From positions 186,001 to 250,000 of the forward strand of contig NC_018020.1 in the NCBI RefSeq assembly GCF_000266885.1: a stretch of DNA of 64,000 bases. The letters are read 5' to 3'. This document shows, one piece after another, positions 1-64,000 of this stretch. The notes under the pieces are model-generated. The model ran no database searches, was not told where the DNA came from, and was given only the letters and a program-made list of their open reading frames with translations. Both the position numbers and the translations under genes were made by a program. Positions within the stretch are counted from its first letter, which is position 1; each line of letters starts with the position of its first letter. This stretch comes from Turneriella parva DSM 21527. GTDB lineage: Bacteria > Spirochaetota > Leptospiria > Turneriellales > Turneriellaceae.

Positions 1-2125
1 GGCGACGCTGCAGATAGCTCGCCGATGCCTTTTGGCTTTCGACAATAATCTGCCAGGCCTCTTCAAACAGTTCTTCGTCGCCGGCTTCAAGTTCGCCCAT
101 TTTACCTTTGGGGTCTTCGAGGGTAATATAAACCGGCTTCGCGAGCTTCTTTGCGTACGCGACTACATCCTCAACTTCATTGTCTTCGATGAGCGGCACC
201 TGCGCGCGTATCAGCTGCGCTTTTGAAGGATGTCTGAATAGCATGTCACCCTGACCCAACAGTTGCTCTGCGCCATTGCCATCGAGAATCGTGCGTGAGT
301 CGGTTTTTTGCGCCACCTGCAGCGCTATACGCGCCGGGCAGTTTGCTTTGATGAGCGCAGTGATGACGTCAACCGACGGACGCTGTGTTGCGAGAATCAA
401 GTGAATACCCACGGCCCGCGCCTTTTGCGCAAGGCGAATGATTGAAGATTCAACTTCTTTACCCGCCACCATCATCAGGTCGCCGAGCTCGTCGATCAGC
501 ACGACGATGTATGGCATAATCGGAGTTTCTTCGCCGATATTCTTGTTCTTGCCGCGCTGCGTTCGCACCTTCTCATTATACGAACGAATGTCGCGCGTAC
601 TCATGTCTGCCAGGTCTTCGTAGCGGCGCTCCATCTCTTCAACGGCCCAGTTCAGCGCGAGAATCGCCTTGTTGGGTTCGGTAATCACCGGGTGCAACAG
701 ATGCGGTATGTCGTTATACCCCGAAAGCTCGACAAGCTTGGGGTCAACCAGCAAGAACCTCACCTCTTCGGGGGTTTTGTGCAGAATGAGACTCGAGATG
801 AACGAATTCACCGCAACAGATTTGCCCGAACCTGTCGCGCCCGCAATCAAAAGGTGCGGCATGCGCGTCAGATCTTCAAGCAGAAGGTTGCCCGCGATGT
901 CGCGGCCAAGGGGTAACGGCAACTCGCCGCCGAATTCTTTATAGCCGATGTCGTTCAGAATATCGCCGAGCAAAACTTTCACGCGCTGCTTGTTGGGTAT
1001 CTCAATACCGACGGTTGATCGCCCGGGAATCGGGGCTTCGATGCGCACACGCATCGCCTCGAGCGCCATCGCGAGTTCGTCGGTCAACGCCAGAATGCGG
1101 TTTACCTTGATACCGGCAGCCATCTTGAGTTCGTAGCGCGTAATGATCGGCCCGCGCTGAATACCGATGACGCGCCCTTCGATCGAAAACTGGTCGAGCG
1201 TCTCTTCGAGTTTCGCAATGACATTCTGCGCTTCTGCCGGGTTAGAAAACTCGAGTGCGTGGCGCTGCGTCTTCAGTAAAGGGAACAGAATTTCGCGCTG
1301 GCGGCTCACGTGCACCTGCGGGGTGACAGAAGCGCGATCGATTACCGCGGGCATTGGCTTCGGCGCTGCCTCGCGTTTTATGAGAGCTTCGGCTTTGAGT
1401 CTCACGCTGGCCTTACCGTCGGCTTCTGCGCTTGCAGCTGGTTTCGCCGGCGGTGCTACGGGTTCAGATTTTTCGAGCAACTCTTCAAATGATTCGTCTT
1501 GCCCGTCAGCGGCAATATCCATGGTGATAATTTCTGCAGTGTCTTCGGCCGGTGCAACAGCGACACGTGCCCCCTGCAGCAGCGGGTCGAGTGCGTCGAT
1601 CGCGGCATCGGGCGCTGACCATGGGCGGGAGACTTCAAAATCGGCGGCATCAAAGAGGCGCTCAAGGTCGAACTCATCACCGCCCGCATAGTCTAGCGTC
1701 GAATAAGACAGGTTATATTCGCCCGGCTGCTGCGCTTTGGGTCGCGGCGCATCGAGCGTGTATGCATATTCCGTCGGCGCTGCGACCGGCCCGACCGCGA
1801 CGCGCTGCGGCGGCCTGTCATCGTGCGCCGGTGTGCGGGGCAAGTCTGCTTCAGCCGTCGTTTCGGGCATGATGTTTGCGGCCGCGATATCGAGCGGCGC
1901 AATGTGAAATGCATAGCCGTCGAGCTGCGCCACGCGCGTCGGCTTTGGTGCACTTTCTGTGTGGCGCATTTCGCCGAGCTTTTCGGCGAGGCGACTTTTC
2001 CACTGCAGCTCAGGTTCTGGTTTGTCAGGCACGGGCACGCGAATTTTCTGAATCCACGGCGGGCGTGCTTCACCTTTGATCTCGACAGATGAGGATTTCT
2101 CAGTGTTCTTGAGCCATTTCAGCAT
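1..2125 (-). CDS. ftsK: FtsK/SpoIIIE-type DNA translocase, 3' end cut by window
   Basis: This is the double-stranded DNA pump that clears chromosome termini from the septum. About 708 residues are visible from the ATG at 2123-2125. An in-frame TGA two codons upstream fixes the start. Residues 1-300 are an acidic, Pro/Ala-rich linker. The motor follows, with Walker A GATGSGKS near residue 430, the LLVDPKLVEL segment, Walker B VVLIDELGDLMM and the ATQRPSVDVITGLIK-like region (here VDVITALIK). The gamma DNA-reading domain would lie beyond the window edge. No hydrophobic segments precede the motor, so the four-helix membrane domain of classical FtsK is absent from this reading frame. The family is certain; whether a separate gene supplies a membrane anchor is unknown. 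Confidence 0.93.
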   Translation of the reverse strand, partial: MLKWLKNTEKSSSVEIKGEARPPWIQKIRVPVPDKPEPELQWKSRLAEKLGEMRHTESAPKPTRVAQLDGYAFHIAPLDIAAANIMPETTAEADLPRTPAHDDRPPQRVAVGPVAAPTEYAYTLDAPRPKAQQPGEYNLSYSTLDYAGGDEFDLERLFDAADFEVSRPWSAPDAAIDALDPLLQGARVAVAPAEDTAEIITMDIAADGQDESFEELLEKSEPVAPPAKPAASAEADGKASVRLKAEALIKREAAPKPMPAVIDRASVTPQVHVSRQREILFPLLKTQRHALEFSNPAEAQNVIAKLEETLDQFSIEGRVIGIQRGPIITRYELKMAAGIKVNRILALTDELAMALEAMRVRIEAPIPGRSTVGIEIPNKQRVKVLLGDILNDIGYKEFGGELPLPLGRDIAGNLLLEDLTRMPHLLIAGATGSGKSVAVNSFISSLILHKTPEEVRFLLVDPKLVELSGYNDIPHLLHPVITEPNKAILALNWAVEEMERRYEDLADMSTRDIRSYNEKVRTQRGKNKNIGEETPIMPYIVVLIDELGDLMMVAGKEVESSIIRLAQKARAVGIHLILATQRPSVDVITALIKANCPARIALQVAQKTDSRTILDGNGAEQLLGQGDMLFRHPSKAQLIRAQVPLIEDNEVEDVVAYAKKLAKPVYITLEDPKGKMGELEAGDEELFEEAWQIIVESQKASASYLQRR

Positions 2126-2174
2126 AAATCAAACCGGCTTCACTGATTATCGGCAAGATTTGAATAAAGCCTCA

Positions 2175-2212
2175 GACACAAAAAAAGGGCCATGCGGCCC
2201 TTTTTTTGTGTC
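2175..2212. terminator. Bidirectional intrinsic terminator
   Basis: A perfect 17-bp inverted repeat with a 4-nt ATGC loop combines a GGGCC/GGCCC core with flanking A7 and T7 runs, so it has a U-tract in either direction. It lies between ftsK and the rlpA-side repeat element. It most likely ends the leftward rlpA transcript before the ftsK start. Confidence 0.85.
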
Positions 2213-2234
2213 ATATGGCTAATACTGTGATAAA

Positions 2235-2387
2235 CAGGCTCCGGCCCGATTACCGAAAAAGCGCAAAGTCTCGGCATTTGCTTCCGCAAACGCCTGCTAA
2301 AGCGCTACGCGGCATGAGCCGCTTCGCTGCTTTGCGCTTTATTCGGGGCCGTGCGCCTGCTAAGCGGTTCCATTCAGGAACCGCTTA
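2235..2387 (-). repeat. Structured 3'-end element, copy A
   Basis: On the minus strand the element starts at the rlpA TAA stop and ends at GGAGCCTG. It has an 11-bp hairpin (TAAGCGGTTCC/GGAACCGCTTA), a constant AGCAGGCG segment, a long closing stem (CCGAA.AAAGCGCAAAG with CTTTGCGCTTTTTCGG), two inner hairpins, and the constant GCGCTTTAGCAG between them. The same layout with different but still complementary stems recurs at 28825-28985. Function unknown; it could be an RNA element or a non-autonomous palindromic repeat. Confidence 0.7.
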
Positions 2388-3311
2388 GCCCACTTTGCCG
2401 CGGTACATTACCTCAACACCGTCGTCGCTGAGTTTCTTTAAGAAATCCTTCGCTTGTTTGCGTGATTTGAAATCACCGAGACAGACAAAGTGCCACTTTC
2501 CATTGGTTGCGATAAATGCTTTTTGAGGATACGCTTCGAGAATTTCATCGCGATGGCGCTCAGCGTTTACTTTTTTCTTGAACGCGCCAACCTGTACGGT
2601 GAAACCCTTTGGCTTTTTGCCATCGAGAAACGTGATTTTCTCTTTGCCTGAGCCGGCTGATTTGATTTTTGTATCGTCTTCTTCATCCGCAGCGTCATCG
2701 GCCTCGAGGTCGGCAGCAGGTTCTATGATTTCTTCTGAAGCCTCACGCTTCTTCTTTGATTTTTTAGCTTTACCTGCCTTGGCCGACGCACAGATGCCGT
2801 CCTTGCCAACGTCGGCCTCGTCACATCCTTGTGACTTCGCCATAAAGTTGTCCTCACCGGCCTGCACCAGCTCAAGCTGCACTTTTGCTGTTCCCTTCTC
2901 GGCAAAACCGAGCTCGCGGGCGGCGGCAAAACTCACGTCCATAACGCGGCCTTCGACGTAGGGCCCGCGGTCGTTCACTTTCACCATCGCCTTCTTGCCG
3001 TTTTCAAGGTTCTTGACGAGAACGAGTGAATTCATCGGGTAATCGCGGTGTGCAGCGGTCATCTTATTCATATCAAACAGGTCGCCGCTCGCCGTCGGCC
3101 TGCCCTGCAGCTCTTTGCCGTACCATGCAGCATAACCTTCTGCTGTCAGCGCAGGTGTTTTTTCTTCGCCCATTGTGCCGTCTTGCAGAACAGGGTCTTC
3201 ACCGCGGTTGGCGACGCCGGTTACAGCAGGGTCATTGGGGTTGGTACGCGCCTGCGGTGCGCGGCAGGCGATGAGCGCAAACATGGCAATAAACAGAAGT
3301 GAGGCTTTCAT
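2385..3311 (-). CDS. rlpA: RlpA-like lipoprotein with DPBB and SPOR domains
   Basis: Predicted outer-membrane lipoprotein of 308 residues that acts on septal or denuded peptidoglycan. The signal peptide ends in the lipobox LIAC (Cys16). Residues about 60-150 form the double-psi beta-barrel (AWYGKELQGRPTASGDLFD, then VKVNDRGPYVEGRVMDVS), which carries the catalytic Asp in RlpA enzymes. A Lys/Glu-rich linker follows, and residues about 233-305 are a SPOR domain (FTVQVGAFKKK). It lies downstream of lpxB on the same strand and upstream of ftsK, a fitting division and envelope context. Its stop codon is the first codon of structured element A. Lytic transglycosylase activity is known in some RlpA proteins but not in all. 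Confidence 0.9.
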   Translation of the reverse strand: MKASLLFIAMFALIACRAPQARTNPNDPAVTGVANRGEDPVLQDGTMGEEKTPALTAEGYAAWYGKELQGRPTASGDLFDMNKMTAAHRDYPMNSLVLVKNLENGKKAMVKVNDRGPYVEGRVMDVSFAAARELGFAEKGTAKVQLELVQAGEDNFMAKSQGCDEADVGKDGICASAKAGKAKKSKKKREASEEIIEPAADLEADDAADEEDDTKIKSAGSGKEKITFLDGKKPKGFTVQVGAFKKKVNAERHRDEILEAYPQKAFIATNGKWHFVCLGDFKSRKQAKDFLKKLSDDGVEVMYRGKVG

Positions 3312-3357
3312 ACTTCAATCTTCGGGCGGTTATGAGGCGAGACTTAGCTTTTTTTAG

Positions 3358-3388
3358 TAGAATTTGATGCCACAGGCATCAAATTCTA
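3358..3388. other. Perfect hairpin containing the lpxB stop codon
   Basis: A 14-bp perfect stem (TAGAATTTGATGCC, loop ACA, GGCATCAAATTCTA) overlaps the last codons and TGA stop of lpxB on the minus strand. No T-run follows in the lpxB direction, so it is not a classical terminator for lpxB. It may protect the 3' end or stop transcription by another route. Confidence 0.75.
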
Positions 3389-4635
3389 TCAATAAGAATC
3401 TTCGCCGCCTGCTTTGCAGGCTCGTATGCCGTCAGGCGTTTGGAAATTTTTGCAAGTTCACCCTGCTGTGTTTTGCGGTAGTCAGTGTTCTGCAAGATCT
3501 TCTCGAGTTCGTCTGCCATGTGCTTCGCCTTGAGGCGGTGCTGCAAAAACTCTTGTACTATGAATTTTCCGGCAAGCACATTCACCATACCGATATAAGG
3601 TATGCGCACAACACCCTTGAAGATTGTATAAGACATCCAGGAGGATCTATAAAGAATCAGGTGCGGTACGCCAAAGAGCGCACACTCGAGGGTTACGGTG
3701 CCAGAGCACGCAATCGCAGCGCTCGCCAGATTTAATACATAGGGCGCCCCATATTCGACGAGGTACGTATCAGGAGGCAGGTTATATTTCGAGAGCTGCG
3801 CATGTATATTCTCATTGGCCGCCGGTATAACAAATACGTAACCCGGGTGTTTCTTCTGAAAAAGCCGCACCCCGTCGAGAATGCGGCTGGTGTGGTGCTC
3901 AATTTCGGCAGGTCTTGACCCGGGCATGATCGCGATAATCGGGCGTTTTTCTTTGAACACATTACGGAGTTGCGGCACTTTCATGAGCGGGTTACCGTCA
4001 CGCAAAATTCGTTTCTTGAAATCTGCAGTTTCGGTCGTCAGCGGGTGCCCGATATAGTGCGCCTCGACGCCGATCTTATTGTAAATTTCAGGTTCGAAAT
4101 CGTACAGGCAGAGCACACGCTCAAAACGGTCGCGTATTTTGAAGATACGCTTGTATTTCCATGCCCAGACGGTGGGTGACACAATCATGGTGCATTTGAT
4201 GCCCTTTTCTTTGAGCTTGGCAGCAATCATGATATTAAACCCCGGAAAATCAACCAGCCACGCTTCGGTCGTGCCGTTCGAGACCGCCTCTTCAACGAGA
4301 CGATCCATAATTTTGGTGAGCCGCCGGTAGTTTTTGGCCGCTTCGAAAAAGCCGACCGTCGACAACTCTTCAGAAGTGACGCGCACATCGACACCCGCCT
4401 CGCGCAGCCTACGGCCACCACAGCCCCAGAGATTTACTTTTTTCTTCTTTAATACCTCGCGTACGATCGCTGAGGCAAGCAGATCACCCGATTCTTCGCC
4501 TGCAATAATGAGTACGCGCGAACTGGTTTGCGTGTCTGCGACAGGCAAGCCAGTTCGCGCTTTACTACGCGCTTTCTTCGATTTCGTATTCGCTGAAGAG
4601 CGTTTTTTGGTTTGAGTAGATCGCTTCGTTTTCAT
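3379..4635 (-). CDS. lpxB: Lipid-A-disaccharide synthase
   Basis: The GT19 glycosyltransferase that joins UDP-diacylglucosamine and lipid X on the inner face of the cytoplasmic membrane. Family marks are VLIIAGEESGDLLASAIV near the start, VSPTVWAWKYKRI, the IAIMPGSRPAEIEHH nucleotide-sugar region and CSGTVTLECALFGVPHLILYR. The 418-residue frame starts with about 38 Lys/Ser/Arg-rich residues that are not part of the family core and overlaps the end of purF by 71 bp. A TTG codon inside this stretch, just after the purF stop, is a plausible alternative start. With lpxA at 41 kb it indicates a lipid-A-bearing outer membrane. Confidence 0.93.
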   Translation of the reverse strand: MKTKRSTQTKKRSSANTKSKKARSKARTGLPVADTQTSSRVLIIAGEESGDLLASAIVREVLKKKKVNLWGCGGRRLREAGVDVRVTSEELSTVGFFEAAKNYRRLTKIMDRLVEEAVSNGTTEAWLVDFPGFNIMIAAKLKEKGIKCTMIVSPTVWAWKYKRIFKIRDRFERVLCLYDFEPEIYNKIGVEAHYIGHPLTTETADFKKRILRDGNPLMKVPQLRNVFKEKRPIIAIMPGSRPAEIEHHTSRILDGVRLFQKKHPGYVFVIPAANENIHAQLSKYNLPPDTYLVEYGAPYVLNLASAAIACSGTVTLECALFGVPHLILYRSSWMSYTIFKGVVRIPYIGMVNVLAGKFIVQEFLQHRLKAKHMADELEKILQNTDYRKTQQGELAKISKRLTAYEPAKQAAKILIDRI

Positions 4636-6058
4636 CGAGCCTCACCGGATATTTGCCGTCGAAACATGCAGTACAATAACCGGCGTTGCCAGAACCGCCT
4701 TCGATATCAGCCGCGCCACGTTGCATGCCCTCGAGCGAAAGGTATGCGAGTGAATCGACGCGCAGGTATTTGATAATCTCTTCAATCGTGTGCGTCGCCG
4801 CGATCAGCTCTGACGGGCTCGGTATGTCGATGCCATAATAACACGCATGCCGTGTTGGAGCGCTCGCGATACGGACGTGAATTTCTTTTGCGCCGGCGTT
4901 TCTGAGCATCTTCACAATCTTGCGGGTCGTCGTGCCGCGCATAATGCTGTCGTCGATCACGACGACGCGCTTGTCTTTCACAACAGCGGCGATCGCATTG
5001 TACTTGATTTTCGCGCCAAAGTCACGGATTTTCTGATCAGGTTCGATGAACGTGCGGCCGACATAGTGCGAACGAATGAGGCCCATGTGGTAGGGCAATC
5101 CGCTTTGGCGGGCATAACCGAGCGCAGCTACAGAAGATGAATCGGGTACGGGCATCACAAGATCGGCTTCGACGCCCGACTCTTCTGCGAGAATTTCGCC
5201 CATGCGCAGGCGCGTGTTATAGACCGACTTGCCGAAGACCAAAGAATCGGGCCGCGAAAAATAGACATATTCGAAAATGCAGAGGTTCTGCGAAGTTTTC
5301 GCAAACGGAAAAAGCGAAGTCACGCCGCGCGGGGTCACAACAACAAGTTCACCCGGTTCAATGTCGCGCACGTATTCGGCGTCGATAATGTCGAGCGCGC
5401 AGGTTTCAGAGGCAAAAATAAAGCCGTCATCTTTTTTACCCATGACAAGCGGCCGAAACCCGTTCGGGTCGCGCAGAGCATAGAGCGTGTCGCCGGTGAG
5501 CACAACGAGCGAATACGCGCCACGAATCTGCGTCACCGCTTCAATGAGCGCGTCAGTAAAATTGTCGGCGCGCGAACGCGCAACCAGATGGCTGATCACT
5601 TCGGTGTCGATCGTCGTCTGAAAAAGCGACCCCAGCTCTTCGAGCGAACGGCGAACAGTCTGTGCGTTGGTTAAATTACCGTTGTGTGCGAGCGCCATGG
5701 TGCCGAGGCGCGATTCGAAACGAATTGGCTGCGCGTTGCGCAAGAAGCTCGCGCCGGTGGTCGAATAGCGATTATGAGAAATGGCGTGCCGGCCCATGAG
5801 CTGGCGAATCTTTTGTGGCGTGAATACATCCGCAACTTTGCCCATGCCTGCGTAGCGGTAGAGGCGTTCGCCGTCAGACGAGACGATGCCTGCGCTTTCT
5901 TGGCCACGGTGCTGCTGCGCGTAGGCGCCCAGGTATGCGTGGTTCGCAGCCTCTTCGACGTTATAAACGCCGACGATGCCGCATTCTTCTTTAGGATAGT
6001 GTTTATTTGAAGCGGGTGCTCTTTGACCGGTCTGACGCTGCTTTTTCTTGTGGCTCAC
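4565..6058 (-). CDS. purF: Amidophosphoribosyltransferase
   Basis: First committed step of purine synthesis: PRPP plus glutamine gives phosphoribosylamine. The protein has 497 residues. The N-terminal nucleophile is probably Cys26 in EECGIVGVYN, so a 25-residue propeptide must be removed. The glutaminase part contains HRGQESAG, SHNRYSTTG and AHNGNLTN. The PRPP-binding motif is VVVIDDSIMRGTTT. Cysteines in APTRHACYYGID and near the end (GYCTACFDGKYP) match the iron-sulfur ligands of the Bacillus-type enzyme. The gene overlaps lpxB, so the two are probably co-transcribed. purT, a later step of the pathway, is at 56 kb. Confidence 0.97.
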   Translation of the reverse strand: MSHKKKQRQTGQRAPASNKHYPKEECGIVGVYNVEEAANHAYLGAYAQQHRGQESAGIVSSDGERLYRYAGMGKVADVFTPQKIRQLMGRHAISHNRYSTTGASFLRNAQPIRFESRLGTMALAHNGNLTNAQTVRRSLEELGSLFQTTIDTEVISHLVARSRADNFTDALIEAVTQIRGAYSLVVLTGDTLYALRDPNGFRPLVMGKKDDGFIFASETCALDIIDAEYVRDIEPGELVVVTPRGVTSLFPFAKTSQNLCIFEYVYFSRPDSLVFGKSVYNTRLRMGEILAEESGVEADLVMPVPDSSSVAALGYARQSGLPYHMGLIRSHYVGRTFIEPDQKIRDFGAKIKYNAIAAVVKDKRVVVIDDSIMRGTTTRKIVKMLRNAGAKEIHVRIASAPTRHACYYGIDIPSPSELIAATHTIEEIIKYLRVDSLAYLSLEGMQRGAADIEGGSGNAGYCTACFDGKYPVRLDENEAIYSNQKTLFSEYEIEESA

Positions 6059-6097
6059 CCTATTCGGTTATAAAGGCTAAGCGACATAAGGCGCAAA

Positions 6098-7168
6098 TCA
6101 AAACTTGTAGTGCACCCCGGCGAGTACGAGCGGCAAGAAAGTCATGGTGCCCTGCTCAACATAGGCCAGTGATTCGGCGCTCACCGACAGGTCGATCAGC
6201 TGGTTGACGCGAAAACCGGTCATGAGCCCTGCCCTGCCGAACGGAAAGCCGTTATTCAGGGTCGAATTGATGCCACTGCCTGTGACTGTAGTCGTTTGCA
6301 TGACGTAGCCGCCACCCAGCTGTGGTTCAAGATACCAGCGTGCCGATAGCCCGATGCGGTACCCTAAGCTCCACGATGCCATGTAATTGGCTGTGGTCGC
6401 TGAGGCACCAAGCTGCTGAATCGCGGCATCGTTACCCTCTCGAAGCCGGTGGCCCATGAATGTAAAACCCAGTTCGGTCGTTAAGCCCCCGAACCGCGGC
6501 ATATTGGCGTGCAGAATCGCCCCCAAAGCCGGTAGCTGCGCGGTAAAATATTTCGCATAGCCCGAAACGTAGACGCCGCCACCGCCCCTGAGGCCGAGGC
6601 TAAAATCAGAGAAAAACGGCGCGCTTTCGGCCGTAAGGCCTGAGCGTGCTGCATCTTCTTTACTCGGGATAACCTTGCGGGTTTCGGCTTCCATACGGTC
6701 GGCGACCTGGCCCACGGCAGTGAAAAGCTCGCTGTCTGCCGGCAGATCGAGCTCAATCGTGGCAATTGTCTTCTTCTTTTTAACGTCGAGCAGGTGCGCC
6801 GTTGCATGAATGCTCGATTTGATCTTGCCCCCGGCGAGTTTCTTGTTCACGGGTTTAAATCCGCCGTTGATCACAATATCTTGGTTGGCGAGAATACCGA
6901 GGTTCATTGCCGCAGTGCGGGTGTGAAAGTCGTCTTTGAGGATAAAGTTCTGTTCTGCGACCAGCGTCCATTTTTCTTCGGCGAGCTCGTCGAACGCAAA
7001 TTTCTCGCGCAGACGCTCTTTGAGGCTGTCGGTGATCGAGCCCTCAAGGTAGGCGAAATTGGCGTCTTTGTCGATGTTGATGATCGGTAGAATAATGACT
7101 TTTTTGAGGGCCGCGAATGCGGGTGAAAATGCGGTAAATACCAAGACGAGAGGCAGTACTCGGCGCAT
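6098..7168 (-). CDS. Predicted outer-membrane protein with N-terminal periplasmic-type domain
   Basis: I do not recognise a named family. I chose the ATG at 7166-7168 because it begins a standard signal peptide (MRRVLPLVLVFTAFSPAFA); the open frame continues 69 codons upstream through low-complexity, repeat-like DNA. The protein has about 356 residues. The first half (LKKVIILPIINIDKDANFAYLEGSI, then a helical stretch and INGGFKPV) resembles the alpha/beta fold of CsgG/FlgO-like domains. The second half has alternating Gly/aromatic strands (LGLRGGGGVYVSGYAKYF to VLAGVHYKF) with a C-terminal Phe, typical of an outer-membrane beta-barrel. It has a similar overall plan to the protein at 43380-44984. 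Confidence 0.65.
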   Translation of the reverse strand: MRRVLPLVLVFTAFSPAFAALKKVIILPIINIDKDANFAYLEGSITDSLKERLREKFAFDELAEEKWTLVAEQNFILKDDFHTRTAAMNLGILANQDIVINGGFKPVNKKLAGGKIKSSIHATAHLLDVKKKKTIATIELDLPADSELFTAVGQVADRMEAETRKVIPSKEDAARSGLTAESAPFFSDFSLGLRGGGGVYVSGYAKYFTAQLPALGAILHANMPRFGGLTTELGFTFMGHRLREGNDAAIQQLGASATTANYMASWSLGYRIGLSARWYLEPQLGGGYVMQTTTVTGSGINSTLNNGFPFGRAGLMTGFRVNQLIDLSVSAESLAYVEQGTMTFLPLVLAGVHYKF

Positions 7169-7538
7169 CAGGCAGGGTAATACCGGGCTGACGCCGGTGT
7201 CAATTCGAAATATACGTAGCTCGGTAGTGCCCGATGAACCATGTGAATACCTCGTTGATAAACCACGGAGGCCGCGGAGGGACACGGAGATGAAGACAGA
7301 AGAATGCCTAACGCCGACCGAATGCCCAAAATTACCGATAAATGCTATTTTCTGCCATGAGCGGCAGGCCGACAAAGAGCTCGGAGTTCAGCGCAGCTAT
7401 GGAATTCCATAGCATAGGCTGATTCTGGCAGACCTCAGCTATGGATTTTCAGGGCCATGAACGGAACTGGACTGGCATTCTGCCGACAGCCTACTGTTTC
7501 CTTGTGAGGAAACTCTGGGCACTGCACCAATTGCATAC
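7169..7538. other. Intergenic region with repeat-like DNA and palindrome
   Basis: No convincing gene. Around 7260-7300 lies a CACGGAGG-rich stretch resembling short dispersed repeats known from many bacterial genomes. An 18-bp perfect palindrome is at 7396-7413, and a small hairpin (GTTTCC/GGAAAC) at about 7496-7513. This separates the leftward outer-membrane gene from the rightward exbB operon. Confidence 0.5.
7396..7413. promoter_or_regulatory. 18-bp perfect palindrome
   Basis: GCTATGGAATTCCATAGC is a perfect palindrome in the divergent region upstream of exbB. A near copy (GGCTATG-AAATTC-CATAGCC) overlaps the start of the PstS-like gene at 16058-16077. Sharing between two operons of the same block suggests an operator, but no regulator is assigned. 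Confidence 0.4.
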
Positions 7539-7558
7539 ACTTAGTTAATTAGCTAAGT
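7539..7558. promoter_or_regulatory. Candidate operator upstream of exbB
   Basis: ACTTAGTTAATTAGCTAAGT is an 18/20 palindrome containing AGTTAATT, the reverse complement of AATTAACT. The same octamer is present upstream of the TonB-dependent receptor (9835-9842) and the PstS-like/marR operon (15999-16006). The AT-rich palindromic form fits a MarR-family operator. Confidence 0.5.
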
Positions 7559-7573
7559 TTACAATTTACAATA

Positions 7574-7649
7574 TATCTCAGTCTTGAGATACAGCCGCAG
7601 AGGGGTATGGCAAGGTCTGAGAATCAGCCCAAGGGACTCATTCTCAGAC
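7574..7649 (+). promoter_or_regulatory. exbB leader hairpins
   Basis: Two inverted repeats lie in the probable exbB leader: TATCTCA/TGAGATA at 7574-7591 and GTCTGAGAAT/ATTCTCAGAC at 7615-7649. The parts TCTCA and TGAGA are shared, so the arms could also pair alternatively. No known riboswitch class is recognised. Confidence 0.35.
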
Positions 7650-7675
7650 TTTGAACCCCAAAAACAGGAGATACC

Positions 7676-8536
7676 ATGTTCAAAAACCTCGTAAACAGCC
7701 CCAAAAGCACCGGCAAGACCTTGCTTTTTCTCGTTCTTTCGCTCGGCGTCGTGTTCGTGACGATGTCTGTCACGGCGCAGACAGCCGCTCCGGCGGCGGC
7801 AGCCCCCGCAGCAGGCGCCCCAGCCGCTGGTGCGGCGTCCCCTGCGGCAGCGGAAACGGCTCCCCTCGGCGCCGAAGGTAACAAAGAGGCCGCAGCTTTC
7901 GCTGAAGCGGGCGAACTCAATATCTTTCACAGCAAAGACCCGGCCCTGTGGATTCTCATGGCGCTCTTTCTGGTCGCGCTCGCCATCGGCGCTGACCGCC
8001 TGTGGGTAATTCTGAACAGCAAGTCGGCCAACGCCGAACTCGTGCGCCTGGTGACTGAAAAGCTCAGCCAGAACCCGGCAACCGGCGAAGAACTCGCAAA
8101 AGAAGTCTCTGACCCAAAATATGGTGTCGAAGGCCGAATCGTCGCCGTCACGCTCAAAGGCTGGCAGCACGATGAAGATACAATTCAGTCATACGCCAAT
8201 GCCGCTACCGTCGCCGAGCGCCGCTACCTGAGCAGCCGCCTGCCGATTCTCTCAACGCTCGGCAATAACGCGCCGTTTATCGGTCTTCTCGGCACGGTTC
8301 TCGGTATTATGAAAGCGTTTCGCGACCTCGCGGGCGCTGCCGACGCAGGCCCACAAGTGGTAATGAAAGGTATCTCTGAAGCACTCGTGGCAACCGCGAT
8401 GGGTCTTGGCGTGGCGATACCGTGCGTCATGCTCTTCAACTATTTCTCATCGGTCATTAAGCGCAAAATGTCAAACTCAGAAGAAGTGACCAACATTATC
8501 GTCGCATTGCGCCGCGCGACGCGGAGCGGTAAATAA
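7676..8536 (+). CDS. exbB: ExbB/TolQ/MotA-family proton channel subunit
   Basis: Inner-membrane subunit that converts proton-motive force into TonB movement. The 286-residue protein begins with a signal-like hydrophobic segment (about 17-35) and an Ala/Pro-rich stretch (AAPAAGAPAAGAAS). The core membrane segment is PALWILMALFLVALAIGADRLW. The diagnostic MotA/TolQ/ExbB region is LSTLGNNAPFIGLLGTVLGIMKAF, followed by ISEALVATAMGLGVAIPCVMLFNYF. It lies first in an operon with exbD and tonB. Such an N-terminal extension occurs in some ExbB proteins. The upstream operator-like palindrome and leader hairpins suggest regulated expression. Confidence 0.93.
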   Translation: MFKNLVNSPKSTGKTLLFLVLSLGVVFVTMSVTAQTAAPAAAAPAAGAPAAGAASPAAAETAPLGAEGNKEAAAFAEAGELNIFHSKDPALWILMALFLVALAIGADRLWVILNSKSANAELVRLVTEKLSQNPATGEELAKEVSDPKYGVEGRIVAVTLKGWQHDEDTIQSYANAATVAERRYLSSRLPILSTLGNNAPFIGLLGTVLGIMKAFRDLAGAADAGPQVVMKGISEALVATAMGLGVAIPCVMLFNYFSSVIKRKMSNSEEVTNIIVALRRATRSGK

Positions 8537-8537
8537 G

Positions 8538-8574
8538 CCTCACCCCCAGCCCCTCTCCTGAAGGAGAGGGGAGC
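8538..8574. repeat. Dispersed C-rich/G-rich hairpin repeat between exbB and exbD
   Basis: CCTCACCCCCAG is followed by CCCCTCTCCT-GA-AGGAGAGGGG, a perfect 10-bp stem. The pattern resembles short palindromic repeats scattered in many bacterial genomes. It sits inside the operon just upstream of the exbD ribosome-binding site (AGGAG), so it may tune exbB:exbD stoichiometry. Confidence 0.55.
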
Positions 8575-8588
8575 AAAAGGAGAAAACT

Positions 8589-9017
8589 ATGGCTGCTAAA
8601 GTAGGTAACGATTCTGGCGACGAGGTCATTGGCGACATCAACGTCGTGCCCCTCGTCGACATCATGCTCGTGCTCGTGATCATTCTGATGGTCACCGCCG
8701 AGTTCACCAAATACCGCACCGTGCCGATTCAATTGCCGAAGGTAAACGCCGTGGCGATGAAACGCGAACCGCACAAAGTCGCGATCACGATTAAGCCCAA
8801 CGGCAAGGTCTTTATCGGCGACAAAGAAGTCAAAGACCTCGCAGAACTTGGACCCCGCCTCACGTCAGCGAAGAAAGCGCAACCCGACGTTGCCGTGATT
8901 CTGCGCATGGAAAAAGATACAAAGTACAGCGACATGCTGAAAGTGCTCGATGACGTTAAACTCTCGGGCATCAGCAAAGTCGGTCTTGCGGTCGATTCGG
9001 CCAAAAAAGGCAAGTAG
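8589..9017 (+). CDS. exbD: ExbD/TolR-family biopolymer transport protein
   Basis: Partner of ExbB; 142 residues with one N-terminal membrane helix and a periplasmic domain. The motif INVVPLVDIMLVLVIILMVTAEF includes the conserved membrane Asp of VDIMLVLLIIFM-type ExbD sequences, needed for proton flow. The C-terminal part (VAITIKPNGKVFIGDKEV ... MLKVLDDVKLSGISKVGLAVD) is the standard ExbD fold. AAAAGGAGAAAACT precedes the ATG. tonB follows after 5 bp. Confidence 0.93.
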   Translation: MAAKVGNDSGDEVIGDINVVPLVDIMLVLVIILMVTAEFTKYRTVPIQLPKVNAVAMKREPHKVAITIKPNGKVFIGDKEVKDLAELGPRLTSAKKAQPDVAVILRMEKDTKYSDMLKVLDDVKLSGISKVGLAVDSAKKGK

Positions 9018-9022
9018 GATTT

Positions 9023-9769
9023 ATGACGCTCACAAGTCCCCCCTCCGCCTTTGGCACCTCCCCCCGCAAGCGGGGGGAGGCTGGGTGGGGGGAGAAACGT
9101 AGCTCACGCAGCGGCGTCGTGAGCTTTGACGGCATTCGCCTGACAGACGGCCGGCTCGTCTACCCGGGTCTTTCGAACACGTTCGAGAACTACGAGACGA
9201 TTCCCTGGGTAAGCCGCAACAAGTCGGTCTGGCTCGGGGCGATCTTGCTGGTGTTATCGATTGCGATCACCGTCGTCAAAATCGACTGGAGCCCCGACGA
9301 TTCAGAGCTCGACAAGCTCGCCGTGACCGTCGACTTCGGCGACGTGGTGCAGCCGTTCAAAAAGAAGAACGTCAAACCACGCGAAGAGGTCGACGAAGTT
9401 TTCGGCAACGAGTTCTTGAAAGACAAGACACCGCCGGACCCGAACCAAGAAGACCCACGCATTGCGACGGCGGTGAACGCGGCAGTCGGCGGCGCGACGA
9501 TGCCTGTCGACCTCTCACCCGAGATTCGCCCTGCCTACACGTCTGAGGCGCGGTCCGCCGGTATTGAAGGCGCCGTCACGCTTGAGATTGTCATCTCTGA
9601 AGACGGCAAGGTCTTGCGCGCAAAACCCGTCGGCAAAAAGCTCGGCATGGGCCTCGACGAAGCCGCAGCCAAAACCTACAAAGCCAAGCGCTTCAAACCC
9701 TCAATCGGCCCGGCCGGCAAGGCAATCGTAGTCAAATATTATGAGCGCGTAAAATTCGTTCTCAACTAA
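9023..9769 (+). CDS. tonB: TonB family energy transducer
   Basis: Links the ExbBD motor to outer-membrane receptors; 248 residues. The membrane anchor lies unusually deep, at about residues 69-88 (WLGAILLVLSIAITVVKIDW), leaving about 68 cytoplasmic residues. The periplasmic linker is charged and not strongly Pro-rich. The C-terminal TonB domain is clear (RPAYTSEARSAGIEGAVTLEIVISEDGKVL ... AKTYKAKRFKPSIGPAG). Residues about 5-24 (SPPSAFGTSPRKRGEAGWGE) are encoded by an inserted GC-rich repeat. The real start could be downstream, but the N-terminal frame is open from 9023. Ends before a strong terminator. Confidence 0.9.
   Translation: MTLTSPPSAFGTSPRKRGEAGWGEKRSSRSGVVSFDGIRLTDGRLVYPGLSNTFENYETIPWVSRNKSVWLGAILLVLSIAITVVKIDWSPDDSELDKLAVTVDFGDVVQPFKKKNVKPREEVDEVFGNEFLKDKTPPDPNQEDPRIATAVNAAVGGATMPVDLSPEIRPAYTSEARSAGIEGAVTLEIVISEDGKVLRAKPVGKKLGMGLDEAAAKTYKAKRFKPSIGPAGKAIVVKYYERVKFVLN
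9037..9098. repeat. GC-rich palindromic repeat inserted in the 5' end of tonB
   Basis: Contains CCTCCCCCCGC-AA-GCGGGGGGAGG (9057-9080), a perfect 11-bp stem, flanked by C-rich and G-rich arms that could extend the pairing. It is translated in frame as part of tonB. The peptide SPPSAFGTSPRKRGEAGWG is characteristic of a short repeat found in unrelated genes of many bacteria (recalled from general knowledge, not searched). Confidence 0.65.
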
Positions 9770-9780
9770 GGTATGCGAGC

Positions 9781-9814
9781 AACAGGCAGAAATAAAATTT
9801 CTGCCTGTTTTTTC
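9781..9814 (+). terminator. Intrinsic terminator after tonB
   Basis: AACAGGCAGAAA and TTTCTGCCTGTT form a 12-bp perfect stem with loop TAAAA, followed by a T-run. It closes the exbB-exbD-tonB operon 12 bp after the tonB stop. Confidence 0.9.
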
Positions 9815-9822
9815 GAATGAAT

Positions 9823-9858
9823 AGTTAATCAGCCAATTAACTTTGCCGTTTAGCTAAA
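9823..9858. promoter_or_regulatory. Candidate operators upstream of the TonB-dependent receptor
   Basis: AGTTAATCAGCCAATTAACT (9823-9842) is an imperfect palindrome containing AATTAACT. TTTAGCTAAA (9849-9858) is a perfect palindrome 6 bp further on that resembles the right half of the 7539-7558 site (TTAGCTAAGT). Together they suggest two adjacent binding sites for one regulator, plausibly the MarR protein at 16978. Confidence 0.5.
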
Positions 9859-9911
9859 TACCTAAATATAGCTTTACACCATAACGCACAGCACAAACAA
9901 GGAGTTACAAA

Positions 9912-12746
9912 ATGAACCAGAGCCCCAAGAAACAGGGTAATCTCAGCCGCACGGCGACCAGAACAGCACGGGGATTAATCCCCCTTATGCTGCTCGTCTC
10001 GATCAGCGGTATCGGCGCACAACGCAAGGGTGCAAAACCCGCGGCAGCGCCCGCGGCCGTCGCAACCAGCGGCGCCACCGGCACAATTCGTGGCCGCGTG
10101 CTCGATTCTGCTAACGGCGAGGCGATGATCGGCGTCACCGCAGTGATCAAAGAACTCGGCGTCTATGGCATCACCGACATCGACGGCAACTACGTCATCA
10201 CCAACGTGCCCGTCGGCGAGCAGACCGTCACCTACCAGATCACCGGCTACCAGCCCTCGGCAACGAAAGTCACTGTCGGCACCGGCAAGGCAGCAGTCGC
10301 GAACGTGACGCTGAACTACAAAGTCTCGTCAGAGGTTGTGGTAACAGCTAAGCGGGTCGATAATACTGCTGCCTCGCTGCTCAGCAAGCAGAAGAAAGCG
10401 GCGGCGGCGCAAGATGCGATCTCGGCTGAGCAGATCAGCAAATCGCCTGACAGCGATGCCTCTGATGCAGCGAAGCGCGTCACAGGCGTCAGCATCGTCG
10501 GGGGCGGGCAGTTCGTCTTCATTCGCGGTATGTCTGAACGTTATTCGATGGTCCAGGTTAATGGTTCGCAGGTACCCTCACCGATACCCACAAGGCGTGT
10601 CGTACCATTGGATATCTTTCCCGTATCACTGCTCGACAACGTCACGATCATCAAAAGCTATTTGCCAGAGTTGCCAGGTGAATTTGGCGGCGGCGTCATC
10701 AATATCAATACGAAAGACTACCCCGACGAACGCGAAGCAAAAGTGGGATTGTCTTTTGGTATGAATTCAATCACTACCTTTCAGCCATTCGGTACTTACA
10801 AAGGTGGCTCACTCGATGCACTCGGCTATGACGACGGTGGCAGGGCTTTGCCCGCGAGCGTTGTAAATAACAAGATTTCGCCCTTTAGCTTCGGTGAAGG
10901 TTTCACGAACGCTGAGAGAATCGAATTCGCGAAGAAATTCAGCAATGTCTGGTCTCGTCAGGATATTTCGGGCAGGCCAGCGGGAAAAATTGAAGCTTCT
11001 TTTGGCAAAACGTACGAAATAGACGAGACCCGCAAACTGGGCTTTCTCGTTTCTGGATTTTTTCAGGAAAGCTCACAGACAGAAAAAGGCACCTTCAAAC
11101 GCTACCTCGCCGACAAGTCGGTTGCTGCTGATTATAAATATGAAGACTTCAGCTATTCTACGCTGAAAAGCGCTCAGATTTCCACGGCGTTTGCATCTTC
11201 GAAGCAATCGAAGTTCAAGCTTAACAGCTTTTACACCCATAAATCAACTGACACAACCCGTCAGAATAAGGGGCAATACGATTTTTCAAATCAAGGAACC
11301 AAAACCATCCTTAGTTTCCAAGAATCGAGTCTAATCTTTAACCAGCTCGCTGGCGAACACCGGCTGGGCTTTCTGGATTCAGAGATAAACTGGTTCGGTA
11401 CCGTTGCTCTCGCTGGCCGGGACACGCCGGATACACGCGTCACTCGGTACGGCATTGACGGCCAATTTCAGCAGACGCGCAACATGACGCGGTACTTTAA
11501 CAAGCATAATGAGCAGGTCTACCAGGCGGGTGCAAGCTGGTCAATACCGTTTGAACAATGGTCGGGTCTTAAGTCAAAATTCACGCTCGGTGCTGATGGC
11601 TCGTACCGAAATCGTGAGACGATCAGCCGCCGCTTTACTCATGACCTAACGAACACTGCAATCGACCTGACACAAACGGCTGAGCAGATTTTTCTCACCG
11701 GCGCGCCCATGATGTCAGAAGTCACTGGCACTTCTGAGGCCGAAGGCTTTGATGCCTACAACGCTAAGCTCGCCATAGGTGCCGGCTATACACAATTTGA
11801 CGTGCCTTTAATTCCAAGAGTGCGTCTTGTTACGGGTGTGCGCGCCGAATCATGGGAGCAGACTAGCGAATCGTTCAACATATTTGCGCGAAATCAGAAA
11901 GTCAATGCTGCACTGAAATCTACAAACTTCATGCCGGCGGCGAATTTGATTTATACGCCTATTGACGATCTGAATATTCGCTTCGGGGCAAGCCAAACAC
12001 TCAACCGACCGGACTTCATCGAAGCCTCAAACTTCAGAGTTTTTGACGATCTCGTGACAGGTGCCTTGATCAAAGGTAACCCTAATCTTTCGGCTGCAAC
12101 TATCAATAACTATGACACGCGCATCGAATGGTTTCCTGCGGTGGGTGAGATTATAGCTATCAGCGGCTTCTACAAAGACATTCGCAACCCAATCGAGGCG
12201 ACCGTAGGCGCCCTTGCAGACGACCTACAGTTTACGTACGTGAACCAATCCCGCGCGAAACTACTCGGTGCTGAATTTGAAGTCCGCAAGAAACTCGGAT
12301 TCATTACCAGCTATATAGAAGAATTTTCTGCGCTCTTTAACGCAACCTATGTGACCTCAGAGATTACAGTGAATCCTAACCTCACGACGGCAGAGACCAA
12401 TCCAAATCGACCGCTTCAGGGTCAGTCACCTTGGTTGTTAAATGCGGGTCTCTACTACGACCGGGAAAAATCAGGAACCAGTGTAGCGGTACTCTATAAC
12501 ATCTTTGGCCGAAGAATTGCCCAGGTGGGTGTCAACGGCCTGCCGAATACGTACGAAGAAACTTACGGCACCCTCGACATGATCGGTAAACAAAAACTCG
12601 GCGAGAAGATGGATTTGAAAGTATCCGTGGGTAATATTCTGAATCCACTAATTGAAGTCAGTCAAGGGAGCGGCAGCGAAAGGCAAGAGATTCAGACGTA
12701 TCGACGAGGTGTGAACATTTCGTTTGGTCTGACCTACAAACTATAA
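9912..12746 (+). CDS. TonB-dependent outer-membrane receptor with carboxypeptidase-regulatory-like N-domain
   Basis: Predicted high-affinity outer-membrane transporter, 944 residues. A signal peptide (about 20-36) is followed by an Ala-rich stretch. Residues about 58-138 form a CarboxypepD_reg-like beta-sandwich (GTIRGRVLDSANGEAMIGVTA ... GVYGITDIDGNYVITNVPVG). The plug domain has EVVVTAKRVDN, SDASDAAKRVTGVSIVGGGQFVFIRGMSERYSMVQVNG and LPGEFGGGVININTKDYP. The rest is a beta-barrel ending in GVNISFGLTYKL. The substrate is not evident. It is preceded by AGGAG and AATTAACT operator-like sites and followed by a beta-helix lipoprotein. The barrel is less GC-rich than its neighbours. Confidence 0.92.
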   Translation: MNQSPKKQGNLSRTATRTARGLIPLMLLVSISGIGAQRKGAKPAAAPAAVATSGATGTIRGRVLDSANGEAMIGVTAVIKELGVYGITDIDGNYVITNVPVGEQTVTYQITGYQPSATKVTVGTGKAAVANVTLNYKVSSEVVVTAKRVDNTAASLLSKQKKAAAAQDAISAEQISKSPDSDASDAAKRVTGVSIVGGGQFVFIRGMSERYSMVQVNGSQVPSPIPTRRVVPLDIFPVSLLDNVTIIKSYLPELPGEFGGGVININTKDYPDEREAKVGLSFGMNSITTFQPFGTYKGGSLDALGYDDGGRALPASVVNNKISPFSFGEGFTNAERIEFAKKFSNVWSRQDISGRPAGKIEASFGKTYEIDETRKLGFLVSGFFQESSQTEKGTFKRYLADKSVAADYKYEDFSYSTLKSAQISTAFASSKQSKFKLNSFYTHKSTDTTRQNKGQYDFSNQGTKTILSFQESSLIFNQLAGEHRLGFLDSEINWFGTVALAGRDTPDTRVTRYGIDGQFQQTRNMTRYFNKHNEQVYQAGASWSIPFEQWSGLKSKFTLGADGSYRNRETISRRFTHDLTNTAIDLTQTAEQIFLTGAPMMSEVTGTSEAEGFDAYNAKLAIGAGYTQFDVPLIPRVRLVTGVRAESWEQTSESFNIFARNQKVNAALKSTNFMPAANLIYTPIDDLNIRFGASQTLNRPDFIEASNFRVFDDLVTGALIKGNPNLSAATINNYDTRIEWFPAVGEIIAISGFYKDIRNPIEATVGALADDLQFTYVNQSRAKLLGAEFEVRKKLGFITSYIEEFSALFNATYVTSEITVNPNLTTAETNPNRPLQGQSPWLLNAGLYYDREKSGTSVAVLYNIFGRRIAQVGVNGLPNTYEETYGTLDMIGKQKLGEKMDLKVSVGNILNPLIEVSQGSGSERQEIQTYRRGVNISFGLTYKL

Positions 12747-12801
12747 GAAATCGCCGCAACGCAGTACATAAATGCTGAAAGAAATTAACAGGAGAAAAAG
12801 A

Positions 12802-14262
12802 ATGAAACCAACAACAAAATGGTTGGCACTCGCGGTTGCGGCAACTTTCGCAGTCTCGTGTGCCAAATCTGAGGATGCGGCGGCGGCAAGCTCGACTGTA
12901 TCAAACCCCGTCTGCACGCCAAGTGAGACAATCGAAGGCATTATTACAGCGAATAAGACAATCGCGGCTAATGCCTGCGTCGCGATTCGCGGCAAAGTAG
13001 AGGTGAACAGCGGCGTGACGCTGACTGTGAATGCAGGTGCGCGCGTACTCGCTTCGACCAGTACGCTAAGCTACATTCTGGTTAAGCGTGGTGGCATAAT
13101 CACCGCCATAGGCACGGACACCAACCCCGTGATTTTCACCAGCGGTGGCAACCAAGGTTCACGCAATCCATCAGACTGGGGCGGTATCGTGATTCATGGC
13201 AAATCGGCTACGAATAACACAGCGAGCGCAGATTATGCGACTGACTCAGAAATCTTCACCGGTCCTTATGGTTGCGGTGACGCAGGCAACGCATGCGCGG
13301 GCACTTTGGGCAACACTGACAACAGCGGTACGCTGCAGTATGTGCGCATTGAATTTGCTGGTCGCGAAATCGCGAGTGGTAAAGAATTTAACGGCTTGTT
13401 CCTCGCGGGTGTTGGCAGTGGAACGACCATCGACCACGTGCAGTTTCATCGCGGGTCAGACGATGGCATAGAGATATTTGGCGGTGCAGTAAACGTGAAC
13501 TACGCACTCATCACCAACAATCAAGATGACGCATTTGATGTCGACGAAGGCTGGAGAGGTACTGCCCGCTACATCGTAGCAGCTGTGCCTAAAGACGGCG
13601 ACCAGGGCATCGAATATGATGGTGTTGGTGCAGACGCGAACCGGTCAACTAACGCAAAGCTCTCAAACTTCACAATTCTTGGCTCATATAACAAGACAGT
13701 CGAGGGCATAATCAGCGTGCGTGCAAGCGGCACTATGGAACTCGACAACTCTTACATCGCCCACGTTTGGGGTGCGAATGGCGTCATTGCAGTTGCAGCC
13801 AACTCAATTACCAACGCAGGCAATACGCCAGCAACCAACTACGGAGCGTCTTTCGACCTGCGCTTTCAGTCGAATGTAATTGAATGTGCATTCACCAACG
13901 CAACATTCACGACAGCCAAGACTACAGCCGATAGCTTGTTTTGCTCTGGAGCGAACCAGCCTGCTGGCTGCGTGGCTAACACCCTGGCAGTAACTTTTCC
14001 AGATGGCAACACCAACAACGTAACCACAAACCTGGCATGCACGACTCCATCACTGAGCCGACCCTCAGAAGGTGTTCTCTGGGGTGCTACAAGCGGCATC
14101 AATGAGTTTCGGCCAACGGCGGCAATTACTGCCACGTATGCAGACCCTGCAGCCGCTCCAAATGGTACTGATATGGCGACCGCCACATTCATCGGCGCTT
14201 TCCAGAACCAAACAGACAATTGGGGCACAACTATGGGCTGGGTATCTTTCCCGGCGAACTAA
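12802..14262 (+). CDS. Predicted surface or periplasmic beta-helix lipoprotein
   Basis: Probable partner of the upstream receptor; 486 residues. I chose the ATG at 12802 because of its AGGAG box and because it begins a lipoprotein signal (MKPTTKWLALAVAATFAVSC, Cys20). An in-frame ATG 10 codons upstream is less likely. The body has repeated short strands and Gly/Asn/Asp turns (GVTLTVNAGARVLAS, WGGIVIHGKSA, LQYVRIEFAGREI, DDGIEIFGGAVNVNYALITNNQDDAFDVDEGW), typical of right-handed parallel beta-helices. Cys pairs (YGCGDAGNACAG) may form disulfides. I cannot name a substrate; a ligand-capturing or surface role with the receptor is inference. Confidence 0.75.
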   Translation: MKPTTKWLALAVAATFAVSCAKSEDAAAASSTVSNPVCTPSETIEGIITANKTIAANACVAIRGKVEVNSGVTLTVNAGARVLASTSTLSYILVKRGGIITAIGTDTNPVIFTSGGNQGSRNPSDWGGIVIHGKSATNNTASADYATDSEIFTGPYGCGDAGNACAGTLGNTDNSGTLQYVRIEFAGREIASGKEFNGLFLAGVGSGTTIDHVQFHRGSDDGIEIFGGAVNVNYALITNNQDDAFDVDEGWRGTARYIVAAVPKDGDQGIEYDGVGADANRSTNAKLSNFTILGSYNKTVEGIISVRASGTMELDNSYIAHVWGANGVIAVAANSITNAGNTPATNYGASFDLRFQSNVIECAFTNATFTTAKTTADSLFCSGANQPAGCVANTLAVTFPDGNTNNVTTNLACTTPSLSRPSEGVLWGATSGINEFRPTAAITATYADPAAAPNGTDMATATFIGAFQNQTDNWGTTMGWVSFPAN

Positions 14263-14273
14263 CGCTTGTCAAT

Positions 14274-14294
14274 GGCGGTCGGTAACCGACCGCC
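14274..14294 (+). terminator. Short GC-rich hairpin after the beta-helix lipoprotein
   Basis: GGCGGTCGGT and ACCGACCGCC arms surround a minimal loop, and TTT follows. The T-run is short, so it may only partly terminate before the small lipoprotein gene. Confidence 0.55.
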
Positions 14295-14306
14295 TTTCCA
14301 CAGACC

Positions 14307-14810
14307 ATGAAAAAAGTATTTATCTTCACCTTATTGATTTTCGTGGCATGCGGAAAGAAGCTTCCGCCTCTTTCTGATCCCTTTGGTTCCATTCAGGAGC
14401 TAACAGAGCATCATTTGCGCTGTATCGAAGCAAACGATGCACAGTGTCTGAACGCCAGGTTGCTCACCTTTGGTGAGTTTCGCAAGTCCGTTTACCAACA
14501 ATTGCCTGAGGCGAAAGATGGCAGCATCGCAGAGAACGATTACTGGGGTTGGACTCTTCCAGACCGGCAGAAGGGCACAAAGAAGCTCTTTGAACGCTTT
14601 GGTGGCTTGAAGCTCATTAAGATGACTGTGGGCCAGCCGAAAAAGATTCTAAAACTCGACGGCATAAAAATTCACCGCGACCTGCCGCTCTACGCTGAAT
14701 TTCTCGATAAGGAAGAGAACAAGACCGTCACGCTGGCCAACTCCGAAATACTGAAAGCCGTCGTTGAAGTGAACGGCGGGTTTAAGCTATGGAATATTGC
14801 TTACGAATAG
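14307..14810 (+). CDS. Small lipoprotein of unknown function
   Basis: Not recognised. 167 residues with signal MKKVFIFTLLIFVAC (lipobox FVAC, Cys15). The mature part is hydrophilic and mixed alpha/beta, with YWGWTLPDRQKGTKKLFERFGG in the middle and a C-terminal AVVEVNGGFKLWNIAYE strand pair. Near-N-terminal Cys residues (CIEANDAQC) might form a disulfide. It is 44 bp after the beta-helix lipoprotein in the same direction, so it may be part of the same transport unit. Confidence 0.7.
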   Translation: MKKVFIFTLLIFVACGKKLPPLSDPFGSIQELTEHHLRCIEANDAQCLNARLLTFGEFRKSVYQQLPEAKDGSIAENDYWGWTLPDRQKGTKKLFERFGGLKLIKMTVGQPKKILKLDGIKIHRDLPLYAEFLDKEENKTVTLANSEILKAVVEVNGGFKLWNIAYE

Positions 14811-14832
14811 CTACCTACCGCGCGCCGTTGCC

Positions 14833-15870
14833 CTAGTTGAATCGTAAGTAAAGGGTCATATTTCCCATGTCGATGATTGCGTTGTGTTCAACGAGAAAAT
14901 CGAGCCCGAGGGCACCCATGTCTAGATTATCCTCGGCTAATCCCAATTCTTGCATTTTAGCTTTGCGCTTACTAATGTCTTTTGCATTAAACAGCGATTG
15001 ATGTTTCACTTGGTAAGCGTCATTGATGACCAGATTTTCCAATAAAACTGCATACTTATCTTGTCTGTTGCCCGCTGCGTCTATCGATGCAGAATCTTGA
15101 TACCGATAAAATTCATTTGCCTTATCGGCAACGAGATCACGATAGACAATTGACATGTGTGCGCCGGTATCGACCAACATGCGACCACTGCGCCCGTTCA
15201 TTTTCACGTTCACATAGGGCACGCCGAATTTGATCGGTGTCCCTTTGCCGCGCTTAATCTTGAGAGTCGCGCTATAATCCCATCCGTGCATCGGCAATTC
15301 CGCGAACCCATGCCCTTTCAGCAGTTTAACCAGAGACTTGGCCGGGATACCATCGGGTTGAATCGCCAGAAATCGAAAACGGGTAAAAATGACGGCGGCT
15401 GAGAAACGTAAATACTCCGAACCGAGAAGTGGGTCGCCCCGCAAACTTTCATGCGTACCAAAAACCCAAGGAGAATAATCGTAACCAGCGACCTGAAATG
15501 ATCGCGCCAGCGCCAATTGTTGTCCTTTTAGTACGTCAAGCCAGGTTACGAATACCTTATCCTCTTCATTCGAGAAGTCTCCGATCAGTAGGCCAAACGT
15601 CTCTGCACGCCCTTTGCCAATGCTGGAGAACGTTGCGCCGGTATCGAGTAACATCTTCTTTTCATGACCGTTGAACCTGGCCCCAACAAGTAGGCCGCCG
15701 TTCACGAGGTCAAGGCGCTCTGATTCAAAGCCCTGTGCATAGAGTGTCTCAAGCGCCGCATTTGTCGAGACGACTGCCTCTTCAGCTGAAAGTCCTGTCG
15801 GCCGAGTCCAATTGCGTGTGCTCTTCTCGCAGCTGGCACAAAGCAAGATTGCAACAACCAAAAACCGCAT
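14833..15870 (-). CDS. Two-lobed retropepsin-like aspartic protease lipoprotein
   Basis: Predicted envelope lipoprotein of 345 residues. I chose the ATG at 15868-15870 because it starts a lipoprotein signal (MRFLVVAILLCASC); the frame is open 20 codons further upstream. Two separate active-site motifs are visible, MLLDTGATFSSIG and MLVDTGAHMSIVY, each preceded by a strand like GARFNG or NVKMNG. The C-terminal lobe has the LGLDFLVEHNAIIDMGNMTLYL pattern of clan AA proteases. Two DTGA copies in one chain imply an internal pseudo-dimer, like pepsin but built from retropepsin-like units. It lies opposite to the TonB/PstS genes. Target unknown. Confidence 0.75.
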   Translation of the reverse strand: MRFLVVAILLCASCEKSTRNWTRPTGLSAEEAVVSTNAALETLYAQGFESERLDLVNGGLLVGARFNGHEKKMLLDTGATFSSIGKGRAETFGLLIGDFSNEEDKVFVTWLDVLKGQQLALARSFQVAGYDYSPWVFGTHESLRGDPLLGSEYLRFSAAVIFTRFRFLAIQPDGIPAKSLVKLLKGHGFAELPMHGWDYSATLKIKRGKGTPIKFGVPYVNVKMNGRSGRMLVDTGAHMSIVYRDLVADKANEFYRYQDSASIDAAGNRQDKYAVLLENLVINDAYQVKHQSLFNAKDISKRKAKMQELGLAEDNLDMGALGLDFLVEHNAIIDMGNMTLYLRFN

Positions 15871-15998
15871 GGGTAAATGCCTTGGCTGCCACAGGCCAGT
15901 AAAGCAGGGTTCAAAATGCTTCGCAGGCAAACCAACCGATATTTTTAGTCCCCAACCCCAAAATGCCTTGCCAGCCGGATTCAGTTCTGTATTATGGC

Positions 15999-16006
15999 AA
16001 TTAACT
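15999..16006. promoter_or_regulatory. Candidate operator upstream of the PstS-like/marR operon
   Basis: GGCAATTAACTAAAT carries the same AATTAACT octamer, in a similar GC-AATTAACT-A context, as the sites before exbB and the TonB-dependent receptor. The regulator encoded second in this operon is the natural candidate binder. Confidence 0.45.
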
Positions 16007-16057
16007 AAATATGAAAATTATCCGAAATAACTTTTCATGCGCCATTGCGCGCCTCTT

Positions 16058-16077
16058 GGCTATGAAATTCCATAGCC
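16058..16077. promoter_or_regulatory. Palindrome overlapping the PstS-like start codon
   Basis: GGCTATG and CATAGCC form perfect 7-bp arms around AAATTC, with the chosen ATG (16062-16064) inside the left arm. It is nearly the same as the palindrome at 7396-7413. It may be an operator or a hairpin that masks initiation. Confidence 0.4.
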
Positions 16078-16976
16078 TGATATGGATTTCGCTCGCCGGC
16101 CTGCCGATGGCCGCGTGTTCTAAAAAGCAAGAAATCCTAATTTCTGGGTCTGAGACCATGAAAGACGCGATTCAGCTGCTCGCGAATGGTTTCAACAAAA
16201 AGCAGAATAAGTTCGAAGCGAAGGTGGGCGGCGGCGGCTCGAAGGCTGGCATCGAAGATCTGACGCTCGGCCGCATCGACATCGCCATGACTTCGAACGA
16301 GATTAAAGAAACCCACCTTGAGGCGCTCGCCGACATCAGTAAATTCGAAAAAGTCGAAATTGGCTACGACGGGCTTGCGATTGTGGTGAATCCACAAAAC
16401 CCGCTGAAGCAGATTCACCTCAGCCAGTATGCACAGATTCTTTCGGGCAAAATCACTAACTGGAAAGAGCTGGGTGGCCCCGATATGGCCATCTTGCCGG
16501 TGCTGCGTAACCGCAACTCAGGCACCGAGGCGTTTGTACGCGAGCATGTGCTGCGCCGAAAAGATCTCGGCGAAGCGGTTTATGGTGCATTCAAAAATAC
16601 CGAATACGTAACAACGGCGACAGTCAAACGCGATAACCGTGAGATTTTGGATTTTGTCGCCAGCAATGCAGGAGCGATCGCGTACATGGGCGTCGGCGTT
16701 GCGAAATCTGAAGGCAAGGGCAAGGTACGCATCGTCGAATATGCGCTCAACAAAGAGGGCCCGTTCATGTTACCAACCGTCGAGAACATTCAAAAGGGCC
16801 AATACCGGCTCGCACGCGCGCTCGCTCTCGTCTATGTACCCGATAATGCCCGCAAAGATGCGTTTGTCGCTTATGCTCTCAGCGAAGAAGGCCAGAAGCA
16901 GATTCTTGAATACGAATACATGCAGGCTGCCCCGAACACGGTTCTCGTGATCGAGAAGCGCAACGCGGAAAAATAA
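16062..16976 (+). CDS. PstS-like substrate-binding lipoprotein
   Basis: Periplasmic binding protein of the phosphate-binding family, 304 residues from the ATG at 16062, which begins a lipoprotein signal (MKFHSLIWISLAGLPMAAC, Cys19). A start 17 codons earlier is possible. Family marks are ILISGSETMKDAIQLLANGFNKK, GGGGSKAGIEDLTLGRIDIAMTSNEIK, GLAIVVNPQNPLKQIHLSQYAQILSGKITNWKELGG and LPVLRNRNSGTEAFVREHVL. These match PstS-type oxyanion sites (SGS and RNSGT loops). No pstCAB genes are nearby, so it may act as a sensor or with a distant permease. It is followed after 1 bp by marR. Confidence 0.85.
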   Translation: MKFHSLIWISLAGLPMAACSKKQEILISGSETMKDAIQLLANGFNKKQNKFEAKVGGGGSKAGIEDLTLGRIDIAMTSNEIKETHLEALADISKFEKVEIGYDGLAIVVNPQNPLKQIHLSQYAQILSGKITNWKELGGPDMAILPVLRNRNSGTEAFVREHVLRRKDLGEAVYGAFKNTEYVTTATVKRDNREILDFVASNAGAIAYMGVGVAKSEGKGKVRIVEYALNKEGPFMLPTVENIQKGQYRLARALALVYVPDNARKDAFVAYALSEEGQKQILEYEYMQAAPNTVLVIEKRNAEK

Positions 16977-16977
16977 A

Positions 16978-17442
16978 ATGCTGATGCCCGCAAACCCTCT
17001 GATGTCTCACCAGAATGCGCCGAGCGCAGTGCTGCTGATTCGTGGCGGGCGCATTGCGGCGTCGATGCTTGAAGGCAAACTCTCGAAACTGGGCCTGACA
17101 GTGCCCTATGCAACAATTCTGACCGCCCTTCTCGAACACGGCTCGAAATCGGCCACCGACCTCTGCATTCTCACGATGCGTGAGCGCGCGAACATGAGTG
17201 TACTTTTGGGCAAGCTCAGAAAAATCGAATACGTTTCTGAAACACCCAACCCACTCGACGCGCGCAGCCAGTTAATATCGCTCACCGAAAAGGGCCGCGA
17301 ACTCGCCGTCGAATGCCGCCAGGTGACGAATGAAGTCTCTGAAATCATCGACAACTTTTTGCAGTCGCAGAGCGAAGACCCTCAGAAGTTCAAGGGAGCA
17401 CTCAGCGAATTTCTCGGCAAGTTTCATTCATTGTACGTATAA
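16978..17442 (+). CDS. MarR-family transcriptional regulator
   Basis: Winged-helix dimeric regulator, 154 residues; an ATG eight codons later is an alternative start. The pattern VPYATILTALLEHGSKSATDLCILTMRERANMSVLLGKLRKIEYVSETPNPLDARSQLISLTEKGRELAVECRQ contains the recognition helix and the wing (DARSQLISLTEKG), as in MarR. It is in one operon with the PstS-like gene. The operator-like AATTAACT sites upstream of this operon, of exbBD-tonB and of the receptor make it the best candidate regulator of the block (inference). It converges with and overlaps the next gene by 19 bp. Confidence 0.88.
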   Translation: MLMPANPLMSHQNAPSAVLLIRGGRIAASMLEGKLSKLGLTVPYATILTALLEHGSKSATDLCILTMRERANMSVLLGKLRKIEYVSETPNPLDARSQLISLTEKGRELAVECRQVTNEVSEIIDNFLQSQSEDPQKFKGALSEFLGKFHSLYV

Positions 17443-18263
17443 ACCAGCAGCGCCCTCCCTTTGTGCTTACCGCTCATTGCCCGGTCGCGCACTGCCTTCA
17501 CTGCGCGCGCCATATAGGTTGTGTCGATGGTTATCTGCCAGAGCGTACTGTATTCGGCCGCGATCACTTTAAGTTCATCGGTCGTGCTGGCAAAGCCTGA
17601 AAATACATAGTCGTTCAGAAGCTCAAACCGTGATTCATGTTCAGGCGCCAAAAGATGGATTGCCCGCTCAATTGCGGCTGCATTCTCGAGCACAGCAACT
17701 CCGCAGATTTTCTGGTTCTCGTGCGCAGCCTGCAAGAAACCCGCGCAGGTCGTGCCGGTCGCGCAGGCGATAAAGACATGCTCAAACCCAGACGCCTCGC
17801 GCGCCCAGTCTTTGACTCCCGTGACGCCCTCTGCGCCGAGGCCGCCTTCGGGCACAAAGACTGCCTCGCGCCATGGCGCATCGGGCACCAGAGCCGCGCG
17901 GTCAGCGGTCGACACCGCCTCACGCAGCTCACGGTATGCCGCGCGGGATACAAAAGATAAATCCACCCCCTGATCGAGAGCAAAGCGAAGCTCGGCCGAA
18001 TGCCTCGTGTAATCTCTAAGCTCGTCGCCGCGAATGATCGCATGCGCCCGCAGCTGTTCGCGCCGGCTGAGTGCGGCGAATGCACGCAGGTGGTTTGAAT
18101 GCGCCCCGGCCATGGTGATGAGCGTACCAGTCGACCGTCGTTTTGCGCTTTCAAGATAACCGCGCAGTTTATGAAATTTGTTACCGCCAAGGTGCGGCGC
18201 CGTTTCATTTGACTTCAAAAGCCATAGGTCGAGGCCCCATGGGTTGGGCAGCTGCAACAGCAT
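17424..18263 (-). CDS. PLP-dependent enzyme of the ACC deaminase / D-cysteine desulfhydrase type
   Basis: Fold-type II PLP enzyme, 279 residues, somewhat shorter than the usual 330. The PLP Lys is in LGGNKFHKLRGYL. LITMAGAHSNHLRAFAALSRR corresponds to the GGIQSNHARATAAA region, and FVPEGGLGAEGVTGVKDWARE together with FIACATGTTCAGFLQAA corresponds to the phosphate-binding loops. Substrate cannot be told: 1-aminocyclopropane-1-carboxylate, D-cysteine and other D-amino acids are all possible. Its 3' end overlaps marR in convergent orientation. Confidence 0.82.
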   Translation of the reverse strand: MLLQLPNPWGLDLWLLKSNETAPHLGGNKFHKLRGYLESAKRRSTGTLITMAGAHSNHLRAFAALSRREQLRAHAIIRGDELRDYTRHSAELRFALDQGVDLSFVSRAAYRELREAVSTADRAALVPDAPWREAVFVPEGGLGAEGVTGVKDWAREASGFEHVFIACATGTTCAGFLQAAHENQKICGVAVLENAAAIERAIHLLAPEHESRFELLNDYVFSGFASTTDELKVIAAEYSTLWQITIDTTYMARAVKAVRDRAMSGKHKGRALLVYTYNE

Positions 18264-18351
18264 GGGCCACCGCAGGCAAAGCTTTCAGGCTGCAGTTAAA
18301 AATCATATTATGGCTTTTCGGCGTGTCTCGTGAGCAGAGCCGTGCCTTTGT

Positions 18352-19137
18352 ATGCGCACCGCACTAAAGACACTGCTTTTTGCCACGACCTTCGCGGCGT
18401 CTGCGCAGAAAGTAGCCCCCGAATCAGCCTATGAGAAGGCGCTCGCGTACTTTGAACAGAAGAACTTTGACGCCTGCATCACCGCGATTCGCCCAGCAAT
18501 AAAAGACCCTTCGACAAGCTCAGGGCAGGCGCAACTCAGGGTGCTCGTCGCCCATTGCCACGCAGGCAAGAAAAACTATGCCGATGCCATCGCACACCTG
18601 CGCATCGTTGCCGATGAAAACGAGGCCCGCACCGACGTGCGCGAAGATATTGTCGCTCTGCTGCTGGCGCAGGGCAAATACCGTGAGGCGCGTAAGGTCG
18701 GTTACCGCTACGCCGCGGCCATGAAAGAAGACGGCAAGCCTGTTCCCGCCGCACTCACGCTCAATGTGGCACGCGCCGAACTCGGTTATGGCAAACCTTC
18801 TGCAGCGCTGAGTCTCGCGCGAGAAGCAAAGCAGAGCGACAATGCAGAGATCAAGTACGGGGGATTAATCACCGAGACGCGCGCGCTGATCGCGCTCGGC
18901 AACCTCGCCGAAGCAGACATCGCGCTGAGTTATGCCGAGTCTATGCGCGACGCAGATGTGCACGCAATGTTGCGTGCCAATATTGCTGAACTGCAATGGG
19001 CGCAGCAGAAGTTTCCCGAAGATAAGCGCGCCGATGTGGTGGCAGCCTACGAGAAGCTAGGTCGCTCAGAAAATACGGAAATCAAAACAGCGGCAACACG
19101 CAACCTTGAACGTGTCAAAGCCATCAAAGCGCCTTGA
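18352..19137 (+). CDS. Secreted TPR-repeat protein
   Basis: 261 residues with an N-terminal signal-like segment (MRTALKTLLFATTFAASAQ). The rest is helical TPR-like repeats (YEKALAYFEQKNFDACITAIRPAI; LRVLVAHCHAGKKNYADAIAHLRIVADENE; VALLLAQGKYREARKVGYRYA). No enzymatic domain. The peptide DPSTSSGQAQ near residue 55 comes from a short dispersed repeat inserted in frame between two helices. The stop overlaps the TTG start of mtaB, so the two are translationally coupled. Confidence 0.8.
   Translation: MRTALKTLLFATTFAASAQKVAPESAYEKALAYFEQKNFDACITAIRPAIKDPSTSSGQAQLRVLVAHCHAGKKNYADAIAHLRIVADENEARTDVREDIVALLLAQGKYREARKVGYRYAAAMKEDGKPVPAALTLNVARAELGYGKPSAALSLAREAKQSDNAEIKYGGLITETRALIALGNLAEADIALSYAESMRDADVHAMLRANIAELQWAQQKFPEDKRADVVAAYEKLGRSENTEIKTAATRNLERVKAIKAP
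18507..18530. repeat. CCTTCGACAAGCTCAGG-type dispersed repeat inside a coding region
   Basis: CCCTTCGACAAGCTCAGGG is an imperfect palindrome of a kind scattered in many bacterial genomes. Its in-frame translation PSTSSGQA is a recognisable signature (recalled, not searched). Related sequences occur at 36102-36155 and, inverted, at 36200-36226. Confidence 0.65.
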
Positions 19138-20531
19138 ATCAACTAAATCAAAATATTTCTGCCGGCGCAAAAACTGCTCTCGGCACCAAGAGCGACCTGG
19201 TGTCGCGTGCCGAGGACGTCCATCCAAGGACTGCCCTAATCCATTTCGGCTGCAGGCTGAACCAGTTCGAAAGCGACGGCATCAAGGCAAACCTTGAAGA
19301 CAATGCGCACACGCTGACGCAGAATCTGCGAGAGGCAGATTTTGTCGTCGTGAATACCTGCACGGTCACCAACAAGGCAGATTACAAGAACCGTGCGGCG
19401 ATTCGCCGCGCGCACCGCCTCAACCCTCTTGCGAAAATCGTGGTGACAGGTTGTTATGCGACAACCGATGCCGAAGAGCTGCGGTCGCTGCCTGGCGTCT
19501 ACCGGGTTGTCTCGAACGACCAGAAACACCGTATTGCAGAAGTTATCGCCGGCGGTGAGGCAGATAGCTCAAACAACCGCTTCTTTTTTTCGTCGCGCCA
19601 CGATTTCAAGAGCCGCGCGACGCTCAAGATTCAAGACGGCTGCAACAAGAGCTGCAGCTACTGCAAAATTCCGCAGGCGCGGGGGCGCGGTGTTTCGCGC
19701 GACACGCAGAACACGCTTGATACGGCGCGCGAACTCATCGACGCTGGCTTTGGCGAACTCGTGCTCACAGGCGTCAACATCGGCTGGTTCAACGATAACG
19801 GCACGGGTTTTCACGCGCTCGTTGAACAGATTCTGAATTTGCCCGGCGATTTTCAGCTGCGTATAAGCTCCATAGAACCCGGCGATGTCGACGAAAGATT
19901 CGCGGCATTTTTTGAGCACCCGAAGATGGCAAAATTTCTGCATATTCCGCTGCAGTCGGGTTCAAAGTTCGTTCTGCGCACGATGCGCCGGGGGTACACC
20001 CCCGACAACTTCATGCGCCGCATCGAGAAGGTTCGCGTGCTCTGCCCCGATGTGCACATCGGTACCGATGTGATTGTCGGCTTTCCCTCAGAGGGTGACG
20101 CCGAGTTCGCAGAGACGCTGGCATTCTGCCGCGAGGCTGATTTTGCCAACATTCATATTTTCCCGTTTTCAAAGCGGCGCAACACACCGATCGTCGATTG
20201 GCTGTTGCGGCGGCAAGGCAGTGCGCCCGCAACCCGGCGCGAATACAAAGAAATTCACGGGGCAGTTATTCGCGAACGTGCGGCAGAACTTTCGCGCTTA
20301 AAGAAGTCGATGGCCGACGCCTATATCGCGCGCATGTCTGGCAAAACCTTTGCGGCTATCGCCGAACGTATTGAGACTGACACGGTTCATTTTCTGACAG
20401 AAAATTATCTGCGTGGCGTCATGCCGCTCTCTGAAATGCCGAGCCTAAGGCGCGGCCAGCGCTTCTTCATCGAGTGGTCGGCCCAACGGCTCGCCCCTGA
20501 AAAAAGCCTGCGCGAACGTATCACTCTTTGA
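19134..20531 (+). CDS. mtaB: tRNA N6-threonylcarbamoyladenosine (t6A37) methylthiotransferase
   Basis: Radical-SAM enzyme of the MiaB/RimO family converting t6A37 to ms2t6A37 in tRNA. 465 residues from a TTG that overlaps the previous stop; a slightly later GTG is also possible. The UPF0004 domain starts IHFGCRLNQFESDGIK, with further cluster cysteines in VVNTCTVTNKADYKNR and VVTGCYATT. The radical-SAM motif is CNKSCSYCKIPQARGRG (CxxxCxxC). GVNIGWFNDNG and LHIPLQSGSKFVLRTMRRGYT follow. A C-terminal TRAM-like domain is present. The GCRLNQFE signature favours MtaB over MiaB. Confidence 0.9.
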   Translation: MNQLNQNISAGAKTALGTKSDLVSRAEDVHPRTALIHFGCRLNQFESDGIKANLEDNAHTLTQNLREADFVVVNTCTVTNKADYKNRAAIRRAHRLNPLAKIVVTGCYATTDAEELRSLPGVYRVVSNDQKHRIAEVIAGGEADSSNNRFFFSSRHDFKSRATLKIQDGCNKSCSYCKIPQARGRGVSRDTQNTLDTARELIDAGFGELVLTGVNIGWFNDNGTGFHALVEQILNLPGDFQLRISSIEPGDVDERFAAFFEHPKMAKFLHIPLQSGSKFVLRTMRRGYTPDNFMRRIEKVRVLCPDVHIGTDVIVGFPSEGDAEFAETLAFCREADFANIHIFPFSKRRNTPIVDWLLRRQGSAPATRREYKEIHGAVIRERAAELSRLKKSMADAYIARMSGKTFAAIAERIETDTVHFLTENYLRGVMPLSEMPSLRRGQRFFIEWSAQRLAPEKSLRERITL

Positions 20532-20536
20532 CGGTC

Positions 20537-20923
20537 ATGAAACTGCAACTCGGTCAGGTCGCGGTCGTCGTCGCCGATTATGGCGAGGCGATCAGCTTCT
20601 ACACCGAAAAACTTGGCTTTACTCTCACCGAAGATACGCAGCTCAGCGACACAAAACGCTGGGTCGTGGTGACTCCCCCGGGGTCTGCGTGCAGCGTGCT
20701 CATCGCCAAAGCCGTGACGCCTGAACAGCATGCAGCCATTGGCAACCAAACCGGCGGGCGGGTGTTTCTGTTTCTTTATACCGACGACATTGCCCGCGAT
20801 TTCAGAAACTTTTCAGAGCGGGGAGTTACGTTCGTGCGCGAACCGGCCGCGGCTGAATTCGGCACCGCCGCAGTTTTCAAAGACCTCTACGGCAACCTGT
20901 GGGATCTGATCGAACGCCACTAA
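20537..20923 (+). CDS. VOC (glyoxalase/bleomycin-resistance) family protein
   Basis: 128 residues with one VOC module: LGQVAVVVADYGEAISFYTEKLGFTLTED at the start and FKDLYGNLWDLIERH at the end, the usual beta-alpha-beta-beta-beta pairs. Metal ligands cannot be assigned with certainty; the C-terminal Glu in WDLIER is in the normal position, but the first strand has Gln where a His is often found. An ATG at 20537 is preferred to the TTG at 20528 that overlaps the mtaB stop. Substrate unknown. Confidence 0.8.
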   Translation: MKLQLGQVAVVVADYGEAISFYTEKLGFTLTEDTQLSDTKRWVVVTPPGSACSVLIAKAVTPEQHAAIGNQTGGRVFLFLYTDDIARDFRNFSERGVTFVREPAAAEFGTAAVFKDLYGNLWDLIERH

Positions 20924-20927
20924 AGCA

Positions 20928-21953
20928 TCAGAACTTTTTCATCAGGCCGACCTTGTCGCTGCGATGGTCTTTCGTGGCGCGCACGGTTTTTACCCATTCA
21001 TGATATTTCAGATTCGGCGGCGCGCGGTGAACCGAATCAGAGAAAGAATAGTTCTCTTCTTTCTTAAGTAATAAGTGCCCGAGCTCATGCAGCCATAACC
21101 AGGCAATCGCCTCTTCTTTTTCCGTCGCTGTGAGAGCGCCGCGCTCTGCTATAAAGAAAGGCGAATCTGACAAGAACGGATACGCTCCCAGCATGCCCGC
21201 GCCCTGGTAAGGCCGGTAGGCATTGTTCTCCACGAACGCACTCGTCACACCGCCGCGCGCGATAACATAGAGCGGCATGCCATTGTCTGCGCCGATGATG
21301 CCGACATTCGTCAGCACAAAGTCGAATTCTTTTTCACCTTGCAAGATTGTCGACCAATGGCCAAACGAATACCATGCCTCTTCTTGCCTGTTGGTGGCAC
21401 TGAGCAGGGGCCTGCCGGTCGCATTTTTTTCAGCATAGATCGACGTTAACTTCTGCAAGAACACCCGGCTCGCAGCCGCAGGGTCTGTGTCTTTACCCAG
21501 GTATTCTGCCAGCTTTTCAGTAGAGTGTTTCTTGAGTGCCGCCGCAATCGTTTCTGCCACAAGCGCGTCTCGGTTCGGCGCAAACCACGAAATCAGAAAG
21601 GCCACTGACGGAAAACGAATCGGTGTCTCAGCGAAACGCGGGCCCACAGCGGCAAAAAAATCTGCAATTGTTTGCTGCCGCGTTTCTGTTATCTTGAGAT
21701 CGAAACCATAGACGCGCCGCGCCAGCGCTTCGACGCTTGCATAGACACGCTGCCTGCCAGCGACATCGAGAGTTGGTAAATGCGGATTTTCAACGTATGC
21801 AACATTCAGTTGAACAGGTATGTTCTTCTGTACCACCCGCAATTCTGGCAACGCTTCAAGATAGGCGTCATAAGCAGCCTCTTCTTTTTTCAAATCGACT
21901 GGCTTCTTGCATGCGGCAAAGGCAAGAACTGTCAGTAAGAGATAGCGTTGCAT
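20928..21953 (-). CDS. Predicted zincin-like lipoprotein
   Basis: 341 residues with a lipoprotein signal (MQRYLLLTVLAFAAC, Cys15). Near residue 289 is WLWLHELGHLLLKK, the HExxH-type metal site of zinc metallopeptidases, followed by NYSFSDSVHRAPPNLKYHEWV, whose His or Glu residues might supply the third ligand. The rest is not recognised. Mixed alpha/beta with helical N-terminal half. A periplasmic metalloprotease role is inference from the motif alone. Confidence 0.65.
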   Translation of the reverse strand: MQRYLLLTVLAFAACKKPVDLKKEEAAYDAYLEALPELRVVQKNIPVQLNVAYVENPHLPTLDVAGRQRVYASVEALARRVYGFDLKITETRQQTIADFFAAVGPRFAETPIRFPSVAFLISWFAPNRDALVAETIAAALKKHSTEKLAEYLGKDTDPAAASRVFLQKLTSIYAEKNATGRPLLSATNRQEEAWYSFGHWSTILQGEKEFDFVLTNVGIIGADNGMPLYVIARGGVTSAFVENNAYRPYQGAGMLGAYPFLSDSPFFIAERGALTATEKEEAIAWLWLHELGHLLLKKEENYSFSDSVHRAPPNLKYHEWVKTVRATKDHRSDKVGLMKKF

Positions 21954-22040
21954 GGGGCTGTCTACAAAGTTGCTCCGGAGACGAAAACGCTAAATTTATC
22001 TTCGTACGCATAACGCGGCGCGCCATCAGGCCAAGCGACA

Positions 22041-24362
22041 CTACGTGAGATTCTGCAGCAGCACACGTACCGGGCTTTTCAGATCGTCTGGCAGGTCGGC
22101 GTCGCCATCGGTTTTGGCATCCCAAACCCCGATACAAGACGGGCAGCCGGCCTCACAGCTGCATTGTTCAACCGTCTGCCGCGCGAGCGCAAAGAGCGCG
22201 TCGTAGTTGCTGACCAGCTTGTGCGAAAGCCCCACCCCACCGGGATAATTGTCGTGAAAGATGATGGCATGGTCGCCAAAATGCACGTCGCGGTAACTTG
22301 ACGAGACAGAAATATCACGGCGGTCGCAGAGCGCCACGAGCGGCGCCAGCTGCCGCAAAAGGTAAGCGAACCGGGTGAGCAGCGCGCTCATGAAATTCGC
22401 GGGTATTTGTGGCAATGCCTCGGGCAAAATATCAAGCCACGCGCCCTGTGTATGCATTTCAATTTCAGGCGTGTGTATCTGCCCCCAACCCAGATTTTCT
22501 GAAGTTTCAATCTTGATCTTCTTATAGAGGTATGCCTGTCGGCGCAGCGTAACCTCGCCCCAATGCTGCGTCAGTTTTTTTTCGGTACGCTTCTCGTCGA
22601 GATGCAGAATACTGCGGTGCACCTTTTCATGTGCATCGGTGTAATAATCTGATTTAACTTCAGTGACTTCAGCACGGCGCTCATCCCACTTGAGAATATT
22701 CACATAATAGTGCCGGCCCGCATGCATATAAATTGCTTCGTCATGAATAAAGAGCGGCGCCGAGAACAGATCAATCTCGCCGATTACCTTTTCATTGCCC
22801 GCGTGAGTTTTATCGACAATGACAAAGTTGTCGGTCGCAGCAGAGCGCAGCGACACATTGGCAGCCGGGTACGTGTCACTCGTCCAGAAATAGGTGCCAC
22901 CTTTTTCGAGCACGACCCGCTCTTCAACAAGGTTATCCATGAACTGATCCACCGGGTACTCGCCGAACTTGTCGCCCTGCTGAAAGCGCAGCTCGTACGC
23001 GGCGCATTTAATCTGATCTTGATAGATAAGAAGATTGTCGGGGTTCACAATCGCCGCTTCGCCTTTACTTTCAAACAGATAGTCAGGGTTGCGCATCAGG
23101 TATTGATCGAGCGCCGAAGGCGAGGCAATCAGCACCGCGAGCGACGGTTCTTTTTTTCTGCCCGCGCGGCCGAACTGCTGGTAGAGCGAGCTCATGCGCC
23201 CGGGGTAACCTATCGATATGACGGCGTTTAATGCCCCTATGTCTATGCCCAGTTCAAGCGCATTCGTCGACACGACACCCAGCGTCGTGCCTTCGCGCAG
23301 CGAACGTTCAACCTGCCGGCGTTCGAGCGGCAGAAAACCACCCCTGTAACCACGCACCTTGCGCGCAAGACTTTCGGGCAACCGCGAGCGCAAGAACTCG
23401 GTCAGAATTTCGACGCGGTTGCGCGAGCGCGCGAAAAATATCGTCGGTATGTTATTGCGAATAAGCCCCGAACCGATGCGCGCCGCAGCCTTATAAGGCG
23501 ACTCAGCAATTTGCAATTTTTCGTAAAAAGGCGGATCGTAAAAGAGAAAATATTTTCTGCCCTCGGGCGCGCCCGATTCTGTGATCGCGTTAAACTCACG
23601 GCCCGACAACTGGTTGGCCAGTTCTGCAGGGTTCGCTATGGTTGCCGAGCAGAATATATAGCGTGGGCCACGCGACATGGAGGTCGCAGGGTCGCCGGAG
23701 CCAGGGATGGCGGTAAGGCGACTGGGCTTGTAATGTTCGAGCAGGCGGTTGAGTCGCCGCAGCACATTCGCCACATGCGAGCCAAAGACGCCGATGTAGG
23801 TGTGCATTTCATCGATGACAATCGTCTCGAGGTTCTCAAAAAATGACTTCCAGATTGTGTGGTGCGGCATGATACCCGAGTGCAGCATGTCGGGGTTCGT
23901 GAGAATAAAATCACCGGCCTTTCTGACCGCGCGCCGCTCTTCTTCAGGGGTATCACCGTCAAAAGTGTTCACGTTCCACGACATGCCGAGCGCATCGGCA
24001 TAACCCCGGTAGGCAGCGAGCTGGTCTTGCGCGAGCGCCTTGGTCGGAAACATAAACAGGTGCTTGCCATTCGGGTTTTTGAGTTTTGAATGCAGAATCG
24101 GCAGAAGGTAACAGAGCGTTTTGCCCGAAGCTGTCGGCGTGGTGACGACAAAGTCTTGCTGTGCGAGATAAAGCTCTACGGCCTGCTGCTGGTGCGAATA
24201 GAGTTTCTCTATCCCCCTTTCTTTTAAGACCCGGCGAAGCTCGGGCCCTAGTGCCTTGGGTATTTCTGCGAATTTTGCGGCTTTTTCGGGCCGCTCAATG
24301 AGTGCACGAATATTTGCCGACTCACTCCTGCGCAGCGAGTCGAGGTATTGTTCAAGATTCAT
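22041..24362 (-). CDS. mrfA: DEAD/DEAH-box helicase of the MrfA/YprA family
   Basis: Superfamily 2 helicase, 773 residues; in Bacillus MrfA works in repair of mitomycin-type damage. Motifs: the Q region (YSHQQQAVELYLAQQDFVVTTPTASGKTLCYLLPIL), motif II VIDEMHTY, motif III FCSATIANP, motif V VVSTNALELGIDIG and motif VI QQFGRAGRKKEPSLAVLIA. The C-terminal DUF1998-like part ends in a cysteine cluster (CSCEAGCPSCIGVWDAKTDG), the metal site of this family. Start overlaps the stop of the upstream AstE-like gene (ATGA), so they are coupled. Confidence 0.9.
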   Translation of the reverse strand: MNLEQYLDSLRRSESANIRALIERPEKAAKFAEIPKALGPELRRVLKERGIEKLYSHQQQAVELYLAQQDFVVTTPTASGKTLCYLLPILHSKLKNPNGKHLFMFPTKALAQDQLAAYRGYADALGMSWNVNTFDGDTPEEERRAVRKAGDFILTNPDMLHSGIMPHHTIWKSFFENLETIVIDEMHTYIGVFGSHVANVLRRLNRLLEHYKPSRLTAIPGSGDPATSMSRGPRYIFCSATIANPAELANQLSGREFNAITESGAPEGRKYFLFYDPPFYEKLQIAESPYKAAARIGSGLIRNNIPTIFFARSRNRVEILTEFLRSRLPESLARKVRGYRGGFLPLERRQVERSLREGTTLGVVSTNALELGIDIGALNAVISIGYPGRMSSLYQQFGRAGRKKEPSLAVLIASPSALDQYLMRNPDYLFESKGEAAIVNPDNLLIYQDQIKCAAYELRFQQGDKFGEYPVDQFMDNLVEERVVLEKGGTYFWTSDTYPAANVSLRSAATDNFVIVDKTHAGNEKVIGEIDLFSAPLFIHDEAIYMHAGRHYYVNILKWDERRAEVTEVKSDYYTDAHEKVHRSILHLDEKRTEKKLTQHWGEVTLRRQAYLYKKIKIETSENLGWGQIHTPEIEMHTQGAWLDILPEALPQIPANFMSALLTRFAYLLRQLAPLVALCDRRDISVSSSYRDVHFGDHAIIFHDNYPGGVGLSHKLVSNYDALFALARQTVEQCSCEAGCPSCIGVWDAKTDGDADLPDDLKSPVRVLLQNLT

Positions 24363-25396
24363 AGTTCTTTGAAGTCATAAGCAATATGAAACAACGCGCG
24401 GCCGGGCACGACCTGAGGGTGAAGGTGCATGCCGAGAATGAACCCTGTCTGTTCTGAAAGAATTTCTGCACGGCGCTCGCCAAAAAGATCGGTGATAAAA
24501 CCGAGCGGCTGCCCTACAGCGACGCGTTCACCAGGTGCAACCTGCGGCATAAACAGCCCGGCGTGCGTTGCGCGCTGCCACACCGCTTTGCGGTAATACC
24601 CGGTCGGATGGTCGGGGACGCCAATTTCAGTATCAAAACGCGCAGAGACTTCAGCCAGCACACCGCGGTCGATCGATTCGAGTGAGACCAGAATCTGCAG
24701 AAGCAGGCGCAAACCACGCCGCAGAATGTCTTTTTCGAACCGACCGGTTTCACCGGCTTCAATCAGAAACACCGGCTTACCTACTTTGCCCGCCTCTTTG
24801 CGCAACGAGCCTGCGACGCCCGAACTTGTCAATACCACCTGACCTTCAAGATTTCGTGCCCACTCGCGCATCGTTTCATCTTTCATGTTACCGCGCAGGT
24901 GCGGAAAGTTCCAGCGGTTATAGCTGCCCGAATGCACGTCAACGATGTAGTCGGCCTGCGCGACGAAATTCGTCCACAAGAAGTGCGCCAGCCGCGCGCC
25001 CTCAGAGCCGTCTTTGAGCCCGGGAAACATGCGGTTGAGGTCGCGGCGGTCGGGCAGATAGCGCGAGTGGTTGGCGTAACCCATGAGGTTCGCCACCGGC
25101 ACCAGGCAAAGCGACCCGTTGATCTCTGTGCCCTGCAAAAGGTTCGCGAGTTCGTGCAGCATGCGCACGCCGTTGAGTTCGTCGCCGTGAATGGCAGCAA
25201 TGATCGTTACTTTGCGGCCTGGTTTCGCCCCGTGCGCAAAGAGGTAGGGCATCAGCCACGAACGCTGCGAGCCATCTTCTTCAAAGGGAATAAAATTTTT
25301 CAGCCATTCGCCGGGTGCGAGCGCGGCGGCAAGTTCTGAGGGCGAATGCACTCTCGGCGCACGCTGACCGGGCATATTTGCGTCAAATGCTCCCAT
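24359..25396 (-). CDS. Succinylglutamate desuccinylase/aspartoacylase-family protein
   Basis: Zinc-dependent carboxypeptidase-like (M14 clan) deacylase, 345 residues from the ATG at 25394-25396; the open frame continues 27 hydrophobic codons upstream without a convincing start context. Zinc ligands are visible in ITIIAAIHGDELNGVRML-type sequence (HGDE) and in YIVDVHSGSYNRW. LVPVANLMGYANHSRYLPDRRDLNRMFPG is the family's substrate pocket. GETGRFEKDILRRGLRLLLQ follows. The C-terminal domain (FMPQVAPGERVAVGQPLGFITDLFGE) is barrel-sandwich-like. Acyl substrate not evident. Confidence 0.85.
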   Translation of the reverse strand: MGAFDANMPGQRAPRVHSPSELAAALAPGEWLKNFIPFEEDGSQRSWLMPYLFAHGAKPGRKVTIIAAIHGDELNGVRMLHELANLLQGTEINGSLCLVPVANLMGYANHSRYLPDRRDLNRMFPGLKDGSEGARLAHFLWTNFVAQADYIVDVHSGSYNRWNFPHLRGNMKDETMREWARNLEGQVVLTSSGVAGSLRKEAGKVGKPVFLIEAGETGRFEKDILRRGLRLLLQILVSLESIDRGVLAEVSARFDTEIGVPDHPTGYYRKAVWQRATHAGLFMPQVAPGERVAVGQPLGFITDLFGERRAEILSEQTGFILGMHLHPQVVPGRALFHIAYDFKEL

Positions 25397-25454
25397 TTTT
25401 GATCCCAAAATTATGTCTCTTACAGGCAGCAAGGCTGGCAAGACAAGCACTAAA

Positions 25455-25481
25455 CCATTTGCCCTCGGCGCGGGCAAATGG
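25455..25481. other. Hairpin in the divergent intergenic region
   Basis: CCATTTGCCC and GGGCAAATGG form a perfect 10-bp stem around a 7-nt loop between the leftward AstE-like gene and the rightward beta-barrel gene. Role unknown. Confidence 0.5.
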
Positions 25482-25534
25482 GGCGCAAGAAAATAAGTTT
25501 GACCGCGGCGCCCGATATGTACGTCTAAACACTA

Positions 25535-26146
25535 ATGAAAAAACTTAAACTTATCGCCATAATGGCAGTTCTGTTGGGCGCCGCCGCGCCCGCGTTTTCA
25601 ATCGCACAGCTTGGTGTGCAAGGCAACTACACCAGCCTGACATTCGATTCGTCGACTTCTTCGGGTTCCGTTTCGAATAAATACTCAGGTGTTGGCTTTG
25701 GTGCCTTTGCACGCTTCACCGCAGGCATTCCACTCCTGATTACTTTTGGCGCGGGTCCCTTCATGGATTACGGCACTATCAAGGGTGGCCCTGCGACCGC
25801 CCCCGAATCGACGCACCTTCGCGTTGGCGGTGAATTGGTCGTCTACGCAGATGTCGTTGGCAATATTATAGGCGTAGTACCATACGGTCGATTTGGTTAC
25901 GGCTACGAGGGCAACTCAACAAAAACAACTATTGGTACGGTAACCACAGATTATCTCTACTACGGCAGCACGGGCCACACCCTGTTCGGTCTGACGCTCA
26001 AGGTCCTGCCCCTAATTTACGTTTTTGCTGAGGGTGGCATTCAATGGAGTTCTTTAACAGTTCCGAGCGAAATCAAGGCACTTGGAGTCTCTGATGTAAG
26101 CACAACCGGCTGGCGCGCGTCGATCGGCGCAATGCTCTGGATCTAA
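25535..26146 (+). CDS. Small outer-membrane beta-barrel protein
   Basis: 203 residues. Signal peptide MKKLKLIAIMAVLLGAAAPAFS, then alternating strands rich in Gly and aromatics (AQLGVQGNYTSLTFDSS, GVGFGAFARFTAGIPLLITFGAGPFMDYG, LRVGGELVVYADVVGNIIGVVPYGRFGYGYEG) ending WRASIGAMLWI. About eight strands can be drawn, as in OmpA/OmpX-size barrels. No named family recognised. Confidence 0.72.
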   Translation: MKKLKLIAIMAVLLGAAAPAFSIAQLGVQGNYTSLTFDSSTSSGSVSNKYSGVGFGAFARFTAGIPLLITFGAGPFMDYGTIKGGPATAPESTHLRVGGELVVYADVVGNIIGVVPYGRFGYGYEGNSTKTTIGTVTTDYLYYGSTGHTLFGLTLKVLPLIYVFAEGGIQWSSLTVPSEIKALGVSDVSTTGWRASIGAMLWI

Positions 26147-26156
26147 AAGTTCAAAC

Positions 26157-26186
26157 CAGGTAGGGTCGCGCATGCGACTCTACCTG
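26157..26186 (+). promoter_or_regulatory. Hairpin enclosing the start codon of the YciO-like gene
   Basis: CAGGTAGGGTCGC pairs with GCGACTCTACCTG (one G-T pair), and the loop GCAT contains the first bases of the ATG at 26172. The AGG and GGG stretches that could serve as ribosome-binding site lie in the left arm. This would mask initiation when folded. Confidence 0.45.
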
Positions 26187-26789
26187 CATTCCGACAACCC
26201 CGAACCCAGGCTCGTCAAACAGCTTGTCGAAAAATTAAAAGGGGGATCTCTACTCGTTCTGCCAACCGATACCGTCTATGCATTCGTCACGCTGGCGCAG
26301 AACAAAGACAGCATCGCGCAGATTCAGCGCATCAAAGATTTACCCAAACACAAGGCGCTGACGCTTTATTGCCGCGACTTTTCGCAGATGAGCACCTACG
26401 TGCGCACACAGGGCAACCAGCTCTTTCGCTTTATGAAAGATATTCTGCCGGGGCCTTACACGTTGATCTTCGATGCGGCAAAAAGCCTGCCGCACTATGC
26501 GGTCACCAAACAAAATACCGTCGGCATTCGTATCGTTGAACATCCGCTGATTGCTGCGCTTCTGGCACAGCTCGATCTGCCGCTGATGGGCAGCTCGCTC
26601 GACCTGCCGCCCGAAGATATGCATGACTTTGAAGAGATTGCCGATCGCTACGAAAGCCGCGTCGATGCAGTCGTCGAGTGCGGCCCTGTCAGCGGTGCGT
26701 ATTCGACGATTCTCGACGTGCGCACCTGGCCGCCGACTCTGATACGCGAAGGCCTCGGGGCCGTACCCGAAGGTCTGCCCGAGGCATAA
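26172..26789 (+). CDS. YrdC/Sua5/YciO-family protein
   Basis: 205 residues of the YrdC fold, which makes threonylcarbamoyl-AMP in TsaC/Sua5 proteins. Visible marks: GGSLLVLPTDTVYAFVTLAQNKDSIAQIQRIKDLPKHKALTLYCRDFSQMS, LPGPYTLIFDAA, VGIRIVEHPLIAALLAQLDLPLMGSSLDLP and a C-terminal STILDVRTWPPTLIREGLG. The overall sequence (MGSSLDLP rather than STSAN, CRDFSQMS) is closer to the YciO branch, whose role is less clear. Its initiation region folds into a hairpin. Confidence 0.85.
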   Translation: MRLYLHSDNPEPRLVKQLVEKLKGGSLLVLPTDTVYAFVTLAQNKDSIAQIQRIKDLPKHKALTLYCRDFSQMSTYVRTQGNQLFRFMKDILPGPYTLIFDAAKSLPHYAVTKQNTVGIRIVEHPLIAALLAQLDLPLMGSSLDLPPEDMHDFEEIADRYESRVDAVVECGPVSGAYSTILDVRTWPPTLIREGLGAVPEGLPEA

Positions 26790-26793
26790 TGCC

Positions 26794-27564
26794 TCAACCT
26801 TGAGGCCTGCGATAGACTGCGAGTGGCCCCGGAGCCTGGCAGGTCGGCATAAGTTCAATGCTGTTGATGTTGACATGCTGCGGCTGCAGAACCGCCCAAT
26901 CGACGCATTCGGCGATGTCGGCGGGCCTCAGCGGCTCTGTGCCGGCATAGACAGACGCAGCCTTAGCCGCATCACCGTGAAAACGCACCTGTGAAAATTC
27001 GCTGCCACCCGCGAGACCCGGCGCAATATGCGTCACGCGAATGCCGTGCTGGGACAAATCGGCCCTGAGATTTCTCGAGAGCTGCTCGACGAATGCCTTC
27101 GTCGCGCCATAGACATTGCCACCGGGGTAAGCATAGCTGCCGGCAACCGAGCCCAGCATTACTATGTGGCCACGACCACGCGCCACCATGCCAGGCGCAA
27201 TGAGCCTTGTCAGGCGGGCAACCGCAGTGCAATTGGTTTCGATCATCTGCTGCCAGTCTGCCCACTCGGCCTCATGCGCAGGCTCGAGTCCGAGAGCCAA
27301 ACCCGCGTTGTTAATGAGGATATCGACCGCGGCGAAATCGGCGGGCAAATTCGCGACGGCATCGCTGAGCTGCGCACTCTCGCGCACGTCACAGCCGATG
27401 GCATGGCACTCGGTGTTTAATTTTCCCGCGAGTGCCTGCAGCCTTTCGAGGCGGCGTGCCAACAGAACGAGTTTATATCCTCGTGAAGCAAATTTCTCTG
27501 CAATCGCGGCGCCGAAACCGCTTGAAGCACCGGTAATGAATGCAATTTTTTTATCTGTGTTGAT
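26794..27564 (-). CDS. Short-chain dehydrogenase, YdfG-like, with non-standard start
   Basis: NAD(P)-dependent Rossmann oxidoreductase. The cofactor motif KKIAFITGASSGFGAAIAEKF, DILINNAGLALG, the catalytic Ser (MLGSVAGSY) and YGATK are all present, and the end (NSIELMPTCQ) resembles YdfG 3-hydroxy-acid dehydrogenases. No ATG, GTG or TTG lies upstream of the Rossmann motif in this frame before the TAA stop. ATC at 27562-27564, with GAGG nine bases upstream, is my best guess; CTG at 27577-27579 and ATT codons are alternatives. A T7 run (minus-strand A7) next to the start could also hide a frameshift. Confidence 0.8.
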   Translation of the reverse strand: MNTDKKIAFITGASSGFGAAIAEKFASRGYKLVLLARRLERLQALAGKLNTECHAIGCDVRESAQLSDAVANLPADFAAVDILINNAGLALGLEPAHEAEWADWQQMIETNCTAVARLTRLIAPGMVARGRGHIVMLGSVAGSYAYPGGNVYGATKAFVEQLSRNLRADLSQHGIRVTHIAPGLAGGSEFSQVRFHGDAAKAASVYAGTEPLRPADIAECVDWAVLQPQHVNINSIELMPTCQAPGPLAVYRRPQG

Positions 27565-27576
27565 GGCAGAGAACCT

Positions 27577-27600
27577 CAGAGAACAAATTAGAGAACAAAT
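27577..27600. repeat. Short tandem direct repeat upstream of the SDR
   Basis: AGAGAACAAATT occurs twice in tandem just before the SDR coding region on its 5' side. It lies where the missing start codon would be expected. Confidence 0.5.
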
Positions 27601-27729
27601 TTAAGTACAAATTTTCTCTTCTGCACATTCTGCCAAGGGCATTTCATTAAAAAATTCAGTAATAATACGTATAGACAAGCGCAGAAAAATGGCATAGATA
27701 ACAAACGAAAGGCGGTCATTAGTTAAGAG

Positions 27730-28827
27730 ATGCACAACCCACCAGAAGCCGATGCAGCAGCCAAGGCGCGCAAAATTATCGATCACGCACAATTGCACCA
27801 GATTACCGAGAAACTGTTTTCCCGTCTGCCGATTCACATCGTTGAAAATAACCAGAAGAATCCGGCGCGCGCACTACAGTATGTACACCCGCATCTCGAG
27901 ATTCTACACCAGATGGCGCCGGCGCAATCGCGCACGCTGCTCTTGACGAAAGACGACCATTCGATGATGCTCGAATGCAGCGTTATCAGCAGAACCGATA
28001 AGGGCACTGAAATTCTCAAGCCGCTGCGGCTCTACCTGACAAAGCGCGGCATTCGCCATGAAAACCGCGTGGCCATTTCGGGCAGCGAACTTGCGGGCCA
28101 GGTGCGCAATGTGATTCCGCATCCCGAATTTTACCGGGTGAACGCAGGCACGAGCAGCGGCCGCGATGCAACGCTGTTACAATACGCAAATGCCATTAAA
28201 GAGCTCGTGCCAGAGTGCGTGGTGAAGTTCGAGCTACAGCGCACAAACCGACTGACCGTGCGCATGAAAAAGCTGCAAGAATTTAACCTTCCGGTTTTTG
28301 CACCCGACATGACGCGGCAGAGGCAGGGCGACGAACAAAATGTTGTTGCGATGCCGCATAGTGAATATGAACAGGTTATGCGCTCCGACGGTCTGCCGGG
28401 CGACTATATCGGCGAAATTTGCGAGCCGCTGCGCTATCGTGGCGTACTGATTGTCGGTTATGTGCAGGTATTCAGTACACGGGCGCCGCTGAATATCAGC
28501 CAATACCATACCGTGCGGCAACTGATGCGGCGCCTCGAGCGCGATCTCGACGCCAAGAGGTGTTACCCAGATAACCCGATATCGGGTAAAATCGTCGACG
28601 TGAGCCACGGCGGGTTAGGGTTTATCTACACCGGGCAGCGCAGCGTTCTCTCGACTGCCGGCGTCGGCGATAAGATCGTGCTCGATGCGCACTTCGCAGC
28701 CGAAAACGTCGCGACTTTCAGCGGCAAAATCATGAACATGACCTCGCTTGAGAACGGCCGGCGTTACGGCATTGAATTTGAAGGCCTCTCAGAAGCCGGC
28801 GAAACCGCACTCAAAGCCATGCTCTAA
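27730..28827 (+). CDS. PilZ-domain protein of spirochaete type
   Basis: 365 residues. The C-terminal third is a PilZ domain (SGKIVDVSHGGLGFIYTGQ ... AENVATFSGKIMNMTSLENGRRYGIEFEGLSEAGETAL) with the DxSxxG motif. The upstream arginine motif of classical c-di-GMP binders is not obvious; LERDLDAKRCYPDN is in about the right place but does not match RxxxR. The N-terminal part resembles the DUF1577-like region of leptospiral PilZ proteins (recalled, not checked). Its TAA stop begins structured element B. Confidence 0.72.
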   Translation: MHNPPEADAAAKARKIIDHAQLHQITEKLFSRLPIHIVENNQKNPARALQYVHPHLEILHQMAPAQSRTLLLTKDDHSMMLECSVISRTDKGTEILKPLRLYLTKRGIRHENRVAISGSELAGQVRNVIPHPEFYRVNAGTSSGRDATLLQYANAIKELVPECVVKFELQRTNRLTVRMKKLQEFNLPVFAPDMTRQRQGDEQNVVAMPHSEYEQVMRSDGLPGDYIGEICEPLRYRGVLIVGYVQVFSTRAPLNISQYHTVRQLMRRLERDLDAKRCYPDNPISGKIVDVSHGGLGFIYTGQRSVLSTAGVGDKIVLDAHFAAENVATFSGKIMNMTSLENGRRYGIEFEGLSEAGETALKAML

Positions 28828-28985
28828 CAGGTTCCCGAAAAAGGAACCTGTTAGCAGGCGAACGGAACCGAAAAAGTGAAAAGCAGCAAAGTCGCTTTGC
28901 TTCAAAGCGACGACGCGCTTTAGCAGTCGTTTGCGCTGGCAAACGACGAGGCTTTTCACTTTTTCGGGAGTTCTTCCGGAGCCTG
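28825..28985 (+). repeat. Structured 3'-end element, copy B
   Basis: Starts at the stop codon of the PilZ gene with TAACAGGTTCC/GGAACCTGTTA (11-bp stem). It is followed by AGCAGGCG, a 17-bp perfect closing stem (CCGAAAAAGTGAAAAGC with GCTTTTCACTTTTTCGG), the inner hairpins GTCGCTTTG/CAAAGCGAC and GTCGTTTGC/GCAAACGAC, the constant GCGCTTTAGCAG, and the ending CCGGAGCCTG. It is homologous to 2235-2387, with stem changes that keep pairing. Confidence 0.72.
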
Positions 28986-29061
28986 CGAAAGCGAATAAAA
29001 ACTGCCTGTTACTTTGCCGGGTTGCGCTTTTCGCCCTGTCGCAAAATCGCATTGCAGCACT

Positions 29062-31623
29062 ATGTCTTACCCCTTTGCCGAAATCGAAAAGAAGTGGCAA
29101 CTCTACTGGGAAAACAACCAGACTTTCGCGACCGGCGAAGATTTATCAAAACCTAAGTATTACGTGCTCGATATGTTCCCTTATCCGTCGGGGGCGGGGC
29201 TGCACGTCGGCCACCCCGAAGGCTATACCGCAACCGACATCATCGCGCGCAAGCGCCGCATGCAGGGCTTCAATGTGCTGCACCCCATGGGTTGGGACGC
29301 CTTCGGCCTGCCCGCCGAGCGCTACGCGATGCAGACGGGTATTCACCCTAAGGTCACGACAAAACAGAACATCGACAACTTTCGCCGGCAGCTGAAATCG
29401 CTCGGTTTTTCGTATGACTGGTCGCGTGAAATTGATACCACTTCGCCCGACTATTACAAATTCACGCAGTGGATATTTCTGAAACTCTTCAACTCTTGGT
29501 ACGATGCTGCTGCGAAAAAAGCGCGCCCGATCTCTGAACTGAAAATACCATCAGACCTCGAAGGTGATGCAAAGAAAAAAGAACGTGAGGATTTCATAGC
29601 CAACCATCGCCTGGCATACATCGCAAATATGCCCGTCAACTGGTGCGCAGAGCTTGGCACTGTTCTGGCTAACGAAGAGGTCGACGAATGGGTCGGCAAA
29701 GGTTACAAGGTCGAACGCAAACCGATGCGCCAGTGGATGCTGCGCATCACAGCGTACGCCGAGCGCCTGCTCACCGATCTCGAACACGTTGACTGGCCCG
29801 CAGGCACACTCGAGCTGCAAAAAAACTGGATTGGCCAGTCAACCGGCGCGCTGGTACACTTCGGCATCGCGGGATCCCCCGAAAAGCTGACGGTATTCAC
29901 CACTCGCCCCGACACGCTTTACGGCGTCACCTTCATGGTGCTCGCCCCTGAACATCCACTGGTCGATAAAATTGCTGCTGATTCAGCCAAAGCCGAAATC
30001 GATGCTTACCGCAAAACAACGGCGCTCAAGACCGATCTCGACAGACAGCTCGACGCGGCAAAAAAAGAGAAAACGGGCGTCGCCATTGGCGCGCACGCAA
30101 TGCATCCCGTCACTGGCGAAAAGATTCCGCTGTACATCGCCGATTACGTGCTCATGGGTTACGGCACGGGCGCCATCATGGCGGTGCCTGCACATGACGA
30201 GCGCGACTTTGCGTTTGCGCAGCAATTTTCGCTTGATATTCGACAGGTAGTTCAACCGCGCGAGAGCGCGGCAGAACTACCCGTCACTGAAGACGGGGTC
30301 GCCATCAACTCACCCATCTTCGACGGACTCAAGACGCCCGAAGCAAAAGAAAAAATTATTGCGCATCTTGAAAAAGAAAAACTGGGTGAGCGGCGTATTC
30401 AGTACAAGCTGCGCGACTGGCTTTTCTCGCGACAGCGTTATTGGGGCGAACCCGTGCCGGTGAGTTTCGACGCAGACGGCTTCATGGTCGCAGAAGAAGA
30501 GAGCGCTCTGCCGCTGCTCTTGCCCGAGAGCAAAAATTTTCAACCTGCAGGTACGGGCGAATCACCGCTCGCCAACCTGCCTGATTGGGTGAACCATGAA
30601 AAAGGCGGCCGCAAGCTGCGCCGTGAAACGAATACGATGCCGCAATGGGCGGGCAGCTCGTGGTATTACCTGCGCTTCGCCGACACGGCGAACAAAGAAA
30701 GGTTCGCCTCAGCAGAAAAAGAGAAGTACTGGCTGAATGGCGGCGTCGACCTCTATGTCGGGGGCGCCGAACACGCGGTCTTGCATTTGCTCTATGCGCG
30801 CTTCTGGCACAAAGTGCTCTACGATCTGGGTTACGTGACATCGGTCGAACCGTTCAAGAAGCTGGTGCACCAAGGCATTATTCTCGGCGAAGACGGTAGC
30901 AAAATGTCAAAGTCGCGTGGCAATGTGGTCAACCCCGACACCGTTGTGGCCGAATATGGCGCCGATACCTTCAGGCTATACGAGATGTTCATGGGGCCTC
31001 TGGAGCAGATGAAACCGTGGCAGTCGAAGAGCATCGAGGGCATCTACCGGTTTCTGGGACGCGTTTACCGTCTGTATTTTGGCAATACCCACAGCGATGA
31101 GAATGCGCCGGCGCAACCGACGCTGAGCGCCAAACTATTGGCTGCCCCTGCCGATGAGAAAGCGGTGCTGAAAGTATTGCACCAGACAATCAAAAAGGTC
31201 AGCGATGATATCGAGACTCTGTCACTCAATACGGCGATTTCGCAGATGATGATTTTCGTCAACGAAGCCTACCGCGTCGAGTCGATCGGCAAAGAAGCGG
31301 CAGCAACCTTTGTCAAACTGCTTTCCCCTTTCGCGCCGCACGTGGCTGAAGAAATCTGGCAGGCGCTCGGTGAAAAAGGCAGCATCGCGCTTGCGCCATG
31401 GCCGCAGTTCAACGCCGAATACCTGGTCGAATCAAGTTTCGAGGCAGTGATACAGATCAACGGCAAGATACGTGGCCGCACCGAGCTTGCAATCGGCATC
31501 AGCGACGCGGATTTCGAAAGTGCGGCACGCAGCGTCGATGCGGTCAAAGCGGCGCTTGAAGGTAAAACCGTACGCAAAGTTATTGTCGTGAAGAACAAAA
31601 TGATCAACTTTGTGGTAGCGTGA
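29062..31623 (+). CDS. leuS: Leucyl-tRNA synthetase
   Basis: Class Ia synthetase charging tRNA-Leu, 853 residues from the ATG at 29062 (MSYPFAEIEKKWQLYWENN). The HIGH-type motif is HVGHPEGYTATDI. The Zn/CP1 editing region includes LTVFTTRPDTLYGVTFMVLAPEHP and the editing-site GTGAIMAVPAHDERDFAFA. The KMSKS loop is GSKMSKSRGNVVNPD. The C-terminal anticodon and tail domains end with INGKIRGRTEL and VIVVKNKMINFVVA, all normal for bacterial LeuRS. Element B precedes it and a stop-codon hairpin follows. Confidence 0.98.
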   Translation: MSYPFAEIEKKWQLYWENNQTFATGEDLSKPKYYVLDMFPYPSGAGLHVGHPEGYTATDIIARKRRMQGFNVLHPMGWDAFGLPAERYAMQTGIHPKVTTKQNIDNFRRQLKSLGFSYDWSREIDTTSPDYYKFTQWIFLKLFNSWYDAAAKKARPISELKIPSDLEGDAKKKEREDFIANHRLAYIANMPVNWCAELGTVLANEEVDEWVGKGYKVERKPMRQWMLRITAYAERLLTDLEHVDWPAGTLELQKNWIGQSTGALVHFGIAGSPEKLTVFTTRPDTLYGVTFMVLAPEHPLVDKIAADSAKAEIDAYRKTTALKTDLDRQLDAAKKEKTGVAIGAHAMHPVTGEKIPLYIADYVLMGYGTGAIMAVPAHDERDFAFAQQFSLDIRQVVQPRESAAELPVTEDGVAINSPIFDGLKTPEAKEKIIAHLEKEKLGERRIQYKLRDWLFSRQRYWGEPVPVSFDADGFMVAEEESALPLLLPESKNFQPAGTGESPLANLPDWVNHEKGGRKLRRETNTMPQWAGSSWYYLRFADTANKERFASAEKEKYWLNGGVDLYVGGAEHAVLHLLYARFWHKVLYDLGYVTSVEPFKKLVHQGIILGEDGSKMSKSRGNVVNPDTVVAEYGADTFRLYEMFMGPLEQMKPWQSKSIEGIYRFLGRVYRLYFGNTHSDENAPAQPTLSAKLLAAPADEKAVLKVLHQTIKKVSDDIETLSLNTAISQMMIFVNEAYRVESIGKEAAATFVKLLSPFAPHVAEEIWQALGEKGSIALAPWPQFNAEYLVESSFEAVIQINGKIRGRTELAIGISDADFESAARSVDAVKAALEGKTVRKVIVVKNKMINFVVA

Positions 31624-31651
31624 TCTGTTCGGGGCAAGACCCCAAACAGAT
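31621..31651. other. Hairpin at the leuS stop codon
   Basis: ATCTGTTCGGGG and CCCCAAACAGAT pair (one G-T) around CAAGA, beginning within the TGA stop. There is no T-run. Same pattern as at lpxB, sthA and mqnP. Confidence 0.65.
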
Positions 31652-31663
31652 TACGCAATAGCT

Positions 31664-32179
31664 ATGGATAAAGCTGCGTTACGCGATCACTTCAAAGTGT
31701 TATCTAAGGCGTTCTTCGCCGCACAAGACGCTGGCACGCTCGCCCAAATTCACGCACGTATTGCTTTGAGCTTGAGGTCCTATGCAGAGGCGAGTTTGTC
31801 TTTAGCCGAGCGCCAGGCGACGCTCATCGCAGTCTACACTCCCATGAGAGTCGAGCTCCCCGCGAGGCAAATTGTCGAGGCATCGCAGGCATTTGCGAAA
31901 CCTGCATTTGTTTACCCGCAGGTTGATGGTGAGAAAATGTGGTTCGTCGATGATGCGGGCAAACTGGCTGAACCTGAAATCGTAATTGTTCCCGGCCTCT
32001 TCGTCGATCGCCAAGGCAACCGTCTCGGTCGCGGTAAAGGTTATTACGACCGTTATCTTGCGAGTTCAGGCATTCCCAAGCCGCGCCGTATTTTTCTGGG
32101 TTATAAATTTCAGTTTGTCGATGAGGTACCGGTTACGGCTCACGACGAGCCCGTAACTCCGGTACGCTATGGCGACTAA
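31664..32179 (+). CDS. 5-formyltetrahydrofolate cyclo-ligase
   Basis: Converts 5-formyl-THF to 5,10-methenyl-THF using ATP. 171 residues, slightly short for the family. VYTPMRVELPARQI and FVYPQVDGEKMWFV form the folate site. The signature PEIVIVPGLFVDRQGNRLGRGKGYYDRYLAS near the C-terminus is diagnostic (ATP-binding GRGKGYYDRYL). The gene symbol varies (fau, ygfA, mthfs). It lies 40 bp after leuS and is likely co-transcribed. Confidence 0.92.
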   Translation: MDKAALRDHFKVLSKAFFAAQDAGTLAQIHARIALSLRSYAEASLSLAERQATLIAVYTPMRVELPARQIVEASQAFAKPAFVYPQVDGEKMWFVDDAGKLAEPEIVIVPGLFVDRQGNRLGRGKGYYDRYLASSGIPKPRRIFLGYKFQFVDEVPVTAHDEPVTPVRYGD

Positions 32180-32194
32180 CGGGTCAATGCCGCG

Positions 32195-32440
32195 CTAGTC
32201 AACCCGGTCGACACGTTCGAGAATTTGCTGCTGCGTCAACCCGATGCTGCGAAAAAACCGCGTATTTTCATCGTGCACTTTTTGCAGGTAACGGTTGTTC
32301 TCTAGCTGCAAAGCCCGAAAGTCGGCCCGCCAATCACGCTGTTCACGAGTTCTGAAAAAGTCGATCAGAAAGAACAGCAGGCCCAGCGAAAGACCGACGA
32401 TCATGGTCGCGGCAACGGTAATCAAAGTTTCAATTGCCAT
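32195..32440 (-). CDS. Small single-pass membrane protein
   Basis: 81 residues from the ATG at 32438-32440, with a GAGGA box upstream. One N-terminal transmembrane helix (LITVAATMIVGLSLGLLFFLIDFF) is followed by a charged, helical tail (RTREQRDWRADFRALQLENNRYLQKVHDENTRFFRSIGLTQQQILERVDRVD) likely to form a coiled coil. Unrecognised. It lies downstream of ssb on the same strand. Confidence 0.6.
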   Translation of the reverse strand: MAIETLITVAATMIVGLSLGLLFFLIDFFRTREQRDWRADFRALQLENNRYLQKVHDENTRFFRSIGLTQQQILERVDRVD

Positions 32441-32493
32441 AATCTGCTGTCCTCGGTTGCAATCTACCATCCATTTCAGCGCCCGTCAACATT

Positions 32494-32901
32494 TTAACTC
32501 GGCCGGTAGGTGTGGTCGCTGATTGCGAGTGCCTGCGCTGAAATGCAGAATTTCTGCGCCTTTTGGTTCTCTTTCGAAACCCAGCGCTGCTGAAATAGCT
32601 CGCCGGTGACGAGAATCTGCATGCCCTTCGCCAGCAACGGATAAAAGAGTTCTGCCATCTTGCCCCAGAGTTCAATCTGAATGAAGTTGGCATGTGAGCC
32701 CTCTTTATCGGTCTTGCGCTGCGTTTCAAAAAGCAGCGCAAAGCTGATCACTGTCTGGTCTTTGACTGTCTTCTTTTCAACGTCTGTTGAGATACGCCCT
32801 GACAGCTGAATCCAGTTCCACTGTGTGCGTGCTTTACCGACATCTTTGCCGGCTTCGGTGGGCGTCGATTCGCCGCCGAGTTCGTCTTCTAATGTGTTCA
32901 T
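32494..32901 (-). CDS. ssb: Single-stranded DNA-binding protein (SSB-like OB-fold)
   Basis: 135 residues. OB-fold marks: WNWIQLSGRISTDVEKKTVKDQTVISFALLFETQRK, ANFIQIELWGKMAELFYPLLAKGMQILVTGELFQQRWVSKENQKAQKFCISAQALAI. A 25-residue acidic N-terminal extension precedes the fold. The flexible C-terminal tail with an acidic, Pro-Phe tip used by standard SSB to bind partner proteins is missing; the protein stops at SDHTYRPS. It may be a specialised paralogue or the phylum's short form. AAGGAAG precedes the ATG. Confidence 0.82.
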   Translation of the reverse strand: MNTLEDELGGESTPTEAGKDVGKARTQWNWIQLSGRISTDVEKKTVKDQTVISFALLFETQRKTDKEGSHANFIQIELWGKMAELFYPLLAKGMQILVTGELFQQRWVSKENQKAQKFCISAQALAISDHTYRPS

Positions 32902-33017
32902 AGTTTCCTTCCTTTTTGAGTGGGTTTTTCCCCCTCTAAATACTAAATACCAGAAAAGGCCGTTTTTTTCTCACGCGGATTGATATTTTTCTTGTTTACG
33001 CTTGCCGGGTAAAAGCC

Positions 33018-34682
33018 ATGCTTACGGCAATGCCGCCGAAGAAAAAATCTAAATCCTCATCTGCTAAGACAATCGTCGTGGTCGGCGCGGCACTCGCAGG
33101 GCCAACCGCCGCCGCGCGTGCGCGCGAAGTTGATGAGCATGCCCGCATTATTCTGCTCGAACGCAACACGCGGGTGAGCTATGCGATGACGGGGCTCTCG
33201 CTGCACCTGAGTGGCGAGGTTGCGTCGCTCGAAGAGTTGAACCGCGAGCGTGAAGATTTTTTTCAATCGGTTTACAATATTGAAGTGCGTACGCGTACCG
33301 AGGTTGTTCAGCTCGAAGCGAAGAAAAAGCTGCTGCATTTGCGAGATGAAAAGGGCGATTCGACCCTCCCATACGACCGGCTGATTTTTGCTGCCGGCGC
33401 GTCGTCTCTTCACCCGATTGGCCTGAAGGCCGCTGAAAATTTTCGCTATTTCAGAACTCTCGACGACCTCGCCGCGATACGGGCGCAACTCGACAGCGGC
33501 GCGCGGCGCTTTGTCATTCTCGGCGGTGGCTCGATGGGCGCCGAAGCACTCGACGGCCTCGTTCGCGGCGGCGCCGATGTGACTCTGGTTGAGAAAAAGC
33601 TGCGCTTCTTGCCCGACTACGCGCCAGAAATTTCATCGATTGCCACCGCAGCGCAAGAGCATAAGGCGCGCATCGTCGCTGGCTTCAAACACACCGATTT
33701 CGAATATAAAGACAATCGCATCGTGGCCGTGAAGGTCGATGGCATGCGCATCGACACCGACTTCGTGGTTGGGGCAATTGGCGTGCGCCCGCGCACCGAG
33801 CTTTTAAAGAAAGCAGGCGTCAGGCTTCTGGGCGATGGCTCGATCGCCGTGAATGAACGCTGCGAGACGAATGTCAAAGACGTCTATGCGTGCAGCATCT
33901 GTGTGAGCGTGCCAGACGGCAAAGAGCATGTTTATATTCCGCAGGCGGCAGTCTCTGATAAAACAGCGCAGGTCGCGGGTGAAAACGCCGCGGGCGGTAA
34001 GGCGGTGCTGCGCTCGATGACTGCGAGCCAGATCATTCGCCTGCCCGGTATCGAGGTTGGCCGCGTCGGCTTAACCTGCTCACAGGCGATGCGCAAATTT
34101 GGCAAGGCGAACATCGGCTCGGTATTCGTGCACGGCCGTAACACCGAACCCTACATGCCTGGCTCTGAAGGTATCAGCCTCAAGCTGTTTTACCACCGCA
34201 AAAAGAAACAGGTGATTGCGCTCGAAGCGGCCGGCAAAGACATCAAGTCACGCCTCGACACCGTCGCAGCCGCACTCGCAGGCGGCCTGACGCTGAACCA
34301 GCTCGCCATGCTCGACCTTGCGTACACCCCCGCTTATGGCACGGCGCGCGACGCGCTCAACGTCGCCGCAACGGTCGCGCTGCAGAAAGAAGCAGGCCTC
34401 ACCGCAACGACGAGCTACGAAGAGATTCGTGCGGCGCGTGCCAAATATTTTGTCGTCGACGTTTCTCTCAAAGCACGCCACGCCGGCTTTCACGACATGC
34501 ATATTCCGCTTGAAAGACTGCGCGAGAGCACCGGGCAGCTCGCCGAGAAGTTCAAGAAATCGCGCGCCAAAATTGTGGCGACGCTCAGCGAATCGGGGCG
34601 GCGCGGCCACCTTGCGATGCGCATTCTCAAAGCCCGCGGATTCACCGCCGTCAACATTCTCGGCGGCAAAAAAACCAGCTGA
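33018..34682 (+). CDS. CoA-disulfide-reductase-like flavoprotein fused to a degenerate rhodanese domain
   Basis: 554 residues; an ATG at 33030 is an alternative start. Domains: FAD-binding (TIVVVGAALAGPTAAARAREVDEHARIILLE), NAD-binding (RRFVILGGGSMGAEALDGLVRGGADVTLVEK), second FAD segment (CETNVKDVYACSICV), dimerisation domain, and rhodanese at about 460-550. In CoA-disulfide reductases the redox Cys is in SFAxCGLPYY; here the stretch is VSYAMTGLSLHL, with Thr. The rhodanese loop that normally reads YCxSGxRS is TLSESGRRG, with Ser for the catalytic Cys. Both known catalytic thiols are therefore lost, although folds look intact. Its stop overlaps the ATG of the radical-SAM gene. Confidence 0.85.
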   Translation: MLTAMPPKKKSKSSSAKTIVVVGAALAGPTAAARAREVDEHARIILLERNTRVSYAMTGLSLHLSGEVASLEELNREREDFFQSVYNIEVRTRTEVVQLEAKKKLLHLRDEKGDSTLPYDRLIFAAGASSLHPIGLKAAENFRYFRTLDDLAAIRAQLDSGARRFVILGGGSMGAEALDGLVRGGADVTLVEKKLRFLPDYAPEISSIATAAQEHKARIVAGFKHTDFEYKDNRIVAVKVDGMRIDTDFVVGAIGVRPRTELLKKAGVRLLGDGSIAVNERCETNVKDVYACSICVSVPDGKEHVYIPQAAVSDKTAQVAGENAAGGKAVLRSMTASQIIRLPGIEVGRVGLTCSQAMRKFGKANIGSVFVHGRNTEPYMPGSEGISLKLFYHRKKKQVIALEAAGKDIKSRLDTVAAALAGGLTLNQLAMLDLAYTPAYGTARDALNVAATVALQKEAGLTATTSYEEIRAARAKYFVVDVSLKARHAGFHDMHIPLERLRESTGQLAEKFKKSRAKIVATLSESGRRGHLAMRILKARGFTAVNILGGKKTS

Positions 34683-36157
34683 TGCCCAAGGTTAGCGAAA
34701 TCTATTTTGCCGCGCCGGTCGAAGCCGACCGGCAGGTATTTTCACCCGCAGACGTTTTTGCGGCGGGCGAGCAGAACCACCACATCTCGAACACCGCATA
34801 CCCGATAGTGCACTCGCAGACCTTTAAACCCTACAGGCTCGAACGCGCGCTGCACCGTGAGACGGTCGAGCGCGCGTTTGCCGACGCCCCCGACATCTGC
34901 CTCTATTCCCATATACCATTCTGCGAAACGCGCTGCTTTTTCTGCGAATACACAGTCGTCGGCAAATCTGAGCTCGAGCGCACGCGAGACTACATGACCG
35001 CGCTCAACCGCGAAACCGAAATGTACGCAGAGCTGCTCGGCCCCCGCACTCTGTGGGGGTGGGATATAGGCGGCGGCACGCCGTCTTTTCCCCCGGCTGA
35101 ATTTATCGCCGAGCACATTGATGTGGTGAAGCACAACTTTCAGCTCAGCCCCGATTTTGCGATCAGCATTGAGACCACGCCGCGCATCGCTTCGCTCGAA
35201 CCCGATAAAATTCACGCATACCGCCAGATGGGCATTGAGCGCATCAGCATGGGCGTGCAGGTGACGCAGCCCGACCTGCTAAAAGCGCTCGGCCGTGACA
35301 CAAATGGACTCGAACACCATTACCGCGCCACCGAGCACATTCGCGCCGCGGGCTTTGAAAAATTCAATCTCGACCTGATGTATGGCTTCGCCGACCAGTC
35401 ACCCGAATCATGGCGCGCGACTCTCGAACACGCGATTCGCCTCGACCCCGATTACATCACGCTCTACCGCATGCGCTATAAGCTCACACGCATCTCGCAC
35501 CAGGCCGAGCGCGTCACTCTCGACATGGCGCGTCAGCACGCGAAGATCGCGAAAGAAATGCTGTTCTCGGCGGGCTACTCGGCAAACCCTGGTAAGAACA
35601 CCTACAGCCGCACCAGCGGCGACACGGGCACGAGCAAATACCTCACGCACCGGGTGATCGAAGGCCGCCCCTACCTGGGTCTGGGCCTTGGCGCGCAGAC
35701 CTATTCGCCGACAACGATTGCCTATAACTCGGGCGCGGCCGGCAAAAACCTCACGCCCTACCTCAGAGATATCGAAAAAGGTCTCTTACCGATTCAAGAC
35801 CTGTATGATCTGCCCGCAGCCCACATGATGGCGAAAATGATCGCGGTGAGCTTTTATTTCGGCGAAATCAACCTGACAGCTTTCAAAGAGCGCTTTGGCC
35901 AAAACCTCGAAGAAGCGTATGGCCCTGCGGTAGAGTTCGCGATATCAGAAGGATTGATGAGTTATACAGAATCGGTCAACGGCCGTGAAATTGCGCTCTC
36001 TGGCAAGACCTGCCTTTCTCTGACAGAAAAAGGCGCGCGCCATTTTAATGGAACTATCGCACTTTTCTTTGCCCCTTCGGTGCAGGGTTATTTGATTCGG
36101 CCTTCGAGCACCTCAGGCCCCGCTTCGAGCACCTCAGGCCCCGCTTCGAGCAACTAG
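34682..36157 (+). CDS. HemN/HemW-family radical SAM protein
   Basis: 491 residues, oxygen-independent coproporphyrinogen-oxidase-like. The cluster motif is YSHIPFCETRCFFCEYTVV (CxxxCxxC). GWDIGGGTPSFPP, ISIETTPRIASLEPDKIHAYRQMGIERISMGVQ, FNLDLMYGFADQSPESW and the C-terminal HemN-type domain follow. The N-terminus is longer than HemW. True HemN, HemW (haem chaperone) and ChuW-like methyltransferase roles cannot be told apart by eye. The last 18 residues (SSTSGPASSTSGPASSN) come from a 21-bp tandem repeat. Translationally coupled to the upstream flavoprotein. Confidence 0.83.
   Translation: MPKVSEIYFAAPVEADRQVFSPADVFAAGEQNHHISNTAYPIVHSQTFKPYRLERALHRETVERAFADAPDICLYSHIPFCETRCFFCEYTVVGKSELERTRDYMTALNRETEMYAELLGPRTLWGWDIGGGTPSFPPAEFIAEHIDVVKHNFQLSPDFAISIETTPRIASLEPDKIHAYRQMGIERISMGVQVTQPDLLKALGRDTNGLEHHYRATEHIRAAGFEKFNLDLMYGFADQSPESWRATLEHAIRLDPDYITLYRMRYKLTRISHQAERVTLDMARQHAKIAKEMLFSAGYSANPGKNTYSRTSGDTGTSKYLTHRVIEGRPYLGLGLGAQTYSPTTIAYNSGAAGKNLTPYLRDIEKGLLPIQDLYDLPAAHMMAKMIAVSFYFGEINLTAFKERFGQNLEEAYGPAVEFAISEGLMSYTESVNGREIALSGKTCLSLTEKGARHFNGTIALFFAPSVQGYLIRPSSTSGPASSTSGPASSN
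36102..36155 (+). repeat. 21-bp tandem repeat forming the C-terminus of the HemN-like gene
   Basis: The unit CTTCGAGCACCTCAGGCCCCG occurs at 36102-36122 and 36123-36143, with a partial third copy at 36144-36155. It encodes the Ser/Thr/Gly/Pro tail and the stop. It is related to the CTTCGACAAGCTCAG repeat at 18507. Confidence 0.8.
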
Positions 36158-36346
36158 GAACGGCGAGACTGCGTCGCAGCCCCAAGCCAGCGCCACGGCC
36201 GGTCGCTGAGGCGCTCGAAGCGATCGACGACGCCCCCTTACAGGCTCATGAAAAAGCGGCCTGAAGCAGGTTCCGGAACCTACTAAATCGTCACTTGTTT
36301 TTTGCGCCGCACAAGATCCCATAGAATTTTTTTTGTCCGGAATTTG
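36158..36346. other. Intergenic region with inverted repeat fragments
   Basis: No gene seen. CGGTCGCTGAGGCGCTCGAAGCGATCG (36200-36226) looks like the inverted form of the CTTCGA...CTCAG repeat. AGGTTCCGGAACCT (36268-36281) is a perfect 14-bp palindrome whose core matches the first hairpin of elements A and B. Confidence 0.5.
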
Positions 36347-36374
36347 TTGACTTTTCAGTCGCCGTGCGTCTAAT
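36347..36374 (+). promoter_or_regulatory. Predicted sigma70-type promoter
   Basis: TTGACT (36347-36352) and TCTAAT (36369-36374) are separated by 16 bp, about 65 bp before the chosen start of the large lipoprotein gene. Confidence 0.45.
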
Positions 36375-36439
36375 CAACACAGGGCCATGGAACTCCGCAG
36401 CCTGTGTGGTTAACGTACGTGAACAGAAAAATACCCATC

Positions 36440-39400
36440 ATGCGATATTTCATTCTTGCTGTTGCGGTTATCGCGATGGCCGGCTGCCGCAATTTCAACT
36501 GGGCCCCGACCGACGCGCTTGAGAAAGTCAGCACGACTCCCCCCAACACGGTTGAAGCCCCGGTGTTTGCACCTGCGGGCGGGTCGTACAATGCGACGCA
36601 GAATGTCACGCTTACGACATCCACACCGGGCGCGACCATCTGTTACCGCAACGACGGCACCAACGCCGATTGCGACAATGCAACCGCCACCTGCTTTGCT
36701 GGCAGCACCACCTATGTCGGATCGATCAACGTACCCGCGACAATCACGCTGAACGCGATGGCGTGCAAAGCCACGATGAATAATTCAGTCGTCGCGACTG
36801 CGGTCTATACGATTGATTCGACCGCCCCGGTTATTTCAGCGACTGCGCCTGCACCGGGCGCGTATGTCACGAACACGCAGGTCAGCTACACGCTCTCAGA
36901 ATCATGCGGCACCGGTTCAATCACCTGGACACGCACCAGCGGCAGCCCAGACCCCGGTTCGCCCAGGGTGCAGGCGCTCGTCGGGGCTGAACTCACTGCG
37001 GGCACGCACAGCGCCATCACGCTCACCAATAACCCGGCACTTGTGAGTGGCACGGTTTACGATATCGCATTCAACTGCACCGACGCTGCCGGTAACGCCG
37101 CAACGACGGTGACTGCAGCGGGCGTCACATTCGACAACGTCGCACCGGTCATCTCGGGAGTCGCCCCGATAACGGGTTCGTTTAGAACGAACACGCAGGT
37201 ATCGTATGCTCTTTCAGAAGATTGCCAGACGGGCACGATCACCTGGACACGCACGGGCGGTGCAGCCGACGGCGCGTCGCCGCACGCGCAGACGCTGGTA
37301 GGGCTCGAACTCACGCAGGGTACAAAGACCAACCTAACACTTGCCAACAACCCCGCGCTCGTGAGCGGCACGATCTACACCATTGACTTCAATTGTCAGG
37401 ACTTCGCCGGCCAGAATGCGACGACGGTAACTTCGACCGGCGTTACGTTCGACAATGTCGCGCCGATCATCAGCGGCGTTGCACCGCTCGACAGTGCGTT
37501 CGTCAGCACGACGCAGGTGAGTTACGACCTCACCGAAGTCTGCGCAACAGCTTCGATCACCTGGACACGCACCGGCGGGTCAGCAGACCCTTCGTCGCCG
37601 CATGTGCAGGCGCTCACCGCCGGTGAAATGACTGCAATCACGCATACGAATATCACGATCACGAACAACCCCACGCTGATCGACGGCGCCGTTTACCAGT
37701 TGGATTTTAACTGTACTGATTCGGCCGGTAACGTGGCGACAACCATCACACGCACGAACGTTACTTACGACCCGAGCGCGGTCGTTATCTCGGGCGTTTC
37801 GCCTGCCAGCAGCGCGTTTCGCAATACCACGCAGGTGAGCTACACCCTGTCAGAGAACTGCGCCTCGGGCAATGTCACTTGGACGCGCACGGGCGGCAAC
37901 CCCGACCCTGGTTCACCGCGCGTGCAGGCGCTCACGGGCACCGAACTCAATGCAGGCACAAAGACGAACATCACTCTCACCAACAACCCACCGCTCGTCG
38001 ACGGCGCGGTCTACAGCGTGCAATTCAACTGCACCGACTTTGCTGCGAATGCCTCGACGCCGATTACGGTCACCAATGTGACCTACGATTTCACCGCGCC
38101 GACGATCACCGGCACCGCGCCGGCGACGGGCGCATTTCGCAACAACAATCTGGTCAGCTTCACCTACTCTGAAAATTGCGCAAGCGCAAGCATCACGTGG
38201 ACGCGCACCGGTGGCGCAGCCGATGCGAGCTCGCCCCACGTGCAGTCAGTCACAGGCTCTGACCTCAACGCCGGGGCGCACAACGGCATCATCATCGCCA
38301 ACAACCCCACTCTCGCCGACGGAGCGGTTTACACGATGGCTTACGCATGCAGCGACGCTGCGGGCAATGCCGCGACCGTAATCTCGAATACAGGCATCAC
38401 GTTCGATTACACGGCGCCGACTGTGAGCATCTCAAATCTTGTAAACAACAGTCCCTTGAACACGAATAAGGTGCTCGGCTCAGCCACAGACAATCTGGCC
38501 GGCGCGATAACAATAGAGGTACAGGTCGACGGCGGTTTGTTTAATGCGGCAACAGGTACACCCTCATGGAATTTCATGTTGCCGACCGGTGCGGCTACGT
38601 GGGTGAATAACACAACGCATTCTATCGGTGCCAGAGCGACCGATCTTGCCGGCAACATGTCGGCTGTCGTGACGATCAGTGTGCGCAAGGGCAATAACCA
38701 TGACGTCAATGGCGATGGGTTTCCTGATTTGGCAATAGGTGGACCCAACGCACCAACAACCAGTACGGGTAAGGCCTATGTTTTTCACGGAAGCAGCACC
38801 GGCGTTATTGCCGCGACCGCCATTGCAGCAAACACGGTCATTAGTGGTCAGGCAATAAACGACAACTTCGGTCGTCAATTAATCCTTGCTGATTTTAACG
38901 GTGATGGCTTCGGCGATCTCGCGGTTTCAGCGATAGATAATTCCGCTTCTTTTGGTCGTGTGTATGTGTATAATGGCAGTGCGGCCGGCCTCGCTGCCGG
39001 TGCATCTAATTTCGTTGCTGGAACCAACGCGCCTTCGCGAGTCATTTCAGGCACATCTGCGGAGCAACTGGGTTCAGGTTTGATAGCTGGCAATGCAAAC
39101 AATGATGGTTATGCAGACCTAATTATCGGCGCCGTTCTAAACGCGACCCAGCGCGGCCGATTCTACGCGCATTTCGGGGGCGCCGGCGGGGTCGCTGCCG
39201 CCTCATCTGTAACCGGGCAAGGTGAAGCTGTAACTGCACCGCGATTTTCATGCTCTATGGCCCTAGGCGATTTCAATGGAGACGGCAATCCTGATCTGGC
39301 CGTCGGCTCTGAAGGGCATAGTACAAGTGCCGGGCGGGCCTACATCTATTATGGTTCAGCCGGCACAATTACCGGAAGTTTAGCGTCTTTTGCACTGTCG

Positions 39401-40015
39401 ATCTACACGGGCACTGCATCGAATTTTTTTGGCGGGAGCATGGCGGCAGGTGATCTTAATGGCGACGGCGTCACGGACCTGGTAGTCGGCGGCTATGGTG
39501 TGACGACAAACACAGGAAATATACGGGTTTTTTACGGTGTCAATGGTGCTGGCATTACACTAAGCGGCGGGGCTGTGCCGAATGCAACTTATACGGGTGA
39601 GGCGGCGAATCACTATTTTGCGACGAATATGACGATAGCTGATACCAATGCCGATACTTTTGGTGACTTGATTGTCGGTGCGCATGGTTCAACAGTCATG
39701 TCAGGCCGCGCCTATTTGTTTATGGGGCAGGCTCCGAATTTTCCGGGTGGGTCAGCAACTCTGGCGACAGTACGTTTCCTAGGGGATGGTGGCGGCTTCT
39801 ACCAATTTGGTAGGGCTGTAGCAGTGACTGACATCAATGGTGATGGACGCCCCGATATCTTCGTGGGCGCCAATTTTTATAATAACCCAACGTATAATGG
39901 CCGGGTGTACGGATTCTTTTTTCCTCATGCCGGCCCCACTTTCGGTGCCACAAGTCGCGACAACGAAATAACAGGTTCTAGTGCGGAAGAATTCGGGTTA
40001 AGTATTGGTAAATAG
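36440..40015 (+). CDS. Large lipoprotein with Ig-like repeats and an FG-GAP beta-propeller
   Basis: 1191 residues, predicted surface lipoprotein (MRYFILAVAVIAMAGC, Cys16; a GTG 12 codons upstream is less likely). Residues about 30-130 resemble a chitobiase-type C-terminal domain (PVFAPAGGSYNATQNVTLTTSTPGATICYRNDGT). Five near-identical 106-residue repeats follow (VISGVAP...TQVSYTLSENC...ITWTRTGG...NNPALVSGTVYxxxFNCTDxAGN), each with two Cys likely to pair, then a diverged sixth. The C-terminal half holds integrin-alpha-like FG-GAP blades with calcium loops (DVNGDGFPDLAIGG, DFNGDGFGDLAVS, DLNGDGVTDLVVGG, DINGDGRPDIFVGA). Likely an adhesin or surface-binding protein. Confidence 0.88.
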   Translation: MRYFILAVAVIAMAGCRNFNWAPTDALEKVSTTPPNTVEAPVFAPAGGSYNATQNVTLTTSTPGATICYRNDGTNADCDNATATCFAGSTTYVGSINVPATITLNAMACKATMNNSVVATAVYTIDSTAPVISATAPAPGAYVTNTQVSYTLSESCGTGSITWTRTSGSPDPGSPRVQALVGAELTAGTHSAITLTNNPALVSGTVYDIAFNCTDAAGNAATTVTAAGVTFDNVAPVISGVAPITGSFRTNTQVSYALSEDCQTGTITWTRTGGAADGASPHAQTLVGLELTQGTKTNLTLANNPALVSGTIYTIDFNCQDFAGQNATTVTSTGVTFDNVAPIISGVAPLDSAFVSTTQVSYDLTEVCATASITWTRTGGSADPSSPHVQALTAGEMTAITHTNITITNNPTLIDGAVYQLDFNCTDSAGNVATTITRTNVTYDPSAVVISGVSPASSAFRNTTQVSYTLSENCASGNVTWTRTGGNPDPGSPRVQALTGTELNAGTKTNITLTNNPPLVDGAVYSVQFNCTDFAANASTPITVTNVTYDFTAPTITGTAPATGAFRNNNLVSFTYSENCASASITWTRTGGAADASSPHVQSVTGSDLNAGAHNGIIIANNPTLADGAVYTMAYACSDAAGNAATVISNTGITFDYTAPTVSISNLVNNSPLNTNKVLGSATDNLAGAITIEVQVDGGLFNAATGTPSWNFMLPTGAATWVNNTTHSIGARATDLAGNMSAVVTISVRKGNNHDVNGDGFPDLAIGGPNAPTTSTGKAYVFHGSSTGVIAATAIAANTVISGQAINDNFGRQLILADFNGDGFGDLAVSAIDNSASFGRVYVYNGSAAGLAAGASNFVAGTNAPSRVISGTSAEQLGSGLIAGNANNDGYADLIIGAVLNATQRGRFYAHFGGAGGVAAASSVTGQGEAVTAPRFSCSMALGDFNGDGNPDLAVGSEGHSTSAGRAYIYYGSAGTITGSLASFALSIYTGTASNFFGGSMAAGDLNGDGVTDLVVGGYGVTTNTGNIRVFYGVNGAGITLSGGAVPNATYTGEAANHYFATNMTIADTNADTFGDLIVGAHGSTVMSGRAYLFMGQAPNFPGGSATLATVRFLGDGGGFYQFGRAVAVTDINGDGRPDIFVGANFYNNPTYNGRVYGFFFPHAGPTFGATSRDNEITGSSAEEFGLSIGK

Positions 40016-40188
40016 AATTCACGACTAAATGTGACTGCTTTCACATGAGATGGTCGCCAAAGTTAAGTAAACGACCGTTCTGAGTATACAAGCATTCACG
40101 ATCTCAAATTGCAATCTCAATAAATTCTTGTTTACACGATAAATTACGCAGGCCGCGTTGAAGAGACTCGACACAGAGGAGAACACGA

Positions 40189-40337
40189 TGAGCAAACAAA
40201 TTATTAAAATTGCCATGGCAGTCGCAATAATTGCGCTACTGAGTATTGTATTACCAGGTTGCGCAAAATCTGGCGATGAGAATGCCGCAACAGCAGACAG
40301 CGAACCAGAATTTACGATCACCGGAGAGGCAATATGA
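40189..40337 (+). pseudogene. Small lipoprotein gene, apparently frameshifted
   Basis: An ATG at 40189 has an excellent GAGGAG ribosome-binding site but reaches a stop after 13 codons. One base out of register, an open frame from the ATG at 40215 to 40337 encodes MAVAIIALLSIVLPGCAKSGDEN..., a lipobox-bearing peptide lacking the basic start of a signal sequence. Joining the two with one extra A would give a perfect small lipoprotein of about 49 residues. Either a mutation or sequencing error split it, or a shorter 40-residue form is made. Its stop overlaps the ATG of the next gene. The rest of 40016-40188 holds nothing I recognise. Confidence 0.45.
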
Positions 40338-40969
40338 AAATCTTGCACTATTTTGTAACTTTGATTTACGCATGTGTTTTTTGCGGCTCTCTATTTGCCC
40401 AAGATTCAGACCCATCTACACCCCCAGCGCTCCTCAACGCAACATCAATCAAATACAAAGTGTACAAAATCGCACTGTCTACCAGCGCAGAATGCACAAA
40501 CCCGGTAACGCTCATTGAAAGCGCGGCGGGTGTGCAGTCTGACCTGTTGAGCACACCTACTCTAGCGAAGGGCAAGATTGCTTCTGGCACGTACCACTGC
40601 ATCATGGTTGAGCTTTCAAAAATTGTCAACACTGCATCAACCGGTGCGTGCACTACCGCACAAAACAACCTGATTTGTGCCGATGGTCAAGACAGCAAAC
40701 TGATCAACGGCACTGCAGTGTCATGCTCAGGTGGCACAGGCAACGACCAACGCGTTGTACTTTATTACAACACCCTGTCTGCAAGCACGAGCGGTACCCG
40801 TGTTCTGTTGCCACCAACCAGCGCGGTTGACACAACTTCAGGGGTAACGTTAGGCACACCAGTGGTGTTTCCCACGAACAAGCGGGCAGCTGTGCGGATC
40901 AACAAACAGGTAATTCAAGACGGTACCTGCACAATTTCAAACCCTACTTTCTCAATTTCGATTCAATAG
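40334..40969 (+). CDS. Secreted protein of unknown function
   Basis: 211 residues with signal peptide (MKILHYFVTLIYACVFCGSLFAQ). The mature part is beta-rich and Ser/Thr-rich with four or more cysteines spaced for disulfides (TSAECTNPVTL, GTYHCIMVEL, GACTTAQNNLICADG, GTCTISNPTFSISI). No family recognised. GGAGAGG precedes the ATG, which overlaps the stop of the small lipoprotein frame. A perfect hairpin follows. Confidence 0.68.
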   Translation: MKILHYFVTLIYACVFCGSLFAQDSDPSTPPALLNATSIKYKVYKIALSTSAECTNPVTLIESAAGVQSDLLSTPTLAKGKIASGTYHCIMVELSKIVNTASTGACTTAQNNLICADGQDSKLINGTAVSCSGGTGNDQRVVLYYNTLSASTSGTRVLLPPTSAVDTTSGVTLGTPVVFPTNKRAAVRINKQVIQDGTCTISNPTFSISIQ

Positions 40970-40977
40970 AATTGGCA

Positions 40978-41009
40978 GTCACAACTTGCCGTTGACGGCA
41001 AGTTGTGAC
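40978..41009 (+). terminator. Perfect 15-bp hairpin after the secreted protein gene
   Basis: GTCACAACTTGCCGT, loop TG, ACGGCAAGTTGTGAC. The following bases GTCTTTG hold only a short T-run, so termination is likely but not certain. Confidence 0.55.
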
Positions 41010-41016
41010 GTCTTTG

Positions 41017-41110
41017 ACATCCTTGTCGCCGTCGGCCCCGATCTCTCCGTGGATTATGGTTTGCGGCCATAACATCCTTGTCGCCGCAAACCGAGGTTCA
41101 TCCGTGAACC
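41017..41110 (+). repeat. 55-bp imperfect duplication leading into lpxA
   Basis: ACATCCTTGTCGCCG occurs at 41017-41031 and 41072-41086. Each copy is followed by a TCCGTG motif and an ATGG; the second ATGG is the lpxA start. TTTGCGGC/GCCGCAAA (41060-41090) and GGTTCA-TCCG-TGAACC (41095-41110) form hairpins, the latter immediately before the lpxA ATG. Confidence 0.6.
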
Positions 41111-41947
41111 ATGGCAAAAATTCACCCTACCGCGATCGTTGAAAACCCGGCGAACCTGGCTGACGATGTTGTCGTCGGCCCGCAGGCTTATATCGGGCCT
41201 GATGTGAAGATTGGCCCCGGCTGTGTGATCGGGGTCAAGGCGACGCTGGTCAACCGGGTGACTCTGGGTAAGAACAACCGGCTCTTTACGGGCGCGACGA
41301 TTGGCGAAGACGGGCAGGATATTCACTTCAATAACCCTGAAGCTGAGGTGGTTATTGGCGATAACAACGTCTTTCGCGAGCAGATCACGGTGCACCAGCC
41401 GTCGGTAAAAGGCAACAAGACAACGATCGGCAACAACTGCTATTTCATGGCCGATGCGCACGTCGCGCACGACTGCCATGTGGGCAACAATGTGATCATG
41501 GTGAATAAAACGGGCATTGCAGGGCACGTCGAAGTCGGCGACAATGCGCTGATCTCGGGCCTTGTGATGGCGCACCAGTTTGTGCGCGTTGGCGCTTTTG
41601 CGGTGATCGGCGGGGTCAGCAAGGCGACACGCGATATTCTGCCGTTTACGCTGAACAATGGCAACCCCGCGCTGGCGTTTGGCTTGAATCTCGTGGGCCT
41701 GAAGCGCGGTGGGTTTACGCCTGCAGAACGTTCTGCGATCAAGCAGGCTTTTCAGATTTTTTATTTGCGTGATCTGTCTACATCCATCGCGATTGAAACG
41801 ATTGCCAGCGAGCTGTTGCCGTCGCTGCCAGAAGGGTCACCCGAGCGCGCACGCATCGAGTACTTATCGCGTTGGCTCAGCACGACGAAACGCGGCTTCA
41901 CCTACCACTCATCAAAACGTAAAGCCGCAGAAGAAGAAGGCGAATGA
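41111..41947 (+). CDS. lpxA: UDP-N-acetylglucosamine (or amino-analogue) O-acyltransferase
   Basis: First step of lipid A synthesis, cytoplasmic trimer with a left-handed beta-helix. 278 residues, a little longer than the usual 262 because of a charged C-terminal tail. Hexapeptide repeats run from [33 protein letters not shown]. The catalytic His lies in [34 protein letters not shown] is the conserved acyl-donor region. Leptospiral LpxA uses a 3-amino sugar; that preference cannot be read here. The ATG is preceded by a small hairpin instead of a clear ribosome-binding site. Overlaps sthA by ATGA. Confidence 0.95.
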
Positions 41948-43335
41948 CGCGCTACGACGTCGTTGTTATCGGTTCGGGGCCTGCCGGCGAAGGCGCGGCG
42001 ATGCAGTGCGCCAAAGACGGCAAGCACACCGCAATTGTTGAGCTGAACGAAACGCTCGGCGGGGAGTGCCTGCACCGCGGCACGATTCCGTCAAAGGCGC
42101 TACGGCATTCGATACAAAGGTATATCGAGTCGATGTCGAACCCCTTGGTCAAAAGTCATGTTAACTTCGCGAGCCGCGAGCTCGATTTTCCCCAGATGCT
42201 GGCAGCAGCGCGCAAGATTATCGAACGCGAGGCTCAGCACAACCTCAGCTATTATGAACGCAACCGGGTTGATGTGTACGGCGGTCGCGCGCGCATCGTG
42301 ACGCCGAATGAAATTCAGATTGAGATGGGCCAGCGTGGCACTGAGACGATTCAGGCAGACGCGATTATCGTCGCGACGGGTTCAAGGCCCTACCACCCGC
42401 CCGATATTAAGTTCGACGACCATGTTCTCGACAGCGACACGGTGCTTGAGCTCGCCTACACTCCCCGCTCGATCACGATTTATGGTGCGGGTGTCATTGG
42501 CTGCGAGTACGCTTCGATCTTTAAAGGTCTCGGCATTAAGGTGACTCTGGTTAATCACCGCGCGAAGCTGCTCGAGTTTCTCGACGATGAGATTATTGAT
42601 GCGCTGAGTTACCATCTACGCGAACAGGGCATTGTCATCAAGCACGGTGAAGAATATGAGAAGGTCGAACGCGATGGCAACGAGGTACAACTGCACCTCA
42701 AGTCTGGCAAGATTATCAAATCAGAAGCGCTGCTCTGGGCGAACGGGCGCAGCGGCAATAGTGCGGGGCTCTTCGGTTTCGAGAGCGGCATCGAAATCGA
42801 CCACCGCGGTCAGATCAAGAAGAATGAAAACTTTCAGACCGCGCTGCCGCACATCTACGCAGTTGGCGATGTCTCTGGCCCGCCGGCGCTCGCGAGTGCC
42901 GCTTTCAACCAGGGTCGTTTCGTCGCGCTGCACATCACACGTGGCACGTCGTTTGCGAACCTGGTACAAAGAATTCCGACGGGGATATATACCGCACCCG
43001 AGATCAGCTCGCTTGGCAAAACAGAGCGCGAACTAACCGCAGAAAAGGTGCCGTATGAAGTCGGCCAGGCCCACTTTCGTAATATCGCCCGCGCGCAGAT
43101 TACCGGGCAGACCGCAGGTTTACTCAAGATTTTGTTTCACCGCGAGACGCTCGAGATTCTCGGCATACACTGCTTTGGCGATCAGGCTGCTGAGATTATC
43201 CACATCGGCCAGGCAATCATGTCGCAGCCGGCGCCGAACAACCGCGTGACGTGGTTTGTCGAGACGACGTTCAATTACCCGACTATGGCCGAAGCGTATA
43301 GGGTCGCGGCTCTGAATGGGATTAATCGACTTTGA
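41944..43335 (+). CDS. sthA: Soluble pyridine nucleotide transhydrogenase
   Basis: FAD flavoprotein that balances NADH and NADPH; 463 residues. FAD motif [23 protein letters not shown]. The segment [18 protein letters not shown] has a single Cys where disulfide reductases have CxxxxC, the usual distinction of SthA from lipoamide dehydrogenase. NAD motif [22 protein letters not shown]-terminal dimerisation domain has [20 protein letters not shown] and [22 protein letters not shown]. Coupled to lpxA by start-stop overlap. Confidence 0.93.
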
Positions 43336-43368
43336 TTTAGAAGCGCCTGAGGCGCTTCTAAATCAAAG
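43330..43368. other. Perfect 18-bp hairpin spanning the sthA stop
   Basis: CTTTGATTTAGAAGCGCC, loop TGA, GGCGCTTCTAAATCAAAG. The sthA TGA stop (43333-43335) is inside the left arm. It lies between convergent genes and lacks a T-run, so it could act on both transcripts. Confidence 0.8.
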
Positions 43369-43379
43369 CGGCGCACGGG

Positions 43380-44984
43380 CTATTTGTACGCGACGCTGAA
43401 CGCAAGGTACACGCCGAACTGTGACATTCTGAAATCCGAATCTTTAACATCGCCACCGGTAGTCTTCAGCAAGAGTTCGAGATCGGTGAGCGCAATCGAA
43501 GAATACATCAGGTTGAGGCTGATGCCCATCGCGAAGTTTTCGCTCTGCCACCATTCACGGCCAAATGCAAGCCCGCTGGCGAAACCGTTTTTGACTGAGA
43601 CAGCCTGCCTGGTATCTTCATAGATCGCAGTCGCTGCCCCCACCATCGCGGTCATGAAGTAGTTGGTGCGCGTATAGTAGGTCAGCGAAGGGCCCCAGGT
43701 TGAAAGGCCGAGCGTGCGGCCCGAAAGCCTTTTTTCTGTAAGAATATCGGGGCTCGCCGATATGTTGGGTTCGCTGGTAAATGAAGAGCCTAGGTTAATG
43801 CCCAGAATCAGATTCTCTTCAATTGCGAACCCCGTGTTGAGCTGCACCATGAACGAGGTACCCGATAGCGCAAGGGAATCAAATGAACCGACATTGCTCA
43901 CGCCATAAGAGGCAAACCCTGGCCCGAGCATAAATTTCGCATGAAAGCCATTGTGGCGATACGCATCGGGGTTGCTGGCGCCTTCAGTTGCCTCGACCTG
44001 CGCAATCTTGCTCGAAACGACCGCGAGCGACCGGGTCGAAACAACATTAATCACGACCTGGTAGTTGCCCGAACCGCCGCTCTCGAGATTGCCCGAGACG
44101 ATATAGTCATTTTGAACAGTTTGGTCGAGCGTCTTGTCGCTGCCCGCAAGTACGCCCTGCTGCGAGAGTTGCTTTTCTTTCAGCACCGAAGTTAAGGCAT
44201 CCCGGTCGGTGACGCGGTAACCCAGCGCCGTCAGGTGCGCCACCGCTTTCGATTTTAGAGATGCCGCCATCGCGTCGGCCGTTTTGTTACCGCTCGCATT
44301 CTGGAAGGCAGCTACCCCGAAGGATTTTCCTTTCGCATCGCCCGGCACCGCTGCTTCGAGTGCTTCTGTGAAATTTTTGGTGCCTTTGGCCGAGGCGACG
44401 ATGGCAGGCCCAGCATAATCGGGTACAAGATACCCCGGTATATCGCAGGTCTTTCCCCTGATTCGACAGGCGCGAATCGCATTTCTGTAAATGGGTTTGA
44501 GGCCGTCGCTCATTGAAATGATGATTTCAGTATCTGATTCGGCGGTGACAAAACCAACGTATTTTTCGCCATCGGCAGTCTCTACATTGTCACCTTTGGC
44601 CCTAGCAAAATCGTCGTAATCTCTGAAACCCGCGTGATCATCCTCAGACATCGGAAGGTCTGAGTACCATTTATTTTTTGAAAGAATGCGATAGATTCGG
44701 GCCCGCCGCACCGCTTCCACTTTTTCCTCATATTGCGTTCCGTATGCAAGTGTGTAGTACTCTTCACGAACGGTAATATGCAAGAACTCTGCATCGATGG
44801 ACTTAACGCGTGCTTGTTCAATTACTGAAGAATCGCGGAGGCGTATCGCAACCTCTGCACCGATGGAAATCGCCCCGAGATTGTTGGCAGGCAAAGGCTG
44901 CCGGTTGATTCTAGTTGTGTTTGTGTTTTTCGCCGCAAAGGCAGTTGCGCTCAACAACAAAGACAAAGTAACATGGCGAATCAT
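43380..44984 (-). CDS. Outer-membrane protein with CsgG/FlgO-like central domain
   Basis: 534 residues, no named family. Signal peptide MIRHVTLSLLLSATAFA. Residues about 35-195 are beta-rich (GAEVAIRLRDSSVIEQARVKSIDAEFLHITVREEYY). Residues about 215-320 (SFGVAAFQNASGNKTADAMAASLKSKAVAHLTALGYRVTDRDALTSVLKEKQLSQQGVL ... NDYIVSGNLE) resemble the curli-secretion CsgG or FlgO fold that senses or forms oligomers. The C-terminal 200 residues are beta-barrel-like, ending FGVYLAFSVAYK. It has the same general plan as the protein at 6098-7168. Confidence 0.68.
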   Translation of the reverse strand: MIRHVTLSLLLSATAFAAKNTNTTRINRQPLPANNLGAISIGAEVAIRLRDSSVIEQARVKSIDAEFLHITVREEYYTLAYGTQYEEKVEAVRRARIYRILSKNKWYSDLPMSEDDHAGFRDYDDFARAKGDNVETADGEKYVGFVTAESDTEIIISMSDGLKPIYRNAIRACRIRGKTCDIPGYLVPDYAGPAIVASAKGTKNFTEALEAAVPGDAKGKSFGVAAFQNASGNKTADAMAASLKSKAVAHLTALGYRVTDRDALTSVLKEKQLSQQGVLAGSDKTLDQTVQNDYIVSGNLESGGSGNYQVVINVVSTRSLAVVSSKIAQVEATEGASNPDAYRHNGFHAKFMLGPGFASYGVSNVGSFDSLALSGTSFMVQLNTGFAIEENLILGINLGSSFTSEPNISASPDILTEKRLSGRTLGLSTWGPSLTYYTRTNYFMTAMVGAATAIYEDTRQAVSVKNGFASGLAFGREWWQSENFAMGISLNLMYSSIALTDLELLLKTTGGDVKDSDFRMSQFGVYLAFSVAYK

Positions 44985-45005
44985 AACCGCACGTTTCGAA
45001 CGTAT

Positions 45006-45662
45006 TCAGATAGTCGATAAAAACTTTCTGATCGTCTCACGGCCCGCTGCTGATACTTTCGAGTCGGCAGGGGTGCCATAAAGTCCGCGCAGCCATTCGC
45101 CGGGCAACAGAAATGCCGCACGGGGGCGCTCCGCATATTCCTGTGCCGTCAGCGGGCCCGATTCGAGATCAAACGCAACTGTGTTTTCGAGTTCTTCATC
45201 GCCGGGGTGCGCCGCGAGGCCGAGCGCGACCATGAGGTTCCAATAGCAGAGGTCGAGGCAGACCGAGGCTGACGCCCCCGAATAGGGCAACGCCGCGAGG
45301 CTGTCAGAGAGAATCGTAAAAAATTCGGCACACTCGGGGCCACTCTTCAGATAGTCGGCGAGCCGCACAATTTCGGCGACCGCATGCATGCGTTGATAAT
45401 CTTGCGTGTCTTCGTAGGGCGAAAACTGCAGCTCGATCGAACGCGGTATCACGCGCTCGTTGCCTTTCGCAGTAAAAATGATCTCGTGCACTGCACCGGG
45501 CTCATAATGAAACGAAGACCGTGTCGCCGACTTCAAAATACCCGGAATTTTGAACGAGCGCAGATCGCCCGAATCGAGCAGGCAATCGAGGTAGAGCGAT
45601 TCACCGGGGGCGACTTTCTTCTTTACTATAATGGCGCGTGCTTTAGTGCCTGAGACACTCAC
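45006..45662 (-). CDS. recO: RecO-like DNA repair protein
   Basis: 218 residues. The N-terminal 75 residues look like the RecO OB-fold (KARAIIVKKKVAPGESLYLDCLLDSGDLRSFKIPGILKS ... PGAVHEIIFTAKG). The rest is helical (YQRMHAVAEIVRLADYLKSGPECAEFFTILSDSLAALPYSG...) as in RecO, but the zinc-binding cysteines of many RecO proteins are not seen. Gene order ybeY-corC-recO and a 4-bp start-stop overlap with corC support the call; sequence alone would be weak. Confidence 0.68.
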   Translation of the reverse strand: MSVSGTKARAIIVKKKVAPGESLYLDCLLDSGDLRSFKIPGILKSATRSSFHYEPGAVHEIIFTAKGNERVIPRSIELQFSPYEDTQDYQRMHAVAEIVRLADYLKSGPECAEFFTILSDSLAALPYSGASASVCLDLCYWNLMVALGLAAHPGDEELENTVAFDLESGPLTAQEYAERPRAAFLLPGEWLRGLYGTPADSKVSAAGRETIRKFLSTI

Positions 45663-46483
45663 GCGGTGGCACGCCCTGAAAGATCAATAACCACACTCTT
45701 CACCTGCCGATGCTTGAATTTCAGCAGAGTAAAACGGGCATTACCGTAGGTAAAGCTCGCCTTCTCTTTGAGTTCGCCGGTGAGCGAATGCAATACGAAA
45801 CCTGCCACCGAATGAAATTTTTCTTCGGGCAGGTTGAGAGCAAGTTCGTCGTTCAGATCTGAAAGCGACATGCGTGCATCAACCCGGTAGACTTTGGGTT
45901 CGATCTGCATCACCTGCTTGCTGACGCTGTCATATTCATCTTGAATTTCGCCGACAATTTCTTCGAGAATATCTTCAAGCGTGATCATACCCGTCACGTC
46001 GCCGTGTTCGTTGACCGTGAGCGCAAGGTGGTGTCGGTTAAGGCGCATTTCGCGCATCAGCGAGAGTACACTCTGCGATTCGGGCACCACGAGTGGCTTT
46101 CTCAGGTGGCTCGCGAGGTCGAATTTTTTACGCTGCGCGGGTGTGAGCGCAATCAGATCTTTCACGAACAGCACGCCATGATAGTGCCTGAGACCCTCAC
46201 GGTTCTCAAATACAGGTATACGTGAATGGCCGGTTTTGCGAAACACGGTTTCAATTTCTTTGAGAGAAGCGCCAATGGCAACACTCGTGAGATTGACTTC
46301 AGCAGTTTTGACATCCGCCGCGCGCGTCTCGTGAAGCTCCATGATCTCGAGAATCATCTGCATCTGTTCGTTGCGCGCTGAAATCTTGTTGGCCTTAAAG
46401 AATTGTATCAGTTTTTCGCGCAGAGACTTCTTGCGGCCGAAGACCTTGCGCAGCGTGTTCGTGAATTTTCTGCGGCGTGCCAT
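45659..46483 (-). CDS. CBS-domain protein of the CorC/HlyC (YbeX) family
   Basis: 274 residues. After a basic N-terminus (MARRRKFTNTLRKVFGRKKSLREKLIQFF) lie two CBS modules (VNLTSVAIGASLKEIETVFRKTGHSRIPVFEN; VPESQSVLSLMREMRLNRHHLALTVNEHGDVTGMITLEDILEEIVGEIQDEYD), then the CorC_HlyC C-terminal domain (YRVDARMSLSDLNDELALNLPEEKFHSVAGFVL). No membrane domain, as in YbeX. YbeX-type proteins are tied to ribosome metabolism and magnesium handling. It starts where ybeY ends. Confidence 0.9.
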   Translation of the reverse strand: MARRRKFTNTLRKVFGRKKSLREKLIQFFKANKISARNEQMQMILEIMELHETRAADVKTAEVNLTSVAIGASLKEIETVFRKTGHSRIPVFENREGLRHYHGVLFVKDLIALTPAQRKKFDLASHLRKPLVVPESQSVLSLMREMRLNRHHLALTVNEHGDVTGMITLEDILEEIVGEIQDEYDSVSKQVMQIEPKVYRVDARMSLSDLNDELALNLPEEKFHSVAGFVLHSLTGELKEKASFTYGNARFTLLKFKHRQVKSVVIDLSGRATA

Positions 46484-46992
46484 CAGCGGGTTATGAGGCC
46501 CTCGGCCTTTTGGGGCAAGAGTCGGTTAAGCGCAGCCGACTCAAGCTTCTGCATTTCGCGCCGCGCGCGTTCTGAACGTTCGTGGTCGTAACCCATAACG
46601 TGTAGCACGCCATGCACGAGCAACACCGTCAGCTCATCGGCAAGGCTGTGGCGCATTTCACGCGCCTGGCGGGCAGCGGTGGCATAAGAAATATAAACTT
46701 CACCGTAGGGTTCATGTTCAAAAGTTTTCACACCTTTTTCGGCGTAGCAGAATGAGAGCACATCGGTCGGGCCAGTCTTGCCGCGGTAGGCCTGGTTGAG
46801 CCTCGCAATCGCCGGGTCGCTCACCAGCTGCACAAGCATATTCTTTTTCTGGCCGCGCGCCGGCGCCGAACCTGCCTTGGGTTTCACCGAGCGAAGCGCC
46901 TTTTCAACTGCGACGAGACCTGCTTCGAATTTTGTGATTTCGGCATTGAGACGTGGGGGCCTTGCCCCGGCGGCAAGTTCGAGACCTATCAA
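46483..46992 (-). CDS. ybeY: Endoribonuclease YbeY
   Basis: Metal-dependent RNase in 16S rRNA maturation and ribosome quality control; 169 residues. The zinc site HGVLHVMGYDHERSERARREMQKLE matches HGxLHLxGYDH. The region before it (VSDPAIARLNQAYRGKTGPTDVLSFCY ... GEVYISYATAARQAREMRHSLADELTVLLVHG) is the rest of the YbeY core. The N-terminal 45 residues are variable. Overlaps both neighbours by a few bases, so the STAS-ybeY-corC-recO set is one operon. Confidence 0.93.
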   Translation of the reverse strand: MIGLELAAGARPPRLNAEITKFEAGLVAVEKALRSVKPKAGSAPARGQKKNMLVQLVSDPAIARLNQAYRGKTGPTDVLSFCYAEKGVKTFEHEPYGEVYISYATAARQAREMRHSLADELTVLLVHGVLHVMGYDHERSERARREMQKLESAALNRLLPQKAEGLITR

Positions 46993-47357
46993 CTTTTGAA
47001 CTGACTCCGCGCGTCGTCGAGACTGCCCACGATCGAGAACCTTCCGCTGAGGTCGGTCATGTCGAAGAGTTCTTGAACGAAAGCCGTCGGCTTGGTAAGG
47101 TACATTTTGCCGCGATTCTGTTCGACCGTGCGGGCTATCGTCAGAAGCAGCGCTATGCCTGTGCTGTTGATGTATTCGAGCGCCGAAATATCGAGAATGC
47201 AGTCGTAGACGCCATTTTCGAAAATCGCCTTCACCTTTGAGTTGAGATCGAAAATATTATCTGACGTGATTTTGCCGCTGAACGTCATAAAATTGACCGG
47301 CCGGCTACCGACTTTTTCAGTCTCGGTTCTGAGCTGCAATAAATTCTTAAGGCTCAC
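46989..47357 (-). CDS. STAS-domain protein (anti-sigma-factor antagonist type)
   Basis: 122 residues, a single STAS domain. The phosphoacceptor region is CILDISALEYINSTGIALLLTIARTVEQNRGKMYLTKPT, with Ser in NSTG matching SpoIIAA-like proteins. FVQELFDMTDLSGRFSIVGSLDDA ends the fold. Likely part of a partner-switching pathway, but no kinase or sigma gene is next to it. First gene of the operon leading to ybeY. Confidence 0.85.
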   Translation of the reverse strand: MSLKNLLQLRTETEKVGSRPVNFMTFSGKITSDNIFDLNSKVKAIFENGVYDCILDISALEYINSTGIALLLTIARTVEQNRGKMYLTKPTAFVQELFDMTDLSGRFSIVGSLDDARSQFKS

Positions 47358-47421
47358 TGTCTTATTTTGCCCTGCCCGTCACGCAAGCAAGCTCTTTCTG
47401 AATTGACGGGCTAACGCGAAG

Positions 47422-47652
47422 ATGGTTTCAGCCGATATGGAATCATCTGCAAAAAAGCAACCCCTGATCGACAAGTTGCTCATTCTCGGCGGCGCGGTGA
47501 CGTTTATTGGCCTGACCGTGACTTTCTCACCGATGTTGTGGATGGCGACAATTCTGGCGCTGCTGCCGATTCTGGCTATGGGTATTCTCATCACACCGAC
47601 GCTGCACCTGAATATCGTCGAAAAACAAACAGAAGAAAACCGCAATAAATAA
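47422..47652 (+). CDS. Small membrane protein
   Basis: 76 residues with two adjacent transmembrane stretches (LLILGGAVTFIGLTVTFSPMLW and MATILALLPILAMGILITPTL) and a charged C-terminus (VEKQTEENRNK). The ATG five codons later is an alternative start. Not recognised. It lies in the divergent gap before ribBX and reads in the same direction. An opposing open frame covering this area has no protein-like features. Confidence 0.55.
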   Translation: MVSADMESSAKKQPLIDKLLILGGAVTFIGLTVTFSPMLWMATILALLPILAMGILITPTLHLNIVEKQTEENRNK

Positions 47653-47685
47653 GCCGACCTTTCGCACTCACACGGCGCAGGGCCC

Positions 47686-48798
47686 ATGCTGAAAAGACTG
47701 AAGTCACTGCCGCTTCTCAGAAAGACTAAGTCGGGTATAACCGACGTTGAAACCGCGCTCGCGCACTTTCGCGCGGGCAAAATGCTCGTCGTTACAGATT
47801 CAGAAGACCGCGAAAACGAGGGTGACCTCGTGCTTTCGGCCGAAGACACCACCCCCGAGGCCGTGAACTTTATGGCCAAATTTGGCCGCGGGCTTATATG
47901 CGTGCCTGTCACAGCCGGGCGCGCAAAAGACCTGAACCTTCAGCCGATGGTCAAGCGCAACGAAGATGTGCGCCGTACAGCCTTCACCGTAAGCGTCGAC
48001 GCGAAAGAAAAAACTTCGACGGGTATCTCGGCTCACGACCGCTATTTCACCATCAAGAAACTTGCCGACCCCGCTTCACGCTCACGCGACTTCATGCGTC
48101 CCGGGCATATATTTCCGCTCGTGGCACGCGACGGCGGCGTGCTGGTTCGCGCCGGCCACACCGAAGCTGCTGTCGACCTCTGCCGTCTCACAGGCAAACA
48201 ACCCGTCGGCGTCATCTGCGAGATCATGAACAGCGACGGCACCATGGCGCGCATGCCCGACCTGATGAAATTCGCGCGCGAGCACAAACTGCCGATTCTC
48301 ACGATCGAAGCTCTGATCGAATACCGCCGCCGCAGCGAACAGACGGTATCGCTCGTGAATCAGGGAAAACTGAAAACACGCTGGGGCGAATTCACCGCCT
48401 ATTACTTCAATTCGGCAACAGATGACAATGTGCACGTGGCGCTGACACTGGGCAAGGTCAGTGGCAGCTCACCCGTTCTGGTTCGGGTGCACCGCGAAGA
48501 TGTACTTGCCGACGTCTTTCAAAGCCCGACCCGCAAAAACTATATGGACATCGACAGCGCGATGCAGTCGCTGCTCAAAGCAAAAAAAGGCGTCTTTATC
48601 TTTCTTGGCCAGAAGTCGTCGCAGATTTTCACGGGCGATGCCGGCAGCGGCGATTCGAACCTGAGGCAATACGGCATCGGCGCGCAGATTTTAGGTCACC
48701 TCGGCGTCAAAAAGATACGTCTGCTGACAAATAACCCGCGCCGCATTGTCGGGCTCGATGCTTTCGGTCTCGAAGTCGTCGGGACAGTCGCGCACTAA
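47686..48798 (+). CDS. ribB: 3,4-dihydroxy-2-butanone-4-phosphate synthase fused to a degenerate GTP cyclohydrolase II domain (RibBX type)
   Basis: Makes the four-carbon precursor of riboflavin from ribulose-5-phosphate. Residues about 15-210 are RibB with the acidic metal site (VVTDSEDRENEGDLVLSAED), TAFTVSVDAKEKTSTGISAHDR, FMRPGHIFPLVARDGGVLVRAGHTEAAVDLCRL and ICEIMNSDGTMAR. Residues about 215-370 keep the RibA fold (LRQYGIGAQILGHLGVKKIRLLTNNPRRIVGLDAFGLEVV), but the zinc-binding cysteines of C-L-T-G-D-V-F-G-S-x-R-C-D-C are gone (VHREDVLADVFQSPTRKNYMDID). The second half is therefore probably not a cyclohydrolase. This matches the known RibBX class. Stop overlaps the next start. Confidence 0.9.
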   Translation: MLKRLKSLPLLRKTKSGITDVETALAHFRAGKMLVVTDSEDRENEGDLVLSAEDTTPEAVNFMAKFGRGLICVPVTAGRAKDLNLQPMVKRNEDVRRTAFTVSVDAKEKTSTGISAHDRYFTIKKLADPASRSRDFMRPGHIFPLVARDGGVLVRAGHTEAAVDLCRLTGKQPVGVICEIMNSDGTMARMPDLMKFAREHKLPILTIEALIEYRRRSEQTVSLVNQGKLKTRWGEFTAYYFNSATDDNVHVALTLGKVSGSSPVLVRVHREDVLADVFQSPTRKNYMDIDSAMQSLLKAKKGVFIFLGQKSSQIFTGDAGSGDSNLRQYGIGAQILGHLGVKKIRLLTNNPRRIVGLDAFGLEVVGTVAH

Positions 48799-49670
48799 TG
48801 CTGGGCCAGATAGCGCATTTTCTGCGCATGATTCGTTTTTCACATACTCTGTTTGCCCTGCCCTTTGCGGTTGCACAACTCGCGGTGATTGCCGTGAGGT
48901 ATGCCGACAGGGTGACGATTACATGGCAGAACTCTATCCTCATTGTGATTGCCTTTACGGCGATGCGCAGTTTTGCGATGGCGGCGAACAGGCTCATCGA
49001 CCGGGAAATCGACGCGCGCAACCCGCGCACCGCGAACCGCGAAATACCAGCGGGTAAACTCAGCGCCGCAGCTGTGGGCACCTTTGGCGTCGTGTCGCTC
49101 GCCGCATTGCTGTGTTCGGCATGGCTGCTCGCGCCGATTGCCGCATTTCTCGCCCTGCCCGCTGCAACCATCGTTGCGACGTACAGCTATGCCAAAAGGT
49201 TCACCTGGCTGTGCCACCTATGGCTCGGCGTCGCGATCAGCATGGCACCGATCGCCGTTTCGATTGCGCTCTTGCAGACAGTGACGCCCGAATCATGGTT
49301 CATGGCGCTGACGCTCTGCTTCTACATCGCGGGTTTCGACATTCTCTACGCACTGCAGGATATCGAATTCGACGGGAAAGAAAGACTTTTTTCGATACCG
49401 GCCAGGTTCGGTGCGGCACGCGCAGTTATCATCAGCCGGGCATTGCATCTGGTTTCGCTCAGCTTCTGCGCGGTACTGATCGCAATGCTCGCACTCTCGA
49501 TCTGGGCCTGGGTGCTTTACGGCGCCTTGGTCTTCTTGCTCGTTTACGAACACTATCTGGTGGGGTCGGTCAAGAACATACGCTTTGAAAAGATACCGGT
49601 GGCGTTCTTCAACGTCAACAGTATCTTCAGCCTCACCTACGCAGCCACGATTGCAATCGGTTTAATCTGA
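48798..49670 (+). CDS. mqnP: UbiA-family prenyltransferase, probably MqnP for menaquinone
   Basis: Polytopic membrane prenyltransferase, 290 residues with about eight hydrophobic segments. First Asp-rich motif: AANRLIDREIDARNPRTANREIPAGKLS. Second region: FDILYALQDIEFDGKERLFSIPARFG. YSYAKRFTWLCHLWLGVAISMAPI is also typical. The NPRTANREIPAG form is that of the UbiA-like enzymes linked to the futalosine route of menaquinone synthesis, which is my reason for the symbol; a 4-hydroxybenzoate substrate cannot be excluded. Confidence 0.78.
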   Translation: MLGQIAHFLRMIRFSHTLFALPFAVAQLAVIAVRYADRVTITWQNSILIVIAFTAMRSFAMAANRLIDREIDARNPRTANREIPAGKLSAAAVGTFGVVSLAALLCSAWLLAPIAAFLALPAATIVATYSYAKRFTWLCHLWLGVAISMAPIAVSIALLQTVTPESWFMALTLCFYIAGFDILYALQDIEFDGKERLFSIPARFGAARAVIISRALHLVSLSFCAVLIAMLALSIWAWVLYGALVFLLVYEHYLVGSVKNIRFEKIPVAFFNVNSIFSLTYAATIAIGLI

Positions 49671-49700
49671 GTAAAGCAGCTTCGCTGCTTTACTCAGATT
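49664..49700. other. Perfect 17-bp hairpin holding two convergent stop codons
   Basis: AATCTGAGTAAAGCAGC, loop TTC, GCTGCTTTACTCAGATT. The TGA of the prenyltransferase is in the left arm and the stop of the convergent OmpA gene is in the right arm. The rightward side continues with TTT, so it may also terminate. Confidence 0.8.
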
Positions 49701-51744
49701 TTTCGCGCGGTACTGAAATATAGATTTCAGCGCGCCGGTTCTTTTGCCGCTTTTGTTCGGTGTCGTCGTTCTTATGAATACGCTGCGATTCGCCCGCACC
49801 CTGCGTGGTAATGCTTTTCGCAGGCACGCCTGCTGCCACAAGCAGCTTCTTGACGAACGCCGCACGCTTTTTTGACAGCTGCTTATTGGCCGCGGTGTCG
49901 CCCTGGCTGTCACCGTGCCCGTAGACAAAGATGCGGCCCCGGCCCGCCTTCTTGAATTCTGCGGCAGCGCGTCTCGCTGCGGTTTTCGCATCACCGACAG
50001 CGGCGTCATGCACACCAGAGGCGAAATAGATTCTGCCCAGAAACGTGAATGTACCGCCGCCGAGCCGCGTTTTCTGTCTCTGCGCTTTGGCTTCTTGTGG
50101 CTCTGCTTCATCTGTTTTTTCTGCAGCAACCGGCGCTGGTTTTTCGACCTTGTTGCCTTTCGGCGCCATCACGAACCGCACCTCAAGAGTTTCAGGCACG
50201 CTGTCTTTGTACTGGTCGAGCATCACGCTAATGCTGCGCTTTTCTTTTAACGGTTCAAATCCCTTTTTTTCTGCCTCTACCTCGAGCACAAAACCTTCGA
50301 GAGCCGACAGCGCCTTTTCTTCGCTACCTTCAAAGTCATCGAGGCGAATGAGTGGCTGCTTTTTGCCGGCAGTGAACTTTATAAATTTCGTTGCCTTCGG
50401 CAGCAGTTTTTGTTTCGCCTTAGGCGAAATCACTTTGCCCTGCGCATTCTCGAAAGTTATGCGCAGGTTCACCACTTTGGGTACTTTAATATCGCGCACA
50501 AATAACAGGTCTTTGTCGATTTCTGGCTTTTCATAAACCTTGCGTGTGTCGATGACTTCGTCGATTCTGCGAAATCCGGCTGCGCTTGCCTGCAGGCGAT
50601 ATTCTTTCTGGTTAATCAACTGAAAATTAAAGCTGTTCCCTTTTTCGTCGGATGTATTCGTCTGCTGGCTGATTTCACCTGAGGCAAGGCTGATCTGCGC
50701 ATTCACCGCGCGGTTTGTACCTGCGATGAGGGTTTTTCCCCTGAGGCTCAGGCGAATCGTCGGCCGCGCAAACAGCGGGACGCGTGCACGGTAGATATCA
50801 AATGCGCCGAGGCCCTCGGAGCGGTTCGAAGTGAAATAGACCCTTTCGCCGCTCGCGATAACTGTCGGGTATTCGTCGTCGAATTCTGAGTTAAAGGGTT
50901 TACCGAGATTGAGCGGCTTCGCCCAGCCCTTTTCGGCGATATGCTCGGCATCGGGGTTTGCGAGTTTCGAAACCGATTGGGTAAAATAAATGTCGTAACC
51001 GCCAACGCCGCCGCTGCGGTCAGACGAGAAGTAGAGTGTAGTTCCATCGGAGTGAATGGACGGTGTCACCTCTGACGCAGCCGTATTCACGCTGCCGGCA
51101 TTGAATGCCGGCCCCCATTTGCCGGTTTTTTCATCGCGCTCGACGAACCAAATGTCGTCGCCACCCTTGCCGCCGAGACGGTCCGATGAGAAAAACAGAT
51201 AGCGCCCGTCTTGTGAAATAGAAGGCATGCGGTCGTGAAATTCAGAGTTCACTGCCGTCACGGCTTCGGGCACTGACCATTTGCCGGCTTTCCAGACGGT
51301 GTGGTAAATATTCGTGAGCGCCGGGCCGGGCCGCGTCGGCGAAGCGAACGAACAGAAGTACATTTCGAACTCCCCCGATGGCAAACGCCGCAACGACGGG
51401 TGGCCGTCGAGGTTCTCAGAGTTGACCGGCAGGCCCACATTGCCCGAAACTTCAAAAAGCGGGTCGACTCCCTTCTCTGCATTCTTGTTCATCGAATACC
51501 AGAGGTCAAAGTCGCCCTCAGGGCCGGCTGCGGGGTCGCGGTTCGACTGAAAAAAGAGAAATTTTTCATCGGGTGTGATATAAGGAGTGTATTCGCTTTC
51601 ATGCGTGTTGACGCCTGCCCCGAGGTTATGCAGGTCGGCAGCCTCATTCGGCGTAATCGGATAGTTGGCGGCAATGGCAATGAGCGAGCCCGCTGTAGCA
51701 ATAGCTACAACGGTGGTTGTGGTAATCTTCTTAAACATGAACAT
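49690..51744 (-). CDS. OmpA-family outer-membrane protein with PD40 (WD40-like) repeats
   Basis: 684 residues. Signal peptide (MFKKITTTTVVAIATAGSLIAIAA), then about six PD40 beta-propeller blades (YTPYITPDEKFLFFQSNRD; RMPSISQDGRYLFFSSDRLGGKGGDDIWF; VTPSIHSDGTTLYFSSDRSGGVGGYDIYF; YPTVIASGERVYFTSNRSEGLGAFDIY). Beta-sandwich domains follow. The C-terminal OmpA domain (FVYGHGDSQGDTAANKQLSKKRAAFVKKLLVAAGVPAKSITTQGAGES ... QKNRRAEIYI) binds peptidoglycan. It likely ties the envelope to the wall. Confidence 0.9.
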   Translation of the reverse strand: MFMFKKITTTTVVAIATAGSLIAIAANYPITPNEAADLHNLGAGVNTHESEYTPYITPDEKFLFFQSNRDPAAGPEGDFDLWYSMNKNAEKGVDPLFEVSGNVGLPVNSENLDGHPSLRRLPSGEFEMYFCSFASPTRPGPALTNIYHTVWKAGKWSVPEAVTAVNSEFHDRMPSISQDGRYLFFSSDRLGGKGGDDIWFVERDEKTGKWGPAFNAGSVNTAASEVTPSIHSDGTTLYFSSDRSGGVGGYDIYFTQSVSKLANPDAEHIAEKGWAKPLNLGKPFNSEFDDEYPTVIASGERVYFTSNRSEGLGAFDIYRARVPLFARPTIRLSLRGKTLIAGTNRAVNAQISLASGEISQQTNTSDEKGNSFNFQLINQKEYRLQASAAGFRRIDEVIDTRKVYEKPEIDKDLLFVRDIKVPKVVNLRITFENAQGKVISPKAKQKLLPKATKFIKFTAGKKQPLIRLDDFEGSEEKALSALEGFVLEVEAEKKGFEPLKEKRSISVMLDQYKDSVPETLEVRFVMAPKGNKVEKPAPVAAEKTDEAEPQEAKAQRQKTRLGGGTFTFLGRIYFASGVHDAAVGDAKTAARRAAAEFKKAGRGRIFVYGHGDSQGDTAANKQLSKKRAAFVKKLLVAAGVPAKSITTQGAGESQRIHKNDDTEQKRQKNRRAEIYISVPREKSE

Positions 51745-51770
51745 TTGTTCCCTTTCGTCCGAAAACTTTT

Positions 51771-53105
51771 TCAGGGATGTACTGTGGAGAAAAACTTAAG
51801 GCAGCGCTCACGTGCGAACCTGTGATCGACGATAGGTGCGCGCGCTTCGGTGCCAAAAAAGTTATCATTCTTGAGCCAGCGATCGATGTAGATATTCTTC
51901 GGGTCGAATTTCTTCTGCTGCTCGCTCGGGTTGAATATACGAAAGTATGGCGCCGCATCGACGCCGATGCCCGCACTCCACTGCCAGCCGCCGACATTCG
52001 AGGCAAGTTCAAAATCGAGCAGGTGCTGCGCGAAAAAATGTTCACCCCAGCGCCAGTCGCAGAGCAGGTGTTTGGTCAGAAACGACGCCACGAGCATGCG
52101 CACGCGGTTGTGCATGAACCCTGTCGCAACGAGCTCGCGCATGCCGGCGTCTACGAGCGGATAACCCGTTTCGCCGCGCGTCCAGGCTTTAAAGTCGGCC
52201 TCGCTGCCGGGAAATTTGAGCTGCTCATAGATGGCCCGAAACGGCCGCTTGGTGGTGTGCGGGTAATACCAGATAATCATCTGGTAGAACTCGCGCCAGA
52301 TCAGCTCGGCGAGAAACTTCTGGCTGAGCCGGGCGGCGAGCGCGGCGAGAGCGCGTATCGAAACAGTGCCGAAACGCAGGTGCACCCCGAGGCGTGATGT
52401 GCCGGCAACCGACGGTATGTCGCGCGTGTCGCTGTAGTGTTCAATCAGCGCGGCGTCGAAAAGCGGCGGCGGCACGGCAATCGCCGATCTTTCAAAGCCG
52501 ATCGCGCGCAGACCCGGATTCTGGTGATCTGCGGTTGCGGGTAGAAATTTACCCTTTGAGGCAAGTTCATGATAAACCGGTGGCTCATCGGCGAATCTCG
52601 CGAGCCACCGGCGCGAATAAGGTGTGAAGACATTGTAGGGCTTGCCGTCATCTTTTAGAACTTCATGAGGAGCGAAAACGACATGATCTTTGTGCGCATG
52701 AAATTCTGCGCCCTTTGCCTTGCAGAGCCCGGCAACGGCCGCGTCGCGTTCGCGCGCGTAGGGCTCATAATCTTCGTTGCACCAGATGCCGCGCACATTA
52801 AAGCTCTGAAAAAGCCGTTCATAGACACTGAGCGGGGCATCGAAAAAAATGCGCAGCATTGAGCCACGCGCGCGCAGATCGGCGTCGAGTTTCTGCAAGG
52901 TGTCGAAAATGAAGGTGATACGCGAGTCGTTCTTGATTTTTAGGTGACGCAGAATATTGGGGTCGAATATAAAAACACACATGACCGGCAGCCCGGTTGC
53001 CAGAGCGGCGTTTAGCGCGGTATTGTCGTCGAGCCTCAGGTCGCGCCTGAACCAGTGGATCGCGAGAGAATTTTCATCGCGTTGCACGGTGCCATTCCCT
53101 TTCAT
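51771..53105 (-). CDS. phr: Deoxyribodipyrimidine photolyase (cryptochrome/photolyase family)
   Basis: Light-driven repair of cyclobutane pyrimidine dimers; 444 residues. N-terminal antenna domain: LAIHWFRRDLRLDDNTALNAAL. The FAD domain includes LAELIWREFYQMIIWYYP, GETGYPLVDAGMRELVATGFMHNRVRMLVASFLTKHLLCDWRWGEHFFAQHLLDFELASNVGGWQWSAGIGVDAAPYFRIFNP, the class I CPD photolyase signature. The start overlaps the end of the upstream membrane methyltransferase-like gene by 32 bp, so a slightly later start is possible. Confidence 0.95.
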   Translation of the reverse strand: MKGNGTVQRDENSLAIHWFRRDLRLDDNTALNAALATGLPVMCVFIFDPNILRHLKIKNDSRITFIFDTLQKLDADLRARGSMLRIFFDAPLSVYERLFQSFNVRGIWCNEDYEPYARERDAAVAGLCKAKGAEFHAHKDHVVFAPHEVLKDDGKPYNVFTPYSRRWLARFADEPPVYHELASKGKFLPATADHQNPGLRAIGFERSAIAVPPPLFDAALIEHYSDTRDIPSVAGTSRLGVHLRFGTVSIRALAALAARLSQKFLAELIWREFYQMIIWYYPHTTKRPFRAIYEQLKFPGSEADFKAWTRGETGYPLVDAGMRELVATGFMHNRVRMLVASFLTKHLLCDWRWGEHFFAQHLLDFELASNVGGWQWSAGIGVDAAPYFRIFNPSEQQKKFDPKNIYIDRWLKNDNFFGTEARAPIVDHRFARERCLKFFSTVHP

Positions 53106-54612
53106 AGTAGTGCACCAGATTCTGCGTCATGAGCGTCTGCACTTCTGTCGCTACCCGCGCCATATCAGCCGGAAAAAAAGCCATCGACTGCAGCACTTCT
53201 CTGGTCAGAAAGCGCATCTCATTTTCAAGCAGCAGCTTCTGCGGCATCGCCAGCGGCTCGCGGGAGAATGCGACAAAACCCCATTCACCGAAACTCGGCA
53301 CGTATGCATGGTATGGCAGGGTTTTATACCCCTGCGACTCCACAGTATTGTGAATGCACCAGAACGCTGTGCGCGCCACAAAGGGCGAGGTCGACTGCGT
53401 CACGGCTACGGCCCCGGGCGCAAGTACACGCTTCAGGCGGTGAAAAAACATGTCTGAATAGAGTTTTCCGATCGCGAAGTTGCCAGGGTCGGGAAAATCA
53501 AGAATGACCACGTCGTACTGACTTTTCGGTTTTTCGATATAGATGAAGGCATCTTCATGAAAAACATTCACCCGTTTGTCGGCGAGTGCATCCCGATTCA
53601 AATCTCTAAGCCAGGGGTGTTCGCGAGCGAGTTTGGTCATCGCGGGGTCGATGTCGACGAGATCGACACCCACCACATTTGGGTAGCGCAGAAATTCGCG
53701 AATCGCGAGGCCGTCGCCCCCGCCCATAATCAGCACTCTGAGTGGAGCCTTTGGCCCCCGACGGTCGAGCACCATCTGTACCGGCACGTGCACGAGCGCC
53801 TCGTGGTAACGGTATTCATCGAAGCTGTTAAACTGCAGGTTATTGTTCAGAAAAAGCGAAAAATATTCATGCCATGAAGTGATCACGATCTTCTGGTAGT
53901 GTGACTGTTCACTGTACACGACCGGGTCGTTATGCAGCTCTTGGTCGAGAAAGCCCTGAATCGGCTTCGAATAGACGAGAGCGACGACCAGCACGAGCAA
54001 CACCGCGCACGCCTTCACGAGCAGCAGGCGCAGACGCACCTGTGCCTGAAAGACATAGAGTGCCACAAACGCCACGAGCACGTTCAGAATACCCGCGAGT
54101 ATCGAGGCGCGAATTAACCCCACCTCAGGCCTGAGCAGCAAGATCGGAAAACTTACTGCGGCGACAAGCCCCCCGATGTAGTCGAGCGAGAGCACGCGCG
54201 CTACGAGGTCACGAAAATTCATGCGGTCTTTGAGAATGCGCAAGAGCAGCGGTATTTCAAGACCCACCAGCGTACCGATAACAATCAGCAGCGCATAAAG
54301 AACGAACGCATAGTGCGCAGTGAATGAGAACACAATAAAAAGCAGCGGCGCAGCAAAACCACCGACAAGCGCGAGCGCAATTTCGAGATCGATGAATTTT
54401 TCGATGGCATTGCGCAGAATGAAGCGGCTCAGGTAAGAGCCTACCCCCATCGCGAAGAGGTAAACACCGATCGTGCGCGAAAACTGCGTCACGCTGTCGC
54501 CGAGCAGGTAACTCGAAACCGTGCCGGCGATAAGTTCGTAAACCAGCCCGCACGCAGCGATCAGAAACGCCGAGAACAGCAGCAACGAACTTTGAATTTT
54601 TGCCGAGCGCAT
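53074..54612 (-). CDS. Membrane-anchored spermidine-synthase-like protein
   Basis: 512 residues. The first 215 carry about seven hydrophobic helices (LLLFSAFLIAACGLVYELIAGTVSSYLLG ... YALLIVIGTLVGLEIPLLLRIL). The C-terminal half is the aminopropyltransferase fold: NNNLQFNSFDEYRYHEALVHVPV, VLIMGGGDGLAIREFLRYPNVVGVDLVDIDP, DVVILDFPDP. The GGGDG and DEYRYHE-type motifs match SpeE. A polyamine role is possible, but membrane-fused members of this family are mostly uncharacterised. Confidence 0.83.
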   Translation of the reverse strand: MRSAKIQSSLLLFSAFLIAACGLVYELIAGTVSSYLLGDSVTQFSRTIGVYLFAMGVGSYLSRFILRNAIEKFIDLEIALALVGGFAAPLLFIVFSFTAHYAFVLYALLIVIGTLVGLEIPLLLRILKDRMNFRDLVARVLSLDYIGGLVAAVSFPILLLRPEVGLIRASILAGILNVLVAFVALYVFQAQVRLRLLLVKACAVLLVLVVALVYSKPIQGFLDQELHNDPVVYSEQSHYQKIVITSWHEYFSLFLNNNLQFNSFDEYRYHEALVHVPVQMVLDRRGPKAPLRVLIMGGGDGLAIREFLRYPNVVGVDLVDIDPAMTKLAREHPWLRDLNRDALADKRVNVFHEDAFIYIEKPKSQYDVVILDFPDPGNFAIGKLYSDMFFHRLKRVLAPGAVAVTQSTSPFVARTAFWCIHNTVESQGYKTLPYHAYVPSFGEWGFVAFSREPLAMPQKLLLENEMRFLTREVLQSMAFFPADMARVATEVQTLMTQNLVHYYEREWHRATR

Positions 54613-54615
54613 CGC

Positions 54616-55944
54616 TTAGAAGCGACCCAACTGGCGCATGAGCTCAAGCTCACCGATGTCAATCTTGCTCAGGCGTGCAATCTCTTCGAGTGAAACATTG
54701 TTTTCGGTCAGCGCCTTCAACGCCTGTTTGCGGTAACCGCTATCTTGCACGAGGGAATCGATCAGAAAACCTTTCGTATGGGCGTCGAGCTCTTTGACGG
54801 CGAGCGTATTGCGCGGTGCCGCCTGTACCTGAAAGGTGCGATCGGCAGAGGCTGCCATAAAGCGTGGTGTCTCGGGTACTGAAGATTCTGCAACCCGCGC
54901 AGGCCTTGACGCTGCAACTTCAGCGCGCGGCTGAAAATTATCGCCTGTGGCGTAAAATTCTGCGCGCGCAGAAATTTCAGCACGTTCTCGCTCCGCCTTT
55001 TTTTCCGCTTTGATCTGCTCGGCGCGGCGCAGCACCGCGGCAAAATCTGACTGCGGTTCTTCGGGGGGCGCCGGCATGCTGCGCGCGATTGTCGGCTCGC
55101 TTTTCGCTGCCGCCGCGGCAGCAGGTTTTGCGGCGGCTGGCTTTTCACCGAATACCATCGGCTTGATCGCCTTACCGATCGACGACAAGAAGTTCATCAT
55201 CGCCGGGTTCTCTGCACTCTCGTCTGTGCTTTCGGCAATTTTTATTTTCGCTGGTATGACAACTTTTTGCTGCTGCTCCGGTTGTTTCGTTCTGCCAACG
55301 CTGAATTCATCGCGTTCATAGAGATCGCGCATCAGCTCTTCAGCGATCGCTGAATCGTCTGCTGTCTCGGCGCGTTCATCAAAGTATGCAGCAGGCGCCA
55401 CCATGGGTTTCGCCGCCGGCAGAGGCTCGGGCCGCGGCGCAGCAGGTTCTGCAGCCGCTTTCAGCTGCTGCGACTTTGCCGGTACAGGCTCGACCCTGGC
55501 GGCTGCACGCGATTTTTTCAGCGCCCGTTTCTTCTCTTCGGCAGCGAGAGCGGCGGCAGCCTTCGCGGCTTTGCGCTGCTCCGCCGGGGAAAGCTTTTTC
55601 GCCTTAGCCTGCACCGGGCTTCGGGGTCTGGCTGCTTTCACAATCGGCGCGGGTTCTTCAACCAGCGGCGCGACCGGCGCCGGTTGCGCCACGCGCTCGC
55701 CTTCAGCAGAGCGCGCCAACTCGTCACCGCGGCGCAGCAGGTTCTGCAGCCGCTCGATGCGTGAATCGAACATGACGGTATACCCTTCCATGTCGCGATA
55801 AAACTCTTTCATGTCGTTATGAATGCGCGTTTTGTAGAATTCTTTGATCTGCAGATCGACCTGCCGCGTGATTTTGAGCGACAAGATCACGTAGAGCAGC
55901 GCTGTCATACAAACGAAGAGCAAGACCGCGAGGCCGATTTCCAT
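54616..55944 (-). CDS. Membrane-anchored coiled-coil protein, unrecognised
   Basis: 442 residues. One N-terminal membrane helix (IGLAVLLFVCMTALLYVILSLKI), a helical segment (QVDLQIKEFYKTRIHNDMKEFYRDMEGYTVMFDSRIERLQNLLRRGDEL), a long Ala/Pro/Glu/Lys-rich central region of low complexity and a C-terminal helical domain (GFLIDSLVQDSGYRKQALKALTENNVSLEEIARLSKIDIGELELMRQLGRF) that looks like a helix-turn-helix module. Four bases separate it from the next gene on the strand. Function unknown. Confidence 0.65.
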   Translation of the reverse strand: MEIGLAVLLFVCMTALLYVILSLKITRQVDLQIKEFYKTRIHNDMKEFYRDMEGYTVMFDSRIERLQNLLRRGDELARSAEGERVAQPAPVAPLVEEPAPIVKAARPRSPVQAKAKKLSPAEQRKAAKAAAALAAEEKKRALKKSRAAARVEPVPAKSQQLKAAAEPAAPRPEPLPAAKPMVAPAAYFDERAETADDSAIAEELMRDLYERDEFSVGRTKQPEQQQKVVIPAKIKIAESTDESAENPAMMNFLSSIGKAIKPMVFGEKPAAAKPAAAAAAKSEPTIARSMPAPPEEPQSDFAAVLRRAEQIKAEKKAERERAEISARAEFYATGDNFQPRAEVAASRPARVAESSVPETPRFMAASADRTFQVQAAPRNTLAVKELDAHTKGFLIDSLVQDSGYRKQALKALTENNVSLEEIARLSKIDIGELELMRQLGRF

Positions 55945-55989
55945 AGGCTATGCCTGCCTGAAATTGGCGGGTGTCAAGAATTATGTCAC

Positions 55990-56021
55990 ATTAGCGTGCC
56001 GCCTATCGGCGGCACGCTAAT
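55990..56021. other. Perfect hairpin between divergent genes
   Basis: ATTAGCGTGCCGCC, loop TATC, GGCGGCACGCTAAT (14 bp). It is 40 bp upstream of the purT start and 45 bp from the opposing start. Unlike the other perfect hairpins it is at gene starts, so it may be an operator or leader structure. Confidence 0.6.
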
Positions 56022-56060
56022 AGTATGCAGGGTGACTCTAAAACCATCGGCGTCATGATC

Positions 56061-57251
56061 ATGTCTATTCGCATTGGCACCCCTGCAAAACCCGACGCAA
56101 CGCGCGTGATGCTTTTGGGCTCGGGCGAGCTCGGCCGCGAGGTTGTGGTTGAGCTCATGCGCCTTGGCTGCGAGGTGATTGCCGTCGACCGTTACGATCG
56201 CGCGCCGGCGCAGCAGGTTGCACACCGCGCGTTCACGGTATCGATGCTCGACGCAGAGGCGCTGCGCGCGGTCATTAAAGAGGTAGATCCTCATTTTATC
56301 GTGCCTGAAATTGAGGCAATTGCAACAGAAGTGCTCAGCGAGTTTGAGGCGGCCGGCGTCAGGGTTGTGCCCACTGCCCGCGCCGCGCAGCTGACGATGA
56401 ACCGCGAAGGCATTCGCCAGCTGGCCGCCGAAGAGCTGCAGCTCAAAACTTCGCCCTACTTTTTTATTGAGTCTCTCGCCGAACTCAAAGATGCCGCAGC
56501 AAAATTAGGATTTCCGCTCGTTCTGAAACCGATCATGAGTTCGTCGGGCAAGGGGCAAAGCCTCGTGAAATCAGCGGCAGATCTTGAGCCGGCTTATCAA
56601 TATGCTCTCGAGGGCGGCCGCGGCAAATCGGGTCGAATGATCGCCGAAGGCTTCATCGATTTTGATTATGAAATTACTCTTTTAACAGTGAGACATTCTA
56701 ATGGTACGACCTACTGCGAACCGATCGGCCACCGCCAGGTAAGAGGCGACTACCACGAATCGTGGCAACCGCACGGCATGAGCGCGGCAGCGCTCAAAGA
56801 GTCGCAGCGTATCGCCTCAGCGGTGACGAACGCCTTGGGTGGTTATGGCCTCTTCGGCGTGGAGCTCTTCGTCAAGGGCGACACGGTCTGGTTCAGTGAA
56901 GTTTCACCCCGCCCTCACGATACGGGCATGGTGACGATGATTTCGCAGAACTATTCTGAATTTGCGCTGCACGCGCGGGCGCTACTCGGCATGCCGCTGC
57001 CCGAAATCAAGCTTGCGGCGCCTTCGGCATCGTATGTCATTCTCGGCGAGGGCCACTCGCAGAACTTAAGCTATACAGGCATTGAAGAAGCGCTCGCCGA
57101 CCCGCAGGTGAATATTCGCCTGTTCTCGAAACCCGAAATCGACGGCGAGCGCCGCCTCGGGGTTGTGCTCGCGACCGGGTCAAGCACTGATGAGGCGCGA
57201 GCGCGGGCAAAGGCTGCGAGAGAAAAGGTGTCTGTGCTCTATGGCGCGTGA
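56061..57251 (+). CDS. purT: Formate-dependent phosphoribosylglycinamide formyltransferase
   Basis: ATP-grasp enzyme that formylates GAR with formate in purine synthesis; 396 residues from the ATG at 56061 ([36 protein letters not shown]). In-frame starts 2 and 12 codons earlier exist. [66 protein letters not shown] and [32 protein letters not shown] match E. coli PurT closely. Family certain. Confidence 0.96.
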
Positions 57252-57296
57252 CGCCCTGTCTTTAGATTCAGATTTGACGCAAAATCTTCGGCGAAC

Positions 57297-58520
57297 ATGA
57301 GCAAAATACTCGTACAGAAATTCGGTGGCACCTCGGTCGGCGACCCTGAGCGCATCAAGCGCGTTGCAAACCGCATCAAAAGCTACCACGAAAAGGGTTA
57401 CCAATTGGTGGTCGTCGTTTCGGCGATGGGCCACACGACCGACGAACTTGTCGACCTGGCGGCCAAAATTTCGACCAACCCGCCCAAACGCGAGATGGAT
57501 ATGCTGCTCTCAACCGGCGAACAGGTTTCGATCGCGCTTTTGGCGATGGCCCTGCATGAAATCGGCGTGCCCGCGCGCAGTTTTACCGGCGGTCAGGTAA
57601 ATATCGTCACCGACGGCAATTTCTCGAATGCGCGCATTGAAAGCATCGATACGCAGCGCCTGAACTCGCACCTCGAACAGGGGCATGTCTGCATCGTTGC
57701 GGGTTTTCAGGGTGTCGACCAGAACCAGAATATCACGACCCTCGGGCGCGGCGGCTCTGATACAACCGCAGTGGCGCTCGCGGCAGCGCTCAAAGCAAGA
57801 GAATGCGAAATTTATACCGACGTCGACGGTGTTTACACGACTGACCCGAACAAGGTCGAAGCGGCGCACAAGCTCGACCAGATCAGCTACGACGAGATGC
57901 TCGAACTCGCGTCGCTCGGCGCAGGCGTCTTGCATAGCCGTTCGGTTGAATTTGCAAAGAAATACGATGTCGTCATTCACGTGAAATCGAGCTTCAATTA
58001 TAATGAAGGAACAAAAGTCGTAAGCGAGAATCTAATTATGGAAAAACTCAAAGTCACCGGTGTTACACTCAAATCAGACGATGCACGCATGACGATCGGC
58101 GATATTCCCGATAAGCCGGGCATTGCCGCTGAAATATTTGAAGTGCTGTCTGAGAAGCGCATCAATATCGATGTCATCGTTCAATCCACGGGAAAAGACA
58201 AGCTCAACACGATTTCGTTCACATTACCGGTAAGCTCAGTGCGCGATGCCAAAGAAGGCCTTGAGCCGCTGATTCAAAAATGGGGAGCAGGCACAATTTC
58301 GACCGATGAAAACATCGCTATTCTTTCAGCGGTGGGCGTCGGCATGAAATCGCACAGCGGGGTGGCCGCCAGCATGTTTAAGGCGCTTGCCGAGCAGAAC
58401 ATCAACATCGAGATGATCTCAACCAGCGAAATTAAAATTTCATGCGTCATCTCGCAAGACCGCGGCAAAGAAGCGCTGCGCCTGATACACACGGTATTCG
58501 GCCTCGATAAGGCTACATGA
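57297..58520 (+). CDS. lysC: Aspartate kinase
   Basis: Phosphorylates aspartate, first step to lysine, threonine, methionine and diaminopimelate; 407 residues. Kinase domain begins [24 protein letters not shown] and includes [36 protein letters not shown] and [37 protein letters not shown]. Two C-terminal ACT domains ([71 protein letters not shown]) suggest lysine or threonine feedback. Close to murI, another wall-precursor gene. Confidence 0.97.
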
Positions 58521-58526
58521 GTCTTG

Positions 58527-59450
58527 ATGGTGGCCTCCATGCCCATCGGTTCGCGCGAAGAGGCACCTCGTGTGCAGCGCGAACCCGGGGCCTCCATGCC
58601 CATCGGCTCACTCGAAGAGGCACATCGTGTGCAGACCGAGCCTCGGGCCTCCATGCCCATCGGAGTTTTTGATTCGGGTCTCGGTGGGCTCACCGTACTC
58701 AGCGAAATTCACCGCGTGCTACCGCATGAAAACCTCGTCTATTTTGGCGATACCGCGCGCGTGCCTTACGGCAACAAGTCGAGCACGACGATCATCAGGT
58801 ACTCGCGTGAGATTACGAAATTTCTGCTCAAACAAAACGTCAAAGCGATCGTTGTCGCCTGCAACACCGCGTCATCTTATGCACTCGAAGCGATTCGCGA
58901 ACTGACCGAGATTCCGGTTTTGGGGGTGATCGACCCAGCCGTGCGCAGCCTCATCGTGCGCGCGCCACAAAGCGCCATAGCAGGTCTCATTGCGACCAAA
59001 GGCACGATTGCGAGCGCGTCTTATGAGTCTTCGCTCGGCCGAAACGGTGGCAAACAAAAGCTCGTCGCGCAGCCCTGCCCTCTGCTCGTGCCACTCATCG
59101 AAGAGGGTTATGCGAGCAGCAAAGCGGCGGATCTCATTCTGCAAGACTACCTTGAACCGCTCGCCAAAAGCGGAGTCGAATACCTACTGCTCGGCTGCAC
59201 GCACTACCCGTTGATCGCCGAAAGTATCCGGAGGCTGTATCCGCAGTTTACGTTGATCGACAGCGCAGCTGAAACTGCCACGACGTTGCAGAAGCTTTTG
59301 CGCGACGCTGATCTGCTGGCGAAAAGCGAGAGGCCTTCGGTTGAACTCTACGTATCTGATATGACAGAGAGCATGCGCAACCTGAAAGAGCTGTTTTTCG
59401 CGGGCAAAGTTGATCGTTTCGAGGTGGCCCAGGTCAGCGAAGAGATGTGA
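58527..59450 (+). CDS. murI: Glutamate racemase with repeat-derived N-terminus
   Basis: Makes D-glutamate for peptidoglycan. The normal enzyme core starts at the ATG at 58653 (MPIGVFDSGLGGLTVLSEI). Catalytic cysteines are in VVACNTASSYALEA and LLGCTHYPLIAES. The frame is open upstream to a TTG/ATG at 58524-58527 and contains two extra 57-bp repeat units, each carrying its own ATGCCCATCGG. ATGs at 58539, 58596 and 58653 are all in frame, so proteins with two, one or no repeats are possible. I cannot tell which is used; the core alone has a normal length (about 265 residues). Confidence 0.94.
   Translation: MVASMPIGSREEAPRVQREPGASMPIGSLEEAHRVQTEPRASMPIGVFDSGLGGLTVLSEIHRVLPHENLVYFGDTARVPYGNKSSTTIIRYSREITKFLLKQNVKAIVVACNTASSYALEAIRELTEIPVLGVIDPAVRSLIVRAPQSAIAGLIATKGTIASASYESSLGRNGGKQKLVAQPCPLLVPLIEEGYASSKAADLILQDYLEPLAKSGVEYLLLGCTHYPLIAESIRRLYPQFTLIDSAAETATTLQKLLRDADLLAKSERPSVELYVSDMTESMRNLKELFFAGKVDRFEVAQVSEEM
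58533..58663 (+). repeat. 57-bp tandem repeat across the murI start
   Basis: Units at 58533-58589 and 58590-58646, plus the first 17 bp of a third (58647-58663). Each has GCCTCCATGCCCATCGG followed by an inverted repeat (first unit GGTTCGCGC...GCGCGAACC around GGCAC/GTGTGC). Period 57 keeps frame. The 13-mer GCACCTCGTGTGC in unit 1 is found reverse-complemented upstream of flaB (61633-61645). Confidence 0.85.
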
Positions 59451-59464
59451 GGGCTTTAGGCCGC

Positions 59465-60322
59465 TTACATCTCTTTCAGCAGATCGCGCAGATCAAAGTC
59501 GACTATATCGGCCGCCGTCACAAGATCGCGCGCGTCGATTGCGGCCGTCAGCTGCCCCATAAGCGCCACCAGTTTTTCGCCGATCTGCATCTTGGCGTCG
59601 TTGGCCTTGCGCATCAGCACCACGGCATCAATCAGCGTCGATGAGATGGTTTCGAGCATTACGAGAGCATCTTGCTCTTTGCCCTGCGTGAAGCGCGCGG
59701 CGATCTGTTCGACGTCTTGCTGCAGTGACGGTAACTTCTCGCGAAAGAGCGCCACCTTGCCTGCGGCCTCAGCGGGAGACACACGGGAAAACTCCGCATA
59801 GCGCAGCCAGAGCCGCAACTGGTTCTGCAGCAGCGCCAGCGCGTTGATTTTTTCAACCAGGTCAGGATTCGTATTGAGAGCGTTCAACGCCCCCGCGATG
59901 TTTTCGGGGTTCTCGGCAACGAGATAGCGGCTGAGCGCGTCGAAAGACTCTGCGATAAACGCGCCGCCATTTTTCAGATCACGCTCCTCATTTTCGCTGA
60001 GCGACTTGCCTTCTTGAATTGTCCGCGCCAAATGCAAACCCGCACGGTCTGTATAGTCGATCAGCTCGCGCAGGTTTGACTCGACGAGCTGCAGCTGGTC
60101 GCCAAGCTGCAGATTGATAACGTCAATTTCGTCTGATGTGAGTTCGGTCTTTTCAGCCGCCTCGGGTTTTGCCGCGACACGGTAGTCGATAATGAAGAGC
60201 CCTTGGGATTCAGCCCATGCCTGCAGTTTGTCAAGAATCTGCGTAAACGGCAGCGACTCGCCAAGTTCATAGTTCAGCTCTTCGCCGGTTTCTGATTCAG
60301 ACTGGCTGATGAGAATTCGCAT
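59465..60322 (-). CDS. Helical protein of unknown function downstream of flaB
   Basis: 285 residues, mostly helical and acidic (LVESNLRELIDYTDRAGLHLARTIQEGKSLSENEERDLKNGG; LNALNTNPDLVEKINALALLQNQLRLWLRYAEF; LQQDVEQIAARFTQGKEQDALVMLETISSTLIDAVVLMRKANDAKMQIGEKLVALMG). No membrane segment or signal. Not recognised. Same strand as flaB but separated from it by a hairpin array and terminator, so probably separately transcribed. A flagellar role is only a guess from position. Confidence 0.68.
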   Translation of the reverse strand: MRILISQSESETGEELNYELGESLPFTQILDKLQAWAESQGLFIIDYRVAAKPEAAEKTELTSDEIDVINLQLGDQLQLVESNLRELIDYTDRAGLHLARTIQEGKSLSENEERDLKNGGAFIAESFDALSRYLVAENPENIAGALNALNTNPDLVEKINALALLQNQLRLWLRYAEFSRVSPAEAAGKVALFREKLPSLQQDVEQIAARFTQGKEQDALVMLETISSTLIDAVVLMRKANDAKMQIGEKLVALMGQLTAAIDARDLVTAADIVDFDLRDLLKEM

Positions 60323-60380
60323 ATTCTATTAACGTCTGCAAAAGCCGCCCGCAGTAGACAATTTGCTCAGCAAGACGGGC

Positions 60381-60421
60381 AAAAAAAAGCCTAAAGGATC
60401 TGTTTTGCAGATCCCTTAGGC
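60381..60421 (-). terminator. Intrinsic terminator of the flaB transcript
   Basis: On the minus strand GCCTAAGGGATCTG, loop CAAAA, CAGATCCTTTAGGC (one mismatch) is followed by a run of eight T. It ends the long flaB 3' region. Confidence 0.85.
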
Positions 60422-60444
60422 TGCAGAGTGGTACGGCGATGTAC

Positions 60445-60567
60445 TTTTTGATTCACGCTGCTGCGCAGCGTGAATCAAAAAACTCAATCCGCCCCCGTGG
60501 GCAGATTGAGCTTCTTCATGCGGCCTCAAGCCGCATGAAGAAGGTACTCAGCCAAGGGGCTGAGTAC
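60445..60567. repeat. Four near-continuous perfect or near-perfect hairpins after flaB
   Basis: Hairpins at 60445-60481 (16-bp stem TTTTTGATTCACGCTG), 60483-60510 (CTCAATC-c-GCCC / GGGC-a-GATTGAG), 60511-60543 (CTTCTTCATGCGG / CCGCATGAAGAAG) and 60544-60567 (GTACTCAGCC / GGCTGAGTAC) abut with zero or one base between them. With the terminator they make five structures in the 3' region of flaB. Stem sequences are unrelated to one another. Confidence 0.85.
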
Positions 60568-60574
60568 GCTCCGG

Positions 60575-61423
60575 TTAACGGAGAAGTTGCAGTACGCTTT
60601 GCGGACGCTGGTTCGCCTGTGCGAGCATCGCCGTACCAGCTTGTGTGAGAATCTGGTAGCGTGTGTAGCTCGACATAGTTTCTGCCATGTCTGTATCGCG
60701 AATGCGGCTTTCTGACGCCTGAATGTTTTCATAAGCGTTCATGAGCCCTTTCGCTGCGTGTTCGAGGCGGTTGTAATACGCGCCAAGGTCAGCACGCTGC
60801 TTGCTGATGATGCGCAGTGCTTCATCAGAAAGACCGATTACAGAGTTCGCCTTGCCCGGTGTTGAGATCGAGATGAACGTCAACACAGTGGGGTTTCTCA
60901 GCTTCAACGCTGCAGATGTCATTGTTTCGATGAACACGCGCTCGCGCTGGTGCATGTTTGCGCCCATATGGAACCACATTGAAGCAGTTGGGTTGAGGCG
61001 TGCAAATGAACCTGTGAGCAGTTTCATCTTGTTGAATTCAGCCTGTGAAGCGATACGATCGACTTCATCGATCAGTTCTGAAATCTCAACCTGAATCTGC
61101 TGGCGGTCTTCGTCAGTGTAGATACCGTTGGCAGCCTGTACCGCGAGAACACGGATACGCTGAACGAGCTCTGCAGTTTCTTGCAGGTAACCTTCTGTGG
61201 TTTGGATAAAGCTCATACCGTCTTCAGTATTCTGCTCAGCACGACGCAGGCCATGAACCTGTGTACGCATTTTTTCTGATACCGCGAGACCTGAAGCATC
61301 GTCGCCGCCGCGGTTAATCCGCATGCCACTCGACAATTTCTCCATATCTTTATCCAGATTCCAGTTCTGGAACTTCAATACGCGGTGCGTATTGATCGCA
61401 GACATGTTGTGGTTGATAATCAT
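60575..61423 (-). CDS. flaB: Flagellin FlaB, periplasmic flagellar core protein
   Basis: 282 residues, spirochaete FlaB. It begins [59 protein letters not shown] and ends [40 protein letters not shown], the two conserved D0/D1 helical ends of flagellins. The central [25 protein letters not shown] is characteristic of FlaB and supports the spirochaete assignment. GGAGG lies at good spacing before the ATG. A sigma70-like promoter is upstream and an array of hairpins follows. Confidence 0.98.
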
Positions 61424-61536
61424 CTGTTTCCTCCGTGAAACGTATATTGCCCGGTCTTCGAAGATTCGAAGCGCGAAACCTCATGTCTCGCCGTCACCCG
61501 CAGGCGACCGCCCAGTCTTACCATATATGTCGACGG

Positions 61537-61566
61537 ATTATATTTTTACTTGATGAAAGATTTCAA
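61537..61566 (-). promoter_or_regulatory. Predicted flaB promoter (sigma70-like)
   Basis: On the minus strand TTGAAA (61566-61561) and TATAAT (61542-61537) are separated by 18 bp. The leader is about 105 nt. No clear sigma28 pattern (TAAA and GCCGATAA at 15-bp spacing) was found nearby. Confidence 0.6.
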
Positions 61567-61627
61567 AAAAGCGATGCACTTTTTTTCATTTTTCAGAAAA
61601 AATGCTAATGCATTTTGTGAGTTGTGC

Positions 61628-62010
61628 CGAACGCACACGAGGTGCAGAGGATCGCGACTGGAACGAGGCCATCTTTGTCGCGATCCGACGGCGCGCTCAG
61701 CGAAGCTGCGCCGCAGGCACACGAAGTCGCCGGGTCTGCGGCTGGCAGGATGCCATCTTAGCTGCAGACGCGCAGGAGGCGCAAGGGCTCGCGACCCGCA
61801 TAAATGCGGTATTTGTTGCGAACCGACCGCGCACGATGCGCATGGGTTCGCAACCCGCACGGATGCGGTCTTTGTCGCGAACCGAACTCGCACAACGTGC
61901 ATGGGTTCGCAACCCGCAAGGATGCGGACTTTGTCGCGAACCGACGGCGCACGACGCGCATGGGTTCGCAACCCGCACGGATGCGGTCTTAGTTGCGAAC
62001 CGAACGCCTG
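61628..62010. repeat. 59-bp tandem repeat array upstream of flaB
   Basis: Well conserved units at 61790-61848, 61849-61907 and 61908-61966, and a partial fourth at 61967 to about 62010. Degenerate units occupy about 61628-61789. Each contains inverted repeats, GGTTCGC...GCGAACC around CCGCA/TGCGG, and the constant GCATGGGTT. Both strands are open in several frames because period 59 is not a multiple of three and stops are rare; this does not look like protein coding. The 13-mer GCACACGAGGTGC (61633-61645) is shared with the murI repeat. Confidence 0.85.
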
Positions 62011-62097
62011 ACCCCACCTAAACCCGGCCGGTTCCCGACCAGAATGTTTAATGTCGAAACAAATTTGGCGTAGTTTGCCCGGCTTTTTGGTGCAGCC

Positions 62098-64000
62098 ATG
62101 TCTGTTATTTTGTATATTGCCAGATCAAAGATGGGCTTTAGCGGATCTGCACTACTCGAAGAGCTGAAGAAGCTTTATATACTTGAGCGTCGCGAATTTT
62201 TTCGCATTATCGGCTTTGGCATTATCCAGGGCCTGCTCGGCCTTATCGTACCGATCGCAGTGGGTAATCTCATTAACGCGGTGTCGTTTGGTGGTCTGCT
62301 GCAGCCCGTCGTCATTCTCACGATTATTCTCATCAGCTTTTTGCTCGCCGGCGCCAGTATACGCATTCTGCAGGTGTGGTTTATCGAAATTCTGCAGCGT
62401 CGTCTGTTTACCCGCACGGTGATGGCTGCCAGCCAGTCGGCGTTGGCGGCCACGACGCCCGGCGAACGCGACAAAATGAACTACTTTGTGGAGCTCTTCG
62501 CCCTGCAAAAGGATATCGTTTCACTGCTCACCGACGGCGTCACATCGCTCATCGCGGTCGTCATCGGCATGTTCGTGATCGCCCTCTATCACCCCTACTT
62601 CATTTATTTCAATATTTTTCTGGTGCTCACCGCCGGCTATGTAGTCGGTTACTTTCTGTTTAAAAGAGGGTTTGCACCAAGTTATGCCGAGTCGGACAGC
62701 AAATACCGCATTTTGCAATGGCTGCAAGAGAGCGCGACCAAAAAAGCGGGCAACAATCGAAAATTGGACAGCAACCAATTCGAAGAGCTGAGCCGCGACT
62801 ACCTGCAGAAACGAGCGAGCATATTTACCATCGTCTTTCGGCAGCACGTGGGCATGGTGGCGATATATGTGCTCGGCAACGGTATCGTTCTGATTCTCGG
62901 TGGCTATCTGGTACTGAAGAAAGAAATGAGCCTGGGGCAGCTGGTTGCGGCAGAAATCATCGTCTCGCGCATGCTCGATATTCTCTCAAAGTTCGGCAAA
63001 TATTTTGAGAACTTTTTCAGCATCAGCGATGCATTGCTGAAGCTGCGGCAACTCAATTCGCTTTCGCCCGCACCGACAGAGCAGACGATTGCCGCTCAGA
63101 ACGAAAGGTATGAGGCATACCTGCACCCGCGCTGGCAGCTCATGAACCTGCGCTGGTATTTCTTCTCGGCGATCGGTCTGATGCTTTTCGTGCTGTTTCT
63201 GCCCTGGCAGCAGACGTCGTACGGTGAGGGCAGGGTCGTGGCATTTTCGCCGACTGACAGGCAGCAGACCATTGAAGCACCCGTCGCCGGTCGAATCGTG
63301 CATTGGCACGTGCACGAAGGCTCGTTGGTAAAAAAGGGTGATCTGCTCGTGACGATCTCTGACCTCGATCCGCAGATTACCGAGAGGCTTGAGCAAGAGC
63401 GATTTGCCCTCACCGATCGCATGCGCGCGGCCCGCAGCAGGGTCGATTCAATCGAATCGCGTGTGACCTCGCTGCAACTGGCGCGCAGCGAAGCGATGAG
63501 CGCAGCTGAGAATCGTGTGGCGATGGCGAGCGAACGCGTGAGGCAGGCGCAGCAGACTGTGGCCGCAAGCGAGGCCGCCCTCGAGACGGCAAAGTTGAAT
63601 TACGAGCGCCAAAAATCGCTCATGGAACAAGGCCTTACCTCTCAGCGTAATGTTGAGCTTGCCGAGTTAGAGCTGAAAAGAACGCGAACTGAAGAGCAGC
63701 GTGCGGTCGCAGGGCTCAAATCTGCCGAAGAAGAAAAAAAAGCGATGAGGCGTGATGCAAAGCGCATCGCGAGCGACGCAGACGCGGCTATCAACGACGC
63801 GCGGGCGACGATGCAAAGCGCACGCTCTGAGCTCGCCCGCAGCAACGAAGATCTGCCGCGCATTGAAATGCGGCTGTCACGCCAGAAGACGCAAGAGGTG
63901 TTGGCGCCTAAAGACGGCATTATCACCCGCCTCTTGGTCTCGCATGAGGCTGAATTTGTTAAAGAGGGCAAAGGCCTGTGTATATTGATTCCCGAATCAG
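62098..64000 (+). CDS. ABC-exporter-type membrane domain fused to an HlyD-type adaptor, 3' end cut by window
   Basis: 634 codons are visible without a stop. Residues about 1-330 look like an ABC exporter membrane domain with about six helices (IIGFGIIQGLLGLIVPIAVGNLINAV; ILTIILISFLLAGASIRILQVWFIEILQRRLFTRTV; VGMVAIYVLGNGIVLILGGYLVLKKEMSLGQLVAAEIIVSRMLDILSKFGKYFENFF). Where the ATPase domain would start there is a short linker, another membrane helix (about 355-372) and an HlyD-type adaptor (FLPWQQTSYGEGRVVAFSPTDRQQTIEAPVAGRIVHWHVHEGSLVKKGDLLVTISD), then a long coiled coil. No Walker A or ABC signature is visible. Membrane export or assembly role inferred. Confidence 0.82.
   Translation, partial: MSVILYIARSKMGFSGSALLEELKKLYILERREFFRIIGFGIIQGLLGLIVPIAVGNLINAVSFGGLLQPVVILTIILISFLLAGASIRILQVWFIEILQRRLFTRTVMAASQSALAATTPGERDKMNYFVELFALQKDIVSLLTDGVTSLIAVVIGMFVIALYHPYFIYFNIFLVLTAGYVVGYFLFKRGFAPSYAESDSKYRILQWLQESATKKAGNNRKLDSNQFEELSRDYLQKRASIFTIVFRQHVGMVAIYVLGNGIVLILGGYLVLKKEMSLGQLVAAEIIVSRMLDILSKFGKYFENFFSISDALLKLRQLNSLSPAPTEQTIAAQNERYEAYLHPRWQLMNLRWYFFSAIGLMLFVLFLPWQQTSYGEGRVVAFSPTDRQQTIEAPVAGRIVHWHVHEGSLVKKGDLLVTISDLDPQITERLEQERFALTDRMRAARSRVDSIESRVTSLQLARSEAMSAAENRVAMASERVRQAQQTVAASEAALETAKLNYERQKSLMEQGLTSQRNVELAELELKRTRTEEQRAVAGLKSAEEEKKAMRRDAKRIASDADAAINDARATMQSARSELARSNEDLPRIEMRLSRQKTQEVLAPKDGIITRLLVSHEAEFVKEGKGLCILIPES

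Follow-up and report, generated by a model that had tools for sequence, protein, structure and literature searches.

Folded mini-transposons are well known from bacteria, and the usual view is that their structure is a by-product of palindromy. The element reported here resembles the pneumococcal BOX and RUP repeats, which are described, in the parts of PMC3049150 drawn on here, as small, non-autonomous and modular, with strongly folded transcripts and an over-representation between convergent genes; like them, it combines inverted repeats with target duplication. Further likenesses are found in the ERIC (IRU/RU-1) and Correia/NEMIS repeats, imperfect palindromes of 100-190 bp that occur in intergenic and transcribed regions and sometimes alter mRNA processing (PMC2229807 and PMC3049150, in part), and in the CIR repeats of Caulobacter, which consist of two arms and a conserved linker and not of a single hairpin (PMC2229807, in part). 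REP/BIME sequences with their RAYT (Y1) transposases are likewise dispersed extragenic palindromes located 3′ of genes.

Here we describe two copies, A and B, of a repeat in a window of 64,000 nucleotides, the whole stretch of Turneriella parva DSM 21527 DNA that was analyzed. We conclude that they are probably copies of a non-autonomous, MITE-like transposon of Turneriella and its close relatives that carries a strand-specific, RNA-like structured core. The features of the two copies are as follows, in window coordinates.

2235..2389, minus strand: the complete copy A, comprising leading hairpin, outer stem and core; host locus, 3′ region of the RlpA-like gene at 2385-3311
2359..2389, minus strand: leading hairpin (hp0) of copy A, GCTAAGCGGTTCC-TGAAT-GGAACCGCTTAGC, which includes the host stop TAA (2385-2387)
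2268..2330, minus strand: conserved core of copy A, GCAG-hp1-GCGCTTTAGCAG-hp2-CGAGAC
2294..2305, minus strand: invariant linker GCGCTTTAGCAG of copy A, which joins the two inner hairpins
28824..28985, plus strand: copy B, whole element, with the PilZ-domain gene (27730-28827) on one side and, on the other, a gene named by eye as leucyl-tRNA-synthetase-like
28824..28854, plus strand: leading hairpin (hp0) of copy B, CTAACAGGTTCC...GGAACCTGTTAG, which provides the stop TAA (28825-28827), a TAA not present in the sister-species orthologue
28883..28952, plus strand: conserved core of copy B, GCAG-hp1-GCGCTTTAGCAG-hp2-CGAGGC
28915..28926, plus strand: invariant linker GCGCTTTAGCAG of copy B

Both copies lie where the original prediction had placed them (2235-2387 on the minus strand and 28825-28985 on the plus strand), and each part that it described was found in the sequence: a start at the TAA of the upstream gene, a leading hairpin, AGCAGGCG, a long closing stem, two inner hairpins flanking an identical GCGCTTTAGCAG, and a terminal CCGGAGCCTG. 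The upstream genes are unrelated: by Pfam, that of copy A, which is RlpA-like, has DPBB and SPOR domains and that of copy B a PilZ domain. The alignment was also as had been given, with 76% identity between A and B across the element, and the folding energies fell well beyond those of dinucleotide shuffles, with z = -8.0 (copy A) and -9.5 (copy B). Just past copy A, where reading directions converge, window positions 2178-2216 hold an intrinsic-terminator-like hairpin that is flanked on each side by runs of T/A (acaaaaaaagggccatgcggccctttttttgt).

With copy A as the query, a nucleotide search turned up about 30 places in the T. parva genome (4,409,302 bases, 4.41 Mb, on two contigs). A covariance model of the element was built from 21 T. 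parva copies, and the search of the genome and its relatives that had been proposed as a check returned further copies, with 52 matches at E<1e-4 in T. parva itself. Among 60 relatives searched with the model, the element occurred in each of the other six Turneriella genomes (9, 8, 20, 10, 25 and 2 copies) and in one further genus of the same family (6 copies); it was not found in the other 53 genomes, five of which belong to the same family and 48 to the order, class and phylum. A strict core pattern applied to about 85,000 species genomes matched only Turneriella-related contigs and two Flavobacteria, where the fold is absent and the matches were rejected as chance. Viral contigs gave no match to the element, no Rfam family matched it at gathering or relaxed thresholds, and no mention of it was found in the literature searched, subscription journals lying outside that search. 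The element is previously unnamed. It is short, multicopy (52 copies) and without coding capacity, no protein recurs next to its copies, and no replichore or positional bias of the copies was seen. A gene travelling with the element was considered and rejected, as the top neighbour clusters were translations through the element and the rest were common domains.

What the copies share is an unpaired skeleton, GC-AG-hp1-GCTTTAGCA-(G hp2 C)-GAG-GC, and the outer stem that closes it varies between copies. In the copies parsed, hp1 occurred as 50 different strings and the 5′ arm of hp2 as 31, and extra hairpins were seen at two fixed places, the interval between hp2 and AGGC (L016, L021, L024) and that between CTTTAG and CAG (L107, L190). 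Copies of the A/B subfamily have the additional leading hairpin hp0 and the ends CAGG...CCTG. Their closest pair is 95% identical and their median pair 84%, so the last burst of this subfamily was not very recent. At L058 and L026 (T. parva C1 ~3,447,700), a core (GCGCTTTAGCAG) is nested beside a second core in a single long stem, an arrangement that resembles the insertion of one element in a hairpin of another.

The element is mobile. Copies in the sister species G004, G005 and G006 have terminal inverted repeats (about 22 bp, GGGCGCGSGATTTGTTAGGGGG, in G004 and G005, with related ends in G006) and are flanked by 8-bp direct repeats, among them GGTTGCTG, ACGGTTGC, CTGGATAG and GTTACCTA. When the two ends of the same copy were compared, the 8-bp duplication was perfect in 9/23 pairs and had one mismatch in 6, whereas control ends taken from different copies gave 0/506 perfect matches. 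A 74-bp derivative (L249) lacks the core and keeps both the inverted repeats and a duplication, TGCAAAAG, indicating that the core is dispensable in cis for movement. Clean duplications are confined to subfamilies other than A/B, and the only T. parva copies with a duplication within one mismatch are L092 and L107. Target duplication is suggested for the A/B subfamily, which has only the short inverted repeats CAGG...CCTG; four copies of this type have identical 4-bp ends (L037, L041, L042, L102), with direct and inverted repeats distinguishable only in L041 (TTAG) and L102 (CTAA). Our first reading, a TA-only target duplication, was abandoned after the 8-bp duplications were found in other subfamilies.

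The nearest relative, G003, was also searched for the sequences that flank 21 of the T. parva copies. The T. parva copy was absent from the sister-species site for L035 (copy B), L036, L037, L038, L039, L049 and L052, decayed relics stood at the sites of L050 and L053, and the sites of L043 and L046 were filled; no site corresponding to copy A was found in this genome. The G003 orthologue of copy B's PilZ protein has no element and its reading frame runs a few codons longer, from which it follows that the TAA of copy B arrived with the insertion. The inverted repeats and 8-bp duplications of the sister species, together with presence and absence at orthologous sites, support the mobile palindromic element that the original prediction had offered as one of two possibilities. 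On one G003 contig (L149, first ~260 bases of C611), the site of T. parva L046 has no element and carries a perfect palindrome of 18 bp; the left arm is ordinary flank, and the right arm repeats it in inverted form, which suggests that flanking DNA underwent inverted duplication. At L049 (T. parva C1 ~1,191,600), the right arm of the leading hairpin is complementary to the 3′ end that the upstream gene already had (GCCGCCTAA), and the matching place in G003 (L137) has a different simple hairpin.

Two copies are insufficient to prove covariation, and the claim that the stems of A and B differ and still pair gains its proof from an extension to 21 copies of T. parva and 54 of other species. In the copies from which the model was built, pairing was seen in 93.4% of cells, compared with 79.6% in shuffles. 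The 54 other-species copies, which stood outside model building, have stems of almost completely different sequence with pairing retained: 92.6% of pairs hold, compared with 64.4% when shuffled, 406 cells are double-changed against 112, and double changes occur in 24/26 pairs, counts that lean towards the model because the alignment was fitted to it. The further claim that the unpaired segments are the conserved ones is likewise strongly supported.

Comparison between species showed that old copies are under constraint where they stand. For eight T. parva copies, an orthologous or probably orthologous copy occupies the corresponding position in another species; such counts depend on few pairs, and MAG contigs are often broken at repeats. 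Across the three closest orthologous pairs, changed letters amounted to 3/356 paired vs 24/147 unpaired (p = 5e-11). In L063/L232, with about 78% flank identity, pairing was kept in 5 double and 5 single-side changes and broken in 4 pairs. The copies L061/L208, behind the same tRNA gene, have almost wholly different stems and both fold around the same core. These and L022/L191 lie directly behind tRNA genes at sites conserved between species, with hairpin 1 or entire stems exchanged.

With respect to gene context, the 52 copies divide into 25 with convergent neighbours, 22 with tandem neighbours (10 on the same strand and 12 on the opposite one) and 5 with divergent neighbours. In the 64-kb window, 19% of gene pairs are convergent, and their gaps account for 30% of the intergenic length, the background being drawn from this window and the flanks of the loci; copies are enriched in convergent gaps and depleted in divergent ones, and tandem pairs show no strand bias. 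The convergent enrichment is the pattern to be expected of a tolerated insertion, as argued for pneumococcal repeats in the portion of PMC3049150 considered here. The other possibility raised at the outset, a new 3′-end RNA family, fares poorly in this context. If each copy belonged to its upstream gene as a cis-acting 3′-untranslated RNA that protects or terminates the mRNA, a fold under selection, the many copies directly behind stop codons, the intrinsic-terminator-like hairpin next after copy A and the conservation of old copies at their sites behind tRNA genes (L022/L191, L061/L208) would be accounted for. However, the unbiased orientation to tandem genes (10 vs 12) disfavours such a role, as do the five copies between divergent genes, the unrelated host genes, and the mobility, target duplications and species-specific presence of the element, and we consider it unlikely.

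Targeting of stop codons holds for the A/B subfamily and does not extend to the family. Among 16 left ends of this subfamily with a TAR triplet, classified by eye, 13 coincide with the in-frame stop of the upstream gene, compared with stops at about 21% of the available (intergenic or stop) YTAR sites. For L037, L039, L042 and L052, the G003 site lacks the copy and has a stop, TAA or TAG, in the equivalent position. The 8-bp target duplications of other subfamilies follow no stop-codon rule; the original prediction had expected further copies to preserve pairing and to begin at stop codons, and the former was found while the latter fails for part of the family. The anchoring of A and B could come from a YTAR-like target combined with ends of the element at which a TAR codon is re-formed. 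Because YTAR holds TAA or TAG on both strands and the ends restore TAR, insertions in or next to stop codons would be harmless and survive, which offers a simple explanation for harmless insertion exactly on a stop codon.

Mismatches within the stems bear on the strand that folds. The outer (core) stems have 58 G.T vs 33 A.C (p 0.011, with scoring that treats all mismatches alike) and hp2 has 17 vs 1, or 13 vs 0 minus one misfolded copy, whereas the terminal repeats show no G.T excess (9 vs 23). Since G.U exceeds A.C in core stems and not in terminal repeats, pairing seems to be selected on one strand, in the element's own direction. Neither a constraint on double-stranded DNA nor arm-to-arm correction would favour G.T, and the excess thus points to a folded strand in that direction; the asymmetry fits RNA and single-stranded DNA alike. 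Slightly less probable again than a cis-acting RNA is a reading in which the covariation is a mutational by-product, the arms of a palindrome correcting each other by template switching in replication with no selected structure. Such correction would suit the unusually perfect stems whose two sides change together, the stems that reach into host flanks (hp0 of L049, matching the pre-existing gene end GCCGCCTAA, and the flanks of L036) and the sister-species contig L149 with its palindrome built from its own flank. Yet it predicts equal G.T and A.C, against 58:33 and 13:0 in the core and 9:23 in the terminal repeats, and it leaves the invariant unpaired letters across copies with unrelated stems unexplained. 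The selected structure claimed from copies A and B is supported strongly, and the strand could be RNA or single-stranded DNA.

A search for the mobilizing enzyme found no transposase with matching ends among the Y1, RVT_1 and IS1595 types in carriers or DDE_Tnp_1 in T. parva only. Y1, reverse transcriptase and IS1595-type genes are not common to all carriers, several of which are incomplete MAGs. The ends of the IS1595-like genes do not match, nor do those of the single DDE_Tnp_1 element, for which T. parva alone was searched, and open reading frames adjoining single terminal repeats, examined for an autonomous partner, held no transposase. The Y1 transposases were rejected since their loci have other palindromes and no core of the element. 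Three such genes in T. parva C1 (L031, ~4,295,900; L032, ~25,000; L033, ~1,284,600) and those at L163 and L167 in sister species lie between near-identical 30-bp perfect palindromes with centres GTTTAAAC or AATTAATT, for example TGTAGGGGTAGGTTTAAACCTACCCCTACA; these genes and palindromes are a separate RAYT/REP-like system. A retron or reverse transcriptase link was judged improbable as well, because the gene is not common to carriers and no similar structure lies beside it. The reverse transcriptase of T. parva (L159, C1:3,621,168-3,621,824) matches type III-A retron models (PADLOC E 5e-160) and has a transposase-like gene nearby in opposite orientation; nothing like the element was found in the region upstream of it, the part of the locus that was compared. 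An element of REP/RAYT or retron type, moved via folded single-stranded DNA or reverse transcription, is very improbable: three Y1 transposase genes and a retron reverse transcriptase of type III-A-like kind are present in T. parva, and strand-specific folding suits a single-stranded intermediate, but a different 30-bp perfect palindrome flanks most Y1 genes examined, nothing resembling the element stands beside the reverse transcriptase gene, no Y1 or reverse transcriptase gene was detected in carriers G003, G004 and G009, and HUH/Y1 transposition is not expected to produce 8-bp duplications.

We favour the mini-transposon with a structured core. A transposase acting in trans would move the element via its terminal repeats, and the core would travel as a passenger and function in folded, single-stranded form, most likely as RNA when a copy is transcribed. 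It may form a compact junction in which the invariant unpaired AG, GCTTTAGCA and GAG serve as the site of contact, and the retention of old copies may reflect a local action of the fold, for example in mRNA 3′-end protection or processing. A more speculative possibility, which we hold only tentatively, is a transposon-dispersed structured RNA whose core, through its invariant junction, binds a cellular or element-specific partner and, seeded in the 3′ regions of dozens of genes, forms a post-transcriptional regulon, or whose core RNA is used by transposition itself.

The element also differs from these known repeats. REP/BIME sequences measure 20-40 bp and carry GTAG/CGTC tags, as stated in the part of PMC3733652 drawn on here, unlike the Turneriella element, and the Y1 genes of T. 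parva are surrounded by a separate palindrome set. The conserved GANTC of CIR sits in a loop, and CIR as described in the cited part of its source has no such enclosing stem and no motif in common with our element. For ERIC and Correia/NEMIS, 5′TA3′ termini are listed, unlike those found here, and the cited portions of their descriptions include no branched covarying core and no stop-codon capture of the Turneriella kind. The target of RUP is TA (PMC2229807, in part), compared with the 8-bp duplications in Turneriella, and no sequence relation to BOX or RUP is shown; unlike in these repeats, the core stems of the Turneriella element diverge almost wholly, with compensatory changes round invariant junction letters and more G.U than A.C. 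Folded MITEs are already known, and what is new is such compensatory stem turnover round an invariant junction. Stem turnover with pairing held, a G.U preference on one strand, fixed unpaired letters and constrained old copies make this a testable case of a mobile element with a selected RNA-like domain.
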